From Acetobacter garciniae (lineage in GTDB: Bacteria; Pseudomonadota; Alphaproteobacteria; Acetobacterales; Acetobacteraceae), in NCBI RefSeq assembly GCF_017377735.1, contig NZ_JAFVMH010000007.1, positions 124,001 through 188,000 on the forward strand: DNA of 64,000 nt, given 5' to 3'. A program made the position numbers and the translations under genes. Below, piece after piece: positions 1-64,000 of this stretch. How positions within the stretch are numbered: position 1 is the first letter of the stretch; the number at the start of each line of letters is the position of its first letter. The notes beneath the pieces are model-generated. The model did no database searches. It saw nothing but the letters and a program-made list of their open reading frames with translations, and was not told the origin of the DNA.

Positions 1-1
1 G

Positions 2-154
2 ACGGGCAAGCCCCATCCGGTCCTGCGCGCAGGCGGTGCGGGCTGGTACAGCATGGTAACCCCGCAAACCATGTTCGAACTCGACCGCCCCCCCTCGGTG
101 GAGACAGCACTGGCCATGGCCGCGCAACTGGCCCCAACGCCGCTGGGCCCGTAA
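2..154 (+). CDS. C-terminal end of an unidentified protein (partial)
   Basis: A reading frame is open from base 2 to a TAA at 152-154 and gives the last 50 residues of a gene that enters from the left edge. It contains the stretch GGAGWYSMVTPQTMFEL and ends in PTPLGP. Codon use fits the GC-rich surroundings. I do not recognise the family from this tail, and no motif is visible. It ends 96 bases before the end of the convergent gene on the other strand. Confidence 0.5.
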   Translation, partial: TGKPHPVLRAGGAGWYSMVTPQTMFELDRPPSVETALAMAAQLAPTPLGP

Positions 155-250
155 AGGCGCCCGGGCTGTCCGGGACATGGGACGTCCGTCCGGCAGGATC
201 GCTGGCACTTATGCGCTTTGCGGCGTTTCAGGGCCGCCGGGTATAAGACA

Positions 251-2644
251 TTAGGGAAAGATAATATGGCCAGCGCCGCGCCGGGTCTGCCCCGCCAGGG
301 CCAGGGCCAGGGCGACCGCCCAGCCGATCACGGTCCAGCCCAGCAGAAGGTTGAGCGCCAGCACCGTGCCTTTTTTGACGATATCGCGGCGACAGGCCAC
401 GGCAAACGGTGCGAAATAGACACATAGCCCCAGGGCGCCGGCCATAAGCAGCAAGCCCTGCCTGAACGCTGCATGCGCATTTGCGCTGGAGGCCACAGGT
501 GGCGGGGTGGTGGGCGCCTGTGCTGTCGTATCCAGCCCGCTATCGGGTACGCTCCCTGCCCCGCCCCCTGCACTGGAGCTGGTGGACGCATCTGGGGTGG
601 CCTGCGCGGGTGTTGTATCGGCGGGCGTGCCGGGTGCCCCGTTCCGGCTATCGTCAGGCTCCGCATTCGCCGCGGCAACCTGCCCTGCGGGCTGTGCGCC
701 ATCCCCCGTATTCTGTGGCTGGGCATCGCCCGGGGCTGCACCATCGGCCAGTGTTTCGGATGGCGGGGGCAGTGGCATAGGGGCGGAAAGCAGAAGCGCT
801 GCTTCGGTATCGGACAGCAGGCCATCGGCCCGCGGGCTTTGCCTGATCCGCTGCCATGTCATGATCGCGTGGCGGGTGGGTGCGCTGTAAACGCCGTCTT
901 CCACCATATTGGCGGGCAGGTAGCCCAGGGCCACCAGCTTGTGCTGCACGGCGATATGCGTATCCAGCGGGCGGGCCGATTCCTCCCGCGCGGGGCCGCT
1001 CAGCCTTCTGCGGTAGCTCTCGGCCAGCCGGTCCATGGCGGCGGCGTAGCAGGGCACGGCATTGGGGGGCATGCTCTGGTTGGCCTGACCGGGAAGGGGC
1101 AGGCCGCAGCGCTGATACGCCGCGTTTTCACTGGCCAGCACCTCCTGCGTCAGGCCGCTGAGCGCCCCGGCCCCCATTGTCTGGCGCAGGGCATAATAGA
1201 CCTGATCGAACATGAGTTCATGCCGCGCGGCCTCGCTGCTCTGGCACAACATGGTGGCGATGGCATCGTTCCAGGGGGGCAGCTTGCAGGAAAAATCGGG
1301 CCAGTAGCGGGGGGGCGCGTGGCCGGTATCGGGGGTGGGCCCGGGGCCCCGCGAAGCATCGGCGGCCATGTTCGCAGCGGACGCACCACCGGCAGGTGCG
1401 TTCGGGGTGGCCATAGCCGGGGCAGGCGCGCCCGGCGCTCCGGCCGCCTGGCTCTGCGCCGCGTCGTTCTGGCCGGGCTGTGCGGGTGGCAGCACCATGG
1501 GCAGCGTTGCGGCCTGTTCGGGGGTCAGGTAATGGCCCGCGACCAGAAAACCCGCCAGGGCCTGTGGAAAAGGCAAAGGCTGGCGTTCCTTTTCCGGGCA
1601 GGGCTCGGGCCCGGCATCGCCTGCTGCCGCACGCAGGTCGCACAGGGACATGCCGAACATGGGCCGGGGCTGTTCGGCATGGTCGAGCATGTCGCGCCAG
1701 CCCTGCGGCAACTGGCCCAGATTGGCGCGCGTGGCCACCATATAGGCCAGAAAGCCGTTGGGGTCGGCCCGCCCGCCCTGCACCCAGTTCGCCCGCTGCG
1801 CCATCAGATCCTGCGCCACGAAAGAACTGTAGAGCGGATCGCGGGTGACGGTCTGCAACGCCCCGTCATGATAGCGTTGCAGCACCAGCGGGGCGTAGGA
1901 ATTGGAATACGGCGCAAAACGGTAGAAAAACGACTGGTCCAGCCCCACCAGTTCAGCCGTGCCGTCATGGGCGATATCCACCACCCGGGGCGGGCTGTCA
2001 CCATCGACTTCGCCCCACAGGGTGGTGCTCCAGCGGCCACCGGGTTTCTGGCCGAAAATGGAGGTGATCTCGCAGCAATGCGCCCCGCCGGAATAGGCTG
2101 AAACCATGACCTGCGGCAGGGGCGATGCGTTGTCGAGCCTGTATAGCGCCAGGTGCAGCCCGCTCAGCCCGCTATCGGGGCCGTAAGGGGTCAGCAGGTA
2201 GGTGACGGGCATCGTGTTGGGGTGGGAAAGATCGTACAGACGCAGCCTGGCGATGGTGCAGGACGCCGGGGCCTGCGGGTCGGGCTTGCGCCAGACCATG
2301 GCCGCACTGCACTGGTGCCACGCCATGACCTCCACCACCGCGGACAGCCCCCCTGCGGCCACGCTGGCGCGCATGTCATTCCCCAATCCGGCCTGCGCCA
2401 AGGGGGGCTTGTCATACGGGTCGGGCGTGGGCGTTGCGGCCTGCGCGCGGCCGGGGAACGCGGCAGGCAGGCACACCGCCAGGCAGGACACGACCAGCAG
2501 ACCCAGCCAGGCCCTGGATACGCTGGCCTTGGGCACGCACACTTTGGCCACGGCCGCTTTGGCCGCCAGCATGGCCGCACACAGCCGGGCCAGACCCGGC
2601 CAGATCAGACCGGGACCGAAATGGACGCGCGCGCGTGATGTCAT
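251..2644 (-). CDS. Large exported/membrane fusion protein: LprI-like, peptidoglycan-binding-like and superinfection-immunity-like parts
   Basis: About 797 residues. The ATG at 2644 was chosen because AGGCAGGGA precedes it; the frame is open further upstream without a good site. A hydrophobic segment at residues 46-60 ending in FPGRAQA looks like a signal peptide. Near residue 190 there is an AHCC motif. Residues ~445-555 resemble the LprI-like (DUF1311) family: paired cysteines in FSCK and MLCQ, then AAMDRLAESYRRRL. Residues ~560-620 resemble a peptidoglycan-binding helical repeat (VQHKLVALGYL, DGVYSAPTRHAI). After a Pro/Ala-rich linker, residues ~725-790 hold two membrane segments with NLLLGWTVIGWAVALALAL, which matches the superinfection-immunity family (PF14373-like). 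The combination suggests a cell-envelope protein. Its function is unknown, and the name of the last domain does not prove a role against phage. Confidence 0.75.
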   Translation of the reverse strand: MTSRARVHFGPGLIWPGLARLCAAMLAAKAAVAKVCVPKASVSRAWLGLLVVSCLAVCLPAAFPGRAQAATPTPDPYDKPPLAQAGLGNDMRASVAAGGLSAVVEVMAWHQCSAAMVWRKPDPQAPASCTIARLRLYDLSHPNTMPVTYLLTPYGPDSGLSGLHLALYRLDNASPLPQVMVSAYSGGAHCCEITSIFGQKPGGRWSTTLWGEVDGDSPPRVVDIAHDGTAELVGLDQSFFYRFAPYSNSYAPLVLQRYHDGALQTVTRDPLYSSFVAQDLMAQRANWVQGGRADPNGFLAYMVATRANLGQLPQGWRDMLDHAEQPRPMFGMSLCDLRAAAGDAGPEPCPEKERQPLPFPQALAGFLVAGHYLTPEQAATLPMVLPPAQPGQNDAAQSQAAGAPGAPAPAMATPNAPAGGASAANMAADASRGPGPTPDTGHAPPRYWPDFSCKLPPWNDAIATMLCQSSEAARHELMFDQVYYALRQTMGAGALSGLTQEVLASENAAYQRCGLPLPGQANQSMPPNAVPCYAAAMDRLAESYRRRLSGPAREESARPLDTHIAVQHKLVALGYLPANMVEDGVYSAPTRHAIMTWQRIRQSPRADGLLSDTEAALLLSAPMPLPPPSETLADGAAPGDAQPQNTGDGAQPAGQVAAANAEPDDSRNGAPGTPADTTPAQATPDASTSSSAGGGAGSVPDSGLDTTAQAPTTPPPVASSANAHAAFRQGLLLMAGALGLCVYFAPFAVACRRDIVKKGTVLALNLLLGWTVIGWAVALALALAGQTRRGAGHIIFP

Positions 2645-2853
2645 TCCCTGCCTGCTCCGCAGCTTGCATGATCCTGCGTCCATATAACCGTAACACGGGC
2701 CGGTTGTAATGGACCTTGCCGCAGGGCGGCCCTGTGAGGCGCACTGACCGGCCCGCGCACCCCGGCAGGCCGCATGGCGGGCGGGTAGCCCCGCGACCGT
2801 GCGCCTGCTAAGGTTTTTGGCAAAGACGTTTTCCCAAACCGGACAGAACACGA

Positions 2854-3813
2854 ATGGTCTCGCTCAGCACACCCATTACGGCAGCCCATGTCTATTACGA
2901 TATCGCCGCCGAACTCGCCCGCAGGCCCGACGCCCCCGCCTGCCGCCAGGTGAAAACCGCCGCCGATCTTGAAGCCCTGCTGCCCGAAACGGAAGTGCTG
3001 GTCATCTCCATGCTGTGGCAGAACCGCTTTCTGGCCATGGCCCCCCGGCTACGTTATATCCAGTCCATCAGTTCCGGGGTGGACCAGTTCGACCTTGACG
3101 CCCTGAAGGCGTGCGGGGTGCGGCTGTGCAATGCGCGCGGCGTCAATTCCCGCGCCGTGGCCGAACATGCGCTGGCCCTGCTGTTCTCCCTGTCCCGCCG
3201 GCTGTACGAAGCGCGTGACAATCAGGCCCGGCACCGCTGGTCCACCACCGGCACCGACCCGCGCCCCCGCCTGACCGAACTGGCGGACAAGGTGGTGTAT
3301 GTGATCGGCATGGGCACGATTGGCGATGAAATAGCCCGGCTGTGCCAGGCCCTGGGCATGACGGTGCTGGGCACCCGCCACAGCCCCCGCCCGCTGGACG
3401 TACCCGGCGTGACGCAGATCGCAGCAGACGATATCGCCACCGGGCTGGCCGCCGCCGATCACGTTATTCTGACCTGCCCGCTGACCGAACAGACCCGCCA
3501 CCTGATCAATGCGCGCACTCTCGCTCTCATGAAGCGGAGTGCCACCCTCATCAACGTGGCACGCGGGCCGGTGGTGGAAGAAAACGCCCTGATCGCGGCC
3601 CTGGAATCGGGGGCCCTTGCCGCCGCCGCACTGGACACGTTCGACACCGAACCCCTGCCCGCACAAAGCCCGCTGTGGTCCGTGCCCAACCTGGTACTGA
3701 CCGGCCATATCGCGGGGGAAACCGAATATTACGAACGCAATGTGGTGAATATCCTGCTGAAAAACCTGGAAGCACTTCAATCCGACGCGCCCATGACAAA
3801 CCGTATTGTGTGA
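2854..3813 (+). CDS. D-isomer-specific 2-hydroxyacid dehydrogenase, NAD(P)-binding
   Basis: 319 residues, normal for the family. The central Rossmann motif is GMGTIG (residues ~151-156) within VVYVIGMGTIG. The catalytic Arg lies in INVARGPVV (~236), the acidic residue follows in DTFDTEPLP, and the active-site His is in LTGHIAGET. Members reduce 2-keto acids to D-2-hydroxy acids or do the reverse with NAD(P)H; the substrate cannot be read from sequence. The N-terminal SISSGVDQFD loop resembles the glyoxylate/hydroxypyruvate reductase side of the family. It starts 9 bases after the long divergent frame on the minus strand, so the intergenic region with the previous gene (2645-2853) probably carries divergent promoters. 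The LysR gene follows on the same strand. Confidence 0.9.
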   Translation: MVSLSTPITAAHVYYDIAAELARRPDAPACRQVKTAADLEALLPETEVLVISMLWQNRFLAMAPRLRYIQSISSGVDQFDLDALKACGVRLCNARGVNSRAVAEHALALLFSLSRRLYEARDNQARHRWSTTGTDPRPRLTELADKVVYVIGMGTIGDEIARLCQALGMTVLGTRHSPRPLDVPGVTQIAADDIATGLAAADHVILTCPLTEQTRHLINARTLALMKRSATLINVARGPVVEENALIAALESGALAAAALDTFDTEPLPAQSPLWSVPNLVLTGHIAGETEYYERNVVNILLKNLEALQSDAPMTNRIV

Positions 3814-4044
3814 ACGGGTTTTTTTAAAAAGAGCCCCAATAGGCGATCACGCTTTTCCCGGACGGGGGTAACGGGTCAGGCGCCCCCTTTACAAACGGAC
3901 GCATGACGCCCCATGGACCGGCGGGAGTGGCTGGATAGCCCCAGCCGGACCCGGGGGGCCTAGACAATCGACATGGCGGGCCGGGCGTTCGTGCTACCGG
4001 TTCGCGCAGACCGACCGCACCGCCGACCCGAAGAGTGATGCCCC

Positions 4045-4965
4045 ATGGCCTTTGCCCGACGATTCCTGCCCCCCATATCGCTGCTGTGTTCGTTCGAAGC
4101 CGCGGCAAGGCACCAGAACTTCACCACCGCCGCCAAGGAACTGCACCTGACGCAAAGTGCCATCAGCCGGCATATCCGCCTGCTGGAGGAGCAGCTTGGC
4201 GCGTTGCTGTTCGTGCGCGAACGCCAGACGGTGCGGCTGACCATTGCGGGGGAATCCTACGCGCGGGAAGTGCGGGCGGCACTCAAGCAGATTGCCGCGG
4301 CCACGTTGGGGCTGCGGGCGGCACCCGCGGGCGGCACGCTGAACCTGAGCATCGTGCCCACCTTCGGCAGTTTGTGGCTGGCCCCGAAACTGCCCGACTT
4401 CAAAAGCCGTTATCCGGAAATAACGGTCAACCTGTTCACCCGCTCCACCCCGTTCGACTTTGCGGCCGAAACAATGGATGCCGCCATCCATTTCGGCATA
4501 CCCGACTGGCCGGGCACGGAATCCAGCGCGATCTGCGGGGAACGGATCGTGCCTGTCTGCGCGCCATCCCTTGCGGCACGGCATGATTTTCAAACCCCGG
4601 CCCACCTGCTGGATGCACCACTCCTGCACCTGGTCTCCCGCCCCGATGCGTGGGAACGCTGGTTCAACGCCCAGGGCCTGGATGCCGATCGCATTCATGG
4701 CATGCTGTGCGACCAGTTCTACACCATTACCCAGATCGCCATGGCGGGCGGCGGGCTGGCCCTGCTGCCCGAGATTCTGATCCAGCCCGAACTGCACGCA
4801 CGAACCCTGGTGCAGATCGGGCCGACCTATGAAGAACAAGGCGAGGCCGCCTATTACCTTGTCTGGCCGCAGGACAAAACCCAGTACAAGCCACTGGAAC
4901 TGTTCCGCCTGTGGCTGGCCGAACAGATCCTCAACCCGCCCCTGAACAGACCCGACCCCACCTGA
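4045..4965 (+). CDS. LysR-family transcriptional regulator
   Basis: 306 residues, standard length. The N-terminal winged helix-turn-helix is seen in FEAAARHQNFTTAAKEL and LTQSAISRHIRLLEEQLG (residues ~14-52), followed by the linker helix and a periplasmic-binding-like effector domain (about 95-300). The start PPISLLCSFEAAARHQNF is typical of the GcvA-like branch. It lies 231 bases downstream of the 2-hydroxyacid dehydrogenase in the same direction, so that gene is a candidate target, although LysR regulators more often control divergent neighbours. The gap between them (3814-4044) shows no gene. The effector is unknown. Confidence 0.92.
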   Translation: MAFARRFLPPISLLCSFEAAARHQNFTTAAKELHLTQSAISRHIRLLEEQLGALLFVRERQTVRLTIAGESYAREVRAALKQIAAATLGLRAAPAGGTLNLSIVPTFGSLWLAPKLPDFKSRYPEITVNLFTRSTPFDFAAETMDAAIHFGIPDWPGTESSAICGERIVPVCAPSLAARHDFQTPAHLLDAPLLHLVSRPDAWERWFNAQGLDADRIHGMLCDQFYTITQIAMAGGGLALLPEILIQPELHARTLVQIGPTYEEQGEAAYYLVWPQDKTQYKPLELFRLWLAEQILNPPLNRPDPT

Positions 4966-5120
4966 GCCGGGCCATACGACATTCTGCGCGCAGCACGGTT
5001 TCACACAAACCACATGGGATAACGTGTGCCTGTCCGACAAAGCGGAGCGAGTGGAAAGCCCACTTCAGAAACAGGCCAACGCATGAAAACAGATATTCCG
5101 TATTGGCGAACGACCTCCCC

Positions 5121-5504
5121 CTACGCGTTCGGATCAATCTCTCTTCCCGCCTGCACCTCAGGGTCATTTTCAAAAGTGTGCAGAACGGCTGACCAGAATG
5201 CCCGCAGGCTGGGAAATCGTCCCCAGTTGGGTGGTTCTTCAACCTCCGCCGTGGGATCTATACCGAGCACAGCCCAACTGATACGCTCAATGTCCTCATC
5301 GCTGCAGGCCATTACAGTTCTTAACTCGTTGACTGTCTGCTGTTTGAACAGCAGACGATGACCTCGCGGTGCATCTTCAATGGCCTCGAACAGCGTATCG
5401 CCAAAAGTATCTGCATCTTCGCCAAACGAACTAGCGCCCAGATTAGTAAGACGCGGGAACAGATCGAGAATATCATATTTAGTCAAGTTTAACGGTATGG
5501 ACAT
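5121..5504 (-). CDS. Small acidic protein, candidate immunity protein for the upstream toxin-like gene
   Basis: 127 residues, clearly acidic (FGEDADTFGDTLFEAIEDA, CSDEDIERI), with conserved-looking aromatic residues (PPNWGRFPSLRAFWSAVL) and no signal peptide or membrane segment. The family was not recognised. Its start overlaps the end of the preceding frame by 26 bases, which suggests translational coupling. A small acidic cytoplasmic protein directly behind a toxin-like C-terminus is the usual layout of immunity genes in polymorphic toxin systems, so an immunity role is an inference from context. The DNA is less GC-rich than the surroundings, consistent with transfer. No other gene is visible between this and the LysR gene. 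Confidence 0.6.
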   Translation of the reverse strand: MSIPLNLTKYDILDLFPRLTNLGASSFGEDADTFGDTLFEAIEDAPRGHRLLFKQQTVNELRTVMACSDEDIERISWAVLGIDPTAEVEEPPNWGRFPSLRAFWSAVLHTFENDPEVQAGREIDPNA

Positions 5505-5655
5505 AATAGATCATCCCATTGTGTTCTTTTTTGATAATTGCAACTTGAATACGCTGCGCAGATGTATGTTGCCGACCAGCACTCTTGATTACAACAGCTC
5601 CCCTTCCAGAGATATGTCCGTCAAGCAAGGCTTTGTCTCCATTTCTGGCGTTTTT
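5479..5655 (-). pseudogene. C-terminal portion of the toxin-like gene, in a shifted frame
   Basis: This is the continuation of the toxin-like domain in another frame. From a run of five A (plus-strand TTTTT at 5651-5655) the frame reads NARNGDKALLDGHISGRG and ends in MIYYVHTVKLD, a plausible beta-rich end of a small nuclease domain. Removing a single A from the run joins it smoothly to the upstream frame (RRFTKE then NARNGDK). The same frame also contains an ATG at 5700, but that start has no convincing ribosome-binding site and lies inside the upstream domain. It is either a true frameshift, a sequencing error, or a site of +1 frameshifting. Confidence 0.55.
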
Positions 5656-6340
5656 CCTTCGTGAATCGCCGATCGATATATGCGGCGGTCGGATCAACAT
5701 ATTTTAGAAGCACATGGCCCCCCGCTTTGCGATTATGCGGAGGTGCCTCATGATGGTCGAGATCAAGGTTCTTCTGTCGATGCGGTGAGAGAAGATTCTG
5801 GTTGGTGGGCGATCTAGCTGGGTGAGTGGCATACGGCGAAGGCCGGTGAAAATGCTCCGACGTGATGTCGGCATGCCTGAAGGTCAGTCGGCTTGTGTCC
5901 GCCGATGCAACGCGAATGGCCCGGGTGGCCGCGAAAGACCCGACTGCATGCAGCAGACTGCCAGGGATCAGGGCATCTGCGGCCGTACCGGCGAAATCGG
6001 CAATAGCGGGAGGCGCATAGGCCCTCAGGGCCACGGCACGGATCGCGCGTTCGGTCCGGGTTTGGGGTAGCGTGCCTGTAGTCCACGCACGTCGTCCGGC
6101 GGCCATCATGTCAACGCCGTGGGCGGCAAGAGCAATGCCGCCCACTTTGCTGAGCAACGGTTCAGGGGCAGCCAGAAGGCCAGCGGCTCCGGCCATTTCC
6201 GCAGCCCCGAAGCCGATCGTGGCCAGCCCCTCGGCCCGATTAATGGTTTGCTGGCTCGGCAGGTATCGTCTGACAACACTGACAAGCTGATGTTCGCTCA
6301 TGACGAATGTCAGAGCGGGATGCTGGTTGGTATCTGGCAT
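5621..6340 (-). CDS. Polymorphic toxin/effector-like protein, interrupted before the end of its C-terminal domain
   Basis: 239 residues before a premature TGA. ATG at 6340 is preceded by CAGGACACACC; a second start (MSEHQLVSVV) is at 6301. Residues ~30-85 are small, hydrophobic and Gly/Ala-rich (FGAAEMAGAAGLLAAPEP, VGGIALAAHGVD), like the N-terminal part of orphan effectors of contact-dependent or type VI delivery that carry RNase A-like or related nuclease domains. The C-terminal domain starts with DLDHHEAPPHNRKAGGHVL, with clustered His residues, then LLKYVDPTAAYIDRRFTKE. After that the frame ends, and the missing part is found in another frame downstream. Assignment to a nuclease fold is tentative; an EndoU-type or other small RNase fold is also possible. 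No delivery genes are in the window. Confidence 0.55.
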   Translation of the reverse strand: MPDTNQHPALTFVMSEHQLVSVVRRYLPSQQTINRAEGLATIGFGAAEMAGAAGLLAAPEPLLSKVGGIALAAHGVDMMAAGRRAWTTGTLPQTRTERAIRAVALRAYAPPAIADFAGTAADALIPGSLLHAVGSFAATRAIRVASADTSRLTFRHADITSEHFHRPSPYATHPARSPTNQNLLSPHRQKNLDLDHHEAPPHNRKAGGHVLLKYVDPTAAYIDRRFTKEKRQKWRQSLA

Positions 6341-6363
6341 GGTGTGTCCTGAAATACAGACAC

Positions 6364-6390
6364 AAAAAAAGCCCGCCGGTGAGGGCAGGC
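6364..6390 (-). terminator. Intrinsic terminator just upstream of the toxin-like gene
   Basis: Read on the minus strand, GCCTGCC (6390-6384) pairs with GGCGGGC (6377-6371), all seven positions paired if one G-U pair is counted, followed by seven T (6370-6364). It stops minus-strand transcription only 23 bases before the toxin-like start codon. Confidence 0.65.
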
Positions 6391-6684
6391 TTTGCGTGTC
6401 GCATAGGTTAATCCACGCCGTGGCTTATGCCATAGCGCTTTTTAGGAGGATCATGATTGTGTGGGAAAGTCCGGATCAGTGGCTACAACACTTCGAACTC
6501 TATTAAATATATAGCAAAAACTGCGCGCGGGTACTAGATGAAAACAGGCCGATCTGGCCTCGACCAATATCAGATGGCGGCGGCAGCCTCAGGCAACCGT
6601 TAAAAATAACAGTGCAGGGCGGATTATCCGGTTACATCACTTATGCATCGTCAAGGGTAGCAGAGCTGGACACTGACAACGCAA
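6391..6684. other. AT-rich intergenic stretch without a confident gene
   Basis: About 290 bases between the toxin terminator and the amaB terminator. The only coding hint is a 17-codon plus-strand frame at 6453 (MIVWESPDQWLQHFELY) directly behind AGGAGG. It may be a relic of a larger gene or chance. No tRNA, repeat copy or insertion-sequence end was recognised. Confidence 0.4.
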
Positions 6685-6715
6685 AACGGCGTGGGAGAAA
6701 ACCTCCCACGCCGTT
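6685..6715 (-). terminator. Strong hairpin terminator of the amaA-amaB unit
   Basis: A perfect 13-bp stem: AACGGCGTGGGAG at 6685-6697 pairs with CTCCCACGCCGTT at 6703-6715 across a 5-base loop. On the minus strand the stem is followed by TTTT. It lies 68 bases after the stop codon of the aldehyde dehydrogenase gene. Confidence 0.85.
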
Positions 6716-6783
6716 CTTGTCTTTTACCAATCCGACCGGGACGGGCTTTGCCCGGAGCCCCGGTCCGGGCTTACGGTAAAGGG

Positions 6784-8298
6784 TCAGCCCACGTCGAACT
6801 TCACGCCCTGGGCCAGGGGCAGCGTGCGCCCGTAATTGACCGTGTTGGTCTGGCGGCGCATGTAGCCTTTCCACGCATCGGAACCGGATTCACGGCCACC
6901 GCCGGTTTCCTTTTCGCCACCGAAGGCCCCGCCAATTTCCGCACCCGAGGGGCCGATATTCACGTTGGCGATCCCGCAATCGGACCCGGCAGCGGAAATA
7001 TACTGTTCAAGCTCGCGCACATCGGTGGTGAAGATGGAGGACGACAGGCCCTGCACCACGTCGTTCTGCAAGGCAATCGCTTCTTCCAGCGTGTCGTATT
7101 TCAGAACATACAGGATGGGAGCGAAGGTTTCCTCCAGCACGGGGCCGGTCTGGGCGGGCATTTCCACCAGCGCCGGGCGCACGTAGAAGGAGGCCGCACC
7201 GTTCACGTCAACCCGTTCGCCGCCGCATACCGCGCCACCGGCGGCCTTGGCGGCCACAAGGCTTTCCTGCATGGCGTTGAACGAGGCTTCGTCGATCAGC
7301 GGGCCGACCAGCGCGTCGGATGTCAGCGGGCTGCCGACACTGATCGCGCCGTAAACCTGCTTCAGGCGCGGCACCAGCGTGTCATAGACGGAAGAATGCA
7401 CGATCAGGCGGCGCAGCGTGGTGCAGCGCTGGCCCGCCGTGCCCATGGCGCCAAAGGCCACGGCGCGCAGGGTCATGTCCAGATCGGCCGACGGGGTGAC
7501 GATGGAGGCATTGTTGCCGCCCAGTTCCAGAATGGCGCGGCCGAAGCGGCGGGCCACGGCCCCACCCACGGCCCGGCCCATGCGGGTGGACCCGGTGGCG
7601 GAAATAACCGGCACGCGGCTGTCATCGACAAGCTGGCGACCGATATCCGCCCCGCCGATCAGCAGGCCGCTCAGCCCCGCCGGCACGCCGCCAAAGGCTT
7701 CGGCCGCTTTTTCGAACAGGGCCTGGGTGGCCAGGGCAGTCAGCGGGGTTTTCTCGGACGGTTTCCAGATAATGGAATCGCCGCATACCAGGGCCAGCGC
7801 CGCATTCCACGACCACACGGCAACGGGGAAGTTGAAGGCCGAGATAATGCCGACCGCACCCATGGGGTGCCACTGTTCCATCAGCCGGTGTTCGGGGCGT
7901 TCGGACTGGATGGTCAGGCCGTAAAGCTGACGGGACAGGCCGACCGCGAAGTCGCAGATATCGATCATTTCCTGCACTTCGCCCAGACCTTCGGACACGA
8001 CCTTGCCCGCCTCGATCGAGACCAGGCGGCCCAGAAGCTCCTTGTTGTCGCGCAGGACATTGCCCAGAAGGCGCACAAGTTCACCCCGGCGCGGGGCCGG
8101 CACGGTGCGCCAGACCTTGAACGCCTCGGCCGCGGAAGCGATCACGGTATCGGCCTGGGCTGCGGTCACTTCGGGCACATGAGCGACGATCTCGCCCGTG
8201 ACAGGGGTGCGCACGGCCAGCGTGCCGCCGGTATAGGCACTTTCGGGCACGCCCAGCTTGTGGAAAATGCTTTTCACGTCGTGTTGGATCGAACTCAT
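6784..8298 (-). CDS. amaB: Antiquitin-type aldehyde dehydrogenase, probable L-2-aminoadipate-6-semialdehyde dehydrogenase
   Basis: 504 residues, the usual length. Features of the ALDH7 (antiquitin) branch are visible: HPMGAVGIISAFNFPVAVW with the substrate/NAD Asn, WKPSEKTPL, ATGSTRMGRAVG, the catalytic Glu in LELGGNNA, and the catalytic Cys in GTAGQRCTTLRRL. ALDH7 members oxidise 2-aminoadipate semialdehyde (in equilibrium with piperideine-6-carboxylate) to 2-aminoadipate in lysine and pipecolate breakdown. The gene lies 45 bases downstream of an amaA-like oxidase and is followed by a strong terminator, so the two form one transcript. An alternative role as ketoglutarate-semialdehyde dehydrogenase in hydroxyproline breakdown is less likely by sequence but suits the nearby epimerase. 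Confidence 0.88.
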   Translation of the reverse strand: MSSIQHDVKSIFHKLGVPESAYTGGTLAVRTPVTGEIVAHVPEVTAAQADTVIASAAEAFKVWRTVPAPRRGELVRLLGNVLRDNKELLGRLVSIEAGKVVSEGLGEVQEMIDICDFAVGLSRQLYGLTIQSERPEHRLMEQWHPMGAVGIISAFNFPVAVWSWNAALALVCGDSIIWKPSEKTPLTALATQALFEKAAEAFGGVPAGLSGLLIGGADIGRQLVDDSRVPVISATGSTRMGRAVGGAVARRFGRAILELGGNNASIVTPSADLDMTLRAVAFGAMGTAGQRCTTLRRLIVHSSVYDTLVPRLKQVYGAISVGSPLTSDALVGPLIDEASFNAMQESLVAAKAAGGAVCGGERVDVNGAASFYVRPALVEMPAQTGPVLEETFAPILYVLKYDTLEEAIALQNDVVQGLSSSIFTTDVRELEQYISAAGSDCGIANVNIGPSGAEIGGAFGGEKETGGGRESGSDAWKGYMRRQTNTVNYGRTLPLAQGVKFDVG

Positions 8299-8343
8299 GA
8301 CTTTCTCAGCTTTCTTGTCAAAAAACGCGGTAGGCTCTGGCTG

Positions 8344-9633
8344 TTAGAGACGGTCGGAAATCGCATGCACGGCAACCGATCCGTGGGCGTACATGTGTTC
8401 ATGCAGCCCACGCCGGGGCACGGACGCGGTGGGGGTTACGGGCAGGGGCATGTCGGCGTCCGTCAGGTCGCCGCAGATCCGGCGGGCCAGCACGCGGCCG
8501 AACGCGGTACCGGTGGAAATACCGCGCCCGTTATAGCCGCTCAGCGACAGCACGGTGTCATCGAACTTGTGGTAGCGGGGCACGGAATCGGTGGTCATGC
8601 CGATGGTGCCGTACCATTCGCTCTCGAAGCCGACATGCGCCAGTTCGGGGTAGAGCTTGGCCAGAATCCGGCGCGACCAGTCATGGTGCACCTTGCGCGC
8701 CACACCCTTGAGCGCGCCGATACTGCCCACGATCAGCCGCCCCGCCTGATCCAGGCGGAAGGAGGTCAGCACTTCGCGCGTGTCCCATGCGCCCTGGCGG
8801 TCGGGCAGCACGCGGGAAAGCTGGTCGGCCGAAAGGGGGCGCGTGGCGAAGTTGAAATACGGCAGGGCGATCACTTCTTCGCGCAGGGCGGTCCAGGGGG
8901 CCGCCGTATAGGCGTTGGTGGCGACAATGACCCATTTGGCCCGCACGGTCCCGCCTGGCGTGCGCACGTGCCAGGTTTCGCCCACCTTTTCGGCCCCCGT
9001 CACGGCGGTTCTGGTGTAGATGGCGGCCCCCGCATCCTGCGCGGCACGGGCAAGCCCCCGCGCATAGGACAGCGGCTGGATGGTGCCCGCGCGTTCGTCC
9101 AGCAGCGCACCCAGATAAAGGCTGGTGCCGGTCTGGCGGCGGGTCTGCTGCGCGTCCAGCAGGCGCACAGGGGCCCCCAGGCGCTGCCACTGGCGTTCAC
9201 GCTCGGCCAGGGCTTTCATGCCCGCGGCATCGGGGGCGCAGTGCAGCGTGCCCGTGTGCTCGGCCTCGCAATCCAGGCCGAAGCGTTCGATGATCTTGAA
9301 CACCAGTTCCGGCCCGTGGCCCAGCAGGGTCAGCACGCGTGCGCCGTATTTGGGGCCCAGCGTCTCGAACACTTCGGAAGGCATGTTCCACAGGGCTGCG
9401 TTCACCAGCCCCACATTGCGGCCCGACCCGCCATAGCCGATAGCGTGCGATTCCAGCACCGCGACACTGCGCCCGGCAGAAGCCAGGTGCAGGGCGGCGG
9501 ACAGGCCGGTATAGCCCGCCCCCACCACAGCCACATCGACAGTGCTGTCTTGCGACAGGGGTGCGGTCAGGGGTGCCGGACAGGCACTTTGTCCCCATAA
9601 ACCGTGACTGCGAGGATCATCCGTAATGCTCAT
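8344..9633 (-). CDS. amaA: FAD-dependent oxidoreductase, L-pipecolate oxidase-like
   Basis: 429 residues from the ATG at 9633, which is preceded by GCGGAAAGC; the longer frame upstream has no support. The dinucleotide-binding motif is VAVVGAGYTGLSAALHLA (residues ~33-50), followed by GYGGSGRNVGLVNAAL, a typical DAO-family FAD-contact region. Near the C-terminus GYNGRGISTGTAFGRVLA is the second FAD-contact motif. Length and the opening DPRSHGLW resemble Pseudomonas AmaA, which oxidises L-pipecolate to piperideine-6-carboxylate, the substrate of the product of the next gene. Glycine oxidase and D-amino-acid dehydrogenase are related families. Pairing with an ALDH7 gene is the main argument for the pipecolate assignment. 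Confidence 0.78.
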   Translation of the reverse strand: MSITDDPRSHGLWGQSACPAPLTAPLSQDSTVDVAVVGAGYTGLSAALHLASAGRSVAVLESHAIGYGGSGRNVGLVNAALWNMPSEVFETLGPKYGARVLTLLGHGPELVFKIIERFGLDCEAEHTGTLHCAPDAAGMKALAERERQWQRLGAPVRLLDAQQTRRQTGTSLYLGALLDERAGTIQPLSYARGLARAAQDAGAAIYTRTAVTGAEKVGETWHVRTPGGTVRAKWVIVATNAYTAAPWTALREEVIALPYFNFATRPLSADQLSRVLPDRQGAWDTREVLTSFRLDQAGRLIVGSIGALKGVARKVHHDWSRRILAKLYPELAHVGFESEWYGTIGMTTDSVPRYHKFDDTVLSLSGYNGRGISTGTAFGRVLARRICGDLTDADMPLPVTPTASVPRRGLHEHMYAHGSVAVHAISDRL

Positions 9634-9828
9634 TGCTTTCCGCCACGTTCCTATTGTCAGACACAAACCACAAAGAAAGGGCCTGCCACAAGGGACAGGG
9701 CCCGCACGGATGGCCACCACGCCGCCACCCCCGTTCCCTGCCACCGCCCGCACGCAGCCGGGGCAAGGGGAGTCATGACAGGCAGCTTCGCCCAGACTGT
9801 TCTTTGTGCAAAACAATGTTCACCCATG

Positions 9829-9853
9829 AGGTCATTCCATTTTGGAATGACCT
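9829..9853. promoter_or_regulatory. Perfect 25-bp palindrome upstream of amaA, candidate operator
   Basis: AGGTCATTCCA (9829-9839) and TGGAATGACCT (9843-9853) are exact inverted repeats around TTT. There is no T-run after the hairpin on either strand, so a terminator is unlikely. It sits in the 324-base gap (9634-9957) between the permease stop and amaA, about 195 bases before the amaA start. A dimeric regulator site is inferred. The rest of the gap shows no gene. Confidence 0.6.
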
Positions 9854-9957
9854 GCCGGGGCGTGGTCGGCAACGGCCCGCAAGATGACCGTAAGCAGACC
9901 CGCAAATGCGCCCTGGCGCGCCGGGACGGGAGCCGGCAAGGGGCCTGAGCGTGCGCC

Positions 9958-11571
9958 CTATCGCGCGCCGATGGTGGCGCGCACCGCATCGGCCTGGGCG
10001 TGAAGGATCACTTCCTCCTCATCCGCAAGGCCTGTGTCGCGGTGCGATGTCCGAATCCCGATGGCGTAGATCGCCCAGGCGAACAGGGCCACGGCCACGT
10101 CATCCACCGGGTGGGGAATGAGGGCGATCCCTTCGAACGAGCCCAGGCGCGAAAAGACCAGAAGCCCCGCGAAATAGGCGATCACCCAGCCGCAACTGCG
10201 CAGGTCTTCGCGGCAGTCGATCTTTTGCACGAAATGGCGCACCAGCACCGAGCCCGCGATAAAGACAAGCTGGAGGCTGAGCAGCCAGGACAGGATGGTC
10301 CAGCCCGACCAGAAAATGATCAGTGTGGCGACAATGAACGCCACCGGGCCGACAAAGCCCATGAACGGCACCTGGAACGGCCGCGCCAGTTCGGGGTTGC
10401 TGCGCCGCAGGGCCCCGGCGGCCACGGGGGTGAAGGTGTAGCTCATGACCAGGGCGGAAGACACGACGCCGATCAGCGCATCCCATGACGGGAAGGGCAG
10501 CATCCAGAACACGCTCAGCCCGAAGGTCAGCATCACGGCGCGGCGGGGGCTGTTGGTCTTGGGGTCCAGCTTGGCGAACCAGGAACTGAACGTGCCGGTC
10601 TGCGCCCAGGCGAACAGCACGCGCGAACACGACCCCATGTAGATATTGCCCGTGCCGGAGGGGGAGATAATGGCGTCCAGCACCACGCACGACGCCAGCC
10701 AGCCCAGGCCCAGCATGACAGCCAGGTCATGGAACGGCAGGGACAGCGAACGGTTCACACCGCTCCAGCCATTCGTCAGCAGGTCGGGGGGCACGCTGCC
10801 GACGAAGACGAACTGCAACAGCACATAGACCAGCGCCGCCATGACCACCGACAGGATCAGCGCAAGTGGAATGGTGCGTTGCGGGTCCTTGGCTTCCCCC
10901 GCCACGGCCACGATGGGGGTCAGCCCCAGATAGGCGAAAATGATGCCGCCGGTGGAAATCGCGGTCTCCAGGCTCTGCCAGCCATGGGGGGCAAAGCCGT
11001 GGCTGTGGAAGTTGTCGCCCCGCACATACATGAACAGGCACACGATCACGAGCGTGGGCACCACGAACTTGAAGATGGTGATGATGTTGTTGAAGACGGC
11101 GAACGTCTTGACGGTGGACATGTTCAGCTTGGCCATGAAGCACAGGGCCGCGAACTGCACGAACCAGCCCAGCAGCGTGGGGTCACCCGCGACATTGCGC
11201 GTCAGCCCCGGAATCCACGATCCGGCATATTGACGGGCGGCGACAATTTCCACCGAGGTCAGGCTGGAATAGGCGATGACCGTAATGAACCCGAGCAGGG
11301 AGCCCAGCAGCGGCCCATGCGCATAGGCCGGGTAGCGCACGATGCCGCCCGCCTTGGGCAGGGCCGCCGAAAGTTCGCAATACACCAGCCCCAGAAAGAA
11401 GACCGCAACACCCCCCGCCAGCCATGAAAAGATACTGGCAGGCCCGGCCAGGGCCGCCACATGCGATGCGGCGAACAGCCACCCCGACCCGAACATGGAC
11501 CCGAAACCAAGCAGGGTCAGGTCCACCAGGGACAGGGACCGCTTGAAGGATACTTCCTGCGATTGCTGCAT
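9958..11571 (-). CDS. APC-family amino acid permease
   Basis: 537 residues from the ATG at 11571, preceded by GAGGTGTCGGTA. The N-terminal LLGFGSMFGSGWLFAAS is the APC substrate-binding helix-1 region (the GS/GSGW loop), followed by about 12 hydrophobic segments. The family imports amino acids or related amines by proton or sodium coupling. It is a paralogue of the second APC permease at about 22.6-24.1 kb: both share GSGWLFAAS, YCEL-AALPK-GG-VRYP and VEIVAARQYA-type stretches. It lies upstream of amaA in the same direction and divergent from the hydroxyproline-epimerase-like gene, which points to uptake of an imino or amino acid used by these enzymes. Confidence 0.9.
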   Translation of the reverse strand: MQQSQEVSFKRSLSLVDLTLLGFGSMFGSGWLFAASHVAALAGPASIFSWLAGGVAVFFLGLVYCELSAALPKAGGIVRYPAYAHGPLLGSLLGFITVIAYSSLTSVEIVAARQYAGSWIPGLTRNVAGDPTLLGWFVQFAALCFMAKLNMSTVKTFAVFNNIITIFKFVVPTLVIVCLFMYVRGDNFHSHGFAPHGWQSLETAISTGGIIFAYLGLTPIVAVAGEAKDPQRTIPLALILSVVMAALVYVLLQFVFVGSVPPDLLTNGWSGVNRSLSLPFHDLAVMLGLGWLASCVVLDAIISPSGTGNIYMGSCSRVLFAWAQTGTFSSWFAKLDPKTNSPRRAVMLTFGLSVFWMLPFPSWDALIGVVSSALVMSYTFTPVAAGALRRSNPELARPFQVPFMGFVGPVAFIVATLIIFWSGWTILSWLLSLQLVFIAGSVLVRHFVQKIDCREDLRSCGWVIAYFAGLLVFSRLGSFEGIALIPHPVDDVAVALFAWAIYAIGIRTSHRDTGLADEEEVILHAQADAVRATIGAR

Positions 11572-11747
11572 TACCGACACCTCATTCCTCAACGTCCCCC
11601 CGCGCGCGGCACGCCACACGGCGTTTTTACTCCGGCGCGTTCTGCCACAGAACACGCGCGCGAGGCCACCCCCACGTCAGCGTGGTGGGGGGTGGTGCTG
11701 TCTGTTTTCCGGCCGGGTGAATTTTCCTTCCGGTTTAATTTCGTTTA

Positions 11748-11757
11748 TCGTATACGA
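11748..11757. promoter_or_regulatory. Palindrome TCGTATACGA in a divergent promoter region, candidate GntR operator
   Basis: A perfect 10-bp palindrome in an AT-richer part of the 313-base region (11572-11884) between the divergent permease and epimerase genes. Sites with a central GTATAC are common for FCD-type GntR regulators, and such a regulator is encoded at 12978-13817. Binding is an inference. The rest of the gap has no gene. Confidence 0.5.
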
Positions 11758-11884
11758 ATCGTTATCGAAATCAAGACGCGGGCGTGCCGCGGAAAAACCG
11801 GCAGGACCAAAGGGCGGCGGCAGGCCGCACCCTACCCCGTCCGGGCAGCCCCGCAACACCCACCCCCAACGCAAGGACAAAACT

Positions 11885-12889
11885 GTGCGCCATACATTTT
11901 TTTGCGTCGACGGACACACGGCTGGCAATCCCGTTCGCCTTGTGGCGGGTGGGGCACCCCTGCTGGCCGGTTCGTCCATGAGCGAGAGACGCCAGGATTT
12001 TCTCAACCGTTTCGACTGGATCCGCACCGGGCTGTGCTTCGAACCGCGCGGCCATGACATGATGAGCGGCGGCTTTCTCTACCCCCCCACGCGCGAAGAC
12101 ACGGATGGCGGCATCCTGTTCATCGAAACCAGCGGTTGCCTGCCCATGTGCGGGCACGGCACGATCGGGCTTGTCACCTTCGCGCTGGAAAACGGGCTGC
12201 TGACCCCGCGCACGCCGGGCAGCCTGAAGCTGGAAGTGCCCGCCGGCATCATCGACATCACCTACACGACCGAAGGCAAGCGCGTCAGCAGCGTGACCAT
12301 CCGCAACGTGCCGGCCTGGGTCGCCAAGACGGGGATCGAGATCGACGTGCCCGGCTTCGGCCCGCTGACTGTCGATGTGTCCTATGGCGGCAATTTCTAC
12401 GCCATTGTGGAACCGCAGGGGCCGTACACGACGCTGGACGCGCTGGGGGCGCGCAAGATCCTTGAACTCAGCCCCATCATCCGCGAACTGGTGCGCGAGA
12501 AATATACCCCCGTCCACCCGCTGGATTCCACCATTGCCGGGGTCAGCCACGTTCTGTGGGCCGAACCGGGGGCCAACCCGGCCACACAGGGCCGAAACGC
12601 CGTTTTCTATGGCGACAAGGCCATAGACCGCAGCCCCTGCGGCACCGGCACATCGGCCCGGCTGGCGCATTTGTGGCACAAGGGCATCGTGCGGGAAGGC
12701 CAGGCCGAACCCTTTACGCATCAGAGCTATATCAAAAGCGAGTTCAAGGGGCAGATTGGCGGCACCACCACGGTGGGCGACACGCCCGCCATTATCCCGC
12801 TCATTACCGGCTCGGCCATTGCCACGGGGTTCAACACGATCTGGATCGACCGCGACGACCGGTTCTGGCAGGGCTTTCAGGTTACCTGA
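11885..12889 (+). CDS. Proline racemase-family enzyme, probable 4-hydroxyproline 2-epimerase
   Basis: 334 residues using the GTG at 11885, which has AAGGA seven bases upstream and gives the typical family start RHTFFCVDGHTAGNPVR. Both catalytic cysteines are present: MCGHGTIG (residue ~90) and DRSPCGTGTSARLA (~255). That excludes the dehydratase branch, where the first is Thr. The family acts without cofactor, by two-base proton transfer, to interconvert L- and D-forms, most often trans-4-hydroxy-L-proline and cis-4-hydroxy-D-proline. Neighbours are an APC permease, a DAO-type oxidase, an aldehyde dehydrogenase and a GntR regulator, as in hydroxyproline loci. The DapA-family deaminase of the standard route is not in the window, so another cyclic imino acid such as pipecolate is possible. 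Confidence 0.85.
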   Translation: MRHTFFCVDGHTAGNPVRLVAGGAPLLAGSSMSERRQDFLNRFDWIRTGLCFEPRGHDMMSGGFLYPPTREDTDGGILFIETSGCLPMCGHGTIGLVTFALENGLLTPRTPGSLKLEVPAGIIDITYTTEGKRVSSVTIRNVPAWVAKTGIEIDVPGFGPLTVDVSYGGNFYAIVEPQGPYTTLDALGARKILELSPIIRELVREKYTPVHPLDSTIAGVSHVLWAEPGANPATQGRNAVFYGDKAIDRSPCGTGTSARLAHLWHKGIVREGQAEPFTHQSYIKSEFKGQIGGTTTVGDTPAIIPLITGSAIATGFNTIWIDRDDRFWQGFQVT

Positions 12890-12905
12890 AAGCATGCGTG
12901 CCCAC

Positions 12906-12937
12906 GCATGTTCCCCGCACAGGATCGGGGAACATGC
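12906..12937. other. Perfect 12-bp hairpin between the epimerase and gntR genes
   Basis: GCATGTTCCCCG (12906-12917) pairs exactly with CGGGGAACATGC (12926-12937) over an 8-base loop. There is no T-run after it. It could reduce read-through into gntR or protect the upstream mRNA end. Confidence 0.5.
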
Positions 12938-12977
12938 CCGGAAAAACCGGAGACTTTGATAAAAGAGGCATTGCGCC

Positions 12978-13817
12978 ATGAACCGCCAGCGACCGCGCAC
13001 CTCCCCCGCCACCGCCGCAAGCCAGCCCCTGACAGACCGGCCCGAAACCACGGGTGCGACCGCGGGTACGACGGGTGGCGCAATCGGGGGCAAGGGTGCG
13101 GGCGGGGCGGCAAACGGGGCGGCGCCAGTCGATGGCGGGCGGCCAAAAGCCGCCAATGCGGGGCTGCTCAATACCCGATCACTCGCTGACCAGCTTTTTT
13201 ACCTCCTGCGCGCCCGCATTGTCTCGGGCGAACTGGCGCATGGCGAACCCATCCGCCAGGACACGCTGGCGGCGGAATTCGGCATCAGCAAGATCCCCCT
13301 GCGCGAAGCCCTGGCCCGGCTGGAACAGGACGGGCTTGTCGCATCCTATGTCAACCGGGGCTTTGTCGTTACCGCCATGACGCTGGCCGAAGCGGATGAA
13401 GTCTTTACCCTGCGCGCCAAGCTGGAACCCGATGCCGCCGTGGCAGGCTGCATGCAGGCCACCGAGGCCGACCACCACCGCGCGCGTGAGGCATTTGCCG
13501 CGTTCAGCACCGCTCCGGTCGGGGAAAGGGCCGAGCGCAACAGGGCTTTTCACCTCAGCCTGATCCGCCCCGGCGTGGGGGAACTGACCTACCGGCTGGT
13601 GGAACGCCTGAACGTGATCGCCGAACGCTACGTGCTGTTCCACCTGGCCCCGCCCAGCCGCCCGCAGACAGCCAATGCCGAACACCAGAACCTGCTCGAT
13701 CTGTGGCTGAACCGGCAGGAACACGACCTGGCCAGCTTCGCCCGCACCCATATCGAGGCGACACACCAGGACCTGCTGCGCGATATGCAGGCACGGATTG
13801 CGACCACGGCGCGCTGA
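12978..13817 (+). CDS. GntR-family regulator, FCD type
   Basis: 279 residues. After an unusual Gly/Ala-rich N-terminal stretch of about 65 residues, the winged helix is seen in SLADQLFYLLRARIVSGEL, LAAEFGISKIPLREALARL and the wing SYVNRGFVV (residues ~67-135). The C-terminal FCD ligand domain has helices with the usual metal-site histidines (NRAFHLSLI, ANAEHQNLL, RTHIEATHQDLL). FCD regulators respond to small carboxylates or amino acids. It is 88 bases downstream of the epimerase, so the epimerase and neighbouring permease are the likely targets. The N-terminal extension may be an annotation artefact, but no later start with a good ribosome site was found. Confidence 0.9.
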   Translation: MNRQRPRTSPATAASQPLTDRPETTGATAGTTGGAIGGKGAGGAANGAAPVDGGRPKAANAGLLNTRSLADQLFYLLRARIVSGELAHGEPIRQDTLAAEFGISKIPLREALARLEQDGLVASYVNRGFVVTAMTLAEADEVFTLRAKLEPDAAVAGCMQATEADHHRAREAFAAFSTAPVGERAERNRAFHLSLIRPGVGELTYRLVERLNVIAERYVLFHLAPPSRPQTANAEHQNLLDLWLNRQEHDLASFARTHIEATHQDLLRDMQARIATTAR

Positions 13818-13833
13818 ACGCTGCTTTTTCAAA

Positions 13834-13885
13834 AGTGATTTTTTATTTAAAGCTTTTTACAAAAAGCTTTACCAAAAAATTTTAT
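13834..13885. repeat. Degraded copy of the 84-bp intergenic repeat
   Basis: AT-rich segment between convergent genes. It contains the perfect stem AAAGCTTTTT (13849-13858) and AAAAAGCTTT (13861-13870) and then ACCAAAAAATTTTAT, matching one half of the full copies at 15248, 31825 and 49384. The GTCGCC hairpin of the other half is missing. Confidence 0.6.
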
Positions 13886-13903
13886 TCGTTTTCTGTTCTG
13901 GCT

Positions 13904-14617
13904 TTAACAGGCAGGTTCGCGTACTGTCAGTAACTGTTCGTAAAATCCGCCTATCTGTTTTTCCCGGTCCACAAGGTGAATTTCCAGAATCCAGTGCAGG
14001 GCCCGCCCGCTGGCATCGACCCCGCGCAGGCGTGTCGTGCTGCCCGGCATGATATAGGAGGCCACCCGGTCCCCCGGTATGGTTTCATGCGGGAAATCCC
14101 CCACCAGATGCCCGGCAATGGAACCGCCAAAGCGCCACCCCGCCCGCTCGGCCGCCGCACAGGCGCGGGCGTACAGTTCCTCCCCCGTGATGTCGGGATG
14201 GGCGTCGAATTCCGCGCTGACCTGATCGAACACGGGAGCCAGCGAATCGCGCAGGCGCAGCTTGTCGGGGTCGTTCCCCAGAACGAAGGTCCGGCCGAAA
14301 TCGGCCTCCCACTGGTCGAAAATGGGGCCCAGATCGACGAACAGGATATCGTCCGGGGCGATCATCCGGTCGGCAGGGTTTTCAACGTAAGGCAGCAGCG
14401 TATGCGGGCCCGAACGCACCACCCGCCGGTGCCAGTGGCTGGATACCCCGAAACGCGCTTCCGCCAGCGCGTAGATTTCCTCGCTCAGGGCGCTTTCCGT
14501 CACACCTGGGCGCACCAGTTCGCGCCCGATCGCCTCGAACAGGGCCACCGCCCTGTCCTGTGCGGCCAGCAGCGATGCGGCGCGGCGTGCGTCATCCGAA
14601 TGGGGTGTTGCGGTCAT
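13904..14617 (-). CDS. M24-family metallopeptidase-like protein (pita-bread fold)
   Basis: 237 residues from the ATG at 14617, preceded by GGGAGAG. Candidate metal ligands of the M24 family are in order: two Asp in VDLGPIFDQWEADFGRTF, His in GHLVGDFPHET, Glu in ILEIHLVD, and a final Glu in GGFYEQLL. The chain corresponds to the catalytic half only; the N-terminal domain of prolidase or creatinase enzymes is absent. Members cleave Xaa-Pro or N-terminal Met bonds or hydrolyse creatine-like C-N bonds; the substrate is not determined here. It is the last gene of the minus-strand run in the amino/imino-acid region, consistent with release of proline or related compounds, but this is only contextual. 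Confidence 0.8.
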   Translation of the reverse strand: MTATPHSDDARRAASLLAAQDRAVALFEAIGRELVRPGVTESALSEEIYALAEARFGVSSHWHRRVVRSGPHTLLPYVENPADRMIAPDDILFVDLGPIFDQWEADFGRTFVLGNDPDKLRLRDSLAPVFDQVSAEFDAHPDITGEELYARACAAAERAGWRFGGSIAGHLVGDFPHETIPGDRVASYIMPGSTTRLRGVDASGRALHWILEIHLVDREKQIGGFYEQLLTVREPAC

Positions 14618-14692
14618 GCGGGTTCTCTCCCTCTGTGCCGGAACATGCAAGCCCAACACGCACGCCCTGTCCAGCCCATGTCGGGCCGCCGG

Positions 14693-15181
14693 TCAGGGCG
14701 CGGAAGCCGCGTGCTGGATAATAACGGGAACCACGCTAAGCGGAAAATTCACGGAGCGGGCAATAAAGCACATGGCGTGCGCCTGCTGGTGCAACGCGGT
14801 CGCCTTGGCAGTATCGGACGTGGCGGAGATCGTCACCCGGGGGCGCAGTTCGACGGCGGTGAACTGGCCTGCCCCATCGGCCTGTTCCACCATGCTGCCT
14901 TCCGCTTCGTCCTCATACGCCAGCACGACCACACCCGCCTGCGCGCACAGGCCCAGATACCAGAGCTTGTGGCAGGCGGATAACGACGCCACCAGCAGTT
15001 CTTCAGGGTTCCAGCGGCTGGCATCCCCGCGAAAGGCCGGGTCCGATGACCCGTCAATAGGGGGCTTGCCTTCAGCCAGAATGACGTGATCGCGGCTGTA
15101 GCCCCGATACTGGGCCGTCCCCTCACCCGTATTGCCGGTCCATACCACCTTGACGGTATAAGTGTGCCGCTGCTCCGCCAT
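14693..15181 (-). CDS. OsmC-family peroxiredoxin-like protein
   Basis: 162 residues using the ATG at 15181, which has AGGGGA eight bases upstream; a longer frame exists but lacks a ribosome site. The two redox cysteines of the family are present: SLSACHKLWYL (about residue 72) and AHAMCFIARSVNFPL (about 140). OsmC proteins reduce organic hydroperoxides with these thiols in the cytoplasm. It lies between the oxidase operon and the M24 gene, with 75 bases to the latter, and behind a copy of the intergenic repeat. H2O2 formed by FAD oxidases upstream could explain its presence, but it may be independent. Confidence 0.9.
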   Translation of the reverse strand: MAEQRHTYTVKVVWTGNTGEGTAQYRGYSRDHVILAEGKPPIDGSSDPAFRGDASRWNPEELLVASLSACHKLWYLGLCAQAGVVVLAYEDEAEGSMVEQADGAGQFTAVELRPRVTISATSDTAKATALHQQAHAMCFIARSVNFPLSVVPVIIQHAASAP

Positions 15182-15247
15182 TGCCGTCTTCCCCTGAAAT
15201 GCCACAGACCATTCCAATAGCCGGTCCAGGAAACATCAGGTCAACAG

Positions 15248-15331
15248 ATAAAAGTTTTCGGGTGTCGCCTTTTTTAAAAAAGGCGACGTTCCTTGAAGCT
15301 TTCTGAAAAAAGCGCCACCAAAAACTTCTAT
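15248..15331. repeat. 84-bp intergenic repeat, copy B
   Basis: Ends are related inverted repeats (ATAAAAGTTTT... and ...CCAAAAACTTCTAT). Inside are a perfect 12-bp palindrome, GTCGCCTTTTTT (15264-15275) with AAAAAAGGCGAC (15276-15287), and a weaker AAGCTTTCTGAAAAAAGC stem. RNA of this element could fold as an outer stem with two hairpins. It lies between the FAD oxidoreductase and OsmC genes. Confidence 0.85.
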
Positions 15332-15342
15332 CATTCAGCCGT

Positions 15343-16551
15343 TCAGATCACCGCCTCTTCCACAAACGGTTCGCCCTTGACCACGCGGGCATAGCCCAGC
15401 GGGGACAGGTCGAGGGCGCGGTATTCCCCATAAACGATCTGCTCGGACAGCCCACGCCCGATGGCGGGGGATTGTTGCAGGCCATGACCGCTGAAGCCGT
15501 TGGCGAACAGGAAGTTCGTCACCACCGGATGGGGGCCGACGATCACATTATGGTCAAGCGTGCAGTAATCGTAATGCCCGGCCCAGGAACGAATGACCTT
15601 GAGCGCTTCGAACGCCGGAACACGCTCGGCCAGCACGGGCCAGATCTCGTTTTCGAACTCGTCATGGGCGACATCGAAATCGTCCGGGTCCACGGCAGGA
15701 TCGGGGTCGGGTTCGGTACCCATGAGGAAATACTGCCCCTCGGGCCGGAAGAACACGCCGCTGGGGTCGATGGTCAGCGGCACCTTGCCCGCCAGCCTGT
15801 CGCGGCAGTCCACCACGAACAGCGAACGCCGCCTGGGCTCGACCGGAATGACCAGCCCCGCCATGGCCGCCACCCGCGTGCCATGCGTGCCCGCCGCATT
15901 GACCATGACCCCGCAGGACACCGAAGCCCCGCTGCGCAGTTTGACCGCCGTTACGCGCTCGCCCGCGCGTTCAAGGCCTACGACCTCGTCCTCGATATAG
16001 GTCACGCCAAGCGCGCGCGCCTTGGCCCGCAGGCCGAACAACAGGCCGGTATTGTCGAACCAGCCTTCACCACTCAGCCCGTAGCTGCCCAGTTGCAGGT
16101 CATCGGCCATCAGCCACGGAAAACGCGCGCGCAGGTCATCCTGGCTTAAAAGCGCGGTTTCGGCCCCCAGATCGGTCTGGGTTTTCCAGTTCCGGCGCAG
16201 AATGGCCTCGGCCCGGTCGTTATTGGCCAGGAACAGATAGCCGTTTTCATGCAGGGCCAGGTCGGTCCCTTCCCCATCCACGGCCGAGATGGACTTGAAA
16301 TCGCGAATGAACTCCACCCCGAACATGGACATCTGCACGTTCAGCGGGTTGGAGAACTGGTGGCGGATGGAGCTTGAAGAGAGCGACGTGGCCGCCTTCT
16401 GGTAGGTCCAGTCCTTTTCGATGACCAGGATCGAGCCCTTGAAATCCGGATTGGACGCCAGGAAATACGCGGTGGCACTGCCAACGACGGCGCCCCCCAC
16501 GATCACGACATCATAAGCCGCCTGCAATCCTGAATTGGACATTTCCGACAT
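15343..16551 (-). CDS. FAD-dependent oxidoreductase, DAO family (sarcosine/dimethylglycine dehydrogenase-like)
   Basis: 402 residues. FAD-binding motif YDVVIVGGAVVGSATAYFLA (residues ~13-32), acid at the end of strand 2 in LVIEKD, and SLSSSSIRHQFSNPLN, which resembles the FAD-contact region of sarcosine oxidase/FOXRED1-like proteins. The C-terminal ANGFSGHGLQQSPAIGRGLSE is the second flavin motif. Such enzymes oxidise secondary or primary amino acids to imino acids and pass electrons to O2 or the respiratory chain. It is the fifth gene of the hyuA-hyuB-aminotransferase-udh-oxidase operon, separated from udh by only 3 bases. The substrate is unknown; an N-alkyl or cyclic amino acid set free by the hydantoinase-like enzyme would fit. 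Confidence 0.88.
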   Translation of the reverse strand: MSEMSNSGLQAAYDVVIVGGAVVGSATAYFLASNPDFKGSILVIEKDWTYQKAATSLSSSSIRHQFSNPLNVQMSMFGVEFIRDFKSISAVDGEGTDLALHENGYLFLANNDRAEAILRRNWKTQTDLGAETALLSQDDLRARFPWLMADDLQLGSYGLSGEGWFDNTGLLFGLRAKARALGVTYIEDEVVGLERAGERVTAVKLRSGASVSCGVMVNAAGTHGTRVAAMAGLVIPVEPRRRSLFVVDCRDRLAGKVPLTIDPSGVFFRPEGQYFLMGTEPDPDPAVDPDDFDVAHDEFENEIWPVLAERVPAFEALKVIRSWAGHYDYCTLDHNVIVGPHPVVTNFLFANGFSGHGLQQSPAIGRGLSEQIVYGEYRALDLSPLGYARVVKGEPFVEEAVI

Positions 16552-16554
16552 GGA

Positions 16555-17373
16555 TCAGTCTTTCCGGGCAAGATCGTCAAAATGACCGGCAGCGCAGAAG
16601 CTGCCGCCCTGGAACCGCACGGCCGGATCGTTCGGATCGCCCTGTTCCACCTGCGCCATGACTTCGGCCGCATAATCGTCCGCGCTGTCCTGCGGCGCGT
16701 AGCCCAGGACGGAGGCGCAGTCGTTATTCCAGAAGCGCTGGCTGTTGCGCGATGTTGCAAAGCTGATCATGTGCCCCACGCGCGGCGCGTCCAGGCAGCA
16801 GGCCACAAGGGAGCGGAAGTCGCGGTAGGACAGCCAGGTGATCAGGTGCCGCCGGTCCACGGGCTTGGGAAAGCACGAGCCAATACGCAGGCAGACGCTT
16901 TCGATCCCGAACTTGTCGAAGTAGTAGCGGGACAGGTCTTCCGCATAGGCTTTGGAAACACCATAGAGGCTGTCGGGCCTTTTGGGGGCGTTGGCGTCTA
17001 TGGTGCGCGTGCGTTCGTGAAAGCCCACCGCATGGATGGAACTGGCATAGACGATACGCGTCACCCCGCACTGGCGCGCGGCTTCGTAAATATTGTACGT
17101 GCCGACAATATTGGCGTTCAGCACATCCGTCCACGGGCCTTCGATCGCCTGCCCGCCCAGATGCACGATGGCGTCGCACCCGCGCACGGCGTTCAGCACC
17201 GCATCCCAGTTGCCCAGGTCGGCCACGCCTACTTCCTCATACGGGGCGGGGTCGGTTACGGCCACGCGGTCGCTCAGGCGCAGGGCGGGGGCCAGGTCCT
17301 GGCCGGACAGCCGCAACTGCCGGCCCAGCGCACCGGCGGCACCCGTTATCAGCACACGCTTGAATTTGCTCAT
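16555..17373 (-). CDS. udh: NAD-dependent sugar-acid dehydrogenase of the uronate dehydrogenase family
   Basis: 272 residues. Extended SDR with the NAD motif ITGAAGALGR (residues ~9-18), HLGGQAIEGPWTDVLNANI, the Ser in YASSIHAVGF, and the catalytic pair in SLYGVSKAY (Tyr-x3-Lys). Further conserved stretches CLRIGSCFPKP, LITWLSYRDF and GHMISFATS match bacterial uronate dehydrogenases, which oxidise glucuronate or galacturonate to the aldarolactone with NAD+. Its place in an operon with hydantoinase, aminotransferase and amino-acid oxidase genes is odd for a uronate enzyme, so the true substrate may be another polyhydroxy or keto compound. It is 7 bases from the aminotransferase and 3 from the oxidase, so co-transcribed. 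Confidence 0.8.
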   Translation of the reverse strand: MSKFKRVLITGAAGALGRQLRLSGQDLAPALRLSDRVAVTDPAPYEEVGVADLGNWDAVLNAVRGCDAIVHLGGQAIEGPWTDVLNANIVGTYNIYEAARQCGVTRIVYASSIHAVGFHERTRTIDANAPKRPDSLYGVSKAYAEDLSRYYFDKFGIESVCLRIGSCFPKPVDRRHLITWLSYRDFRSLVACCLDAPRVGHMISFATSRNSQRFWNNDCASVLGYAPQDSADDYAAEVMAQVEQGDPNDPAVRFQGGSFCAAGHFDDLARKD

Positions 17374-17380
17374 GACCCGG

Positions 17381-18652
17381 TCATCCTTTTTTCAATGTGG
17401 AGAGACACGCGACCATCGCCGCCAGGGCGGTTCGCAGGTTCTCCTCCGATGTCGCGAAAGACAGGCGCAGATAATTGCCAACCCCGAAGGCCTGGCCCGG
17501 CACCACGGCCACCCCGCCTTCGTCCAGCAGGTAGTCCGCCAGGGCGATATCATCCCCGATCGTGCGTCCGTCGGGTGTCTGGCGGCCGATATAGGCACTG
17601 CATTCGGGAAAGACGTAGAACGCGCCATCGGGCGGGACCACGCGCAGTTCCGTCTGGGCGAGTGCTTCCAGCACCAGGGCGCGGCGGCGCGTATAGGCGG
17701 CCTGCGCGGTGGCCAGGAAATCCTGCGGGCCGTCGAGGGCTGCCGCCGCCGCCACCTGCGAGATGGAAGACGGGCAGGTCGTGGTTTGCGATTCCAGCTT
17801 GTTCAGCACCCGTATCAGGGCCGCCGGGCCCGCCGCGTAACCCAGCCGCCAGCCGGTCATGGCATAGGCCTTGGACACGCCGTTCACCACCAGCGTGCGG
17901 TCCTTCAGGGCCGGGCACGCCTTGGGGAAGGAGCAGACCTCCACCCCTTCGAAACGGATATGCTCGTAAATCTCGTCGGACATGATGCAGACCTGCGGGT
18001 GGCGTTCCAGCACCGCACCCAGCCCTTCCAGTTCCGCGCGCGTATAGACCGCGCCCGATGGGTTGGAGGGGTTGTTGAGCATCAGCCAGCGTGTCTGCGG
18101 CGTAATGGCGGCGGCCAGCCGTTCGGGGGAGAGCTTGAAGTTCGTCTCCGCCCCGCAGGGCAGCAGCACGGCCTGCCCGCCATTGTACTCCACCATGTCA
18201 CGGTAGGAGAGCCAGAAAGGGGCTGGGATCAGCACGCTGTCGTCGGGGTTGAGAGAGCCCATGAACAGATCGAACAGGATCTGCTTGGCCCCCACACCGA
18301 TGGCAATTTCATCGGCCTTGTAGGTCAGCCCGTTTTCACGCGCGAACTTGCGGATAATGGCCTCTTTCAGCACCGCAAGGCCGGACGGGCCGGTATAATG
18401 CGTCAGCCCCGCCTGCATGGCGTCCAATGCCGCCTGCACGATGGGTTCGGGCGTGTTGAAATCCGGCTCGCCCAATGACAGGTCGAACACCGTGCGGCCC
18501 TGCGCGCGCAGGGCGGTCGCGCGCATGGACGCCGCCATGGAAGCCGACAGGCGGATACCCGCCGTGCGCGCGTTTTCGAACGACACGGCGGGGGCCGCAC
18601 CCGAAGCAGCGCCGGATGCAGGCGGGGCGGTAGGGGTGCCTGCCACGCTCAT
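17381..18652 (-). CDS. Class I PLP-dependent aminotransferase (AspB-like)
   Basis: 423 residues from the ATG at 18652, which overlaps the hyuB stop codon in ATGA. The family motifs are visible: SLGEPDFNTPEP, HYTGPSGLAVLKEAI, NNPSNPSGAVYTR, SDEIYEHIRFEG, the PLP Lys in VNGVSKAYAMTGWRLGY, and the carboxylate-binding Arg in LRLSFATSEE. It transfers the amino group between an amino acid and a keto acid such as 2-oxoglutarate. The first ~25 residues are Ala/Pro-rich and unusual. Translation coupled to hyuB suggests that it acts on the amino acid formed by the hydantoinase/oxoprolinase-like enzyme. Confidence 0.9.
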   Translation of the reverse strand: MSVAGTPTAPPASGAASGAAPAVSFENARTAGIRLSASMAASMRATALRAQGRTVFDLSLGEPDFNTPEPIVQAALDAMQAGLTHYTGPSGLAVLKEAIIRKFARENGLTYKADEIAIGVGAKQILFDLFMGSLNPDDSVLIPAPFWLSYRDMVEYNGGQAVLLPCGAETNFKLSPERLAAAITPQTRWLMLNNPSNPSGAVYTRAELEGLGAVLERHPQVCIMSDEIYEHIRFEGVEVCSFPKACPALKDRTLVVNGVSKAYAMTGWRLGYAAGPAALIRVLNKLESQTTTCPSSISQVAAAAALDGPQDFLATAQAAYTRRRALVLEALAQTELRVVPPDGAFYVFPECSAYIGRQTPDGRTIGDDIALADYLLDEGGVAVVPGQAFGVGNYLRLSFATSEENLRTALAAMVACLSTLKKG

Positions 18653-20286
18653 GCGCCCGTACCTGCCTGGCCTGCGGGCACGTAGCCGTTGCTGGTATCG
18701 TATTCCTGCCATTCGGCCGGGCGCTGGGCGGGATCGCCATAGCCACCGCCACCGGGCAGGTTCAGCACCAGTTTGCGGCCCGGCGGCACGTCCTGCTTGC
18801 CCTTGCCGCGCAGGCGCGTGCCATCATCGAGTGCGACCGAACCCGGAGCACCCGCCTGCCCGCCCGCACGACCCCGGGCCGGGTTGTCGATCCGGTCGAA
18901 CATGGCGGAAAACTGAAGCTTGTAGCCAGTTGCTGCCTCGATCTCGATCGTCTGGCCCAGACCGCCGCGATACTGCCCTGCCCCGCCCGAACCTTCGCGC
19001 AGTTCCTTGCGCCAGATAATGACCGGCCCGACATGCTCCGTCGCTTCCACGGGCATGGTGTGCACCCCGCTGGGGAAGGCCGTGGCGTTCATGCCGTCCA
19101 GTGTGGGGCGCGCACCCGTGCCACCGCTGTTGAACATGAGAATTTCCGCATTCCGCCCCGTCTGGCCCGGCTGCGGGCGCAGGCTCATATGCAGGTTCCA
19201 AAGCGCCCCTGCCCCTTCGGCCGGAACGCGGTCCGGCAGGGCCTTGTGCAGCGCCCCCAGCACCAGGTCGGGCACGAAATGGCCCAGCACGTGCCGGACC
19301 GAAACCGGGGCCGGGCGCTGCGCATTGAGAATGCAGTTATCGGGGGCCGAGACGCTGAACGGTTCGAGCGAGCCGAAATTATTGGGAATTTCCGGGGCCA
19401 CGATGCATTTGATGCCGTAGCACGCATAGGCCATGACATAGACCAGCGGCACATTGATGCCAAAGCGGCTGGGGCCCGACGTGCCCGAGAAATCGACATG
19501 CACGGTGTCACCCTTGATGGTCAGGGTCGCGTGCAGTTCCACCGGTTCGTCATACCCGTCCAGGCGCAGGCTGTTGGTCCACTGGCCCTGCGGCAGGGCG
19601 GCCAGCCGTTCACGCGTGGCGCGGCCGCTATGGCCGAGAATGAACGCGCCCAGATGCTCCAGATCCGCCATGTCGAATTCGCGCATCATGTCCACAAGGC
19701 GGTTGTGGCCCGCATCGTTACAGGCGGCCAGGGCGAAGATATCGCCCACGACCTTGTCATCCTCGCGCACATTGTTGCGCACGATATGGAGCAGCGTGTC
19801 GTTCTCGCGGCCTGCGTCAAACAGTTTCATGATGGGGATGAACAGGCCTTCTTCATAGACCTCGTTCGCATCCGGCCCGAAACCGCGCCCGCCCACATCG
19901 ACCACATGGGCGGTGGAAGCGAAATACCCGATCAGCCTGCCATCGAGAAAAGACGGCGTAACCACCGTGATATCGTGCAGGTGGCCCGTGCCCTTCCATG
20001 GATCGTTGGTGATGTACACATCACCTTCATGGATATTGCCGGGCCCGATATCGGTAATGAAATGCCCCACCGATTCCGCCATGGCGTTCACATGCCCCGG
20101 CGTTCCGGTCACGGCCTGGGCCAGCATGCGGCCATGGACATCGAAAATACCGGCCGACAGGTCCCCCGCCTCACGCACGGAGGTGGAAAATGCCGTGCGG
20201 ATCAGGGCCTGGGCCTGTTCTTCCACCACGGAAATCAGCCGGTTCCACATCACCTGCATGTGGATATCAACAAATGTGTCCTGCAT
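18649..20286 (-). CDS. hyuB: Hydantoinase B/oxoprolinase-family subunit
   Basis: 545 residues, start ATG at 20286. Typical HyuB features: RLISVVEEQAQALIRTAFS, REAGDLSAGIFD, GNIHEGDVYITNDPW, HLHDITVV and HVVDVGGRG near the N-terminus, and a Gly-rich C-terminus (LNLPGGGGYGDPAQRP). HyuB works with HyuA in ATP-dependent opening of a cyclic amide: 5-oxoproline, N-methylhydantoin or a lactam, depending on the subgroup. The gene starts 25 bases after hyuA and overlaps the following aminotransferase by 4 bases. The substrate is not readable from sequence. Confidence 0.92.
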   Translation of the reverse strand: MQDTFVDIHMQVMWNRLISVVEEQAQALIRTAFSTSVREAGDLSAGIFDVHGRMLAQAVTGTPGHVNAMAESVGHFITDIGPGNIHEGDVYITNDPWKGTGHLHDITVVTPSFLDGRLIGYFASTAHVVDVGGRGFGPDANEVYEEGLFIPIMKLFDAGRENDTLLHIVRNNVREDDKVVGDIFALAACNDAGHNRLVDMMREFDMADLEHLGAFILGHSGRATRERLAALPQGQWTNSLRLDGYDEPVELHATLTIKGDTVHVDFSGTSGPSRFGINVPLVYVMAYACYGIKCIVAPEIPNNFGSLEPFSVSAPDNCILNAQRPAPVSVRHVLGHFVPDLVLGALHKALPDRVPAEGAGALWNLHMSLRPQPGQTGRNAEILMFNSGGTGARPTLDGMNATAFPSGVHTMPVEATEHVGPVIIWRKELREGSGGAGQYRGGLGQTIEIEAATGYKLQFSAMFDRIDNPARGRAGGQAGAPGSVALDDGTRLRGKGKQDVPPGRKLVLNLPGGGGYGDPAQRPAEWQEYDTSNGYVPAGQAGTGA

Positions 20287-20311
20287 TGATGTCTGCTCCA
20301 CGCTGCGGGGG

Positions 20312-22393
20312 TTAATGGCGGGTGGCCAGAAGGCTGCCATCCGACTGGACGGTGGCCGTGAACTGCGCGCTCAGGATTGTCGTGGTCTCGGCCTCGGTAA
20401 TAATGGCGGGGCCTGCCACGCAATCGCCCGGCACCAGCCCCGCGCGTTCCACCACCTGGGCGGAAACGAAAGACCGGCTGACGGAATCGAACAGTTTGCG
20501 CGACACATCCGATGTGACCTGGCGCGTGGCGGCAACCGGCGTTACGGACTGTGCGCGTGCGACCGGCGTGCTGACCCGCAGCGACCAGCTTACGATCTCC
20601 ACCTCCGGCCCGACAATGGCGCGACCGAAAAACCGTGTATATTCCTTCATGAATTCAGCACGGATCGCCGCCACGTCGCCCGCGTGGAAAACCTCGAACG
20701 GCAGGCGGACGGGAATATCCCACCCCTGGCCCGCATAGCGCATGAAGGCCGTGCATTCGACACTGGTGGGGGCAGTGCTTTCAATGGCGGAGACAAAACC
20801 CAGCGCCTCCTCACGCATGGAGTCCAGCAGGGCTGCCACCTTGGGCTGTTCGAAAGCAGACAACTCCACCCGCCCGCTGCGCACCGTCTCATACCCGAAG
20901 GGGGCCAGCAGGAAGCCGATGGCCGAACCCACACCCGCGCCGGGGGGCACGATAAAGCTGTCGATCCCCAGTTTTTCGCACAGGCGGGCCGCATGCAGGG
21001 GGCCGCCGCCGCCAAAGGTGATCATGGTGAAGGTGCTGATATCCTTGCCACTTTCAATGGCGTGCACGCGCGCCGCATTGGACATGTTCTCATCCACCAC
21101 CTCGCACACGCCGTAAGCCGAGGCATCGACCGACAGGCCGATCTGCGCGCCGATATCCTGGTCCAGCGCGTGGGATGCGGCCGGCACGGACAGCACCATC
21201 TTGCCACCGGCGAAATTATCGGGGTCCAGCTTGCCCAGCACCAGGTTGGCATCGGTCACGGTGGGGTTCTGCCCGCCGCGCCCGTAGCAGGCGGGCCCGG
21301 GTTCGGAGGCAGCACTTTTCGGCCCCACGCGGATCTGGCGCAGCGAATCCACGCTGGCGATGGAGCCGCCACCCGCCCCGATCTCGACCATTTCCACCAC
21401 GGGAATGGAAATGACCATGCCGCTGCCCTTGCGGAAGCGGTATGTGCGCGCGACCTCGAAGCTCTTGGCGGTCTTGGGCACGTAGTCCTCGACCAGGCAG
21501 ATCTTGGCGGTGGTGCCCCCCATGTCGAAGGACACAACATGCTCGCAGCCATGGCGGCGGGCCACGTCCTCGGCAAAGATCACGCCGCCAGCGGGGCCGG
21601 ATTCGACCAGCCGCACCGGAAATTCCGCCGCATGTTCGAGCGAGATGATCCCCCCGCCGGAATGGATCATGTAGACCGGGCAGCCCATGCCGCGTGCCAC
21701 CAGCGCCTTGACCAGCCTGTCCAGATACGCCTTGATCACCGGCTTGACATAGGCATTCGCGCAGACGGTGTTGAAGCGTTCAAGTTCGCGGAACTGCGGC
21801 GCCACTTCAGAGGAAATGGAGATCGATATGTCGGGCAGGCGGGCCAGGATGGCGTCGCGCACCAGGCGTTCGTGCGCGCCATTGGCATAGGCGTGGATAA
21901 ACCCGATGGCGATGCTTTCGTAACCGCCTTCGGCCAGGCGGGTGATCAGCGCATCCAGCCCGGCGCGGTCCACGTCGAGCAGGACGTTGCCTGCCGCATC
22001 CATGCGTTCGCGCACCACAAAGCGGTCGGCCCGGGCGATCAGGGCCGGGGGCAGGGTGATGTTCAGGTCATACTGTTCGAAGCGGTTTTCGGTCCGCATT
22101 TCCAGCACATCGCGAAAACCCTCTGTGGTGACGAAGGCCGTGCGCGCGCCACGCCGTTCGATCAGCGAATTGGTGGCCAGCGTCGTGCCATGCACCACGA
22201 CCCCGATATCTTTCAGGGCCACGCCCGCATCGGCGCAGACCTGGTCGATCCCCTTGAGAATGGCCCGCTCGGGCGCTTCGTAATCCGTAAGAACCTTGGT
22301 GGAAACCAGCCGCCCATCGATCTTGAGCGCGACATCCGTAAAGGTGCCGCCAATATCCACGCCTACACGGCAGTCCTTGTGCCCCGACGCCAT
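20312..22393 (-). CDS. hyuA: Hydantoinase A/oxoprolinase-family ATPase subunit
   Basis: 693 residues from the ATG at 22393, with GGGAG upstream. Actin/hexokinase-type ATP motifs are present: GVDIGGTFTDVAL at residues ~10-22, VHGTTLATNSLIER, SFDMGGTTAKICLV near 290, and a C-terminal FGGGGPLHAARL. The subunit phosphorylates the amide carbonyl so the ring can be opened in the HyuAB complex. Close families include 5-oxoprolinase, N-methylhydantoinase, caprolactamase and acetone carboxylase. It is the first gene of the operon, divergent from an APC permease across a 159-base region that carries a palindrome. A nearby permease and aminotransferase favour a cyclic amino-acid derivative as substrate. 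Confidence 0.92.
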   Translation of the reverse strand: MASGHKDCRVGVDIGGTFTDVALKIDGRLVSTKVLTDYEAPERAILKGIDQVCADAGVALKDIGVVVHGTTLATNSLIERRGARTAFVTTEGFRDVLEMRTENRFEQYDLNITLPPALIARADRFVVRERMDAAGNVLLDVDRAGLDALITRLAEGGYESIAIGFIHAYANGAHERLVRDAILARLPDISISISSEVAPQFRELERFNTVCANAYVKPVIKAYLDRLVKALVARGMGCPVYMIHSGGGIISLEHAAEFPVRLVESGPAGGVIFAEDVARRHGCEHVVSFDMGGTTAKICLVEDYVPKTAKSFEVARTYRFRKGSGMVISIPVVEMVEIGAGGGSIASVDSLRQIRVGPKSAASEPGPACYGRGGQNPTVTDANLVLGKLDPDNFAGGKMVLSVPAASHALDQDIGAQIGLSVDASAYGVCEVVDENMSNAARVHAIESGKDISTFTMITFGGGGPLHAARLCEKLGIDSFIVPPGAGVGSAIGFLLAPFGYETVRSGRVELSAFEQPKVAALLDSMREEALGFVSAIESTAPTSVECTAFMRYAGQGWDIPVRLPFEVFHAGDVAAIRAEFMKEYTRFFGRAIVGPEVEIVSWSLRVSTPVARAQSVTPVAATRQVTSDVSRKLFDSVSRSFVSAQVVERAGLVPGDCVAGPAIITEAETTTILSAQFTATVQSDGSLLATRH

Positions 22394-22445
22394 CCTGACA
22401 CTCCCAGATTCGTGGCGGCGCCCGGCACCGCCCCATAAATTCATA

Positions 22446-22468
22446 ATACAGGTCATATTGACTTGTAT
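22446..22468. promoter_or_regulatory. Near-perfect palindrome between divergent hyuA and permease genes, candidate operator
   Basis: Arms ATACAGGTCA (22446-22455) and TGACTTGTAT (22459-22468) match at 9 of 10 positions around TAT. It is centred in an AT-rich part of the 159-base divergent promoter region (22394-22552). Form and position fit a GntR/FCD-type operator that controls both directions. Two GntR genes are in the window. Confidence 0.6.
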
Positions 22469-22552
22469 GATTTGTGTCAATGACGTATCGTTCTTTTATC
22501 ACAACGACCAGCGCCACTGTTCCGGACCGCAAAACTGGAGATACGCAAAGGC

Positions 22553-24103
22553 ATGACTGAAAACGCCCCCCAACCCGCACCGGACGGTGCCCGGCGGCTC
22601 GGCCTGCTGGACCTGGTGTTTATCGGCTGCGGCGCCACGTTCGGTTCGGGGTGGCTGTTCGCGGCGTCCAAGGTGGCGGGCATGGCCGGGGTGTATTCGC
22701 TCTATAGCTGGGCGGTGGGCGGGCTGATCGCACTGCTGCTGGGCTTTATCTACTGCGAACTGGGGGCCGCCCTGCCCAAGACGGGCGGCGTCGTGCGCTA
22801 CCCCTATATTTCACACGGGGATTTCCTGGGCTTCAACATCAGCCTGGTCACGCTGGTTGCCTTTTCCTCCATCGTGGCGATCGAGGTGGTGGCCGCCCGG
22901 CAATATGCCTCGGGCGCGTTCCCGTTCCTGGGCCACCCTGACGGATCGCCCACGCTGGCGGGCTGGCTGGTGCAGTTCGCGTTCCTGCTCTTTGCCTATT
23001 TCATCAACCGCAAGAGCGCGAAATCCTTTGCCTGGGTCAACAACATTGTCACGACCCTTAAATTCTCGGTCCCGTTCCTGAGCATTGTCGTGCTGGCCAC
23101 GCATTTTTCATCCGCCCCGTTCCATGTGCCGCTGGGCAGCGCCACACCGCTGGCATCGGTGGTGGTGGCCCTGTCCACGGGCGGGATCATTTTCTCCTAT
23201 CTGGGGCTGACGCCCATCGTGGCCGCGGCGGGCGAGGTCAAAAACCCCCAGCGCAACGTGCCCATCGCATTGTGCACGGCGGTGCTGTTCACCGGGGTCG
23301 TGTACCTTGCGTTGCAGACGGTCTTCATCGGCAACCTGCCCATGGCCGACCTGAAGAACGGCTGGGTTGACATTCCCGGCCTGTTTCCCCTGCCTTTTCA
23401 CGATATCATGATGGTGATCGGGGTCGCCTGGCTGGGGCGGCTGGTGCTGGTGGATGCCTGTATTTCCCCCCTTGGCACGGGCAACGTGTTCATGAATTCC
23501 ACCTGCCGCGTGGCCCAGGCCTGGCTGGAGGAACTGGGCGCCGCCCCCGAACAGACCGACCCCGACAAGCCGGTGGGCCCGCGCGCCATGGCGCTGTCCT
23601 TCGCATTGTGCTTTTTCTGGACGCTGCCTTTTCCGTCCTGGTCCAGCCTGGTGGGCGTGGTTTCCACTGCCCTGGTCATGAGCTACACCTTCGTGCCCGT
23701 CATCATGGCGGCGCTGCGCAATACGGCCCCTGACATGCCCCGGCCCTTTCGCGTCTGGTGCCCGCAGGTTGTGGGCCCCGTCTCCTTCATCCTTTCCTCC
23801 TTCGTCATACTCTGGGCCGGATGGGTGACCGTGGCGTGGCTGATCGGCGTGCAGTTCGTGCTGTGCCTGGGTTACCTGATCTACCAGTTGCAGAACCGCA
23901 CGACATCGAACGGCCTGCGTTCGGCAGGCTGGGTGCTGACCTATTACGCGGGCATGATCGCCTTTGCCTGGGCGGACCAGAGCCAGGCCATGGAAACACT
24001 GCGCAGCCCAGCCCTGCTGGCGGCTTTTGTCGTGTTCCTGTGGGGCATTTACCTGTGGGCCGCGCGTTCGGGGCAGGATGTCGATCACGCACAGTTCGCA
24101 TGA
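22553..24103 (+). CDS. APC-family amino acid permease, second paralogue
   Basis: 516 residues. FIGCGATFGSGWLFAASKVAG is the helix-1 substrate region. About 12 hydrophobic segments follow, including FSSIVAIEVVAARQYASG and STGGIIFSYLGLTPIVAAAGE. It is similar to the permease at 9958-11571 over most of its length. It is divergent from hyuA and probably controlled by the same palindrome, so it is the likely importer of the substrate of the hyuAB operon, in the inner membrane. Confidence 0.9.
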   Translation: MTENAPQPAPDGARRLGLLDLVFIGCGATFGSGWLFAASKVAGMAGVYSLYSWAVGGLIALLLGFIYCELGAALPKTGGVVRYPYISHGDFLGFNISLVTLVAFSSIVAIEVVAARQYASGAFPFLGHPDGSPTLAGWLVQFAFLLFAYFINRKSAKSFAWVNNIVTTLKFSVPFLSIVVLATHFSSAPFHVPLGSATPLASVVVALSTGGIIFSYLGLTPIVAAAGEVKNPQRNVPIALCTAVLFTGVVYLALQTVFIGNLPMADLKNGWVDIPGLFPLPFHDIMMVIGVAWLGRLVLVDACISPLGTGNVFMNSTCRVAQAWLEELGAAPEQTDPDKPVGPRAMALSFALCFFWTLPFPSWSSLVGVVSTALVMSYTFVPVIMAALRNTAPDMPRPFRVWCPQVVGPVSFILSSFVILWAGWVTVAWLIGVQFVLCLGYLIYQLQNRTTSNGLRSAGWVLTYYAGMIAFAWADQSQAMETLRSPALLAAFVVFLWGIYLWAARSGQDVDHAQFA

Positions 24104-24246
24104 CAGGCGCGGCCCTGGCGGGTATTGCGCCTTTTCTTTTCCCTACCAGACAGGAACAGTGTTTTTCATGATATCGCACACGCTCTTCGCCTCCTGCCTT
24201 CCATCTTGTGGCGGGCACCCGGTCCCGACCCGTGGGGGCTGCGCCC

Positions 24247-25008
24247 ATGTCTGAGACCACCCATACCGCCACGCGCGCGCATACAAGCCTTGTCACCGGG
24301 GCGACAAGCGGGATCGGCGCTGCCATTGTGGCCACATTATCGGCGGCAGGGTATAAGGTTTTCGCAACCGGGCGCAATGCGGATACCCTGGCCCGGCTGG
24401 AAGCCCTGCCCGGTGTCACCGCCATACAGGCCGATGTGCGCGATACGGACGGACTGTGCGCGCGCCTGGGGGACGTGCAAATTGACAGTGTCATCAACAA
24501 TGCGGGGCAGTTGACGACAACCGGCCCGTTCGTGGGCACCGATCCTGCCCAGATCGACACCATGATCGACATCAACCTCAAGGCCCCTATCCGCCTGACC
24601 CACAGGCTGCTGCCCGCCATGATCGAACGGCGCGCGGGCCACCTGGTCTTTGTCGGCTCCATTGCCGGGCATGCGCCTTTTCCCGGTTCCTGCGTGTACG
24701 GCGCGTCCAAATCGGGGATTGGCGTGTTCTGCGACGCGCTGCGCTGCGAATTGCTGGGCAGTGGCGTGCGCGTGACCGAACTGGTGCCCGGGCGGGTGGA
24801 AACATCGCTCTACCGCGACACGCACGGCCCCGACGGCGCAAAACGCGCGCTGTATGACGGCTACCGCTCCGTGCAGCCGCACGATGTGGCGGGGCTGGTG
24901 CGCACGGTGCTGGAACTGCCCGATTATGTCGATATCTCGCGCATGGAAATCATGCCCACCGACCAGGCGGCGGGCGGGGGTTCCATGGTCAAGTTCGCGG
25001 CAGGATAA
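24247..25008 (+). CDS. Short-chain dehydrogenase/reductase
   Basis: 253 residues from the ATG at 24247. Classical SDR motifs: TGATSGIG (residues ~18-25), NNAG (~87), the catalytic Ser in VGSIAGHAP and Tyr-x3-Lys in CVYGASKSG (~153-157), and the PGRVETSLY stretch. NADP use is suggested by Arg in FATGRNAD. It reduces or oxidises a carbonyl/alcohol substrate that cannot be named. It starts 143 bases after the permease and is followed at 9 bases by an MFS gene and then a GntR gene, so these three form an operon. A longer frame exists upstream, but the chosen start begins the recognisable fold. Confidence 0.88.
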   Translation: MSETTHTATRAHTSLVTGATSGIGAAIVATLSAAGYKVFATGRNADTLARLEALPGVTAIQADVRDTDGLCARLGDVQIDSVINNAGQLTTTGPFVGTDPAQIDTMIDINLKAPIRLTHRLLPAMIERRAGHLVFVGSIAGHAPFPGSCVYGASKSGIGVFCDALRCELLGSGVRVTELVPGRVETSLYRDTHGPDGAKRALYDGYRSVQPHDVAGLVRTVLELPDYVDISRMEIMPTDQAAGGGSMVKFAAG

Positions 25009-25017
25009 CGTGCGGCC

Positions 25018-26493
25018 ATGACCTTGCGCCACCCCTCCGTCTCCGCCCCGACAGCGACGACAAGCCCCCGCACCACCGAACGCTCCACCGCCCCGGCCAC
25101 GCCGCAAGCGCAGCCCGACGGTGGGCCCCCACAGCCGGCAGGGGGAAAGGTGCGCTACAGTGCGGTAGTACCCCTGTTCATGGCCGTGCTGCTTTCGGTG
25201 CTGGATTATGCGGTCGCCAATATCGCCCTGCCCACCATTTCGGGCGCATTGTCGGTCTCGCAGGCGGAATCGGTCTGGGTGGTCAACGCCTATCAGTTGG
25301 CCAACGCCATGCTGCTGCTGCCTTTGGCCGCCTGGGCGGACCGGCTGGGCAGTGCGCGGCTGTGCCAGGCGGGGCTTGTCGTCATCATGCTGGGTTCGGC
25401 GTTATGTGCGACCACCTCCTCCTTCGGGATGCTGGTTTTCGCGCGCATTATCCAGGGTGCGGGCGGGGCATGCGTCATGTCCGTCAGTGCGGCACTGGTG
25501 CGCTCGGTCTATCCACCCGCTTTGCTGGGGCGGGGCCTGGCGCTGAACGCGCTTGTCACGGCCCTGGGTTTTGCCATCAGCCCGGCTGTGGCGTCCCTGA
25601 TCCTGTCCGTGGCGTCATGGCGGTGGCTGTTCCTGTTCAACCTGCCTTACGGCGTGCTGACACTGGCGCTGGCCCTGCGCTTTTTCCCCGCAACGCCCGT
25701 GCATGCCAACAGCATGAAAGCGCTGCCGGTGGTGCTGAACCTGCTCTTTTTCGGCGGGGTTCTGGTGGGGGCGGACCTGCTGGCCCATGGCAACGCGCCG
25801 GTGGCAGGCTGGGCGACCCTTCTGGGCGGGGTGGGCTGCCTGCTGGCCCTGCTGCATGTGCAACGCGAGGCGCAGACCCCGCTCCTGCCTGTGGACCTGC
25901 TGCGCAAATGGCCGTTCGGCCTGGCGTTCACGGTGTGCTTCATGGGGTATATGGCGGCCAATTTCTTCATGGTGTCCATTCCCTTCACGCTGACGGGCAT
26001 TTTCGGCCGCACCGCCGTGCAGAGCGGGCTGATCATCATGCTCTGGCCCCTGGGCATGGTGCTGGCAGGTCCCGTCGTGGGCCGCCTGTCCGACCGGGTA
26101 CCCGCGGCCGTTCTGTCCACCTTCGGGCTGGGCGTGGTGGGGGTGGGCTACCTGCTGCTGCGCGTAACGCCCGTGGTGGCTGCTGACTGGAATATCATGT
26201 GGCGGCTGGGGCTGGCGGGCATCGGCTTTGCGTTTTTCGTGGCCCCCAACAACAAGGCCATGATGGATGCCGCCCCCCTGCACCGTTCGCGCAGCGCCAG
26301 TGCCATGCTGTCCGTCGCGCGGATCATGGGCCAGTCCACGGGGGCGATTTTCGTGGCCCTTGTCATGGCCCATGTGCATAACGGCGCTGCCCTGCTGTGC
26401 CTGGACCTGGGTGTTGCCACAGCCTGGGGGGCGGCCCTTCTCAGCCTGTCGCGGGCGGGCCTGCGCCTGATACCCGCCCGGCCTGTTTCGTGA
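25018..26493 (+). CDS. MFS transporter, DHA2-type drug/metabolite exporter
   Basis: 491 residues with a ~45-residue Pro/Thr-rich N-terminal tail and about 13-14 hydrophobic segments. VLDYAVANIALPTISGAL in the first helix and WVVNAYQLANAML in the second are the DHA2 (EmrB/QacA) signatures, and RIIQGAGGACVMSVS is motif C-like. Proteins of this type export drugs or organic acids by proton antiport. It is the middle gene of the SDR-MFS-GntR operon, which suggests export of, or self-protection from, a compound handled by the SDR. Confidence 0.9.
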   Translation: MTLRHPSVSAPTATTSPRTTERSTAPATPQAQPDGGPPQPAGGKVRYSAVVPLFMAVLLSVLDYAVANIALPTISGALSVSQAESVWVVNAYQLANAMLLLPLAAWADRLGSARLCQAGLVVIMLGSALCATTSSFGMLVFARIIQGAGGACVMSVSAALVRSVYPPALLGRGLALNALVTALGFAISPAVASLILSVASWRWLFLFNLPYGVLTLALALRFFPATPVHANSMKALPVVLNLLFFGGVLVGADLLAHGNAPVAGWATLLGGVGCLLALLHVQREAQTPLLPVDLLRKWPFGLAFTVCFMGYMAANFFMVSIPFTLTGIFGRTAVQSGLIIMLWPLGMVLAGPVVGRLSDRVPAAVLSTFGLGVVGVGYLLLRVTPVVAADWNIMWRLGLAGIGFAFFVAPNNKAMMDAAPLHRSRSASAMLSVARIMGQSTGAIFVALVMAHVHNGAALLCLDLGVATAWGAALLSLSRAGLRLIPARPVS

Positions 26494-26510
26494 ATGCAAG
26501 GGTGACACGC

Positions 26511-27218
26511 ATGCAGTCCCTTCCGTCCTCCTCCCTGTCCGACACGATCGCCACGGCACTGATGCAGCGGATCGTGAACGGCACATACGGCCGTGGCGAC
26601 AAGCTGCCGAGCAATGCCGAATTATGCGAGGAATTCGGTGTCAGCCGCACGGTGGTGCGCGAAGCCCTGGCCTCCCTCAAGCTGGGGGGGCGTATCATCT
26701 CGCGCCAGGGTGCGGGGGTGTTCGTGTCCGACCGCGTGCAGAAAATGCCCGCCATGGCCTGGCCCTTGCCCAATATCCGCGCCTGCCTGGAAATTCTGGA
26801 ATTCCGGATCGGGGTGGAAATGCAGGCCGCGGCCCTGGCCGCCCAGCGCCGCACGCCCGATACGCTGCAAGCCCTGTACCAGGCCCATGCTGCCTTTGCG
26901 GAGCAGGACACGCACGACCCGGAAAAGGAAGCCCTGGCCGATTTCGGCTTTCACCTGGCCATAGCCAAAACGGCGGGCAACCCGCGCTTTGCCGAATTCC
27001 TGCAAACCACCATTGCCGAGATCTGCCGCGACCTGCACACCAAATATACCGAAAGTGCGAAACACAGCGCAGCCTATTTCGCCCAGACGGTCACCGAACA
27101 TACCGAAATCCTGGCCGCGATTTCGGACGGCAACGCCCCCCTGGCCCAGACCCGCATGCAACTGCACCTTGAAGACGGGCTGAACCGATACCGCCGGCTG
27201 CTCAGCACCGCGCGGTAG
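26511..27218 (+). CDS. GntR/FadR-family regulator
   Basis: 235 residues from the ATG at 26511, with AAGG upstream. The winged helix is in SDTIATALMQRIVNGTYGRG, LCEEFGVSRTVVREALASL and the wing GRIISRQGAGVFVSD (residues ~9-75). An FCD-type C-terminal domain follows (ALADFGFHLAIAKTAGN, VTEHTEILAAI). It is the last gene of the SDR-MFS operon, 17 bases after the MFS gene, and is likely its local regulator; it could also act at the palindrome near 22.45 kb. The effector is unknown. Confidence 0.9.
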   Translation: MQSLPSSSLSDTIATALMQRIVNGTYGRGDKLPSNAELCEEFGVSRTVVREALASLKLGGRIISRQGAGVFVSDRVQKMPAMAWPLPNIRACLEILEFRIGVEMQAAALAAQRRTPDTLQALYQAHAAFAEQDTHDPEKEALADFGFHLAIAKTAGNPRFAEFLQTTIAEICRDLHTKYTESAKHSAAYFAQTVTEHTEILAAISDGNAPLAQTRMQLHLEDGLNRYRRLLSTAR

Positions 27219-27239
27219 GACCGGGGCAGGCCATGCGTC

Positions 27240-28388
27240 CTAGCGATGGACCCGCACGGCCAGGAAGGACGCCGCACTGGCCATGACGATCACCCCCGCC
27301 ATGGCGGCAACGCCAAAGAACCCGTACGCCGCATAAAGCGAGCCCATGCAGAGCGGGCCCGCAAAAACCGCTACATAGGTCACGGCAGAATAAATACCCA
27401 TGACAACGCCGCGCGCTTCCGCCGCATACCGGTTCAGCGTCACGATCAGGGCGTTCAGGCCCAACTGGTTCAGAAACCCCCAGACCGCACTGTTGGCGAA
27501 CGCCCACATTCGCGTGGAAGACGCAGGCAGCCACGCGAAATAGCACGCGCTGATCAGCACAAGCGAGCAGACGATATACGTTTTGGAAGCATGGGGCGCG
27601 AAATGGCTGAGCATGAGCCCGGCAATGCCAAAGCCCAGCCCGTAGGCGAACACGAAAGACCCCGCCCCCTGCGCCGACAGATGCAGGAGCACGCGCAGCC
27701 CTTCGCCAAAATAGGCGAATGTTCCGTAAAAGGCGGTCATGTAGCCGAAAACGATCAGCAGCATGAAGGCAACGCCGGGAATGCGCAAAGCCCCGCGCAG
27801 GGAAACCCGCTCCGCCGGGCGGGACATACTGATCCCGCGCAAAGACAGCCACAGCGCGCAGGCCACGATCAGGGATAATGTGCCGGTTATCCTGTAGACC
27901 GAACGCCAGCCGATATGTTCGGTCACATAGGCCGCGAACGGCACCCCGAACACGAGCGAGAGCGACCAGCCGGTCAGCACCAGGCCGATGAACCGGGCCT
28001 CCTTCCCGCGGGGGGAGACCGCGGCCGTCGTGGCGTAGGTGCCGGGCAGCAGCACGCCGACCGCCACCCCCGCAATGGCCTGGGCCAGGCACAGATGCAC
28101 CCAGTGCGTGCTCAGGCTGCTGGTAAATTCCGCCACACCCAGAAGCAGGGCCGAAAGGGACAGAACCCGTGCGGGGCCCCACCGGTCCAGTTCCGAGGAC
28201 AACACCAGGGAAGACACCGCCGTGGCCGCGCCGAAAGCCGAGATCGCCCAGGCGACATGGTAGGGCACGGTCCCCAGTGACGCGCTGACCTCACGCAGGA
28301 TGGGGGTGAGAATGAATGCATTGGACCCCACGGCCACCACGGCCGCGAACAACGCCGCGACCTGATTCCAGCGAGCATGATGTGCCAC
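27240..28388 (-). CDS. MFS transporter
   Basis: 382 residues and about 12 hydrophobic segments. The GTG at 28388 was chosen because GGAGG lies upstream in CAGGAGGGTTTGCGTACG and the protein then starts VAHHARWNQVAALFAAVVAV; the longer frame runs into the next gene's end and is not credible. Family features include the loop SSELDRWGPARVLSLSA after helix 2 and YATTAAVSPRGKEARFIG. It resembles sugar-efflux or arabinose-efflux (AraJ-like) permeases. The substrate is unknown. It converges with the GntR gene, 21 bases apart, and lies downstream of an ABC exporter in the same direction. Confidence 0.85.
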   Translation of the reverse strand: MAHHARWNQVAALFAAVVAVGSNAFILTPILREVSASLGTVPYHVAWAISAFGAATAVSSLVLSSELDRWGPARVLSLSALLLGVAEFTSSLSTHWVHLCLAQAIAGVAVGVLLPGTYATTAAVSPRGKEARFIGLVLTGWSLSLVFGVPFAAYVTEHIGWRSVYRITGTLSLIVACALWLSLRGISMSRPAERVSLRGALRIPGVAFMLLIVFGYMTAFYGTFAYFGEGLRVLLHLSAQGAGSFVFAYGLGFGIAGLMLSHFAPHASKTYIVCSLVLISACYFAWLPASSTRMWAFANSAVWGFLNQLGLNALIVTLNRYAAEARGVVMGIYSAVTYVAVFAGPLCMGSLYAAYGFFGVAAMAGVIVMASAASFLAVRVHR

Positions 28389-28554
28389 CGTACGCAAACC
28401 CTCCTGAATGGTTCCGTGAGGTGGCACGCCGGGGCAAAACGGATCAACAAAAATCGTCACGAACCGGAACGAATTTTTGCGATATTTTTGCGCGCGATAC
28501 AACGGCAAGGCCCGCCGGCCCGAAGGTGCCACCGGGGCAACAGGCTGGGGCCGG

Positions 28555-30357
28555 CTACAGGCTTTGCAGCGTGTACAGGCGCTGGTACAGCCCGCCCGTG
28601 CGCGCCAGCAGGGCCTGGTGCGTGCCATCTTCGACAATGCGGCCGTGTTCGAACACTAGAATACGGTCCAGCCCCACCACGGTCGCCAGCCTGTGGGCGA
28701 CCACCAGCACGGTACGCCCCTGCATGAGGCGCTGCATGGCCTCCTGCACCTGGGCTTCTGATTCCGAATCAAGGCTGGCCGTGGCCTCATCCAGCACCAG
28801 AATGGGGGCGTCGGCCAGGAAGGCGCGGGCAATGGCCACGCGCTGGCGTTCCCCGCCTGAAAGCTTTATGCCGCGTTCGCCCACCAATGTGGCGTAGCCA
28901 TCTGGCAGGCGTTCGATAAAGCCTGCCGCATTGGCCTGTTTCGCGGCATGGGCGATCTGTTCGGGTGTGGCACCCGGCCGCCCATAGGCAATGTTTTCGG
29001 CCAGGCTGCGGTGGAACAGCATGGGGTCCTGCGGCACCAGGGCAATCTGCGCACGCAGGGCCGATTGCGCGACCGTGGCCAGATCCGTGCCGTCCACCTC
29101 CACCGTGCCCTGCTGGGGGGCGTACAGGCGCTGGAGCAGCTTGGTAAAGGTGGACTTGCCCGAACCCGACGGCCCCACCAGCCCCACGCGCGAACCGGGT
29201 GCTATTGTTACCGACAGGTCGGAAAAAATATCGCGCGTCTGGCCGGGGTAGCGAAAGGTCACGTGGCTGAAACGGATTTCCCCTTTGGTAATGCGAAACG
29301 GCACGGGGTGTGCCGGATCGCTGACCGCAACGGGGGTGCGCCACAGAAGCAGCAGTTCCTCCATTTCATTGACCGAGCGCTGCACGACCGAAACCTGCTG
29401 CCCGATTTCGCGCAGATAGCCTTGGACCAGAAAGGTCATGGTCAGCACATAGGCAACGTCGCCCGCGCCCGCCTGCCCACGCCACCACAGCCACACGGCC
29501 CCACCCGCCAGAGCCAGGCGCATGACCATGACGGCGGCCCCCTGGATATTGGCGCTGTCCGTGCCGCGCACCCACATCAGGGCCGTGGCCGTGCGCCAGC
29601 GCGTCATGATGCCTTCCAGCAGGCGTTCCTCGCGCTCTTCCGCACCAAAGGCCTTGACCACGGCATTGCATGTCACGGCATCGGCCAGGGCGGCCCCCAT
29701 GCGGCTGTCCCCCTCGTTGGCGGCCTGGGCGGAAGGGGCGACGTAACGCAGCGTCAGCAGGCAGGACAGCAGGATGAACAGCGCCGAAAGCACGCCCAGC
29801 AACACGCCCATGGCGGGCCAGTGCCACCCCAGCACCAGTGTTGTCAGCAGCAGCAGGCAGGCTTCGGGCAGCAGCATGAGCAGCAGCGTGTCGTCCAGCA
29901 TGTCCACCGCCCACATGCCGCGTGTCAGCCTGCGCACGGTCGACCCCGCGAAGGTGCTGGCGTGCCAGTCTGTGGAAAGACGCTGCACATGGGCAAAGGC
30001 CTCGGTGCCGATTTTCTGCATCACCCGCGTGGTAAGGGCCGTAATGCCCAGATAGGCGTAGCGCTTGGCCAGCACGCTGCCAAAGCCGCATGCCGCCATG
30101 GCCCCCAGCATCCACCCCGCATCGCGCACGGGGCCTGCCTGCCCGGCGGGGCCTGCCACATCCCCCACCAGGCGGCCCGCGATCACCGGCATCATGACAT
30201 CGGCCACGGTGGCGACCAGCGTTCCCGCCAGCGTCACACAAAGGGATGCGGGAAACGCCAGCCAGTGCCGCGCCACGAACCGCAGCACATCGACAAAAAG
30301 CGACGCCTGGCGCGTATCACTGGTATTCTGAGCCGTACCGGAACCTGAAGCAGACAT
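28555..30357 (-). CDS. ABC exporter half-transporter (TMD-NBD fusion)
   Basis: 600 residues from the ATG at 30357. Residues ~20-320 carry six membrane segments of the type I exporter fold. The nucleotide-binding domain has Walker A GPSGSGKS (about 395), the signature LSGGERQRVAIARAF, Walker B ILVLDEATASLDSES and the H-loop VVAHRLATVV. It works as a dimer in the inner membrane to export a lipid, drug or peptide; sequence alone does not tell. No outer-membrane or adaptor gene is adjacent. It is followed in the same direction by the MFS gene, 166 bases away. Confidence 0.9.
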   Translation of the reverse strand: MSASGSGTAQNTSDTRQASLFVDVLRFVARHWLAFPASLCVTLAGTLVATVADVMMPVIAGRLVGDVAGPAGQAGPVRDAGWMLGAMAACGFGSVLAKRYAYLGITALTTRVMQKIGTEAFAHVQRLSTDWHASTFAGSTVRRLTRGMWAVDMLDDTLLLMLLPEACLLLLTTLVLGWHWPAMGVLLGVLSALFILLSCLLTLRYVAPSAQAANEGDSRMGAALADAVTCNAVVKAFGAEEREERLLEGIMTRWRTATALMWVRGTDSANIQGAAVMVMRLALAGGAVWLWWRGQAGAGDVAYVLTMTFLVQGYLREIGQQVSVVQRSVNEMEELLLLWRTPVAVSDPAHPVPFRITKGEIRFSHVTFRYPGQTRDIFSDLSVTIAPGSRVGLVGPSGSGKSTFTKLLQRLYAPQQGTVEVDGTDLATVAQSALRAQIALVPQDPMLFHRSLAENIAYGRPGATPEQIAHAAKQANAAGFIERLPDGYATLVGERGIKLSGGERQRVAIARAFLADAPILVLDEATASLDSESEAQVQEAMQRLMQGRTVLVVAHRLATVVGLDRILVFEHGRIVEDGTHQALLARTGGLYQRLYTLQSL

Positions 30358-30796
30358 GCGCAACCCGTCAAAAAAACACAAACCCTGCGGCACCGGGCCA
30401 CACGGCACCCGTCCTGTATCGTGATGCGCCCCGGCCACGCAACCACACATGGCCCGGCGGCGGCGCACTCAGGCGGTGGAAAAACGGCCCGGACAGATAT
30501 CCGCCAGACCGCGCCCACCTATACGCCGCATGCCTGCCGCACCACGCATCGCGCCACGCAGCACCAGCGTTACGCGGGCCATGGGTGAAAAATGCCGCAT
30601 CACCCCGCACCCCTAAGGACGCGACCGGCAAGGGACGTCCTATGGGGGACGCCCGACTGGGAACGCCCGACGGGAGGGCGAGAAGACCCTTGCCAAGCCC
30701 GCCGGGGCCAGCCTAGGCTGCGCCGCGCAACGGTTTGCCAGCGCCACACCAGCCCGCCAGGCAAGGCCCGGGCGATAACTCCCGGGTGACAGGACA
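30358..30796. other. Long divergent intergenic region, no gene seen
   Basis: 439 GC-rich bases between the divergent ABC exporter and nth genes. Several open frames exist on both strands, but none has a supported start or recognisable protein. It presumably contains the two promoters; no tRNA or repeat was found. Confidence 0.4.
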
Positions 30797-31828
30797 ATGA
30801 CAGCAACGCGCGACCCCGCACCCCAGACCCCGCACCCCACGCAGGCCACGGACGGCAAGACCACCGGGGGCAAGACTGGCGATCGCAAGACTGGCAATCA
30901 CAAGGTGGGCAACCGCAAGGCGAGCGAAAGCAGGACCGTGCAAAAAACGAAGGCTGCCGCCCGCAAGCCCGAGAACGAGGGCGCGCCCGCTGTCACTGCT
31001 CCCACGGCAGCAACCAGAACCGCACCCCGGGCCACGCCCAAGGCGGTTGCCAAAGCCCCCGCGAAAAAGGGCGCGAAAGCCGCGAAACGACCCGGCGCGG
31101 CCCGTGCCGCCGGGGCAAAAACACCGCCCGAACCCGTATCGGCCCTGATCGCCCCGCGCGACATGACGCCGGAGGAAATCCGTGCTTTCCTGCTCGATCT
31201 GGCGCGCACCTGGCCGGATGCGAAAACGGAGCTGCATTATACCAGCACGTTCAGCCTGCTGGTGGCGGTGGTGCTGTCCGCTCAGGCGACGGATGCCTCG
31301 GTCAACCGGGTGACACCCGCCCTTTTCGCCGCCGCCCCCACGCCCCAGGCCATGGTCGCGCTGGGGGATGAAAAAGTGGGCGAGTTGATCCGCACCATCG
31401 GCCTGTGGCGCGCCAAGGCGAAGAACGTGGTCGAACTGTCGCGCCAGCTTGTGGCCGAGCATGGCGGGCAGGTGCCTTCCACGCGGGACGCGCTGGAAAA
31501 ACTGGCCGGGGTAGGGCGCAAGACCGCCAATGTGGTGCTGAACGTCGCCTTCGACCAGCCGACCGTGCCGGTCGATACGCATGTGTTCCGCCTGGCCAAC
31601 CGTTCGGGCCTGGGGCGCGGGAAAACGGTAGCGGCGGTGGAAGCAGCGCTGGAACGCCGCATTCCGCCGGACATGAAGCGCGACTCCCACCACTGGATGA
31701 TCCTGCACGGGCGCTATGTGTGCAAGGCGCGCAAGCCCGAATGCTGGCGGTGCGCGGCAAGCGGGCCCTGCCTGTTCCCCGCCAAGACCCCCGCCCCACG
31801 CGCAAAGCCCGCCAGGACGATCCGATAA
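30797..31828 (+). CDS. nth: Endonuclease III with a long basic N-terminal extension
   Basis: 343 residues; the enzyme proper begins near residue 115 (MTPEEIRAFLLDLARTWPD). The helix-hairpin-helix with catalytic Lys is KLAGVGRKTANVVLNVAF, the catalytic Asp is in VPVDTHVFRLANR, and the 4Fe-4S ligands have the exact spacing C-x6-C-x2-C-x5-C in CKARKPECWRCAASGPC. It removes oxidised pyrimidines from DNA and cuts the strand (base excision repair). The first ~110 residues are Lys/Ala/Pro-rich, like a histone-type DNA-binding tail, much longer than in E. coli Nth (211 residues). The ATG follows AGGACA. The stop codon lies inside a copy of the intergenic repeat. Confidence 0.93.
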   Translation: MTATRDPAPQTPHPTQATDGKTTGGKTGDRKTGNHKVGNRKASESRTVQKTKAAARKPENEGAPAVTAPTAATRTAPRATPKAVAKAPAKKGAKAAKRPGAARAAGAKTPPEPVSALIAPRDMTPEEIRAFLLDLARTWPDAKTELHYTSTFSLLVAVVLSAQATDASVNRVTPALFAAAPTPQAMVALGDEKVGELIRTIGLWRAKAKNVVELSRQLVAEHGGQVPSTRDALEKLAGVGRKTANVVLNVAFDQPTVPVDTHVFRLANRSGLGRGKTVAAVEAALERRIPPDMKRDSHHWMILHGRYVCKARKPECWRCAASGPCLFPAKTPAPRAKPARTIR

Positions 31829-31908
31829 AAGTTTTTGGTGAAGCTTTTTTCAAAAAGCTTGAGGAAACGTCACCTTTTTGAAAAAAGGCGACACCCGGAA
31901 ACTTTTAT
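31825..31908. repeat. 84-bp intergenic repeat, copy C
   Basis: Starts ATAAAAGTTTTTGGTG and ends GGAAACTTTTAT. It contains the hairpins GAAGCTTTTTTCAAAAAGCTT and, further on, CACCTTTTTGAAAAAAGGCG. Its orientation is reversed relative to copy B. The TAA of nth (31826-31828) is inside the element's first bases. It lies between convergent nth and hemH and may serve as a two-way terminator. Confidence 0.88.
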
Positions 31909-31979
31909 GAATTTTCAGGCTCTTTCGTGGGGCTCCCTGCCCCAGCCGCACACACCCTTGTACGTCGGCACAAAGCGTC

Positions 31980-33032
31980 CTACAGCCAGCCTGCCAGTTC
32001 ACGGCGGGCAAGTTTTTCCAGCAGGTCGATACTGGCGGGGCTGTCGTTCAGGCAGGGGATAAGAGTGAAGGATTCCCCCCCGGCGGCCAGAAATTCCTCA
32101 CGCACCTCATTGCCGATTTCATCCAGCGTTTCCAGGCAGTCGGCCATGAAACCGGGCATGACCACGGCAATCCGCGTAACCCCCCGCGCCGGCAGGGCTT
32201 TGATGAACGGGGCCGTATAGGGTTCAAGCCATTTGGCCGGGCCGAAACGGGACTGGAACGTCATGGGCAGGGTGGTTTCATCCATGCCCAAGGCCGCGCG
32301 CAGGGCCGTGACCGTTTTCAGGCAGTCCGCCGCGTAGGAATCGCCCTTGGCCACATAATCCTTGGGCAGGCCGTGGAAGGACGCCACCACCATCTGGAAG
32401 GGCTGGGCCTGCGACGGGGCCTGGGCCTGAACCTGGGCCTGCGCGTCACGCACGCTCCGGGCAAGGGCTGCGATAAAATCCGGATCGTCCGCGAAGGGGG
32501 GCAGGGTGCGCAGGGCGGGCTGGTTGCGCAGTTTCATCAACGCGCGAAAAATCTGGTCGTTGGCCGTGGCGGTCGTGGTCGCACTGTATTGCGGGTACAA
32601 CGGCATGGTCAGGATACGATCGCAGCCCTGGCGCAGCAGGTCATGCAGCGCCTCGGCCAATGACGGGCGGCCATAGCGCATGCCCCACACCACCGGCACG
32701 CCCGATACGGCCAGGCGTTCGGCCAGTTTTTCGGCCTGGCGGCGCGTGACCCCGCGCAAGGGGCTTTCATTGCGCTGCGTATCCCATATGCGGGCATAGG
32801 CGCGGCCGCTGGCCCGGGGCCGCGTGCTCAGCACCACGCCTTGCAGGATGGGCTGCCACAGCACGGGCGGGCCTTCTATCACCCGCCGGTCTGACAGGAA
32901 TTCAGACAGGTAGCGGCGCACCGCGCCATAGCCCGTATCGTCCGGCGTGCCGAGATTGACCACGATAACCCCCGGCTTGCCCGAAGGATACTGCCCGTCC
33001 GACCCTTCGGCCGGAATGTGATGAAAGACCAT
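31980..33032 (-). CDS. hemH: Ferrochelatase
   Basis: 350 residues from the ATG at 33032, with GGGGG upstream. Typical start GVIVVNLGTPDDTGYGAVRRYLSEF at about residue 20, LSDRRVIEGP, MRYGRPSLAEAL, MPLYPQYSATTTATA, the metal-binding His in ASFHGLPKDYVAKGDSY and the acidic site CLETLDEIGNEVREEF. It inserts ferrous iron into protoporphyrin IX in the last step of heme synthesis, at the membrane. Heme supply matters for the cytochrome-linked oxidases of acetic acid bacteria. It follows mutY by 46 bases in the same direction. The window shows no other heme synthesis genes. Confidence 0.95.
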   Translation of the reverse strand: MVFHHIPAEGSDGQYPSGKPGVIVVNLGTPDDTGYGAVRRYLSEFLSDRRVIEGPPVLWQPILQGVVLSTRPRASGRAYARIWDTQRNESPLRGVTRRQAEKLAERLAVSGVPVVWGMRYGRPSLAEALHDLLRQGCDRILTMPLYPQYSATTTATANDQIFRALMKLRNQPALRTLPPFADDPDFIAALARSVRDAQAQVQAQAPSQAQPFQMVVASFHGLPKDYVAKGDSYAADCLKTVTALRAALGMDETTLPMTFQSRFGPAKWLEPYTAPFIKALPARGVTRIAVVMPGFMADCLETLDEIGNEVREEFLAAGGESFTLIPCLNDSPASIDLLEKLARRELAGWL

Positions 33033-33078
33033 GAAACCCCCGTACGTTACCGTTCCTGGCGCGCAAGACCGCCCGCCG

Positions 33079-34509
33079 TCAAGCAGGGCTTCCCCGCCGC
33101 CCCGCCCGCGCGGCACCCCGGCGGATGGCGTGGCGCCCCCCACCCGTCCGCGAAGCCGCCGTGCGGGCCGCGCCACGCCGCGATGGGCCGGGCGTGGAGA
33201 CAGGCGCTGGAACGGGCTCTGGCGGTGCCGCACCTGCTGGGGGCTCCGCGTCCCCGGCCTTGGAGGGGGGCACCTGCGTCCTTGCCGAACCTGCCCGCCC
33301 ACGCCGGGGCACACCTGCCTTGGCAGACGGGGCCAGTAAAGACCCCGTGCCCGCAAAACCATGCTGCACAGGGGCGCAGGGTGCGGGGGCTTGTTCGGCA
33401 CTATCGGTCCCGCAAGCCAGAACCCGCGCCCCCAGGTCAAGGCATTTGCGCATGACCGATGGCAGGGACGCCCCGCGCGCCTGCTCCAGCGGCAGCAGGA
33501 AACCGTCGCGCACATCGTGGTTGGAAAAACGCTCTAGCCGGGCTGCGTACACCACAAGTTCGAGCGTGAAATGCGTGAATACGTGCCGCACATTGCCCGC
33601 CACCTGCCACGGGGTGTTACGGGCCGCCTGAACCGGGGCGTGGGACAGGGCCTCAGCCTCCGGCCAGGGCTGGGGCCGCCAGTCCGTTCCGGGCAGTTCC
33701 GTCATGGCGGCCAGCAGCCCGGTTTCGGGCCTGCGGCGCAGCAGCACCTGCCCCGCCGCATCCATGGCCAGAAAATGCACCCCATACCGCACGGGGCGCG
33801 CCACCTTGGGGGCCTTGCGCGGCAGGCTGGCCGCTGTGCCCGCCGCATGGGCCGCACAGTTCGCATGCCAGGGGCACAGGCCGCAGGCTGGCTGGCGCGG
33901 CGAACACAGCGACGCCCCCAGGTCGAACAGGGCCTGCGCAAAGGCGGATGGGCGGGCCCGGGCCTGCGGGTCCGCGTTCAGGCCGGCGGCCAGTGTGGCC
34001 AGCGTCCTGCGGGCGGCGGGCAGGGGGTCGGCCATGTTGAACAGCCGCGCGGTCACGCGTTCGACATTGCCATCCACGGGCACGACCGGCACGCCAAAGG
34101 CAATGGCCGCAACGGCCGCTGCGGTATACGCACCGATACCGGGCAGGGCCTGCAACCCCGCAACCGTTGTGGGGAACCCCCCACGGGCCGCGACCGCCTG
34201 CGCACAGGCATGCAGGTTGCGCGCGCGCGAATAATAGCCAAGCCCCGCCCACGCCGCCAGAACCTGCTCGCGATCGGCGGCGGCCAGGGCCTGCACGGTC
34301 GGGAACAGGGCGAGGAATTTTTCGTAATAGGGAATGACCGCCTTGACCGTGGTCTGCTGGAGCATGATCTCGCTCAGCCAGACGCGGTAGGGATCGGGGG
34401 CGTGCGTGCCTGCGCCATCCCCCGTTTGCCGATCCGGCAGCCGCCATGGCAAGGTGCGGGAATGTCTGTCATACCAGTGCAACAGGGCATGGGCGGGCGG
34501 TATAGTCAC
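33079..34509 (-). CDS. mutY: A/G-specific adenine glycosylase with a long C-terminal tail
   Basis: About 476 residues. The likely start is the GTG at 34509, giving TIPPAHALLHWYDRHSRTLPWR; the upstream frame overlaps the divergent DUF721 gene. Motifs: EIMLQQTTVKAVIPYYEKF, the helix-hairpin-helix ALPGIGAYTAAAV with catalytic Asp in VVPVDGNVERV, and Fe-S cysteines in CSPRQPACGLCPWHANC. The C-terminal NUDIX-like domain (residues ~230-360) recognises 8-oxoG. It removes adenine mispaired with 8-oxoG. The last ~110 residues are Pro/Ala/Arg-rich, low complexity and not part of the family, so the tail may be disordered. Confidence 0.93.
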   Translation of the reverse strand: MTIPPAHALLHWYDRHSRTLPWRLPDRQTGDGAGTHAPDPYRVWLSEIMLQQTTVKAVIPYYEKFLALFPTVQALAAADREQVLAAWAGLGYYSRARNLHACAQAVAARGGFPTTVAGLQALPGIGAYTAAAVAAIAFGVPVVPVDGNVERVTARLFNMADPLPAARRTLATLAAGLNADPQARARPSAFAQALFDLGASLCSPRQPACGLCPWHANCAAHAAGTAASLPRKAPKVARPVRYGVHFLAMDAAGQVLLRRRPETGLLAAMTELPGTDWRPQPWPEAEALSHAPVQAARNTPWQVAGNVRHVFTHFTLELVVYAARLERFSNHDVRDGFLLPLEQARGASLPSVMRKCLDLGARVLACGTDSAEQAPAPCAPVQHGFAGTGSLLAPSAKAGVPRRGRAGSARTQVPPSKAGDAEPPAGAAPPEPVPAPVSTPGPSRRGAARTAASRTGGGRHAIRRGAARAGRRGSPA

Positions 34510-34519
34510 GGAGGCAGTT

Positions 34520-34993
34520 ATGGCGAAGGAACCCCGCGCAAGCAAGCAGCAGGCGCAAGAACCGCCGCGCCGGGCCATGACGGCACGCAGCCTGGCGGCC
34601 CTGCTGCCCGCCGTAACAGCCCCGGCCTTCCGCCGCCGCTCCCCCACGGGCGCACGGCTCCTGGCCTGCTGGGCCGACGCCATAGGCCCGGCGCATGCGC
34701 GGCTGACCACCCCCCAACGCCTGAGTGCGGGAACGCTGACCATAGGCTGCGCCAGCCATGTCGCGCTGGAACTGCAACACCAAGCGGATATGCTGATCGC
34801 CCGGATCAACACATGGTGCGGCGACCGGCTGGTGACACGCCTGCGCTTCGTGCATGACCCGCAGGCGGGCAGGCGGCCCTCCTCCGCGCGGCAAAAGCGC
34901 AAGCCCGCCCAGCCCTGCACCCTGCCCGACCTGCCCGAAGGCCCGCTGCGCGCAGCACTGGAAGCATTGGGCACGGGCATTGCGCAGGACTAG
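34520..34993 (+). CDS. DUF721 protein
   Basis: 157 residues. ATG at 34520 has GGAGG five bases upstream. The fold core is visible in FRRRSPTGARLLACWADAIGPAHARLTTP, with the Trp-x5-G motif, and LTIGCASHVALELQHQADMLIARIN, typical of DUF721 (DciA-like) proteins. DciA proteins load the replicative helicase in many bacteria, and alphaproteobacterial DUF721 genes often sit beside mutY, as here. Whether this one serves as helicase loader is not shown by sequence. It is divergent from mutY with only 10 bases between the starts. Confidence 0.8.
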   Translation: MAKEPRASKQQAQEPPRRAMTARSLAALLPAVTAPAFRRRSPTGARLLACWADAIGPAHARLTTPQRLSAGTLTIGCASHVALELQHQADMLIARINTWCGDRLVTRLRFVHDPQAGRRPSSARQKRKPAQPCTLPDLPEGPLRAALEALGTGIAQD

Positions 34994-35352
34994 GGCGGCA
35001 AGCGCTTTTCACCTCCGCCGCGCCGGGGTTCGGGGGGCGAAGCCGTGCCGTCAGGCCTGCAAGTGCCCAACGACCCTCATGCCCCATTGCGCAGGGCCGC
35101 ACAGGCAGGCACCATGGCGGCATGTGGCGTGGCTTTTCCTTTCCCCTTCTGCGTACCGCGCTATCGCGTGCAGCGCGGCCCCATGCTGCGCTCCGTGCGG
35201 CATGGCCCCCCACGCCACGGCCCGATGCGGGACAGCCCCCCGTGGCCCGGCCCGTGACGGCCAGATCCGGGGGATTCCTGGCACCGCCATCCCTGGCCCG
35301 GTTCCTTACGGCCCTGCTGTCTGGCACATGCGCCCGCGCCGCAGCGCCCGGT
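34994..35352. other. Intergenic region, no confident gene
   Basis: About 360 GC-rich bases before the lytic transglycosylase gene. The frame of that gene is open upstream to 35122, but the extra 77 residues are Arg/Pro-rich and precede the lipoprotein signal, so they are probably not translated. No RNA gene or repeat is recognised. Confidence 0.4.
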
Positions 35353-36507
35353 ATGGGCTGGCAGCGCGTGCGGGCCGGGCTGGCGCTGGGCGCGCTGGCG
35401 GTGCTGGCCGCCTGTGCCGGGCCCAGCCGCAGCTACCGCCCGCCCGGTTCCGCCCTGAACCCGTGGGGGCCGTATATTCGCGAGGCATCGCAACGGTTCT
35501 CCATCCCGCAGGGGTGGATACGCGCCGTGATGTGGCAGGAATCGGGGGGGCACCAGTATATCCACGGCCAGTTGACCCGTTCGGTCCATGGGGCCGTGGG
35601 GCTGATGCAGGTCAAGCCCGATACCTACCACGAACTGGCGCAGCGCTACGGGCTGGGTTCGGACCCGTATGACCCGCATGACAATATCATGGCGGGCAGC
35701 GGGTATATCCGCGAACTGTACGACCGGTTCGGCTCCCCCGATTTTCTGGCCGCCTATAGCTGCGGCCCGCAATGCATGGCCAATTACCGTGCCGGTTCGG
35801 GCTCCCTGCCCGGCTATGCGCGCAGCTACCTGGCCGCTGTCGCCCCGCATCTGAACGACCCCGTGCCCGCCGTGACCGAACCGGGGCCCGAAATCACGCC
35901 GCTGTCCACGCCCGTGCGCGTGGTGGCCGACAGCACCCCCGCCCCGGCGGAGAACGAAAACGCCCAGGCGGACGCGCAGGCCGCGGCATCGGACATGCAG
36001 GCCCCCAACGCGGCCCCCGTCGCCGTTGCCAGCGCGGACATGCCCGCCCCCGAATCCACCCCCGGCGGCCCCGCCGATACCACGGTCCTGGGCCCGGGCG
36101 AGCCGGATACGACCAGCCAGGCCCTGCGCGCGCCGGGCATGGCGGGCAATGGCAGCACGGGCGCAACGCCCGCCGTGGCCAGCCCACCCATCATGGCAGG
36201 CACCACCGCCAGTTCCACCCTGCGCGGGCGTGGACCGGCTCTGGTCTGGCAGCAGAATGCGCAAACCGGCAATGCGGTGATCCAGATCGGCGCGTTCTCC
36301 ACCCAGTCCCGCGCGCGGGACGCCCTGCGCCTGGCCCACAGCACCACACAGGCCCTGAACCGCGCGACCGATCGGGTCGAACCGGTCCAGCACGGGGCGC
36401 AACCCATCTGGCGCACCCGCATCGCGGGCCTGCCCGCCGGACGGACCCAGGCCATATGCGCGAGCCTGCGCCAGCAGGGCCTGTCCTGCGTGACCGTTTC
36501 GCAATAA
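35353..36507 (+). CDS. Lipoprotein lytic transglycosylase with SLT and SPOR domains
   Basis: 384 residues from the ATG at 35353, chosen because it directly precedes a lipoprotein signal: GLALGALAVLAAC with the lipobox LAAC at residues ~18-21. Residues ~40-165 are the SLT domain: YIREASQRFSIPQGWIRAVMWQESGG with the catalytic Glu, VHGAVGLMQVKPDTY, and DPHDNIMAGSGYIRELYDRFG. After a Pro/Ala-rich linker, residues ~305-384 form a SPOR domain (VIQIGAFSTQSRARDAL) that binds denuded glycan at the septum. It cleaves peptidoglycan in the periplasm, probably tethered to a membrane and involved in division. It stands alone in the operon sense. Confidence 0.88.
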   Translation: MGWQRVRAGLALGALAVLAACAGPSRSYRPPGSALNPWGPYIREASQRFSIPQGWIRAVMWQESGGHQYIHGQLTRSVHGAVGLMQVKPDTYHELAQRYGLGSDPYDPHDNIMAGSGYIRELYDRFGSPDFLAAYSCGPQCMANYRAGSGSLPGYARSYLAAVAPHLNDPVPAVTEPGPEITPLSTPVRVVADSTPAPAENENAQADAQAAASDMQAPNAAPVAVASADMPAPESTPGGPADTTVLGPGEPDTTSQALRAPGMAGNGSTGATPAVASPPIMAGTTASSTLRGRGPALVWQQNAQTGNAVIQIGAFSTQSRARDALRLAHSTTQALNRATDRVEPVQHGAQPIWRTRIAGLPAGRTQAICASLRQQGLSCVTVSQ

Positions 36508-36777
36508 CGGCCCTTGTCGAACAATCGGTCGGGCGCGGCTGGCGGGTCTTTGCCGCTGGTTTTGCATGTTATCGCGATACGGCGGGGCCGCCCGGGCGGG
36601 CAACGGTCGCCCGATGATCATTCGAGCGATTTGAAAACAGCGTTTTAATCTTTCTGCGCTAGAGACCTGGAATGCGGGGCCGCAAGGCTGCGCGCCATCG
36701 CTTCCAAGACTTTGTGAATTTTCCGTTAATTTTTCCTTGTGGTTAAAATAACGGGCATTGCACGGGTACTCACGCGC

Positions 36778-39504
36778 ATGCACATTGCCAGCCATTCCCC
36801 ACCCCCGTCCGGGCAGGCCAGCACCAGCCAGACCGGCATCGGGCAGGCCAATACCGGGCAGACCGGTGTTCTGCATATCACCCTGCTTGGGCATATGGCG
36901 GTGACCTCCGCCGCCGGGGTGTCCCTTCTGCCCACGGGGGCCAAGACACGGGCCCTGCTGGCCATTCTGGCCCTGTCGGACCGCAGGGCCGTCGCGCGCA
37001 CGCGGCTGGCCGAACTGCTGTGGTGCCGCCGTGGCCCCGAACAGGCGCGGGCCTCGCTCCGGCAGGAAATCCACCGCCTGCTGGGCGCACTGGCACCCCT
37101 TGGCCCCAGGGTGCTGGACGTGCAGCGCCATACCGTGGCGCTGCGCCGCGCGAGCGTGACAGTGGACGCCGAACGCGTGCTGGCCAGCACGCCGGCAACC
37201 GTCCTGTCCCTGCCCGATGCCCCACCCCCCCTGCTTGAAGACCTGGGCACGCTGGATGGGGCCTTCAGAACCTGGCTGGACGGCGAACGCGCGCGCCTGG
37301 ATGGCCATGTGCGCCACCAGCTTGAAGCCCTGCTGGCACACGCCCCCGACCCCGCCACCGTAAAGGAGGCGGCACGGCGGATCCTGCTGCTGAGCCCCCT
37401 GCACGAAGCCGCCTGGCAGGCACGGATCAAGGCCGAAATCCGCAATGGGGAGGAAGGGAACGCCCTTTCAAGTGCCAAGGCCTGTCTGGAGATGTTTCGC
37501 ACCGCGCTGGGCGGCCTGCCGGGGCAGGAGACCATGCGCCTGATCGCGGAACTGCGCGCAGCCCATGACCGCAACGCCTGCGCGCCCCACACCATGCGCG
37601 GGCCCCAGCCTTCACGCCTGCGGGCGGTGGTGTTCCTGTCCTGCCCGGTCACCACATCCCTCGCGCCCACCGCCGGACGTGCAGCCGGACAGGCCGCCAG
37701 ACAGGCCACTGGCGTTTTCCCCCCGGCTTCCCCCGCTCCCGCACGCGGTACGGCCATGGGTGCCGATACCCTACGGAGCACGGCCGGGTGTTGCGGCCCG
37801 CACCCCTGCGGCACCCCCAAGGACGATACCCGGGCCAGCGGCGCGACAGGCCCGTGCAGCCCGGCCCCGGATAGCGACCCCTATCGGAACAGGCCGGGCG
37901 GTATGCAGGGGACCGACCACGCGCGCCGTTCCGACAACACATTCGCGGCCGCCGATGGCGTGCACCCCGTGGCAGGGGCAGGCCGCGCGGAAGGCCCGCA
38001 GGGGGCGGCGGACCAGCCGGGCGATGTGGACCAGGCAGCCGGTGTGGCGGCCAGTGCCCTGGCGGATACGTATGCGAATATGTCAGCCGGTGCTTCTGGC
38101 GGAAGGGGGACCGGTGTCCTGGCTCATGTTCGGGCTGGCATCCCGGCTGACCCTTCCCCCGCCAGCGGCCTGCCTCTGGCCGAGCAGTTCCGGGATGAGC
38201 TGACACTGAACCTGGCCGTGCACGATGTCTTCGACCTGAGCATCCTGCCCGAACGGCTTGCGGGGGTACCGGCCCCGGCACCGCCATGCCAGCGCCAGGC
38301 CGATTTTCTGATCGGCATTACCCTGACAGGCGGCGACCGGCATGAAATCCGCTGCACGCTTCAGGCCTTCGACGCGCGCCGCAACGATACCGTCATCTGG
38401 GGGCAGCGGGCCACCATTCGCGCGCAGGACGTGTCCGATCTCAGCCACCGGCTGGCCAGCACACTGGTCTCAACCCTTATCCTGGCCGCCGCACGGCATG
38501 TGGCGGGCAAGCCCGACAGCGCGCTCAGCCCCATGGAAAAAGGCCTGCGCGCCTTTATCCTGACCCTGCGGGCCGACGCCATGCCAGAGGGTACGCCACA
38601 GGGTGCGCCGAACGGTGCGCCAGAACGCCTGCCGGAGCATCTACCTGAGCACCTGCCAAGGCACCTGCCCGATCACGCGCCAGATTCCCGCCCCGGCCAC
38701 CTGCCTGACCGCCGGGCCAGGCACCCCCATGGCACCATCGAAAAGCTGATCCGCACGGCGCAGGCCAGCAGCCCCGAAGACCCGTTCCTGTATTTCGTGC
38801 ATGCACGCTACCTGCTGGCCCGCCTGCATGACGACTGGCGCCGACCCGCGGCCCAGACCGCGCAAAGCCTGGTGCATGTGCTGCGGCGCGCGCTGGCCGT
38901 AACCCCCACCAGCCTGCCCTGCCGCTACCTGCTGGCCGCAGGCCTGTTCCATGCCGGCCAACTGGGTGAGGCCCAAGCCCTTCTGGCCCTGATGCACGAC
39001 GCCAGCCGTATCGATTCCCGCTGGGGCATGCTTGTCATGCTCGACGCGCTCAGTGCGCTATGCGCGGGGGATGCGATAACGGCCGCGCGGCTGTATGGGG
39101 AATTCTTCAGCCTGACAACGCCGCTGCCCGGCGGCCTGCTGCCTTCGCAGAATTTTATTCTCTCCTGTTTCCTGGCCGGGCGGCACGCGGACACGCTGCG
39201 CCACGCCCAGGGAATGCTGGCGGTCAACCCCGGGCGCATGGCGGTTCTGGTGCCTGCGATGGCTGCGGCGAATAGTCTTGGTTATCAAGACCTTGTACGG
39301 GATTACCAGGGCAAGATCCGCGCACGCCACCCCGATCTGTGCCCCCGTGCGATAGAGCAGCATTACAGCTACGTGCCCCGCTCGCTCCGCCATCAATTAC
39401 TGGCCGCGATAGGCCCCGAACACGGCCACGGGCCCCCCGCACGCCCCAAAGCGGGCCGCGAACACCATGCAGACGCTTGGCGGGACAGACCTGAGAGGAT
39501 ATGA
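36778..39504 (+). CDS. SARP/BTAD-type transcriptional regulator with a large low-complexity insert and TPR-like C-terminus
   Basis: About 908 residues from the ATG at 36778; a GTG at 36739 is an alternative, and neither has a clear ribosome site. Residues ~33-110 form an OmpR-like winged helix (ITLLGHMAVTSAAG, ALLAILALSDRRAVARTRLAELLW), followed by a BTAD helical region (~115-255, ILLLSPLHEAAWQARIKAE). Residues ~270-450 are Ala/Gly/Pro-rich and probably disordered. Then comes a TolB-like segment (LAEQFRDELTLNLAVHDVFDLSILPE) and TPR-like helices to the end. Such proteins activate transcription in response to unknown signals. 270 bases precede it, with an AT-rich promoter-like stretch near 36640-36740. 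Confidence 0.82.
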   Translation: MHIASHSPPPSGQASTSQTGIGQANTGQTGVLHITLLGHMAVTSAAGVSLLPTGAKTRALLAILALSDRRAVARTRLAELLWCRRGPEQARASLRQEIHRLLGALAPLGPRVLDVQRHTVALRRASVTVDAERVLASTPATVLSLPDAPPPLLEDLGTLDGAFRTWLDGERARLDGHVRHQLEALLAHAPDPATVKEAARRILLLSPLHEAAWQARIKAEIRNGEEGNALSSAKACLEMFRTALGGLPGQETMRLIAELRAAHDRNACAPHTMRGPQPSRLRAVVFLSCPVTTSLAPTAGRAAGQAARQATGVFPPASPAPARGTAMGADTLRSTAGCCGPHPCGTPKDDTRASGATGPCSPAPDSDPYRNRPGGMQGTDHARRSDNTFAAADGVHPVAGAGRAEGPQGAADQPGDVDQAAGVAASALADTYANMSAGASGGRGTGVLAHVRAGIPADPSPASGLPLAEQFRDELTLNLAVHDVFDLSILPERLAGVPAPAPPCQRQADFLIGITLTGGDRHEIRCTLQAFDARRNDTVIWGQRATIRAQDVSDLSHRLASTLVSTLILAAARHVAGKPDSALSPMEKGLRAFILTLRADAMPEGTPQGAPNGAPERLPEHLPEHLPRHLPDHAPDSRPGHLPDRRARHPHGTIEKLIRTAQASSPEDPFLYFVHARYLLARLHDDWRRPAAQTAQSLVHVLRRALAVTPTSLPCRYLLAAGLFHAGQLGEAQALLALMHDASRIDSRWGMLVMLDALSALCAGDAITAARLYGEFFSLTTPLPGGLLPSQNFILSCFLAGRHADTLRHAQGMLAVNPGRMAVLVPAMAAANSLGYQDLVRDYQGKIRARHPDLCPRAIEQHYSYVPRSLRHQLLAAIGPEHGHGPPARPKAGREHHADAWRDRPERI

Positions 39505-39606
39505 AGGCTGGCAGGAACACCTGAGCCGCCAGCCAGGCCCGAGCACGGCTCAAGCGGCGGACCGGGAAGGACGGATACCCCAGCGCCAAGGAGCCGTATC
39601 AACATC

Positions 39607-40176
39607 ATGCTTCGCCGTCTCAAGCACTTCCGCCCTGCCGCCGGTCGCGCATTCTTCTCGCCCCCATCCCTGCGGGCTTCCCTTCTTGCTCCCACACTGG
39701 CCCCCACCCTGGCCCTGAGCGGGCTGTGCCTGCTGGGCGGGTGTTCGCTGTTCGGGCTGGGGAGCAACAACACCAGCAGCAGCCTGACCCCCCCCAACAG
39801 CGAATTGCTGAGCGAAGATCGCGGCGCATCGGGCGGGGAGGCCTCGCTCAAGGGTGGGGTGAACGCCTATCTGTGGCGCGCCGCACTGGATACGCTGTCC
39901 TTCATGCCCATCGCCTCGACCGATGCGGAAGGCGGCATTATCCTGACCGACTGGTACACCCCGCCGGCAGCGCAGGGCGAACGCTTCAAGATCACCGCCT
40001 TCATCCTGGACCGCCGCCTGCGCTCGGATGCGCTGCGGCTGAGCGTGTTCCGCCAGGTTCGCCAGGGCGATTCGTGGGTCGATACCCAGCCCGCGCCCAA
40101 CACCGCCTCCGATATCGCAACGCGTATTCTCTCCCGCGCGCGCAAGCTCCGCGCCGATAACGGCAACCGCGACTGA
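39607..40176 (+). CDS. DUF3576 lipoprotein
   Basis: 189 residues. Signal peptide with lipobox LLGGC around residue 46. The mature part contains GGVNAYLWRAALDTLSFMPIASTDAEGG, TDWYTPP and the C-terminal IATRILSRARKLR, all typical of the alphaproteobacterial DUF3576 family. It is probably an outer-membrane-anchored envelope protein. Gene neighbours in this group are commonly leuS and lptE, as here (137 bases to leuS). The role is unknown; placement next to lptE suggests envelope biogenesis. Confidence 0.88.
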   Translation: MLRRLKHFRPAAGRAFFSPPSLRASLLAPTLAPTLALSGLCLLGGCSLFGLGSNNTSSSLTPPNSELLSEDRGASGGEASLKGGVNAYLWRAALDTLSFMPIASTDAEGGIILTDWYTPPAAQGERFKITAFILDRRLRSDALRLSVFRQVRQGDSWVDTQPAPNTASDIATRILSRARKLRADNGNRD

Positions 40177-40313
40177 TAACCCGGCACGGGGCCCCGGGCC
40201 GGCTGCGGGCCGCCCGGAGGCCCCGCGCCCGTCGGCCCTCGCTCCCGGCCCTGGCACCCTGTGGCGCTGCATGGCCGTTTTCCGTCCTTTCAACACTGGC
40301 TGCGTAGTTCTTC

Positions 40314-42947
40314 ATGTCTCAATCGACCAGCACTTCCCTGTCCTACGATTTTCATACCGTCGAACCCAAATGGCAGGCCGCCTGGGACAGCGCGGGCATT
40401 TTCACCGTTCCCGACGTGCCTCCGGCCGACCGGCCCAAATATTACGTGCTGGAGATGTTTCCCTACCCGTCGGGGCAGTTGCACATGGGCCATGTGCGCA
40501 ACTACGCGCTGGGCGATGTCATTGCCCGCTACAAGCGCGCGCGCGGCTATGCGGTGCTGCACCCCATGGGGTGGGACGCCTTTGGCCTGCCCGCCGAAAA
40601 CGCGGCGCGTGAACGCGGCGTGCACCCGCGCGAATGGACGCTGAACAACATTGCCGCCATGCGCGCGACCTTGCAGCGCCTTGGCTTTTCGCTGAACTGG
40701 GACCGCGAGATCGCGACCTGCCTGCCCGATTACTACGGCAAGCAGCAAAAGCTGTTCCTGGACTTCCTGGCTGCGGGCCTGGTGGAACGGCGCGAAAGCT
40801 GGGTGAACTGGGACCCGGTGGACCAGACGGTGCTGGCCAACGAACAGGTGGTGGACGGCAAGGGCTGGCGCTCGGGCGCACCGATCGAGAAAAAACAGCT
40901 TTCGCAATGGTTCCTCAAGATCACCGATTTCGCGCAAAGCCTGCTGGACGGGCTGGGCAAGCTGGACCGCTGGCCCGAACGCGTGCGCACCATGCAGGAA
41001 CGCTGGATCGGCCGGTCTGAAGGTGCTCGTATCCGCTTTTCGCTCCATCAGCCGCCGGCGGGGCTGGATACGAACCTGAACGCGGTGGAAGTGTTCACCA
41101 CCCGCCCCGACACATTGTTCGGCATGTCGTTCCTGGCCATTGCCCCCGATCACCCGCTGGCCGCATGGGCTGCGGCGCAGAACGCCGAGGCGGCCGAATT
41201 CGTGGCGGAATGCCGCAGGCTCGGCACCTCGGTCGAGGCGGTGGAAACGGCGGAAAAACGTGGTTTCGACACCGGGCTGCGCGTCAACCACCCGTTCATG
41301 GACAAGAGCTTTCCGGTCTGGATCGCCAATTTCGTGCTGATGGATTACGGCACCGGCGCGCTGTTCGGCTGCCCGGCGGGGGACCAGCGCGACCTGGATT
41401 TCGCGCATAAATACAACCTGCCCGTGCTGCCCGTCGTCCTGCCCCCGGGCAAGGACCAGGCCGATTACACCATCACCACCCAGGCCTATGCGGGCGACGG
41501 GGTCATGATCAATTCCGGCTTCCTGGACGGGCTGAGCACGTCCGACGCACGCAGTGCCGCCATTACCCGGCTGGAAGAGCAGGGCGTGGGCGAGGGTGTG
41601 ACCAACTGGCGCCTGCGCGACTGGGGCATTTCGCGCCAGCGCTACTGGGGCTGCCCCATTCCCGTGATCCACTGCGAAACCTGCGGCCCGGTGGCCGTGC
41701 CCGATGCGCAACTGCCGGTGGAACTGCCCGAGGATGTCACCTTCGACAGGCCCGGCAACCCGCTGGACCACCACCCCACCTGGAAGCACACCACCTGCCC
41801 GTGCTGCGGCAAGCCCGCCCTGCGCGAGACCGACACGTGCGACACCTTCGTTGACAGTTCGTGGTATTTCGCCCGCTTTACCGCCCCCCACGCGCCCACG
41901 CCCACCGTGCGCGCCGCAGCCGATGGCTGGCTGCCGGTGGACCAGTATATCGGCGGGATCGAACACGCCATCCTGCACCTGCTCTATGCGCGCTTCTTCA
42001 CCCGCGCCATGCACCGCACGGACAACCTGGATGTGGACGAACCCTTTGCGGGGCTGTTCACCCAGGGCATGGTCAGCCACGAAAGCTACAAGGACAGTGC
42101 GGGCAACTGGCTTTACCCCGAAGAGGTGGAACGCACCGCCAATGGTGTGGTCAAGACCGGCACCACCGAGCCCGTAACCGTGGGCCGGGTGGAAAAAATG
42201 TCCAAGTCCAAGCGCAACACGGTGGCCCCGGTGGCCATTATCGAACGCTTTGGCGCGGATACCGCACGCTGGTTCGTGTTGTCAGACAGCCCGCCCGAAC
42301 GCGACATGGAATGGACCGAAGCCGGTGTGGCCGGGGCCGCGCGCTTTGCCCAGCGCCTGTTCCGCACCGTCAGCGCCATTGCGGCCAGGGTGCCCGCGAA
42401 TACCGCCTGCCCGGAAGAAATTTCCGCCCAGGCCGATGCGCTGCGCCGGGCCACGCACCGCACCATTGCTGCCGTGACCGAAGCGCTGGAAAGCTTTGCC
42501 ATCAACGTGGCGGTGGCCCGTATTCACGAACTGACCTCGGCCCTGGCGGAGGCGGAAAAAACCATCGCCAAGGACAAGGACACACCCGCGGGCCTGGACT
42601 TTGCCCTGCGTGAGGCCGCACGCACGCTGTGCCTGCTGAGTGCGCCCATGATGCCCCATCTGGCCGAGGAAATGTTCGCCGAACTCGACCCCAAGGCCGG
42701 GCTTGCCGCCAGCCAGGACTGGCCCCAGGCCGAACCCGACCTGCTGGCCGCCACCAGCCTGACCATAGCCGTACAGATCATGGGCAAGCTGCGCGGCACG
42801 GTGCAGGCCGAACCGGATGAAGACCCCGCTGCCGTGCTGGCCCGCGCGGAAGCCGAGCCCAATGTGGCGCGGCTGCTGGAGGGCAAGCGCATTGTCAAGC
42901 GCGTGCATGTGCCCAACCGTATCGTCAACTTCGTCACGGCTGGCTGA
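40314..42947 (+). CDS. leuS: Leucyl-tRNA synthetase
   Basis: 877 residues, the normal length. The class I HIGH motif is HMGH in [17 protein letters not shown] (about residue 52), [13 protein letters not shown] follows, and the KMSKS motif is [11 protein letters not shown] (about 628). The editing domain (CP1, ~225-420) has TTRPDTLFG and [18 protein letters not shown] with the conserved Asp. It charges tRNA-Leu and hydrolyses mischarged products. The stop codon overlaps the lptE start by one base, so lptE is translationally linked. Confidence 0.98.
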
Positions 42948-43648
42948 TGCGCACCCCCTGCCTTGTCCCCCGCGCCGTACGGGCCGTGCTGTCCGCAATG
43001 CTGGCGGGGGCCCTGCTGGTGCCGCTGGCGGGCTGCGGCTTCAAGCCCCTGTACGGCACACAGGACGGGCAGGCGGATATCGCGGCCGAAATGGCGCAGG
43101 TCTATGTCGCCAATATCGGTGACCGCACGGGCCAGCAGCTTCGCCTGGCCCTGCAGGCCGAGCTGGAGCAGGGGGCGGCCGAAGATCCGCATAAATACAC
43201 GCTGGTGGTCCGCCCCTCCTTCGGGGGGGAAGCGGTGGATATCCATGCCGACAACACATCGGGGCGTATCCGCATTACGGGCCACGCCCATTGGCAGCTT
43301 TACACCGTGGCCATGACCCCCAAGCTGCTGGCCCAGGGCGATACAAGTGCCCTGGACGGGTATACCGCCACATACGAACAGTATTTTGCCCAGACCCTGA
43401 ACACCGAGACGGCAAACGGGCGGCTGGCCCATACGCTGGCCCATCAGGTGGCGCAGCAGGTGGCCATATGGTTCCGCACCAGGGCCACCCCACCCGAGAC
43501 GCGTGACCGTGGCCCAAGGGCCATGTACCCCGCGGGCGGCAGCGCCATCACGCAATCCGAAAAGCAGGGCCCGATGGAGCAGGAAGGCGAAGACGCCATT
43601 CCAGACATGGCCACCGGGCGTTCCACCCCAGATGCCGGGCAGCTTTAG
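42947..43648 (+). CDS. lptE: LPS assembly lipoprotein LptE
   Basis: 233 residues. Lipoprotein signal ALLVPLAGC (Cys about residue 30) followed by GFKPLYGT, the hallmark of alphaproteobacterial LptE. The YTLVVRPSFGGEAVDI and TATYEQYFAQTLNTETANGRLA stretches match the family. It forms the outer-membrane LPS translocon plug with LptD. The last ~60 residues are polar and longer than usual. The gene overlaps leuS by one base and precedes holA by 49 bases, the standard arrangement in the class. Confidence 0.92.
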   Translation: MRTPCLVPRAVRAVLSAMLAGALLVPLAGCGFKPLYGTQDGQADIAAEMAQVYVANIGDRTGQQLRLALQAELEQGAAEDPHKYTLVVRPSFGGEAVDIHADNTSGRIRITGHAHWQLYTVAMTPKLLAQGDTSALDGYTATYEQYFAQTLNTETANGRLAHTLAHQVAQQVAIWFRTRATPPETRDRGPRAMYPAGGSAITQSEKQGPMEQEGEDAIPDMATGRSTPDAGQL

Positions 43649-43697
43649 GGCCGCCGCCTATGAGCCCGGTCGTGACTTCAGCCCATGAGCCCGGCCC

Positions 43698-44723
43698 ATG
43701 AAAATTGACGCCCGCACCCTGCCCCGCGTCCTGGCCGACCCCGGGGCGTGGCGGGTTATCCTGCTCTACGGCGAGGATACGGGGCTTATTCGCGAACGCG
43801 CGCAGGATGCCGTGCGCAAGATCGTGGGGGCGACAGACGACCCGTTCCGCATTGCCGTGCTGGACCGCGAAACCCATGACCGGCTGGAGGAGGAGGCAAC
43901 GGCCCTCTCGCTCATGGGGGGGCGGCGCGTGGTGCGCGTGCGCGATGCGTCGGACAGCCAGCTCAAACCGCTCGAACACAGCCTGGGCCAGAAGACAGAC
44001 ACGCTGATTGTGCTCGAGGCGCCGGGCCTTGCCTCGCGCTCCAAATTGCGGGCCTTTGTCGAAAGCCGACCCGATTGCGCCTCCATCGGCTGCTACCCCG
44101 AAGAAGGCCGCAACCTGGAAAGCAGTGTCGCCAAAATGCTGGGCGCATATCAGGTGCGGATCGATGCCGATGCTCTGCACTGGCTGGCGACGCGGCTGGG
44201 GGCCGACCGCGCGGCGGCACGCAGCGAGGTTGAAAAACTGGCGCTTTACGCAGGCGATGGCGGCAAGCTGGACCTGGAAGACGTGCGCGCCTGCATTGGG
44301 GATGCGGGCAGCGTTTCGGTGGAGGATGCAGCCTTTGCCGCAACCGAGGGCCAGAGGGCGCAGGCCGACCTGGCGCTGGAACGCGCACTGGCCGAAGGGA
44401 CGAGCCCCATTGCCATTATCCGCGCCTTTTTGGCGCATCTGCACCGCCTGCGCCGGGTGCGTGCGGCCATGGCCAGCGGGATGAGCCGCACCGACGCGCT
44501 GAAAACCCTGCGCCCACCTGTTTTCTTCAAGCGCACGGCAAGCTTCGGCCGCGCGCTTGAACTGTGGTCCCTGCCCGCCCTGACGCGCGAAACCGCGGCC
44601 TGGCAGGCGCTGGAACTGGCCTGCAAGCAGACCGGAGCCCCCGACACGCTGCTCTGCCGCCGCCAGGTCGCCATACTCAGCGCCCGCGCGGCCCAGGCCG
44701 GCAGCAAAAGCGCGCGGGGCTGA
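43698..44723 (+). CDS. holA: DNA polymerase III subunit delta
   Basis: 341 residues. The family start RVILLYGEDTGLIRERAQDAVRKIVG, then FRIAVLD, EATALSLMGGRRVVRVRDA, AYQVRIDADALHWLATRLGADRAAARSEVEKLALY, and the C-terminal domain (GTSPIAIIRAFLAHLHRL). It opens the beta clamp within the clamp loader. It is the third gene of the leuS-lptE-holA run. Confidence 0.95.
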   Translation: MKIDARTLPRVLADPGAWRVILLYGEDTGLIRERAQDAVRKIVGATDDPFRIAVLDRETHDRLEEEATALSLMGGRRVVRVRDASDSQLKPLEHSLGQKTDTLIVLEAPGLASRSKLRAFVESRPDCASIGCYPEEGRNLESSVAKMLGAYQVRIDADALHWLATRLGADRAAARSEVEKLALYAGDGGKLDLEDVRACIGDAGSVSVEDAAFAATEGQRAQADLALERALAEGTSPIAIIRAFLAHLHRLRRVRAAMASGMSRTDALKTLRPPVFFKRTASFGRALELWSLPALTRETAAWQALELACKQTGAPDTLLCRRQVAILSARAAQAGSKSARG

Positions 44724-44904
44724 ACACGCTCGTTCACACTCTGCCGCACGCCCTGCCCGTACGGCCCCCTGGCACAGACCTTGGCACGAAACCTTCGGAT
44801 AGCCGTCGCACTAACCCCAGGGCCGCCGGCAATGCCACCCCCGCTCCCCGTCCCGGCGTTCCCCCTTGCCGGGAGAGAACGGGTTTTGTATACAGGGCGC
44901 GTGT

Positions 44905-45224
44905 GTCCGCGTAGCTCAGCAGGATAGAGCACAGGATTCCTGGGTAAAATTGGGCACCATGTCAGGAAACGTCATGGTGAATCCGCTCAAAGTCGGGGAA
45001 CGCTACGGCCGCAAGGCCTTGCCAATCCCGAGCCAAGCCGCCCCTTGGGGCGGAAGGTGTAGAGACTGGACGGGCGGTGCCTAAAGACCTGCATGCAGGT
45101 CCATGGCAAAGGGACAGTCCAGCCCACAAACGTGCCCCCCGGCCTGCCGGTGGCGGCAACGGCTGTGAAAACCGCAGTGGGATGAATCCTGGGGCCGTGG
45201 GTTCGAATCCCGCCGCGGACACCA
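44905..45224 (+). tRNA. tRNA-Arg(CCU), interrupted by a group I intron
   Basis: The exons are 44905-44941 and 45185-45224, 77 bases when joined, with CCA encoded at 45222-45224. The acceptor stem GTCCGCG pairs with CGCGGAC. The D arm has GCTC and GAGC, the anticodon stem CAGGA and TCCTG with loop TTCCTAA (anticodon CCT), and the T arm GTGGG, TTCGAAT, CCCGC. The intron sits directly after the third anticodon base. CCU reads AGG. Joined and folded, all standard positions are filled, so the gene is functional only if splicing works. Confidence 0.96.
44942..45184 (+). ncRNA. Group I self-splicing intron (IC3-like) in tRNA-Arg(CCU)
   Basis: 243 nt, preceded by U and ending in G, as required. The guide GGG (44952-44954) pairs with exon CCU, giving the U-G pair at the splice site. 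P2 is CACCATG (44955-44961) with CATGGTG (44973-44979). The core stretch AAGGTGTAGAGACTGGACGG starts at 45053, and ACAGTCC lies at 45114-45120 (second strand of P7). These match the Azoarcus and Agrobacterium tRNA introns, as I remember them. No homing endonuclease frame is inside. Confidence 0.92.
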
Positions 45225-45378
45225 ACACACACTTTCAGCCTGTTTTTCCTCGTTTTATTCGATGGCAGGTAACGCCCGCCTTCCGTGCCATCGTTGCATC
45301 CTGTTCCAACCCGTGCCATCCAATCCATGCGTTTGGGGGTATACCGGGGCGTGCGGCACGCAGCAGGGGGAATGAACG

Positions 45379-46875
45379 ATGCAGCCAGACCGGACAAGCC
45401 AGGCAGCCCCTTCCGCCGAACCGGTGTCGGCGGCGCAGGCCCCGCATCCCCCCGGCAGTGGCGAAGCGCTGCAACTGGCCGGGCATCTGGCCGAGGCTGA
45501 GCAGGCCTACCGGCAGGCCCTGGCCCGAAACCCCGATGACGCCCGAACCCTGAGCAATTACGGCGGCCTGTTATGCACCCTGGGGCATTTTGACCAGGCG
45601 CGGGAGGTACTGGCGCGGGCCCTGGCCCTGGCACCCGACCTGGCGGATGCCTGGTCCAACATGGGCAACGCGCTGTTCCGGCTCCAGATTTATGATGACG
45701 CCATTATAGCCTACCAGCAGTGCCTGAGGCGCAATCCCGTGCATGCGCTGGCCCTGAGCAACCTTGGCATGCTGCTGGACCAACGTGGACAGCACGAACT
45801 GGCGCAGAAATTCCATGCCGCCGCCGTGCAACTGACCCCCCGGAACGCGCTGACCCGCACCAACTACGCGTTGTCCCTGCTGGCACAGGGCGATTATCGC
45901 CGGGGTTTTGAAGAATATGAATGGCGGTGGAACACGCTGGACAGCCGTAACAGCCTGCACGCCCCCTTGTGGAACGGCGAATCCTTTGCCGGGCGCACGC
46001 TGCTGATCCATACCGAAGGCGGGTTTGGCGACATGATCCAGTTCGCCCGCTTCATCCCCCTTGCAGCGGCACGCGGCGGGCGCACGCTTACCTGTGTCAG
46101 GCCTCAGTTGCTCAGCCTGCTGCGCCAGTCCTTTCCCGACCAGGTCTTCCTGAGCGAGGACGATCCCACCCCCGCGCATGACCTGCAATGTTCCGTGCTC
46201 AGCCTGCCCCGCGCGCTGGGCACGACGCTGGACACCATTCCCTGCCCGCAGGGATATTTGCGCACAAATCCGCGCAAGGCCGCCTTCTGGGCCGAAAAGC
46301 TGGCGCAGGATGCACAGGCCAGCGGCGTGGCATCGGGGGCCGGAACCGGAGCGGGGGCGGCACCCTTGCGCGTGGGCCTGGTCTGGGCCGGTGCCCCGCA
46401 TGCCGAAGTGCTGGTGGCCGAACAGGCCAACCGCCAGCGCTCGACCGATCTTGCAACCTTCGCGCCCCTGGTCGGGGCCGTGCCCAGCACCCTGTTCTAC
46501 AGCCTGCAAGTGGGCGAAAAATCGGACCAGGCCCGCATACCCCCACCGGGCATGCGCCTGTTCGACCACACAGCGCTTTTGCATGATTTCAGCGATACGG
46601 CGGCCCTTGTCAGTCAGCTTGACCTTGTGGTCACGGTCGATACCGCCACGGCCCATGTCGCGGCAGGGCTTGGAAAACCGACCTGGATGCTGTCGCGCCT
46701 GGAACAATGCTGGCGCTGGCTTTCCGGGCGTATCGATTCCCCCTGGTATGACAGCCTGCGGATTTATCGGCAGGTCGAACCCCGCGACTGGTCGGACCCC
46801 ATGGCGCGGATGACCGCCGACCTGCGCCAGTTCGCCCGCACACATGCCCGCAACGAACAAGGCAGCCCAGCATGA
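45379..46875 (+). CDS. TPR protein with a glycosyltransferase family 9-like C-terminus
   Basis: 498 residues. Residues ~30-190 hold about four TPR units (AEQAYRQALARNPDDARTL, ADAWSNMGNALFRLQIYDDA, ALALSNLGMLLDQRGQHELA). The second half (~200-490) has LLIHTEGGFGDMIQFARFIPLA, VGLVWAGAPHAE, and near the end LVVTVDTATAHVAAGLGKPTWML, a pattern shared with heptosyltransferase-like (GT9/GT41-related) proteins. Proteins of this build are common in acetic acid bacteria and may modify surface polysaccharide or proteins; the acceptor is unknown. The stop overlaps the marR start by 4 bases. Confidence 0.82.
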   Translation: MQPDRTSQAAPSAEPVSAAQAPHPPGSGEALQLAGHLAEAEQAYRQALARNPDDARTLSNYGGLLCTLGHFDQAREVLARALALAPDLADAWSNMGNALFRLQIYDDAIIAYQQCLRRNPVHALALSNLGMLLDQRGQHELAQKFHAAAVQLTPRNALTRTNYALSLLAQGDYRRGFEEYEWRWNTLDSRNSLHAPLWNGESFAGRTLLIHTEGGFGDMIQFARFIPLAAARGGRTLTCVRPQLLSLLRQSFPDQVFLSEDDPTPAHDLQCSVLSLPRALGTTLDTIPCPQGYLRTNPRKAAFWAEKLAQDAQASGVASGAGTGAGAAPLRVGLVWAGAPHAEVLVAEQANRQRSTDLATFAPLVGAVPSTLFYSLQVGEKSDQARIPPPGMRLFDHTALLHDFSDTAALVSQLDLVVTVDTATAHVAAGLGKPTWMLSRLEQCWRWLSGRIDSPWYDSLRIYRQVEPRDWSDPMARMTADLRQFARTHARNEQGSPA

Positions 46876-47312
46876 ATGCCCACAACCATGACTACGAACT
46901 GGATATGCAGATCGGCCATCTGCTGCGCCGCGCCTATCAGCGCCATACGGCGATTTTCCAGAAGGAAATCGCTGACGACCGGCTGACCTCCGTACAGTTC
47001 GCCACCATGGTCGCCATAAGCCAGCTTGGCACCGCCCCGCTGGTCCAGATCAGCCACGCCACCGCGATCGACCATGCCACATTGCGCGATATTGTCGCGC
47101 GGCTGAAGGAACGCGGCCTGCTTTGCGTGGTGCAGGACAAGGCGGACCGCCGCCAGCGCCTGGTATCGCTTTCGCCCGAGGGGGAAAAACTGCTCCAGGC
47201 CACCATACCCGCGGCCCGTGCGGTAACGGAACTGACCCTTGCCCCGCTGGATGCGTGCGAACGGATTGCCGCCTTGCAGGTTCTGAAAAAACTGGCCCTG
47301 GAGGATATCTGA
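46872..47312 (+). CDS. MarR-family regulator
   Basis: 146 residues, the normal length. DNA-binding region LTSVQFATMVAISQLG, LVQISHATAIDHATLRDIVARLKERGLL and the wing VVQDKADRRQRLVSLSPEGEKLL (residues ~40-105). It overlaps the preceding gene by 4 bases (ATGA). The next gene downstream, an ABM-type monooxygenase, starts 186 bases later behind two hairpins, and could be its target. The ligand is unknown. Confidence 0.9.
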   Translation: MNAHNHDYELDMQIGHLLRRAYQRHTAIFQKEIADDRLTSVQFATMVAISQLGTAPLVQISHATAIDHATLRDIVARLKERGLLCVVQDKADRRQRLVSLSPEGEKLLQATIPAARAVTELTLAPLDACERIAALQVLKKLALEDI

Positions 47313-47341
47313 ACCCACGCGCCAGCCGTTGTACAGGACAC

Positions 47342-47387
47342 CGCCCGCTGTCGGGCGCAGGCCTGTTCAGCGGGCAAGGAACAGGCC
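47342..47387. other. Two adjacent hairpins between marR and the ABM gene
   Basis: CGCCCG (47342-47347) pairs with CGGGCG (47352-47357). GGCCTGTTC (47360-47368) pairs exactly with GAACAGGCC (47379-47387). There is no T-run after them. They may stop transcription from marR, or the second repeat may be a MarR site for the ABM promoter. Confidence 0.45.
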
Positions 47388-47498
47388 GGAGCAGCGAAGG
47401 ACCATGTGAAAGGCCGACGGGGCCCGCGCCCCGTGCAGCCAGCCACGCCGCCCCGCCCGTGCAGGCCGTCACGTTCACAACACAGGAGTGCACAGACC

Positions 47499-47816
47499 AT
47501 GTATATCGCCATGAACCGCTTTCGCGTTCGCCCCGACAGCGAGGAGGCTTTTCGCAAGCGCTGGCTGGATCGCGACGTGCTGCTGAAAACCGTACCGGGA
47601 TTTGTCAGCTTCCAGTTTCTCAAAGGCCCTGTACATGACGAATACGTGCTGTATGCGTCCCACACGGTGTGGGCTTCGTACGATGCGTTCATAGACTGGA
47701 CCCGGTCAGACCAGTTCCGCGCCGCCCATGCCAATGCGGGCCAGGGCCAGCCGCTGACAGTCGGCCCACCCGTTTTCGAAGGGTTCACGGTGTTGCAGAA
47801 TGTCACGGCGGACTGA
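47499..47816 (+). CDS. ABM-domain monooxygenase, possible heme-degrading HmoA-like protein
   Basis: 105 residues. ATG at 47499 is preceded by CACAGGAG. The fold is seen in MYIAMNRFRVRPDSEEAFRK, VPGFVSFQFLKGP, YVLYASHTVWASYDAFIDW and SDQFRAAHANAG, which resemble the IsdG/HmoA branch of antibiotic-biosynthesis monooxygenases. Such dimeric ferredoxin-like enzymes degrade heme or oxidise quinols. A His for heme binding is present in the C-terminal helix (AAHANAG), but the function is inferred from family resemblance. After this gene, 47817-48111 is a 295-base gap with no recognisable gene. Confidence 0.82.
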   Translation: MYIAMNRFRVRPDSEEAFRKRWLDRDVLLKTVPGFVSFQFLKGPVHDEYVLYASHTVWASYDAFIDWTRSDQFRAAHANAGQGQPLTVGPPVFEGFTVLQNVTAD

Positions 47817-48111
47817 GCCTGGGCGCTGCCCCCACCTGTCTCGAAAAAGCCATGGCCATAGCCCGCAGCACCCCTGATGGGGCCTGTATTCCGCACCGCA
47901 CGGGCCCATAAACCTAAGGTGCGGTCGCGTACGCAACGCTGCTAATGCTCTCCCCCGCTACGCAAGCCAGGCCGGGCGGGATAGTCTGCATCTGTCCGCA
48001 TCCTTCCTGCGCCTGCGCAATGACAATGGGCGGTAAGGGGATGGCGGTGCCCTGCCCCTTCCCTGCCGGGTGGCGGGGCGTGGTTGCAGGCGGGACAGTG
48101 GGGAGCATGCG

Positions 48112-49356
48112 ATGGCTGAACCGATAGCGGAGTACAACAGCTCCGAGACCAAATTATCTCCCCAGCGCGCCCTCAGCCCCGCGCAGGAGGCGCTGGTGCG
48201 CCGCATCACCACCTTCTGCGAAAACCATGAGCGCGACAGCCATGCGGTTCTCGTCATTCATGGGGATGCGGGAACGGGAAAAAGCCTGGTGCTGAACAAG
48301 GCGTTCGCCGTTCTCCAGCAGGCGGCGCGCGCAAAGGGGGCCACCGGCCCGCTGGCAGGCACGCGCAACGTGTTTTTGGTCAACCACCCCGAAATGATAA
48401 AGCTTTATCGCAACATAGCCGAATCATCACCGACATTGCGCAAAAAAGACTATGAACGCCCCACCACTTTCATAAACCACATGGACAAGGCCGGGCAGCG
48501 GGCCGATATCGTCTTTGTGGACGAAGCGCATCTGCTGCTCAGCCGTGCCGACCGCTACAACCGCTTCACGCAGGACAACCAGCTTCGTGAAATCATCCGG
48601 CTCAGCCGTGTGGTCGTTCTCGTGTTCGACCCGCGACAGGTATTGAAGTTCAAAAGCTACTGGGACGATCAGCGCCTTGCACAAATCCTGGGCCCCGTCC
48701 CGCACGAGGTCTGCACCCTGACGGAACAGTTCCGGGTACGGGCCAGGCCCGACATGCTGGAATGGATCAGCGCCTTCTGCCATGCAAGGCTTCTGCCCCT
48801 GCCCGCAAGGCAGGATTTCGATTTCCGCATCTATGACGATGCCGCCGCCATGTATCGCGATATCCGCGCACGCAACGCCACGTATGGCCTGTCACGCATG
48901 CTATCCACCTATGATTATCCCTATACGCTGGACGGGCATGACCATTTTATAGAGGAAGGGGCGTTCAGGCTGCGCTGGGACCGCGCGCGGCCCGAGCAGC
49001 GCCTGCCCTGGGCCGAACGGGCGGACACGATCGACGAGGTCGGCTCCGTCTACACGGTGCAGGGGTTCGACCTGAATTACGTGGGGCTGATCCTGGGCCC
49101 CTCGGTCACATATGACCCGGCTTGCGGGCGGATCGTCATCGACCCCGACCGGTATGAGGACGGCGCCGCATTTGCGGGGCGGGGCCACCTGCACGACCCC
49201 GACACCGTCAAGCAACAGATCATGCTCAACGCCATCAACGTGCTGATGACACGGGGCACACGGGGGCTGTATCTTTACGCCAGCAACCCGGCCCTGCGCG
49301 CGGCATTGGGGGTGCGGCAGCCGGAAGACGCGACACACACCGCGACGCATGCCTAG
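48112..49356 (+). CDS. DUF2075-family P-loop ATPase (schlafen/helicase-like)
   Basis: 414 residues. ATG at 48112 follows GGGGAG. Walker A is HGDAGTGKSLVLNKAF (about residue 50), Walker B IVFVDEAHLLL, then VVVLVFDPRQVL (motif III-like), LTEQFRVRARPDMLEWI and a C-terminal VYTVQGFDLNYVGLILGP...NVLMTRGTRGLYLY, typical of superfamily 1-like DUF2075 proteins. Many relatives carry an N-terminal nuclease domain, which is absent here. Phage-defence loci contain such ATPases, but there is no partner gene here, so no role is assigned. The next gene starts 265 bases later, behind repeat copy D. Confidence 0.85.
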   Translation: MAEPIAEYNSSETKLSPQRALSPAQEALVRRITTFCENHERDSHAVLVIHGDAGTGKSLVLNKAFAVLQQAARAKGATGPLAGTRNVFLVNHPEMIKLYRNIAESSPTLRKKDYERPTTFINHMDKAGQRADIVFVDEAHLLLSRADRYNRFTQDNQLREIIRLSRVVVLVFDPRQVLKFKSYWDDQRLAQILGPVPHEVCTLTEQFRVRARPDMLEWISAFCHARLLPLPARQDFDFRIYDDAAAMYRDIRARNATYGLSRMLSTYDYPYTLDGHDHFIEEGAFRLRWDRARPEQRLPWAERADTIDEVGSVYTVQGFDLNYVGLILGPSVTYDPACGRIVIDPDRYEDGAAFAGRGHLHDPDTVKQQIMLNAINVLMTRGTRGLYLYASNPALRAALGVRQPEDATHTATHA

Positions 49357-49383
49357 AGCGCCTTGCGACAACCATTTGATAAT

Positions 49384-49467
49384 ACTAAAAGTTTTTTGTG
49401 TCGCCTTTTTTTGAAAAGGTGACAGTCCTTGAAGCTTTTTGAAAAAAGCTTCACCAAAAACTTTTAT
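49384..49467. repeat. 84-bp intergenic repeat, copy D
   Basis: Starts CTAAAAGTTTTTTGTG, with a GTCGCC...GGTGAC hairpin, then CCTTGAAGCTTTTTGAAAAAAGC and the end CACCAAAAACTTTTAT. It has the same orientation as copy B (15248) and lies 27 bases after the DUF2075 stop codon, between two genes on the same strand. Confidence 0.88.
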
Positions 49468-49620
49468 CTGTTGAGCGGGTATTCCCGGGGCTGACGTTTG
49501 ACCGGTCTCTTGCGGGGTGCACGGCTAAGGCGCACTGTCCCCAGCGCATGGCTTGGAGCGCTTGGTGAATATACGAATGGAAAATTTTATGGTAATATCC
49601 AGTCTCTTTTCCTGAAGTCG

Positions 49621-50280
49621 ATGAGGCCTCGCGTGCCTATTCCCCATATATCGCGCGCTCCCCGCAAGCGCGGCCGCCCGGCACGGGGCACACCGGCCAG
49701 CCGGGAGATTGTCCTGGGTGCCGCCCTGGCACATTTTTCCCAAACCGGTTTCGATGGAACGGGCCTGCGCGACATCGCGGCCACGGCCGGGGTGGACGCA
49801 GCCCTGATTTCGCACAAATTCGGCTCCAAGCTGGATTTGTGGAAAGCGGTGGTCGATGAAATCGCCAATCGGCTGGCGGAGGCGCAAAAGGACATCATGC
49901 GCCTGCACGACGACACCGCCCCCATAGAACAGCGCGTGCGCGAAGGGTTGTCCTGCTTTATCGCCGCCAACTGCAAGATACCCGAACTGGCGAAATTCCT
50001 CTCCGATGAGATGAGCCAGCCCGGTGCACGGCAGGATTACGTCATGCTGCGGATCTGGCAGCCCTATCAGGCGGCCATGCTGCCTTTGCTGAACGACGCG
50101 AAGGCCGATGGCCTGCTGGGCGAAAGCACGCCCGAACTGACGCTGCGCATGCTCATGGGGGCCATCATGCTGCCACTGATGATGATCCGCCGCAGCGGTG
50201 ACCTGCCCTTGAGCGAAATTTCATCGCTGAAGGAACGGCTGGTCAAGACCGTGCTGCCCATGTTTATCGAAGCCACCTGA
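49621..50280 (+). CDS. TetR-family regulator
   Basis: 219 residues. The ATG at 49621 was chosen because the usual basic N-terminus (PRKRGRPARGTPASREIVLGAAL) follows; there is no clear ribosome site. Helix-turn-helix: FDGTGLRDIAATAGVDAALISHKFGSKLDLWKAVV (residues ~45-80). A large alpha-helical ligand domain follows. The region 49540-49620 is AT-rich and may carry the promoter and an own operator. The genes downstream are on the other strand, so the target is not obvious; the nitrilase/GNAT run ends 62 bases later. Confidence 0.9.
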   Translation: MRPRVPIPHISRAPRKRGRPARGTPASREIVLGAALAHFSQTGFDGTGLRDIAATAGVDAALISHKFGSKLDLWKAVVDEIANRLAEAQKDIMRLHDDTAPIEQRVREGLSCFIAANCKIPELAKFLSDEMSQPGARQDYVMLRIWQPYQAAMLPLLNDAKADGLLGESTPELTLRMLMGAIMLPLMMIRRSGDLPLSEISSLKERLVKTVLPMFIEAT

Positions 50281-50342
50281 ACAGTGGCAACGGGCCTGCC
50301 AGTTTTGCCCGCGCGCCGTCACCCACGCGCGGGCCGGGTGGG

Positions 50343-50762
50343 TCAGGCGCTGGCGTCGTTGATCTGGCGGACCCACAAAGGCAGGTTGTAATAGTTCGTC
50401 ACGCGCGTGATTTTCCCGTCGCGAATAGCGAAAAACGCGCCCACGGGCAGGGCATATTTCTGGCCCGTGGCGGGCGGCAGGCCCTGCTCGGTTTTCAGGT
50501 ATTCGCCATGCACCACGAACTCCACGGCGGCGCGCGCGCCATCGGGCGTGGTCATGACAACCCGGTCCGCCGAGCGTTCGCGGTAGAACCCGTCCATGCG
50601 TTTGAGAAAGGCCGCGAATTTGTCACGCCCGATCTCCTGCCCGCCCTGGTTGATGTCATGGACGACATCCTCGCTCAGCAAAGCGAGAATGGCGGCATGG
50701 TCTTCACGGTTGAAGGCATCGTAATAGGATGCGATCAGGGCGTGTGTCTGCTCTGCGGACAT
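50343..50762 (-). CDS. SnoaL/NTF2-like protein
   Basis: 139 residues. The alpha+beta-barrel pattern is clear: YYDAFNREDHAAILALLSEDVVHDINQGG, FAAFLKRMDGFY, RAAVEFVVHGEYLKT, and YALPVGAFFAIRDGKITRVTNYY. Members are isomerases, hydrolases or small-molecule binders with varied chemistry, so no reaction is assigned. It is the last gene of a five-gene run, 14 bases after the nitrilase-family gene. Together with the nitrilase and GNAT genes it probably acts on one substrate. Confidence 0.85.
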   Translation of the reverse strand: MSAEQTHALIASYYDAFNREDHAAILALLSEDVVHDINQGGQEIGRDKFAAFLKRMDGFYRERSADRVVMTTPDGARAAVEFVVHGEYLKTEQGLPPATGQKYALPVGAFFAIRDGKITRVTNYYNLPLWVRQINDASA

Positions 50763-50776
50763 ATATGTCTTCCTGT

Positions 50777-51655
50777 TCAGGCGGAAAAAGGCTGGATACG
50801 CGCGGCCGGCACCGTTTTGGGCCAGTCGCGGCAGTTGCGCACCGCACCGTTCTCGCGCACCTCGTCCAAGGTTGCAGGGTCGAGCGTGGTGAAAACCCAG
50901 CCACCCACATCCAGCTTGCCTTCGGCCATGATCCCGTCATCGGGGAAGCCCCGATCGACCGGGCCGTAAACGCCGGCGCAGCCGTGGTTCTCGTCCAGTG
51001 TGGCAAGCCAGGGGGCCAGCCCCACGGTAGGGGAGACCGCGACAAAGCACTGGTTTTCCAGGGCTCGGGCTTCGGCCGAAATGCGCACGCGGTTGAAGCC
51101 GTGCATGGAATCGGTGCAGGTGGGCACCAGGATCAGCCACGCCCCGGCTTCGACCTGCGCGCGGGCCAGCATGGGGAATTCGGAATCGTAGCAGATCGAG
51201 GTGCCGATCCTGCCCCAGGGCGTTTCGAACACGCCCGGCGGATCGCCCGCGCGCACACCCCAGGATTCGTTTTCGAACCGGGTCATGACATGCTTGTCCT
51301 GGAAGGCGACCTGCCCGTCCGGGGCGATCAGGGGGGCGCGGTTGCGCACGAAGCCTGCTTCAGGCCGGGGCAGCGTGCCGGGCATCAGCCACACCTTATG
51401 GCGGCGGGCGGCGTCGCGCATGATGGCCAGAATGGCGTCGCTCTGCGCGCATACGGCTTCAAGCTCGGCGGAGGGATCGGGCCTGTCGGTCAGGGCACCG
51501 GCCACTTCCATGCAGGAATATTCGGGCATGAGCAGCAGGTCGGCCTGCGCCGCCCCTTCGGCCACCAGTGTATCCAGATGGGTTGCGTAATCGTCGATCG
51601 TGCGGTTGCGGGCCACTTCCCAGGCCAGCACGCCAAGACGCAGGGGCTTGTTCAT
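50777..51655 (-). CDS. Carbon-nitrogen hydrolase (nitrilase superfamily)
   Basis: 292 residues. The Glu-Lys-Cys triad is present: Glu in LLLMPEYSCME (about residue 45), Lys in FQDKHVMTRFE (about 120), Cys in IGTSICYDSEFPMLAR (about 155). The superfamily hydrolyses nitriles, amides or carbamoyl compounds, and uses the Cys as nucleophile. It most resembles the amidase branches (Nit2/ω-amidase-like) rather than true nitrilases. The start ATG overlaps the GNAT stop by 4 bases (ATGA), so the two are translationally coupled. Confidence 0.9.
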   Translation of the reverse strand: MNKPLRLGVLAWEVARNRTIDDYATHLDTLVAEGAAQADLLLMPEYSCMEVAGALTDRPDPSAELEAVCAQSDAILAIMRDAARRHKVWLMPGTLPRPEAGFVRNRAPLIAPDGQVAFQDKHVMTRFENESWGVRAGDPPGVFETPWGRIGTSICYDSEFPMLARAQVEAGAWLILVPTCTDSMHGFNRVRISAEARALENQCFVAVSPTVGLAPWLATLDENHGCAGVYGPVDRGFPDDGIMAEGKLDVGGWVFTTLDPATLDEVRENGAVRNCRDWPKTVPAARIQPFSA

Positions 51656-52290
51656 AGGGCGTTCTCCTGTTGCAAAAGCACGGCGGGCACCGGCTTGTCG
51701 CGCAGCGGTTTAATGAAGAAATCAAGCAGGTGGGATGTCTCTTCCGTCTGTCCGGGCTCTTTCCAGTCCAGCGCGCAGGTCACGCCCGGCAGGGGCTGGA
51801 AACCGCGCCTGGCCCAGAAGGCGTGCAGGGTCGTGGCCCCCGCGGGCTTGGCCGGGTGTTCGGCCGGGCGGCGCACGGCGCAGAAGGTTGCGAAATCGGC
51901 CGTGCTGGTGGCCAGGGCGTGGCGTTCGCGCTCCTCGAAAAACCGCACGCCCAGCCCGTGCCCCCGGTAAGCGGACAGCAGCACGGATTCACCGAAATAA
52001 AAGAAATCGTCCGCCGACAGGCCGCGCTGTTCGAACGGTGCGCGGATGGCATCCATTTCATCGCGCATGGGCAGGCAGGTGGAAGCCCCGACAATGCGCG
52101 CCCCGTCGCGCGCGACAATAACGGCCGCCCCGGCGCTGCGCACATACAGGCCCAGATAGGTCTGTTCATACGCGGTATCGCCATCGTACAGGTACGGCCA
52201 TTCGCGGAAAACGGTAATCCGCAGGCGCGCGAGGTCGGGCAGGATGGGCACGATATCCGTGCCGGTCAGTGTCTCGATGGTGATACTCAT
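51652..52290 (-). CDS. GNAT-family N-acetyltransferase
   Basis: 212 residues. The acetyl-CoA site is seen in LLSAYRGHGLGVRFFEERERHAL (motif A, R/Q-x-x-G-x-G), with IVGASTCLPM as the preceding strand. It acetylates an amine or other acceptor; none can be named. Its stop overlaps the nitrilase start, and sucD ends 45 bases upstream in the same direction. The trio GNAT-nitrilase-NTF2 looks like a functional unit. Confidence 0.85.
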   Translation of the reverse strand: MSITIETLTGTDIVPILPDLARLRITVFREWPYLYDGDTAYEQTYLGLYVRSAGAAVIVARDGARIVGASTCLPMRDEMDAIRAPFEQRGLSADDFFYFGESVLLSAYRGHGLGVRFFEERERHALATSTADFATFCAVRRPAEHPAKPAGATTLHAFWARRGFQPLPGVTCALDWKEPGQTEETSHLLDFFIKPLRDKPVPAVLLQQENAL

Positions 52291-52335
52291 GTCTTCGGTC
52301 CAAGCTCCCGTGGTCCGTTATCCGGCCCGTATCCT

Positions 52336-53211
52336 TCAGCCCCGAAGGACTGCCTGCAATGTAGCCCCCAGTAAAGAGGGATCGGGGGCGATATGCACCC
52401 CTGCGGCACGCAAGGCGTCGATCTTGGCGGCGGCGGTGTCATCCCCGCCGGAGACAACCGCCCCCGCATGGCCCATGCGCCGACCCGGCGGCGCGCTCAG
52501 CCCCGCCACCAGCCCCACAACCGGCTTGGTCGTGCGGCTGTCGCGCAGGAAACGGGCGGCCTCGCATTCCGACTGGCCGCCGATTTCACCGATCATGATA
52601 ATGGAATCGGTCTGCGGGTCGGCCAGGAACATCTCCAGCACGTCAATGAAGTCCAGCCCTTTGATCGGGTCCCCGCCTATGCCCACACTCGTGCTCTGCC
52701 CCATGCCCAGGGCGGATGTCTGGGCCACGGCTTCGTATGTCAGCGTGCCCGAGCGCGAGACAATGCCCACGCGCCCCGGCCGGTGGATGGGTTCGGGCAT
52801 GATGCCGATCTTGCATTGCCCGGGCGTGATGATCCCCGGACAGTTCGGCCCCACCAGCACGCTGGACGACCGGTCGAGTGCCGTGCGCACGCGCAGCATG
52901 TCCAGCACGGGAATGCCCTCGGTAATACAGACGATCAGCGGAATTTCCGCCCCGATGGCCTCCAGTATGGCATCGGCCGCCCCGGCGGGCGGAACATAGA
53001 TCACGCTGGCCGTGGCCCCGGTCGCATCCACCGCCTGGGCCATGGTGTCGAACACCGGCAGGCCCAGATGCGTGGCCCCCCCCTTGCCCGGCGTCACCCC
53101 GCCCACCATGCGCGTGCCGCAGGCCAAAGCCTGCTGGGCATGGAACGTACCCTGCGCACCGGTAAAGCCCTGTGTCAGCACTCGTGTTTCGTGATTGACC
53201 AGAATAGCCAT
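52336..53211 (-). CDS. sucD: Succinyl-CoA synthetase subunit alpha
   Basis: 291 residues, normal length. [80 protein letters not shown] and the phosphorylated His in [13 protein letters not shown] are all present. With SucC it makes ATP (or GTP) from succinyl-CoA in the TCA cycle. The ATG overlaps the sucC stop by one base. Some acetic acid bacteria replace this enzyme with the succinyl-CoA:acetate CoA-transferase AarC, so presence here is informative. Confidence 0.95.
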
Positions 53212-54410
53212 CAGACAGTCCTCCGCGCGCGGACGGCGGCCACGATCTTGCGCGCGGCATCCCCCAGATCCTGTGCGACCGTGACAGGCAGGCCGGATGC
53301 TTCGAGCATGGCCTGTCCTTCCTCCACATTGGTGCCCGCCAGCCTTACGACCAGCGGCATTTTCAGCCCCACTTCGCCACAGGCGGCGATCACGGCCTGG
53401 GCGATCAGGTCGCAGCGCATGATGCCGCCGAAAATATTGACCAGCACGCCTTCCACCTGCGGGTCCGCCAGCAGGATGCGAAACGCCGCCGTAACACGTT
53501 CACGCGTGGCCCCACCCCCGACATCGAGGAAGTTGGCCGGGGCTTCCCCCTGTGCGTGGATGATATCCATGGTGGCCATGGCAAGCCCCGCCCCGTTCAC
53601 CATGCAGCCGATCGTGCCGTCCAGCCCGACATAGGACAGGCCGAAGCGCGAGGCTTCGACCTCACGCGGGTCTTCCTCGTTCTCGTCACGCAGTTCCTCG
53701 ATATCGGCGTGGCGGAACAGGGCATTGTCGTCAAAGCCCATTTTCGCATCCAGGGCCAGAAGGTCGCCCCCTTCGGTCACCACCAGCGGGTTGATTTCGA
53801 TCAGGGCGGCGTCAAGCCTGGCAAAGGCGTTGCAGGCCGCGCGCACCAAGGCCGCGAAGGACTGGATCAGCCGCCCCGACAGGCCAAGCCCCACGGCCAG
53901 ATTGCGCGCCTGGTAGTCCATAAGCCCCAGCCCGGTATCGACTGCCACACGCAGGATACGCTCGGGCGTTCTGGCCGCGACATCTTCGATATCCATGCCG
54001 CCATCGGGGGAGGCGACAATGACAAGACTGCGAGTTGCGCGGTCGATCAGCAGCGACAGATAAAGTTCGCGCGCGATGGCGCAGCCGGCCTCCACATACA
54101 GCCTGCGCACCAGACGCCCCGAAGGCCCGGTCTGGCGGGTGACGAGAACGCGGTCCATCATCTCGCAGGCGACACGTTCCGCCTCCGCCGCGCTGCGCAC
54201 GATCCGCACGCCGCCACTGGCGGGTTCACCCACGAAATGCCCTGCCCCACGCCCCCCGGCATGGATCTGGGCCTTGAGAACGAACACATCGCCCGGCAGG
54301 GATTTTGCAATCTCCTTTGCCTCGACCGGCGAATGGGCGACATGCCCCTGCGGCACCGGCACCCCGAACGACTTCAGGATCGCCTTCGCCTGGTACTCGT
54401 GAATGTTCAT
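53211..54410 (-). CDS. sucC: Succinyl-CoA synthetase subunit beta
   Basis: 399 residues. The ATP-grasp start [58 protein letters not shown], and the C-terminal ligase part [17 protein letters not shown] and [15 protein letters not shown] are typical. It binds the nucleotide and completes the enzyme with SucD. It is the first gene of a five-gene minus-strand run and is divergent from pgm. A malate-CoA ligase (MtkA) has a very similar sequence and cannot be fully excluded. Confidence 0.94.
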
Positions 54411-54775
54411 GCTATCCTGTCAGTTTCGGAACGATGCTATCGCAAGGCGCAAAAAATCGGCATGGTGAGACCACACGCCGCACCGTTGCCCGACGCGTGA
54501 GAACGCTCCCCCAAACCCGATCCCGCACCGCAACGACCGGCACCAGTTTAATCACCATTTGTTGAATATATGAGAGCCCATGCCCCGTCAATCGAGCGGA
54601 CATGCCAGGGCGGAATTTTCGGGTGCCCCCCATTGGGTATCTGTCCGCATAAAACGTTCCCTGTGCCGTCAGGCCATCTTGCGTAGGGCGATGCACGGGT
54701 GGACGCTGTCGATATCGGCTTGTAAGGAAATGGATAGAATATACGCTTTTGCCTATCGTATTTCGGGAGCAGTCA
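54411..54775. promoter_or_regulatory. Divergent sucC / pgm promoter region
   Basis: 365 bases without a convincing gene. It becomes AT-richer close to pgm (54560-54580 and 54725-54760, with TATAC and TAGAAT stretches), and probably holds the promoters of both directions. I see no clear inverted repeat that would name a regulator. Confidence 0.4.
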
Positions 54776-56443
54776 ATGCCCAGCATAAGCCCATTTGCCG
54801 GCAAACCGGTCGATCCGGACCGTCTTGTCAATATCGACGCCCTGCTTGACGCCTATTATACCCGCAAGCCCGATCCTGCCATTGCAGCGCAACGTGTGGC
54901 GTTTGGCACGTCGGGGCATCGTGGATCCTCGCTGGCCACCAGCTTCAATGAAAACCACATTCTGTCAATCAGCCAGGCGATTGCCGACTACCGCAAGAGG
55001 GCGGGCATTACCGGGCCGCTTTTCATCGGCATTGATACCCACGCGCTGTCACGGCCTGCGCTGAAATCCGCGCTGGAAGTATTCGCAGCCAATGGGGTGG
55101 ACGTCCGCATCGATGCGCGGGATGGCTATACCCCCACGCCGGTTATCTCCCACGCGATCCTCACCTATAACCGCGATCGCAGCAGCGACCTGGCCGATGG
55201 CGTGGTGATTACGCCATCTCACAACCCCCCGGAAGACGGCGGATACAAATACAATCCTCCCCATGGCGGCCCGGCGGATACCGACATCACCAAGGTGGTG
55301 GAAGATGCGGCCAACGCCTACATGACCAGGCACATGGACGGCGTGAAGCGCGTCAGCCTGGAAGAGGCGCTGAAGGCTCCCACCACCAAGCGCCATGACT
55401 ACATCACCCCGTATGTGGATGACCTGGCGGCCGTGGTGGACATGGATGCCATCCGTGACTCCGGCGTGTCCATCGGCATCGATCCGCTGGGTGGGGCCGC
55501 GGTGGATTACTGGCAGCCGATCATCGACAAATACGGCATCAACGCCACCATCGTCAGCAAGGACATTGATCCGACCTTTCGCTTCATGACCGCCGACTGG
55601 GACGGGCAGATCCGCATGGACTGTTCTTCCCCCTACGCCATGGCGCGTCTGGTCGGGATGAAGGACAGGTTCGACATTGCCTTTGCCAACGATACCGATG
55701 CCGACCGCCATGGCATCGTGTCGGGCCAATACGGGCTTATGAACCCCAATCACTATCTGGCCGTCGCGATTGAATACCTGTTCAGCAACCGCGAAAACTG
55801 GAGTGCTGGTGCGGGTGTGGGGAAGACGGTGGTCAGCAGCAGCATGATCGACCGCGTAGCCAGGGAAATCGGCCGCAAGCTGGTGGAAGTGCCAGTCGGA
55901 TTCAAGTGGTTCGTTGATGGTCTGCACCAGGGCACGCTGGGCTTTGGTGGGGAAGAAAGTGCCGGCGCGTCCTTCCTGCGGCGTGCAGGCACGGTCTGGA
56001 GCACGGACAAGGACGGCATCATCCTTGGCCTGCTGGCAGCCGAGATCACGGCCCGCACCAGGCGTACCCCCGGAGCCGCGTATGAGGACATGACCAAACG
56101 CCTCGGCACGCCATACTACGCACGTATCGACGCCCCGGCCGACCCGGAACAGAAGGCTATTCTGAAAAACCTGTCGCCCGAGCAGATCGGCATGACCGAA
56201 CTGGCGGGGGAGCCGATCGTCAGCACCCTGACCCACGCGCCCGGTAACGGGGCGGCCATTGGCGGGCTGAAGGTTTCGGCCAAGGATGGCTGGTTTGCCG
56301 CCCGCCCGTCGGGCACGGAAAACGTCTATAAAATCTACGCTGAAAGCTTCAAGAGCGAGGCGCATCTCAAGGCGATCCAGACCGAAGCGCAAAATGCGAT
56401 TTCCGCCCTGTTTGCCAAGGCGGCCGAGAAAAAGCTTGGCTGA
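54776..56443 (+). CDS. pgm: Phosphoglucomutase (alpha-D-glucose phosphate-specific)
   Basis: 555 residues from the ATG at 54776, with GGGAG upstream. The catalytic Ser is in [20 protein letters not shown] (about 145), Mg-binding in [13 protein letters not shown] (about 305), sugar binding [15 protein letters not shown], and phosphate binding [15 protein letters not shown]. It converts glucose-6-phosphate to glucose-1-phosphate, the precursor of UDP-glucose, and so feeds cellulose or acetan-type polysaccharide synthesis in acetic acid bacteria. It is monocistronic; the Lrp gene follows on the other strand. Confidence 0.97.
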
Positions 56444-56591
56444 TCCCGGGCAATTTCCCATGCCCCGTCACCCGGGGTATGGGCCTTGTCGCTTCGCATG
56501 GCGATGCGCCCGAATTCCCTGATTCAGTCATAATGGGCGTAACCGGCCCCGGCCCGATAGGCAGCCTCTCGTTTGATCGCCAGTTGCTGGG

Positions 56592-57053
56592 CTAGACTGG
56601 CAGATCCCTGTTATCCGCCAGTGTCTCCATGGTCATGTATGAGGTAACGCCGTCCAGTTCCACCTTGTTGATGATCTGCTGATAGACCCGATCGAAATCG
56701 TTCATGTCGCAGGCCACGACCTTGAGCAGATAATCGTATTCTCCCGCGATCCTGTAAAAATCAACGATGTTCGGAATCGCACTGACGACCTTCCGAAACA
56801 TTTCGAACCATTCGCGTGAATGATGCCGCGTCCGCATCAGGACGAATACCGTAAGGCCAAGACCGAGTGCCGCCGCGTTCAGTCGCACCGTGTCATGCGC
56901 GATCACGCCATCTTCGCGCAGCGCATTCAGCCTTCGCCAGCACGCATTCTGCGAAAGCCCCACCTTTTCGGCGAGTTCGCGCTGCGAGGGCGTACCCTGT
57001 TTCTGGAGGATTCGAAGGATCGCCCTGTCTGTTTGATCGAGTTTTCTAGCCAT
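56592..57053 (-). CDS. Lrp/AsnC-family regulator
   Basis: 153 residues. N-terminal helix-turn-helix LDQTDRAILRILQKQGTPSQRELAEKVGLSQNACWRRLNALRE (residues ~5-47), then the RAM domain with LTVFVLMRTRH and FYRIAGEYDYLLKVVACDM. RAM domains bind amino acids. It is divergent from a PLP enzyme across 125 bases that are AT-rich (57054-57178), the classic layout for an Lrp-type activator and its target. Confidence 0.92.
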   Translation of the reverse strand: MARKLDQTDRAILRILQKQGTPSQRELAEKVGLSQNACWRRLNALREDGVIAHDTVRLNAAALGLGLTVFVLMRTRHHSREWFEMFRKVVSAIPNIVDFYRIAGEYDYLLKVVACDMNDFDRVYQQIINKVELDGVTSYMTMETLADNRDLPV

Positions 57054-57178
57054 ATCGCATCATATGACAACAAAATGAGTTATTTCCATCAAAAAAAATG
57101 GCAGTTTTTGCCGTCTCCCCCGGTCTATCGTTCCTTCATCACACAATGACGGCACCGTAACGGACTGAAATTCACACC

Positions 57179-58654
57179 ATGGAAACGATCGGCACCCTTG
57201 ACGACAGCACATCCATTCTCGACCGGTTCGGGCAGGCTCTTCGCAGTCAGGGCCTGGCAGCGCTTGCGAAAGGTGTGATCGGGGATGGCGCGAAATTCGA
57301 CACGCCGTTCGGCACGCAGTCGCTGCTCTATGCCGATTACGTCGCCTCGGGCCGTGCGCTGCGTCAGGTCGAGACGTTCGTCATGGACGAGATCCTGCCC
57401 TACTACGCCAACAGCCATACCGAGGCCTCGTTCTGCGGCGCGTATATGACGCGGCTGCGCAGCAGTGCGCGCGCCACGATTGCGCGCCTGTGCAACGCGC
57501 CGGCCGAAAAATTCACGACCATTTTCATGGGCAATGGCGCAACCGCCGGGCTGAACCGGCTGGTGCATCTGCTTGAAATCCCCGCACGTTGCAACGCGGG
57601 CCAGCAGCCGAGCGTCTTCATCGGCCCTTACGAGCACCATTCCAACATCCTGCCCTGGCGCGAAAGCGGTGCGCGGATCGTGGAGATTCCCGAAGCTGCC
57701 GGGGGCGGTCCGGATATGGCGGCACTTGAAGCCGCCCTGAAGTCCTGCCCGGAGCATAGCCTGAAAGTCGGCTCCTTTTCCGCCGCCTCGAACGTCACGG
57801 GTATCCTGACGGACGTCAACGCCGTAACTGCCATGCTCAAGCGCCACGGTGCCCTTGCAATCTGGGACTATGCAGGGGCCGGGCCCTACTGCCCGATCGA
57901 CATGCAGCCCGGCACGCCGTTCGAAAAGGATGCCGTTGTCGTGTCGTGCCACAAATTCATCGGGGGTCCGGCGGCGTCGGGCGTGCTGATCGTGCGCAAT
58001 GCCGCGGTCTCGCGCCACAGCCCGGTCCTGCCGGGCGGCGGCACGGTACGCTTCGTCTCACCCTGGACGCATGACTATTCCTCCTGCCTTGCCTCCCGCG
58101 AGGAAAGCGGCACGCCGAACGTCATCGGTGATATCCGCTCGGCCCTTGCCTTCATCGTCAAGGATGTCATTGGCGATGCCTACATGGCGCAGCGCAATGC
58201 CGAATTGCGCGAACGCGCACTTGCCGCATGGCGCGGCAATCCGGCTATCGAGATCATCGGACACCCGACTGCCCGCGCGCTTCCGATCTTCTCCTTCCGC
58301 GTCCGCAATCTCAAGGAAGGCGGTTTCATCCATCAGCAGCTCTTTACCCGCATGCTGTCGGACCATTACGGCATTCAGGTTCGGGGCGGATGCGCCTGTG
58401 CCGGTCCCTACGCCCATCGGCTGCTCGGGATCGACGAGACGGAATCCGCTCATATCCGCAACACGATTCTTTCGGGCCAGGAAATCGAAAAGCCGGGCTG
58501 GACGCGCCTGAATTTCAGCGTGCTGATGGATGACGCAAAGGTTCAGCGCATTCTCGACGCCGTCAACGAACTGGCCTCCGCACCGTGCGAGATGGCCGCG
58601 CTATACGATTGCGACGTCACCACCGCGCGCTTCCGCCCCAAGGCCGTCGCCTGA
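57179..58654 (+). CDS. Class V PLP-dependent enzyme, cysteine-desulfurase/selenocysteine-lyase-like
   Basis: 491 residues, longer than SufS (about 406). LYADYVASGRALRQVETFVMDEILPYYANSH matches the class V N-terminal motif, IFMGNGATAGLNRLV the PLP-phosphate loop, EHHSNILPW the PLP-stacking His, IWDYAGAGPYCPIDM the Asp, and VVSCHKFIGGPAASG the PLP Lys (about 265). A conserved Cys lies in IQVRGGCACAGPYAHRLLG, in the position of the SufS/NifS active-site loop. The substrate is unknown; it could remove S or Se from cysteine derivatives or cleave another amino acid. It is probably controlled by the divergent Lrp. Confidence 0.85.
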   Translation: METIGTLDDSTSILDRFGQALRSQGLAALAKGVIGDGAKFDTPFGTQSLLYADYVASGRALRQVETFVMDEILPYYANSHTEASFCGAYMTRLRSSARATIARLCNAPAEKFTTIFMGNGATAGLNRLVHLLEIPARCNAGQQPSVFIGPYEHHSNILPWRESGARIVEIPEAAGGGPDMAALEAALKSCPEHSLKVGSFSAASNVTGILTDVNAVTAMLKRHGALAIWDYAGAGPYCPIDMQPGTPFEKDAVVVSCHKFIGGPAASGVLIVRNAAVSRHSPVLPGGGTVRFVSPWTHDYSSCLASREESGTPNVIGDIRSALAFIVKDVIGDAYMAQRNAELRERALAAWRGNPAIEIIGHPTARALPIFSFRVRNLKEGGFIHQQLFTRMLSDHYGIQVRGGCACAGPYAHRLLGIDETESAHIRNTILSGQEIEKPGWTRLNFSVLMDDAKVQRILDAVNELASAPCEMAALYDCDVTTARFRPKAVA

Positions 58655-58746
58655 CCGGGCACCCCTGCCCGCACCCCGCCGAAAGCGCGCGGCTGGCACG
58701 ACGGCGCAGGACAGGCGTCACGCGCTGAAGGACACGTTGCGGCCTG

Positions 58747-60006
58747 TCAGCGTGGTGCACTGGTCCCGCTATAGGGGCCGTAATCGGTGGCGGCGTAAGG
58801 GCTTGTGTCGTGCTCGGGCCCGTCTTCATGAAAATTTGGCGGTACAGTGCCTTCTGGCACGGTCATGCTGGCCCGATCGCGGCCCTCATGCTTGGCATTG
58901 TATAGGGCCAGGTCGGCCATCTTGATCAGGCTGGCTGGCGTCATCTGCGCGATAGTGTCGTGCGTCGAAGCAACGCCAAGACTGATCGTGACGATCCCGT
59001 TGGGAGCCCTGGCGTGCTCAAGCCGCAATGCCCGGACTTCGGCAAGCATCCTCTGCGCGAGGGCCAGAGCGCCCTTTGCACCGGTCTGCGGAAGCAGCAC
59101 CGCAAATTCCTCTCCCCCGTACCGTCCGACGACATCACCTGACCGGCAACAGAGCTTGAGCACCCCGACCAATGCCTGAAGACACCGATCACCGGCAGGG
59201 TGGCCATAAAGATCGTTGTATTCCTTGAAACGATCGGCATCGACCATGATCAGCGACAAAGGCTGCCCGCGCTGGACCGCGCGGTCAAAATACTCCTCCA
59301 GCGTTTCTTCCAGGTAACGGCGATTGCCAACGCCGGTCATGAAGTCCTGCCTGGCGGCGTCGTGCTGGCGAAGGTCTGAAAGCTCCTTGTCCAACGCCAC
59401 AAGGGCAGGGCCGAGAAGCAGGATAAACCCGGTTATGCCGACCAGCATGGGTATGAAGCCGGGGATCGCCGAGAAGACCAGCCCGCTATCGACCGGCTGG
59501 GTCAAAGCCCAGATTCCCCATGCCAGCTTCACGATACCTTCGATGCCCAGCACCCCCAGCAGCCAGCCCTTTACGACGCGGCTCCCGCGTCGGATCAGCC
59601 AGACTTCGCGCATCGCAAGCCCATTCAGGATGGCAGCGAGCAGGCCAAAGACAAAGACGCGGAGGTTCACATCCGCCTGGAAGGAGCGCAGCAGGCAAAG
59701 ACCGAGCCAGATGATCGCGGGCGTGACGATCAGGCCGAACACCGGCGGCCGCTTGCGCAGGGAACGGCAGGCCATCCATATCAGGCTATGGGCGATCAAA
59801 ACTCCGGCATTTGCTATGGCGATAGCCGGCAGAAATGGCAGCGCCACACGGCAAATCATGCTGCCACCAAAGGTCAGGGCAGCGATCATGCTCCAGAAAA
59901 CGGCTTTGTGCTGCCGATCCTGAAACCAGATCGGCAGCCAGGTTACGGGGAGCAGCACCGTCACCGATAACATTACAAGGAAAAGCACGTGCGATTGGTC
60001 GGGCAT
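58747..60006 (-). CDS. Membrane-bound diguanylate cyclase (GGDEF)
   Basis: 419 residues from the ATG at 60006. About seven hydrophobic segments in residues ~5-215 form a sensor-like membrane part. The GGDEF domain (~235-395) has DFMTGVGNRRYLEETLEEYF, LIMVDADRFKEYNDLYGHPAGD and the active site GRYGGEEFAVLLP (GGEEF). An RxxD inhibitory site (RSGD) sits five residues before it, so feedback by c-di-GMP is likely. It makes c-di-GMP, which activates cellulose synthase in this group. No EAL domain is present. Confidence 0.92.
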   Translation of the reverse strand: MPDQSHVLFLVMLSVTVLLPVTWLPIWFQDRQHKAVFWSMIAALTFGGSMICRVALPFLPAIAIANAGVLIAHSLIWMACRSLRKRPPVFGLIVTPAIIWLGLCLLRSFQADVNLRVFVFGLLAAILNGLAMREVWLIRRGSRVVKGWLLGVLGIEGIVKLAWGIWALTQPVDSGLVFSAIPGFIPMLVGITGFILLLGPALVALDKELSDLRQHDAARQDFMTGVGNRRYLEETLEEYFDRAVQRGQPLSLIMVDADRFKEYNDLYGHPAGDRCLQALVGVLKLCCRSGDVVGRYGGEEFAVLLPQTGAKGALALAQRMLAEVRALRLEHARAPNGIVTISLGVASTHDTIAQMTPASLIKMADLALYNAKHEGRDRASMTVPEGTVPPNFHEDGPEHDTSPYAATDYGPYSGTSAPR

Positions 60007-60169
60007 GAGCACAGTTTGGGGACGTTTGCGGGGCTGGATCGGGTGGCGCAGGTCGCTGTGGAAAATCGGCTTTCCAAAACAGATCTTGGTAGAATTCAGG
60101 TGCAGGGAGCAAGCCGGTACTTCTCCCTGCATCATACCCCTGGTGATCGGCTATGTCGTTCCAGCCCCG

Positions 60170-61789
60170 TCAGGCCGGCATGAAGGCCGGTTCGGCGGGC
60201 TGTTGCACGATGGGTGGGGCGTGCCACCGGCCTGCATCGACATCGCTGATCTCCTGGTCGATCTCACCCACGACCTGCCGCGCGAACGGGCCGAGATGCA
60301 GATACAGCGCACTGGTCATGACCACATAGGGCAGCGCTTTCGGGTTATGCCGCGCACAGTCCAGCATCATGCGCCAGAACTGCCCGGCCGTTCCCGGCCC
60401 CGCACGGTGAATGCGAAAAACCAGCCGGAAAAAGCTGCGCAGATCGCCGCGTATCATCTTGTGACCGCGCTCGCGCCTGAGCATCCGGCCCAGCCGACGG
60501 ACACGGTCGAAATAGGCGGCGGGGTCGTAAATGCCCTTGAGCACCGTGCGATAGTCGTTCAGCACGTCCCGGCGTGGCCGCTTTGTCTCGAAGTTCAGCC
60601 CCGCGGTGCACTGGTCCCCTGATTGCGTCTGCTCACTGCCCGAGAACAGGCGCCCTTCGGCCAGCAGGCGGCGGGTGAGCTGCGTTGTGGGCAGGGCATA
60701 AAGCAGGCCGACCATGCAGACCGGAATGGCCGTATCCTCGATACATGCGATCATGCCTGCCGCGACGCTGTTTTTTTCGCTGTCGAAGCCGACAATGAAG
60801 CCCGCATTCACGAAAATCCCGGCTTCATAGATCTTCTCGACACTTTGTTGCAGGCTGCGCCGGGTATTCTGCTTTTTCTGCGCCATGACCAGCGTGTCCG
60901 TATCCGGGCTTTCGATCCCGATGAACACGGCAAAGAAATTGGTCTCCGACAGGCCCCGCAGCAGATCTGTATCGTCTGCGAGGTTGATGGAGGCTTCAGT
61001 CGAAAATTCGAACGGAAACTTCTTTTTCTCCTGCCAGCTTTTCAGTTCCGGCAGGAATTTCTTGAGCGCCTTTTTATTGCCGATCAGATTGTCATCGACA
61101 AAATCGACATGGCCCCGATAGCCCAGGGCGTACAGGGCGTCGAGTTCAGCCAGAACCTGTTCGTTCGTCTTGGTGCGCGGCACCCGGCCATAGAGTTCGA
61201 TAATATCGCAGAATTCGCAACTGAACGGGCACCCGCGTGAAAACTGGATACCGACATGCAGGTACTGGTCCAGCTTCAGCAGATCGAAGCGGGGCAGCGG
61301 GCTGCGGGTCACGTCGGTCTTGCCCATCGGCGCTTCGAACACGCCTTCGGTGGCACCGCCGTTCCACGCCGCGATAAAGTCGCCCATGATCTCCTCCGCC
61401 TCCCCCAGAACCTGGAAGTTCGCGGCACTGTAGAGAGCCGGGCTGGACGTGACATCGGGGCCACCAATCACCACCGGCTTGCCCAGCCCCCGGCAGAGTT
61501 CGATCAGGTGCAGGGCGTCGTTTCTCTGGGGCAGCATGCCGCCGGTCATCACCAGATCGGCCCAGCCCAGATCGTCATCGCTCAAATGCTCGGTATTGCG
61601 GTTGACCAGCCTGATCTCCCAGTTCTGGGGGAGCAGGGCCGCCACGGTAATCAGCCCGAGGGGTGCGGCCGGGTAACGCGCGCCCGCCAGGTCGCAGGTC
61701 TCCTTATAGTTCCAGAACGAGCTTGCGTTGAAAAGCGGGAAGATCATCAGGACCCGGCATGTGGCGGGCCCGGTGGCAGGGCCGTTCAA
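60170..61789 (-). CDS. B12-binding-domain radical SAM protein
   Basis: 539 residues. A TTG start at 61789 fits, with CCAGGA six bases upstream; an internal ATG is at 61747. Residues ~10-140 form a cobalamin-binding-like Rossmann domain (RYPAAPLGLITVAALLPQ, WADLVMTGGMLPQRND). The radical SAM cluster is C-x3-C-x2-C in FSRGCPFSCEFCDIIELYG (about residue 205). The C-terminal part fits the DUF4070-type family. Hopanoid C-2 and C-3 methylases (HpnP, HpnR) belong to the same broad family, and acetic acid bacteria make methylhopanoids, but assignment to them is not supported by any specific residue I can see. Confidence 0.85.
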   Translation of the reverse strand: MNGPATGPATCRVLMIFPLFNASSFWNYKETCDLAGARYPAAPLGLITVAALLPQNWEIRLVNRNTEHLSDDDLGWADLVMTGGMLPQRNDALHLIELCRGLGKPVVIGGPDVTSSPALYSAANFQVLGEAEEIMGDFIAAWNGGATEGVFEAPMGKTDVTRSPLPRFDLLKLDQYLHVGIQFSRGCPFSCEFCDIIELYGRVPRTKTNEQVLAELDALYALGYRGHVDFVDDNLIGNKKALKKFLPELKSWQEKKKFPFEFSTEASINLADDTDLLRGLSETNFFAVFIGIESPDTDTLVMAQKKQNTRRSLQQSVEKIYEAGIFVNAGFIVGFDSEKNSVAAGMIACIEDTAIPVCMVGLLYALPTTQLTRRLLAEGRLFSGSEQTQSGDQCTAGLNFETKRPRRDVLNDYRTVLKGIYDPAAYFDRVRRLGRMLRRERGHKMIRGDLRSFFRLVFRIHRAGPGTAGQFWRMMLDCARHNPKALPYVVMTSALYLHLGPFARQVVGEIDQEISDVDAGRWHAPPIVQQPAEPAFMPA

Positions 61790-61807
61790 ATACGGTCCTG
61801 GTCACGA

Positions 61808-62005
61808 TCAAAATGTCCTCCTCCCTGGGCCGGGGGGCACATGCGGAGGAACTGATCCACCCTGGGTGAAGCGATAGGCTGGCGAACGCTCATCATATGG
61901 ATCTTCCATCTGGGTGAACGACGTTTCTACCCCCTTTACTTCGCAATAGCGATAGAAGAGCGTGCAGGCCGGCCCGAAATCGAGTCCGTCCCGCAGTTGA
62001 TCCAC
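61808..62005 (-). CDS. Small hypothetical protein upstream of the radical SAM gene
   Basis: A 65-residue frame from a GTG at 62005, with Tyr/Phe/Cys-rich content (LFYRYCEVKGVETSF) and ending in VPPHVPPGPGRRTF. Its last codons contain AGGAGG, 18 bases before the TTG start of the next gene. It lies in a 345-base gap that otherwise shows nothing. It may be real, a remnant, or chance; no family is recognised. Confidence 0.25.
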   Translation of the reverse strand: MDQLRDGLDFGPACTLFYRYCEVKGVETSFTQMEDPYDERSPAYRFTQGGSVPPHVPPGPGRRTF

Positions 62006-62134
62006 CCGCCAGGGCGAACGCCTGCGGGTGCGGGCTGGTTCCGTGCCGTCAGCTCGCCTGCCAGAACGGCACAGAATCCTTATGGCCTGTCCCCCTGGCA
62101 CGAAGACAATTCCATGACATTTCTGCGCGCGGCG

Positions 62135-63706
62135 TCAGTTTCGTACCCGGGCCAGCAGTGGCAGGCCCAAGGCCGGGTTGATCTGCATGTTCAGGGTCAG
62201 GCCGCATTGCATGGCCGTTCTGATCTCGGGCCTGAGCTTCTGGAACCCCAGTTGGTCCGGGTGCCAGATATATTCGAGATAGGGGGAAAGAACGACGCCC
62301 GGCGCTACATTGAAACCATAATTGAATTCCAGCATTGTTTCCGTGCTGCCCCATTTCGAGCCAGGCTGGACCTGCGCGAACTTTTCATCCATGTATTTGA
62401 CAAGCTGGCGGTTCCATACGAACGACTGGACGACAAACCCCATATAATCCCGCGGTCGGGCCGCGAACGGGCCCCAGTCAAAAGCCCCGAGCACGAAACC
62501 ATTTTTTATATTCTGTTCTCCGGAGGTGGAAAAGTTGGCCGCGCCAAACAGGATCAGGCCACGCGTTCCCTTGCGCTCGGGCTTCCACACCATCTGCTGT
62601 GCCTGCAGGTAGAAGGTGGTCCGCCCCCGACGCGACTGTGCCGTGCCCCCGTAGACCGCCCGATCGCGGCCGCTGGTATTGTGTAGCGGGTCGGAATACA
62701 CAGCCGTATCGTAGACAAATCCCATATCGTAGGCGCGTGGATAAAGATCGTTGGAAAAATTGGTTCTGTAACCGCCTTCCACCGGAATATATTCGCCCTT
62801 GGCCTTGTCGAAACCCCAGTCATCGCCAGGCCAGGAATTATGGGGCACGGCGTTGAGCCATGGCTCCACCTCCCATATGCCGGCCTTGATATAGGTCTCC
62901 TTTGTCGGCTTTATGAGAAATCGCGTGCTCCAGGTTGATGTGGGCGCACCGGGCAGGGACCCGTTCACGGACAGGGCCGGGGCAATGGAGCACATGAAGG
63001 CGGAATACATGCAGTAAAGTTCCGAGCCTTCGAATTCACCGGTTTTCGGATTCGACCGGCCAGCCAGAATGAACAGGTGGTCATTGAACAGGGATTGATC
63101 CCAGGTGAATTCGCGCAGGTGAAAGCCGTCATGGTTGCCATACCAGGACAGATATCCCCAGTTTGTGCCGGTAAAGTCCCCCGCATGGCCCTGGCCCGCG
63201 ATTTCATCGGTCAGGAAATGAATCTTGGCCCCCGGAATGCCGACAAGCTTGTGCATATCCAGGTCGATGCCGACGGCTGCGTTTTCATTGAAGAATGTGC
63301 CATGGTTGCTGCCACCGCTGGGTATTCCCGCAAATTGCGATACGTTCCATCCGCTGAAATAAACACCCTTGCTGGCAAGAAAGTCGCCGGTTTTCATGAT
63401 GGGTTCGGCATGAAGCGTGAATAAAAAAGGCTGCTTTGCCGGTTTATCCCCATTGACCGATGGTACGTTGGGAATACCGCCAGGCGTATTGATCGCGGGC
63501 ACCAGGGCCGGAACCCCCGGGTCCGTGAAACGCGGGGCGTTTTTCTCGTCCGAAAGGTTTTTCTTCCCCAATACCATGATGTTCTCCCCCGGAGGCGCGG
63601 GGGTTTTCGCGATATCCTGTGCATTGGAGACAGAAAACATGAACAGAACAGACACGGATGCAGATGTCATGACACAGCCGTATCTGCGCGCCAGGTGCAT
63701 GCACAT
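62135..63706 (-). CDS. OprB-type carbohydrate porin
   Basis: About 523 residues. GGAGG in front of the ATG cluster at 63712/63706/63700 best fits the ATG at 63706. A signal peptide ends after SVSNA. The mature protein has GVYFSGWNVSQFAGIP, AAVGIDLDMHKLVGIPGAKIHF, FTGTNWGYLSWYGNHDGFHLREF, and a beta-strand-rich C-terminus ending in an aromatic/charged residue pattern (LPLLARVRN). OprB porins let sugars or polyols cross the outer membrane, and several are usual in acetic acid bacteria. It is followed upstream on the same strand by an ActP-like symporter 65 bases away, so both may be co-transcribed. Confidence 0.88.
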   Translation of the reverse strand: MCMHLARRYGCVMTSASVSVLFMFSVSNAQDIAKTPAPPGENIMVLGKKNLSDEKNAPRFTDPGVPALVPAINTPGGIPNVPSVNGDKPAKQPFLFTLHAEPIMKTGDFLASKGVYFSGWNVSQFAGIPSGGSNHGTFFNENAAVGIDLDMHKLVGIPGAKIHFLTDEIAGQGHAGDFTGTNWGYLSWYGNHDGFHLREFTWDQSLFNDHLFILAGRSNPKTGEFEGSELYCMYSAFMCSIAPALSVNGSLPGAPTSTWSTRFLIKPTKETYIKAGIWEVEPWLNAVPHNSWPGDDWGFDKAKGEYIPVEGGYRTNFSNDLYPRAYDMGFVYDTAVYSDPLHNTSGRDRAVYGGTAQSRRGRTTFYLQAQQMVWKPERKGTRGLILFGAANFSTSGEQNIKNGFVLGAFDWGPFAARPRDYMGFVVQSFVWNRQLVKYMDEKFAQVQPGSKWGSTETMLEFNYGFNVAPGVVLSPYLEYIWHPDQLGFQKLRPEIRTAMQCGLTLNMQINPALGLPLLARVRN

Positions 63707-63771
63707 GGACATTCCCTCCAAAATTGGTGATGTTTGCGGTTTTGCTTTTTTTCGCCTGGTATCGGGCGTTG

Positions 63772-63999
63772 TTATTTTTGTTTCGTGTATAAAGAGATCG
63801 CGATTATTGCGACAAATGTCAGCGGGACAGTAAAGATGGCCGGCGGATCCCACGGGAACACGGCCGCTGGATGGTTGAGCGTTTTCACCCAGACGGACGG
63901 CCCCAGAAGTGTCAGCCCGAATGCGGAAACCAGCCCGATAATGCCGCCATATAACGCGCCCGCTGTCGTAATGCCGTCCCAGCGCAGGGCAAGCAGCAG
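63772..63999 (-). CDS. C-terminal end of an ActP-like sodium:solute symporter (partial)
   Basis: 75 residues that run off the right edge. A frame from the window end to the TAA at 63772-63774 reads WDGITTAGALYGGIIGLVS, then TLLGPSVWVKTLNHPAAVFP and PPAIFTVPLTFVAIIAISLY. This matches the end of ActP/SSS-family symporters: TTAGA, a membrane helix, PxxW, and a last helix. They import acetate or other short carboxylates with a cation. The ORF list used a shorter frame, so this partial gene is easily missed. It probably precedes the OprB gene in an operon. Confidence 0.75.
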   Translation of the reverse strand: MLLALRWDGITTAGALYGGIIGLVSAFGLTLLGPSVWVKTLNHPAAVFPWDPPAIFTVPLTFVAIIAISLYTKQK

Positions 64000-64000
64000 G

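What the first reader, a model, noticed from the sequence alone, without database searches (positions are those of the whole stretch)
44905..45224. tRNA-Arg(CCU) gene split by a 243-nt group I intron
The exons join to a complete tRNA with a CCU anticodon. The intron starts after U36 and ends in G, and a GGG guide pairs with the exon CCU. It also has a P2 stem with GGAA loop and the conserved core segment near 45053. This is the known tRNA group I intron class of proteobacteria (tRNA-Arg(CCU) in Agrobacterium, tRNA-Ile(CAU) in Azoarcus). It is the only gene for this tRNA in the window. If it is the sole AGG decoder in the genome, splicing is required for growth. Standard gene callers will miss or truncate it.
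Basis: partly seen in the sequence, partly recalled or inferred. Interest (0 to 1): 0.8.

Follow-up and report, generated by a model that had tools for sequence, protein, structure and literature searches.

The report
Group I intron in arginine tRNA
A gene for one arginine tRNA is interrupted by a small RNA that very probably cuts itself out; this is a real and already described trait of acetic acid bacteria and their relatives, but a close relative of it turned out to sit unnoticed near a resistance gene on many bacterial plasmids.

Summary
Covariation supports the group I fold: 27 of 59 pairs change on both sides among 26 sequences. The split gene is in 48 of 49 genomes of the genus, own included, which matching contig lengths identify as Acetobacter. 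It is in print: a tRNA-Arg split by a group I intron-like sequence in Acetobacter pasteurianus and four other acetic acid bacteria (PMC4596401); the Bartonella relative self-splices (PMC7717549). No other CCU gene was found, but tRNA-Arg(UCU) is intact, so essentiality is open. Off the window, the same intron type lies in tRNA-Leu(UAA), Lys and Thr genes of relatives, and an unannotated intron-bearing tRNA-Leu(UAA), next to tmrB and aac(3)-IId in the four records opened, is at least 80% present in 1,261 plasmids and 624 of 5,426 E. coli genomes. I know of no report of that; my searches for one were weak.

The parts
44905..44941 (+). 5' exon of tRNA-Arg(CCU), ends at U36
   Evidence: ARAGORN -i; same or nearly the same in the 48 congeneric genes
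44942..45184 (+). group I intron, 243 nt, too short for an endonuclease gene; omega-G at 45184
44939..44954 (+). P1: exon CCU 44939-44941 with guide GGG 44952-44954, U.G at the 5' splice site
   Evidence: invariant in 26 of 26, so no covariation test
44949..44951 (+). P10 strand AUU, pairs with 3' exon AAU 45185-45187
   Evidence: invariant in 26 of 26
44955..44979 (+). P2 hairpin with GAAA tetraloop
   Evidence: 4 of 7 stem pairs with changes on both sides
44983..45077 (+). P3 strands 44983-44988 and 45072-45077, enclosing P4 (44993-44997 with 45027-45031), P5 (45002-45022) and P6 (45033-45057)
   Evidence: P3: 2 of 6 pairs with changes on both sides in Arg introns, 4 of 6 with Lys introns added; P4: 1 of 5 with Lys introns
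45064..45119 (+). P7 strands 45064-45068 and 45115-45119 (guanosine-site helix by analogy)
   Evidence: invariant in Arg introns; 1 of 5 pairs compensated with the Lys introns
45078..45108 (+). P8 hairpin
   Evidence: 7 of 8 pairs with changes on both sides
45123..45181 (+). P9 strands 45123-45127 and 45177-45181 with inner hairpin
   Evidence: P9 1 of 5 pairs (3 of 26 sequences unpaired at it) and inner hairpin 3 of 3 pairs with changes on both sides
45185..45224 (+). 3' exon of tRNA-Arg(CCU) with encoded CCA

Best explanation
[quoted passage not shown] In the precursor the intron's GGG guide pairs with the anticodon CCU (P1, U36.G), an external guanosine bound at P7 cuts after U36, and the freed U36 attacks after the terminal G at 45184, held by P10 (AUU with AAU), giving a 77-nt tRNA that reads AGG. 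It has probably been inherited in place, next to holA in 22 of 29 congeneric loci checked. Shown here: exons, fold, covariation, distribution, upstream synteny. Inferred: catalysis, guanosine chemistry, use of the tRNA.
For: Exact exon joint and cloverleaf. RF00028 match with E 3.6e-5, the only one in the genome at E up to 10. 27 of 59 pairs with changes on both sides, 155 such cells against 48.0 in shuffles, 99.1% of cells paired against at most 43.2% in slid versions; 24 of 37 core pairs with the Lys introns added. Split CCU gene in 48 of 49 genomes, own included. holA in 22 of 29 congeneric loci. Other Arg genes found are UCU, ACG, CCG; no second CCU in this genome. Published self-splicing of the Bartonella orthologue (PMC7717549, passages).
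Against: Below Rfam's curated gathering score (27.9 of 50). P1, P10, P4, P7 and the two lower pairs of P6 do not vary among the 26 Arg introns, so covariation does not test them there; one of five measures, further pair types, is reached by 13 of 500 shuffles. No RNA data for this genome. No promoter- or terminator-like site passed the scan. holA was not found in 7 of 29 congeneric loci, and the downstream TPR gene in none of 29.
Confidence: 0.96

Rival explanations
1. The intron is a decayed remnant and the tRNA gene is dead; AGG is read by tRNA-Arg(UCU) alone.
For: An intact tRNA-Arg(UCU) exists. In one congeneric genome of 1.5 Mb (G038) neither the split nor an uninterrupted CCU gene was found.
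Against: All P1-P9 helices are intact in the window copy and the exons form a full tRNA; 8 of 155 arginine codons in four neighbouring genes are AGG; retained in 48 of 49 genomes.
Confidence: 0.02
2. The intron is an actively mobile element, recently gained by this lineage through reverse splicing or recombination rather than inherited.
For: The same intron type sits in several tRNA genes; the best core tree needs 17-18 host changes where 8 is the minimum. tRNA-Lys(UUU) is interrupted in 5 of 49 congeneric genomes and found uninterrupted in 41.
Against: For the Arg(CCU) copy itself: in 48 of 49 genomes, with holA upstream in 22 of 29 loci, and the window copy nests with congeneric Arg introns at 100/95. 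The tree is poorly resolved.
Confidence: 0.04

Closest known systems
tRNA-Arg(CCU) group I intron of alphaproteobacteria (Agrobacterium, Reinhold-Hurek and Shub 1992; Paquin et al. 1999; BbgpI of Bartonella bacilliformis, PMC7717549)
   Same: Same tRNA; P1-P9 stems; for BbgpI the paper reports splicing in vivo and in vitro (passages)
   Different: No difference in kind found. BbgpI was not aligned here. The 1992 and 1999 papers were seen only as references and titles; PMC93479 was not held
Split tRNA(Arg) of acetic acid bacteria, PMC4596401 Table 1 footnote
   Same: Same trait in Acetobacter pasteurianus, Asaia, Gluconobacter, Komagataeibacter and Gluconacetobacter
   Different: The passages I saw give no coordinates, fold or anticodon
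tRNA-Ile(CAU) intron of Azoarcus (subclass IC3, recalled)
   Same: Anticodon-loop site, GAAA-capped P2, compact core (recalled)
   Different: Different tRNA; not compared by a tool here
tRNA-Leu(UAA) introns of cyanobacteria, plastids and, as found here, alphaproteobacteria
   Same: Same core type by model R1; alphaproteobacterial Leu(UAA) introns fall around the Arg introns on the tree
   Different: Inserted after U34; cyanobacterial and plastid copies were not compared here

Membership tests
alphaproteobacterial tRNA-Arg(CCU) group I intron | lies after U36 of a tRNA-Arg(CCU) gene whose exons join to a complete tRNA | tested here: met
alphaproteobacterial tRNA-Arg(CCU) group I intron | intron-borne guide pairs with the CCU anticodon, U.G at the 5' splice site | tested here: met
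   26 of 26 sequences, invariant
group I intron | P3-P8 and P4-P6 domains with P7, supported by covariation | tested here: met
   within Arg introns alone P4 and P7 do not vary
group I intron | terminal guanosine (omega-G) | tested here: met
   G at 45184; G in 26 of 26
group I intron | Rfam RF00028 gathering score of 50 bits | tested here: not met
   27.9 bits, E 3.6e-5. A curator's cut-off, not a defining trait; the plasmid relative also falls below it with 36.8 bits
group I intron | guanosine-initiated self-splicing | not testable with these tools
   published for the Bartonella orthologue
group I intron subclass IC3 | subclass-specific tertiary contacts and peripheral helices | not tested
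   subclass label recalled only

The most novel reading that the evidence does not exclude
The window intron belongs to a family that has spread through the anticodon loops of several tRNA species in alphaproteobacteria: Arg(CCU), Leu(UAA), Lys(UUU), Lys(CUU) and Thr(GGU) with good support, and probably Arg(UCU), Thr(CGU) and Leu(CAA), in the labelled cases after a U at 33-36. One member has left the class: a tRNA-Leu(UAA) gene with such an intron is an unannotated passenger between orf192 and tmrB of the aacC2(aac(3)-IId)-tmrB module, at least 80% present in 1,261 plasmid records and 624 of 5,426 complete E. coli genomes. It would be a birth certificate of that resistance module, pointing to an unsampled alphaproteobacterial chromosome, and would make a self-splicing tRNA common in E. 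coli.
Probability: 0.6. Interest if true: 0.65.

Novelty: already known. Interest (0 to 1): 0.3.

Why it matters
For the window itself: standard annotation leaves this genome without its CCU tRNA, an error that an intron-aware search corrects. Beyond it: the intron family can serve as a marker. If the plasmid tRNA-Leu(UAA) splices and descends from an alphaproteobacterium, it gives a test for where the aacC2-tmrB resistance module came from, and shows a tRNA intron riding into enterobacteria, which are not known for such introns (recalled).

Tried and rejected
First alignment A1 mixed strands because loci from the genome search are not oriented; discarded and redone as A2 and A3. The first pattern for an uninterrupted CCU gene had a gap that excluded the true spacing of 13; its zero is uninformative and was replaced (1 of 49: G016, a second CCU tRNA of different sequence, L105). 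ARAGORN with introns also called tRNA-Pro(ggg) at 17159-17334; the stretch reads as coding sequence (by eye) and an intact tRNA-Pro(ggg) exists elsewhere: rejected. A tRNA search of seven genomes was not used further.

Host tRNAs. ARAGORN names several intron-bearing tRNAs wrongly (SeC, Phe, His(atg)). My splice enumeration often ranked such alternatives level with or above the accepted one, so the labels are my choice. I checked them by similarity of the two halves, anticodon left out, to the window genome's own tRNAs. The labelled tRNA came first for Arg(CCU) in 23 of 24 labelled loci from L107 on (not L150), Thr(GGU) 9 of 9, Lys(CUU) 4 of 4, Lys(UUU) 4 of 6 (Lys(CUU) first in the other 2), Leu(UAA) 18 of 30 (another leucine tRNA in 11, Pro in 1), Arg(UCU) 1 of 3, Leu(CAA) 0 of 4 (other leucine tRNAs first), Thr(CGU) 0 of 2. 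7 of 118 loci got no host at all.

Source of the plasmid module. Best protein match to AAC(3)-IId is 57% among 318 alphaproteobacterial genomes; best DNA match to the plasmid tRNA-Leu is 86% among 391 genomes of the window's family and 85% among 398 of the phylum: not found. No phage record matches the window gene; three phage records match the plasmid gene at 60-80%, not followed.

Full report
What is there. At 44905-45224 (+) lies a tRNA-Arg(CCU) gene cut by a 243-nt intron at 44942-45184. ARAGORN finds it only when introns are allowed; run as usual it reports no tRNA in the window, and Rfam at gathering scores reports nothing. The exons join to a 77-nt cloverleaf. With a permissive search RF00028 matches from 44929 to 45134 with 27.9 bits and E 3.6e-5, the only match in the genome at E up to 10.

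Fold. I drew P1, P10 and P2-P9 by hand and counted pairs on 26 distinct full-length genes, the window's and 25 relatives that I chose from 47 distinct ones of the genus (A2). 99.1% of 1,533 cells pair; 27 of 59 pairs have changes on both sides; there are 155 such cells against 48.0 in shuffles (0 of 500 as high); slid versions reach at most 43.2% paired. One measure, further pair types, is reached by 13 of 500 shuffles. The structure was drawn on the window sequence, so percent paired leans towards it. P1, P10, P4, P7 and the lower P6 pairs are invariant in these Arg introns and so untested there; adding three tRNA-Lys introns gives compensated pairs in P3 (4 of 6), P4 (1 of 5) and P7 (1 of 5), and 24 of 37 core pairs in all (A3, 23 Arg and 3 Lys rows).

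Genome context. The window is G000:C41:124001-188000 of a 3.8-Mb assembly in 43 contigs. RF00005 gives 42 matches; ARAGORN on those loci gives Arg anticodons UCU, ACG and CCG, and a pattern for an uninterrupted CCU gene finds none in this genome. No tRNA-Ile(GAU) or tRNA-Ala(UGC) came up, so the assembly lacks some tRNA genes. The split gene is thus the only CCU gene found, but not necessarily the only reader of AGG. In four neighbouring genes 8 of 155 arginine codons are AGG and none AGA. Upstream are leuS, a gene I called lptE without testing the name, and holA; downstream a TPR gene.

Distribution. A DNA search of 49 genomes of the genus matches all 49, but the full-length gene occurs in 48, own included; the 49th, G038 (1.5 Mb), has only a 24-base match inside a tRNA-Pro. 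holA lies in 22 of 29 congeneric loci checked and in 20 of 30 loci of the family search, own included; the TPR gene in none of the 29. A covariance model of the core (R1) finds the type in 140 of 299 genomes of the family (54 of 102 genera) and 51 of 385 of the class (43 of 277 genera); it was trained on introns of this genus and run with stricter filters, so distant copies are probably missed.

Other tRNA hosts. In five genomes of the genus (G019, G027, G032, G035, G044) the type interrupts tRNA-Lys(UUU) between U35 and U36; the exons equal the uninterrupted tRNA-Lys of the window genome (read by eye). The uninterrupted gene is found in 41 of 49 genomes and in none of those five (two of which are 68% and 86% complete); G029, G038 and G041 also lack the exact pattern, unexplained. 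Of 118 loci from the family and class searches 111 got a candidate host. For a tree I took 96 rows: 13 from the genus, 82 of the 118 loci, and one plasmid; the 36 dropped loci include repeats of genus genomes, near-duplicates and those without a clear host. My labels: Arg(CCU) 34, Leu(UAA) 31 with the plasmid, Lys(UUU) 9, Thr(GGU) 9, Lys(CUU) 4, Leu(CAA) 4, Arg(UCU) 3, Thr(CGU) 2; insertion after U33 (Leu CAA), U34 (Leu UAA, Arg UCU, some Lys), U35 (Lys) or U36 (Arg CCU, Thr). Leu(CAA), Arg(UCU) and Thr(CGU) rest on weaker evidence. The tree has 141 columns, 19 of 93 inner branches starred, 45 open, and a bootstrap that had not settled. It needs 17-18 host changes where 8 is the minimum (shuffled mean 52.2); starred branches alone force at least 3 for Arg(CCU), 3 for Leu(UAA) and 2 for Lys(UUU). 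The window intron nests with congeneric Arg introns (100/95). So the type stays with its tRNA for long times but has changed tRNA more than once; direction and mechanism are not shown.

A relative on resistance plasmids. A distant BLAST of the window gene against plasmids matched the intron core only, in 1,270 of 72,556 records, 1,260 of them at 80-90% identity (repeated). In pCTX-M3 and pEGY3 the match lies unannotated between two small genes and an AAA ATPase gene next to aac(3)-IId. Read by eye, L344:3927-4225 is a complete tRNA-Leu(UAA), its halves around an intron at about 3962-4174, after U34. R1 scores the core 142.2 bits, E 1.8e-41; RF00028 gives 36.8 bits, again below gathering. With L344:3940-4226 as query (it leaves out the first 13 bases of the tRNA) 1,293 plasmid records match, 1,272 of them at 99% or more, and 1,261 hold at least 80% of it. 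The longer stretch with both small genes and the ATPase gene is at least 80% present in 1,167 records. In E. coli 635 of 5,426 genomes match and 624 hold at least 80%, with 588 places on plasmids and 81 on chromosomes; the 10 rows shown carry no annotation there, nor do the two regions opened, which both have aac(3)-IId beside it. Papers describe the module as aacC2-tmrB-orf192-orf228-orf1182-ISCfr1 (PMC7096625, passages); I equate orf192 and orf228 with the two small genes by length and tmrB with the ATPase gene (named tunicamycin resistance in one record). That paper's main text has no 'tRNA' or 'intron', and PMC5517477 mentions only a group II intron elsewhere on a plasmid. The nearest chromosomal genes found are about 86% identical, in the window's own family (G068) and in another alphaproteobacterial family (G404); in the phylum sample 21 of 22 matching genomes are of the window's class. 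On the core tree its place within the Arg/Leu group is unresolved. No protein closer than 57% to AAC(3)-IId was found in 318 alphaproteobacterial genomes. Hence alphaproteobacterial origin of the tRNA is supported; origin of the whole module is inference.

Novelty. The window feature is known: PMC4596401 (Table 1 footnote) lists one tRNA(Arg) split by a sequence homologous to a group I intron in Acetobacter pasteurianus and four other acetic acid bacteria, and PMC7717549 shows splicing in vivo and in vitro of the Bartonella orthologue. Introns in tRNA-Arg(TCT) and Leu(TAA) of Beggiatoaceae are in print (PMC4853749), as are fMet and Ile2 cases (PMC8450103); PMC5733544 reports inserts of 22-49 nt in cyanobacterial tRNAs as group I introns, which at that length I doubt. 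All papers were seen as passages. That the plasmid tRNA-Leu intron is unreported rests and the two papers: one search listed 25 of 65 papers, one search listed 15 of 1,045, none of these 15 holding 'group I intron'. This is weak.

Noticed in passing
L344:3927-4225 (pCTX-M3, NC_004464.2, 61823-62121): Unannotated tRNA-Leu(UAA) with a group I intron of this type between a small gene (orf192 by length) and tmrB, near aac(3)-IId; at least 80% of it in 1,261 plasmid records and 624 of 5,426 E. coli genomes.
   Followed up: partly
L076-L080 (G035, G032, G019, G027, G044): Group I intron in tRNA-Lys(UUU), with exons identical to the uninterrupted gene of the window genome; ARAGORN calls it SeC.
   Followed up: yes
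L164, L169, L171, L178, L190, L193, L194, L212, L214: Same intron type after U36 of tRNA-Thr(GGU) in genomes of several families.
   Followed up: partly
L074, L075, L100-L102, L104: Loose 3' ends of the tRNA-Arg(CCU) gene, in L074 with the last part of the intron, elsewhere in some congeneric genomes: look like attachment-site copies left by integrating elements.
   Followed up: no
L105 (G016:C45, 165858-165934): A second, uninterrupted tRNA-Arg(CCU) of different sequence in one congeneric genome that also has the split gene.
   Followed up: no
   Followed up: partly
window 48070-49356 (+): Gene with a Schlafen group 3 DNA/RNA helicase domain (PF09848, E 5.9e-103).
   Followed up: no
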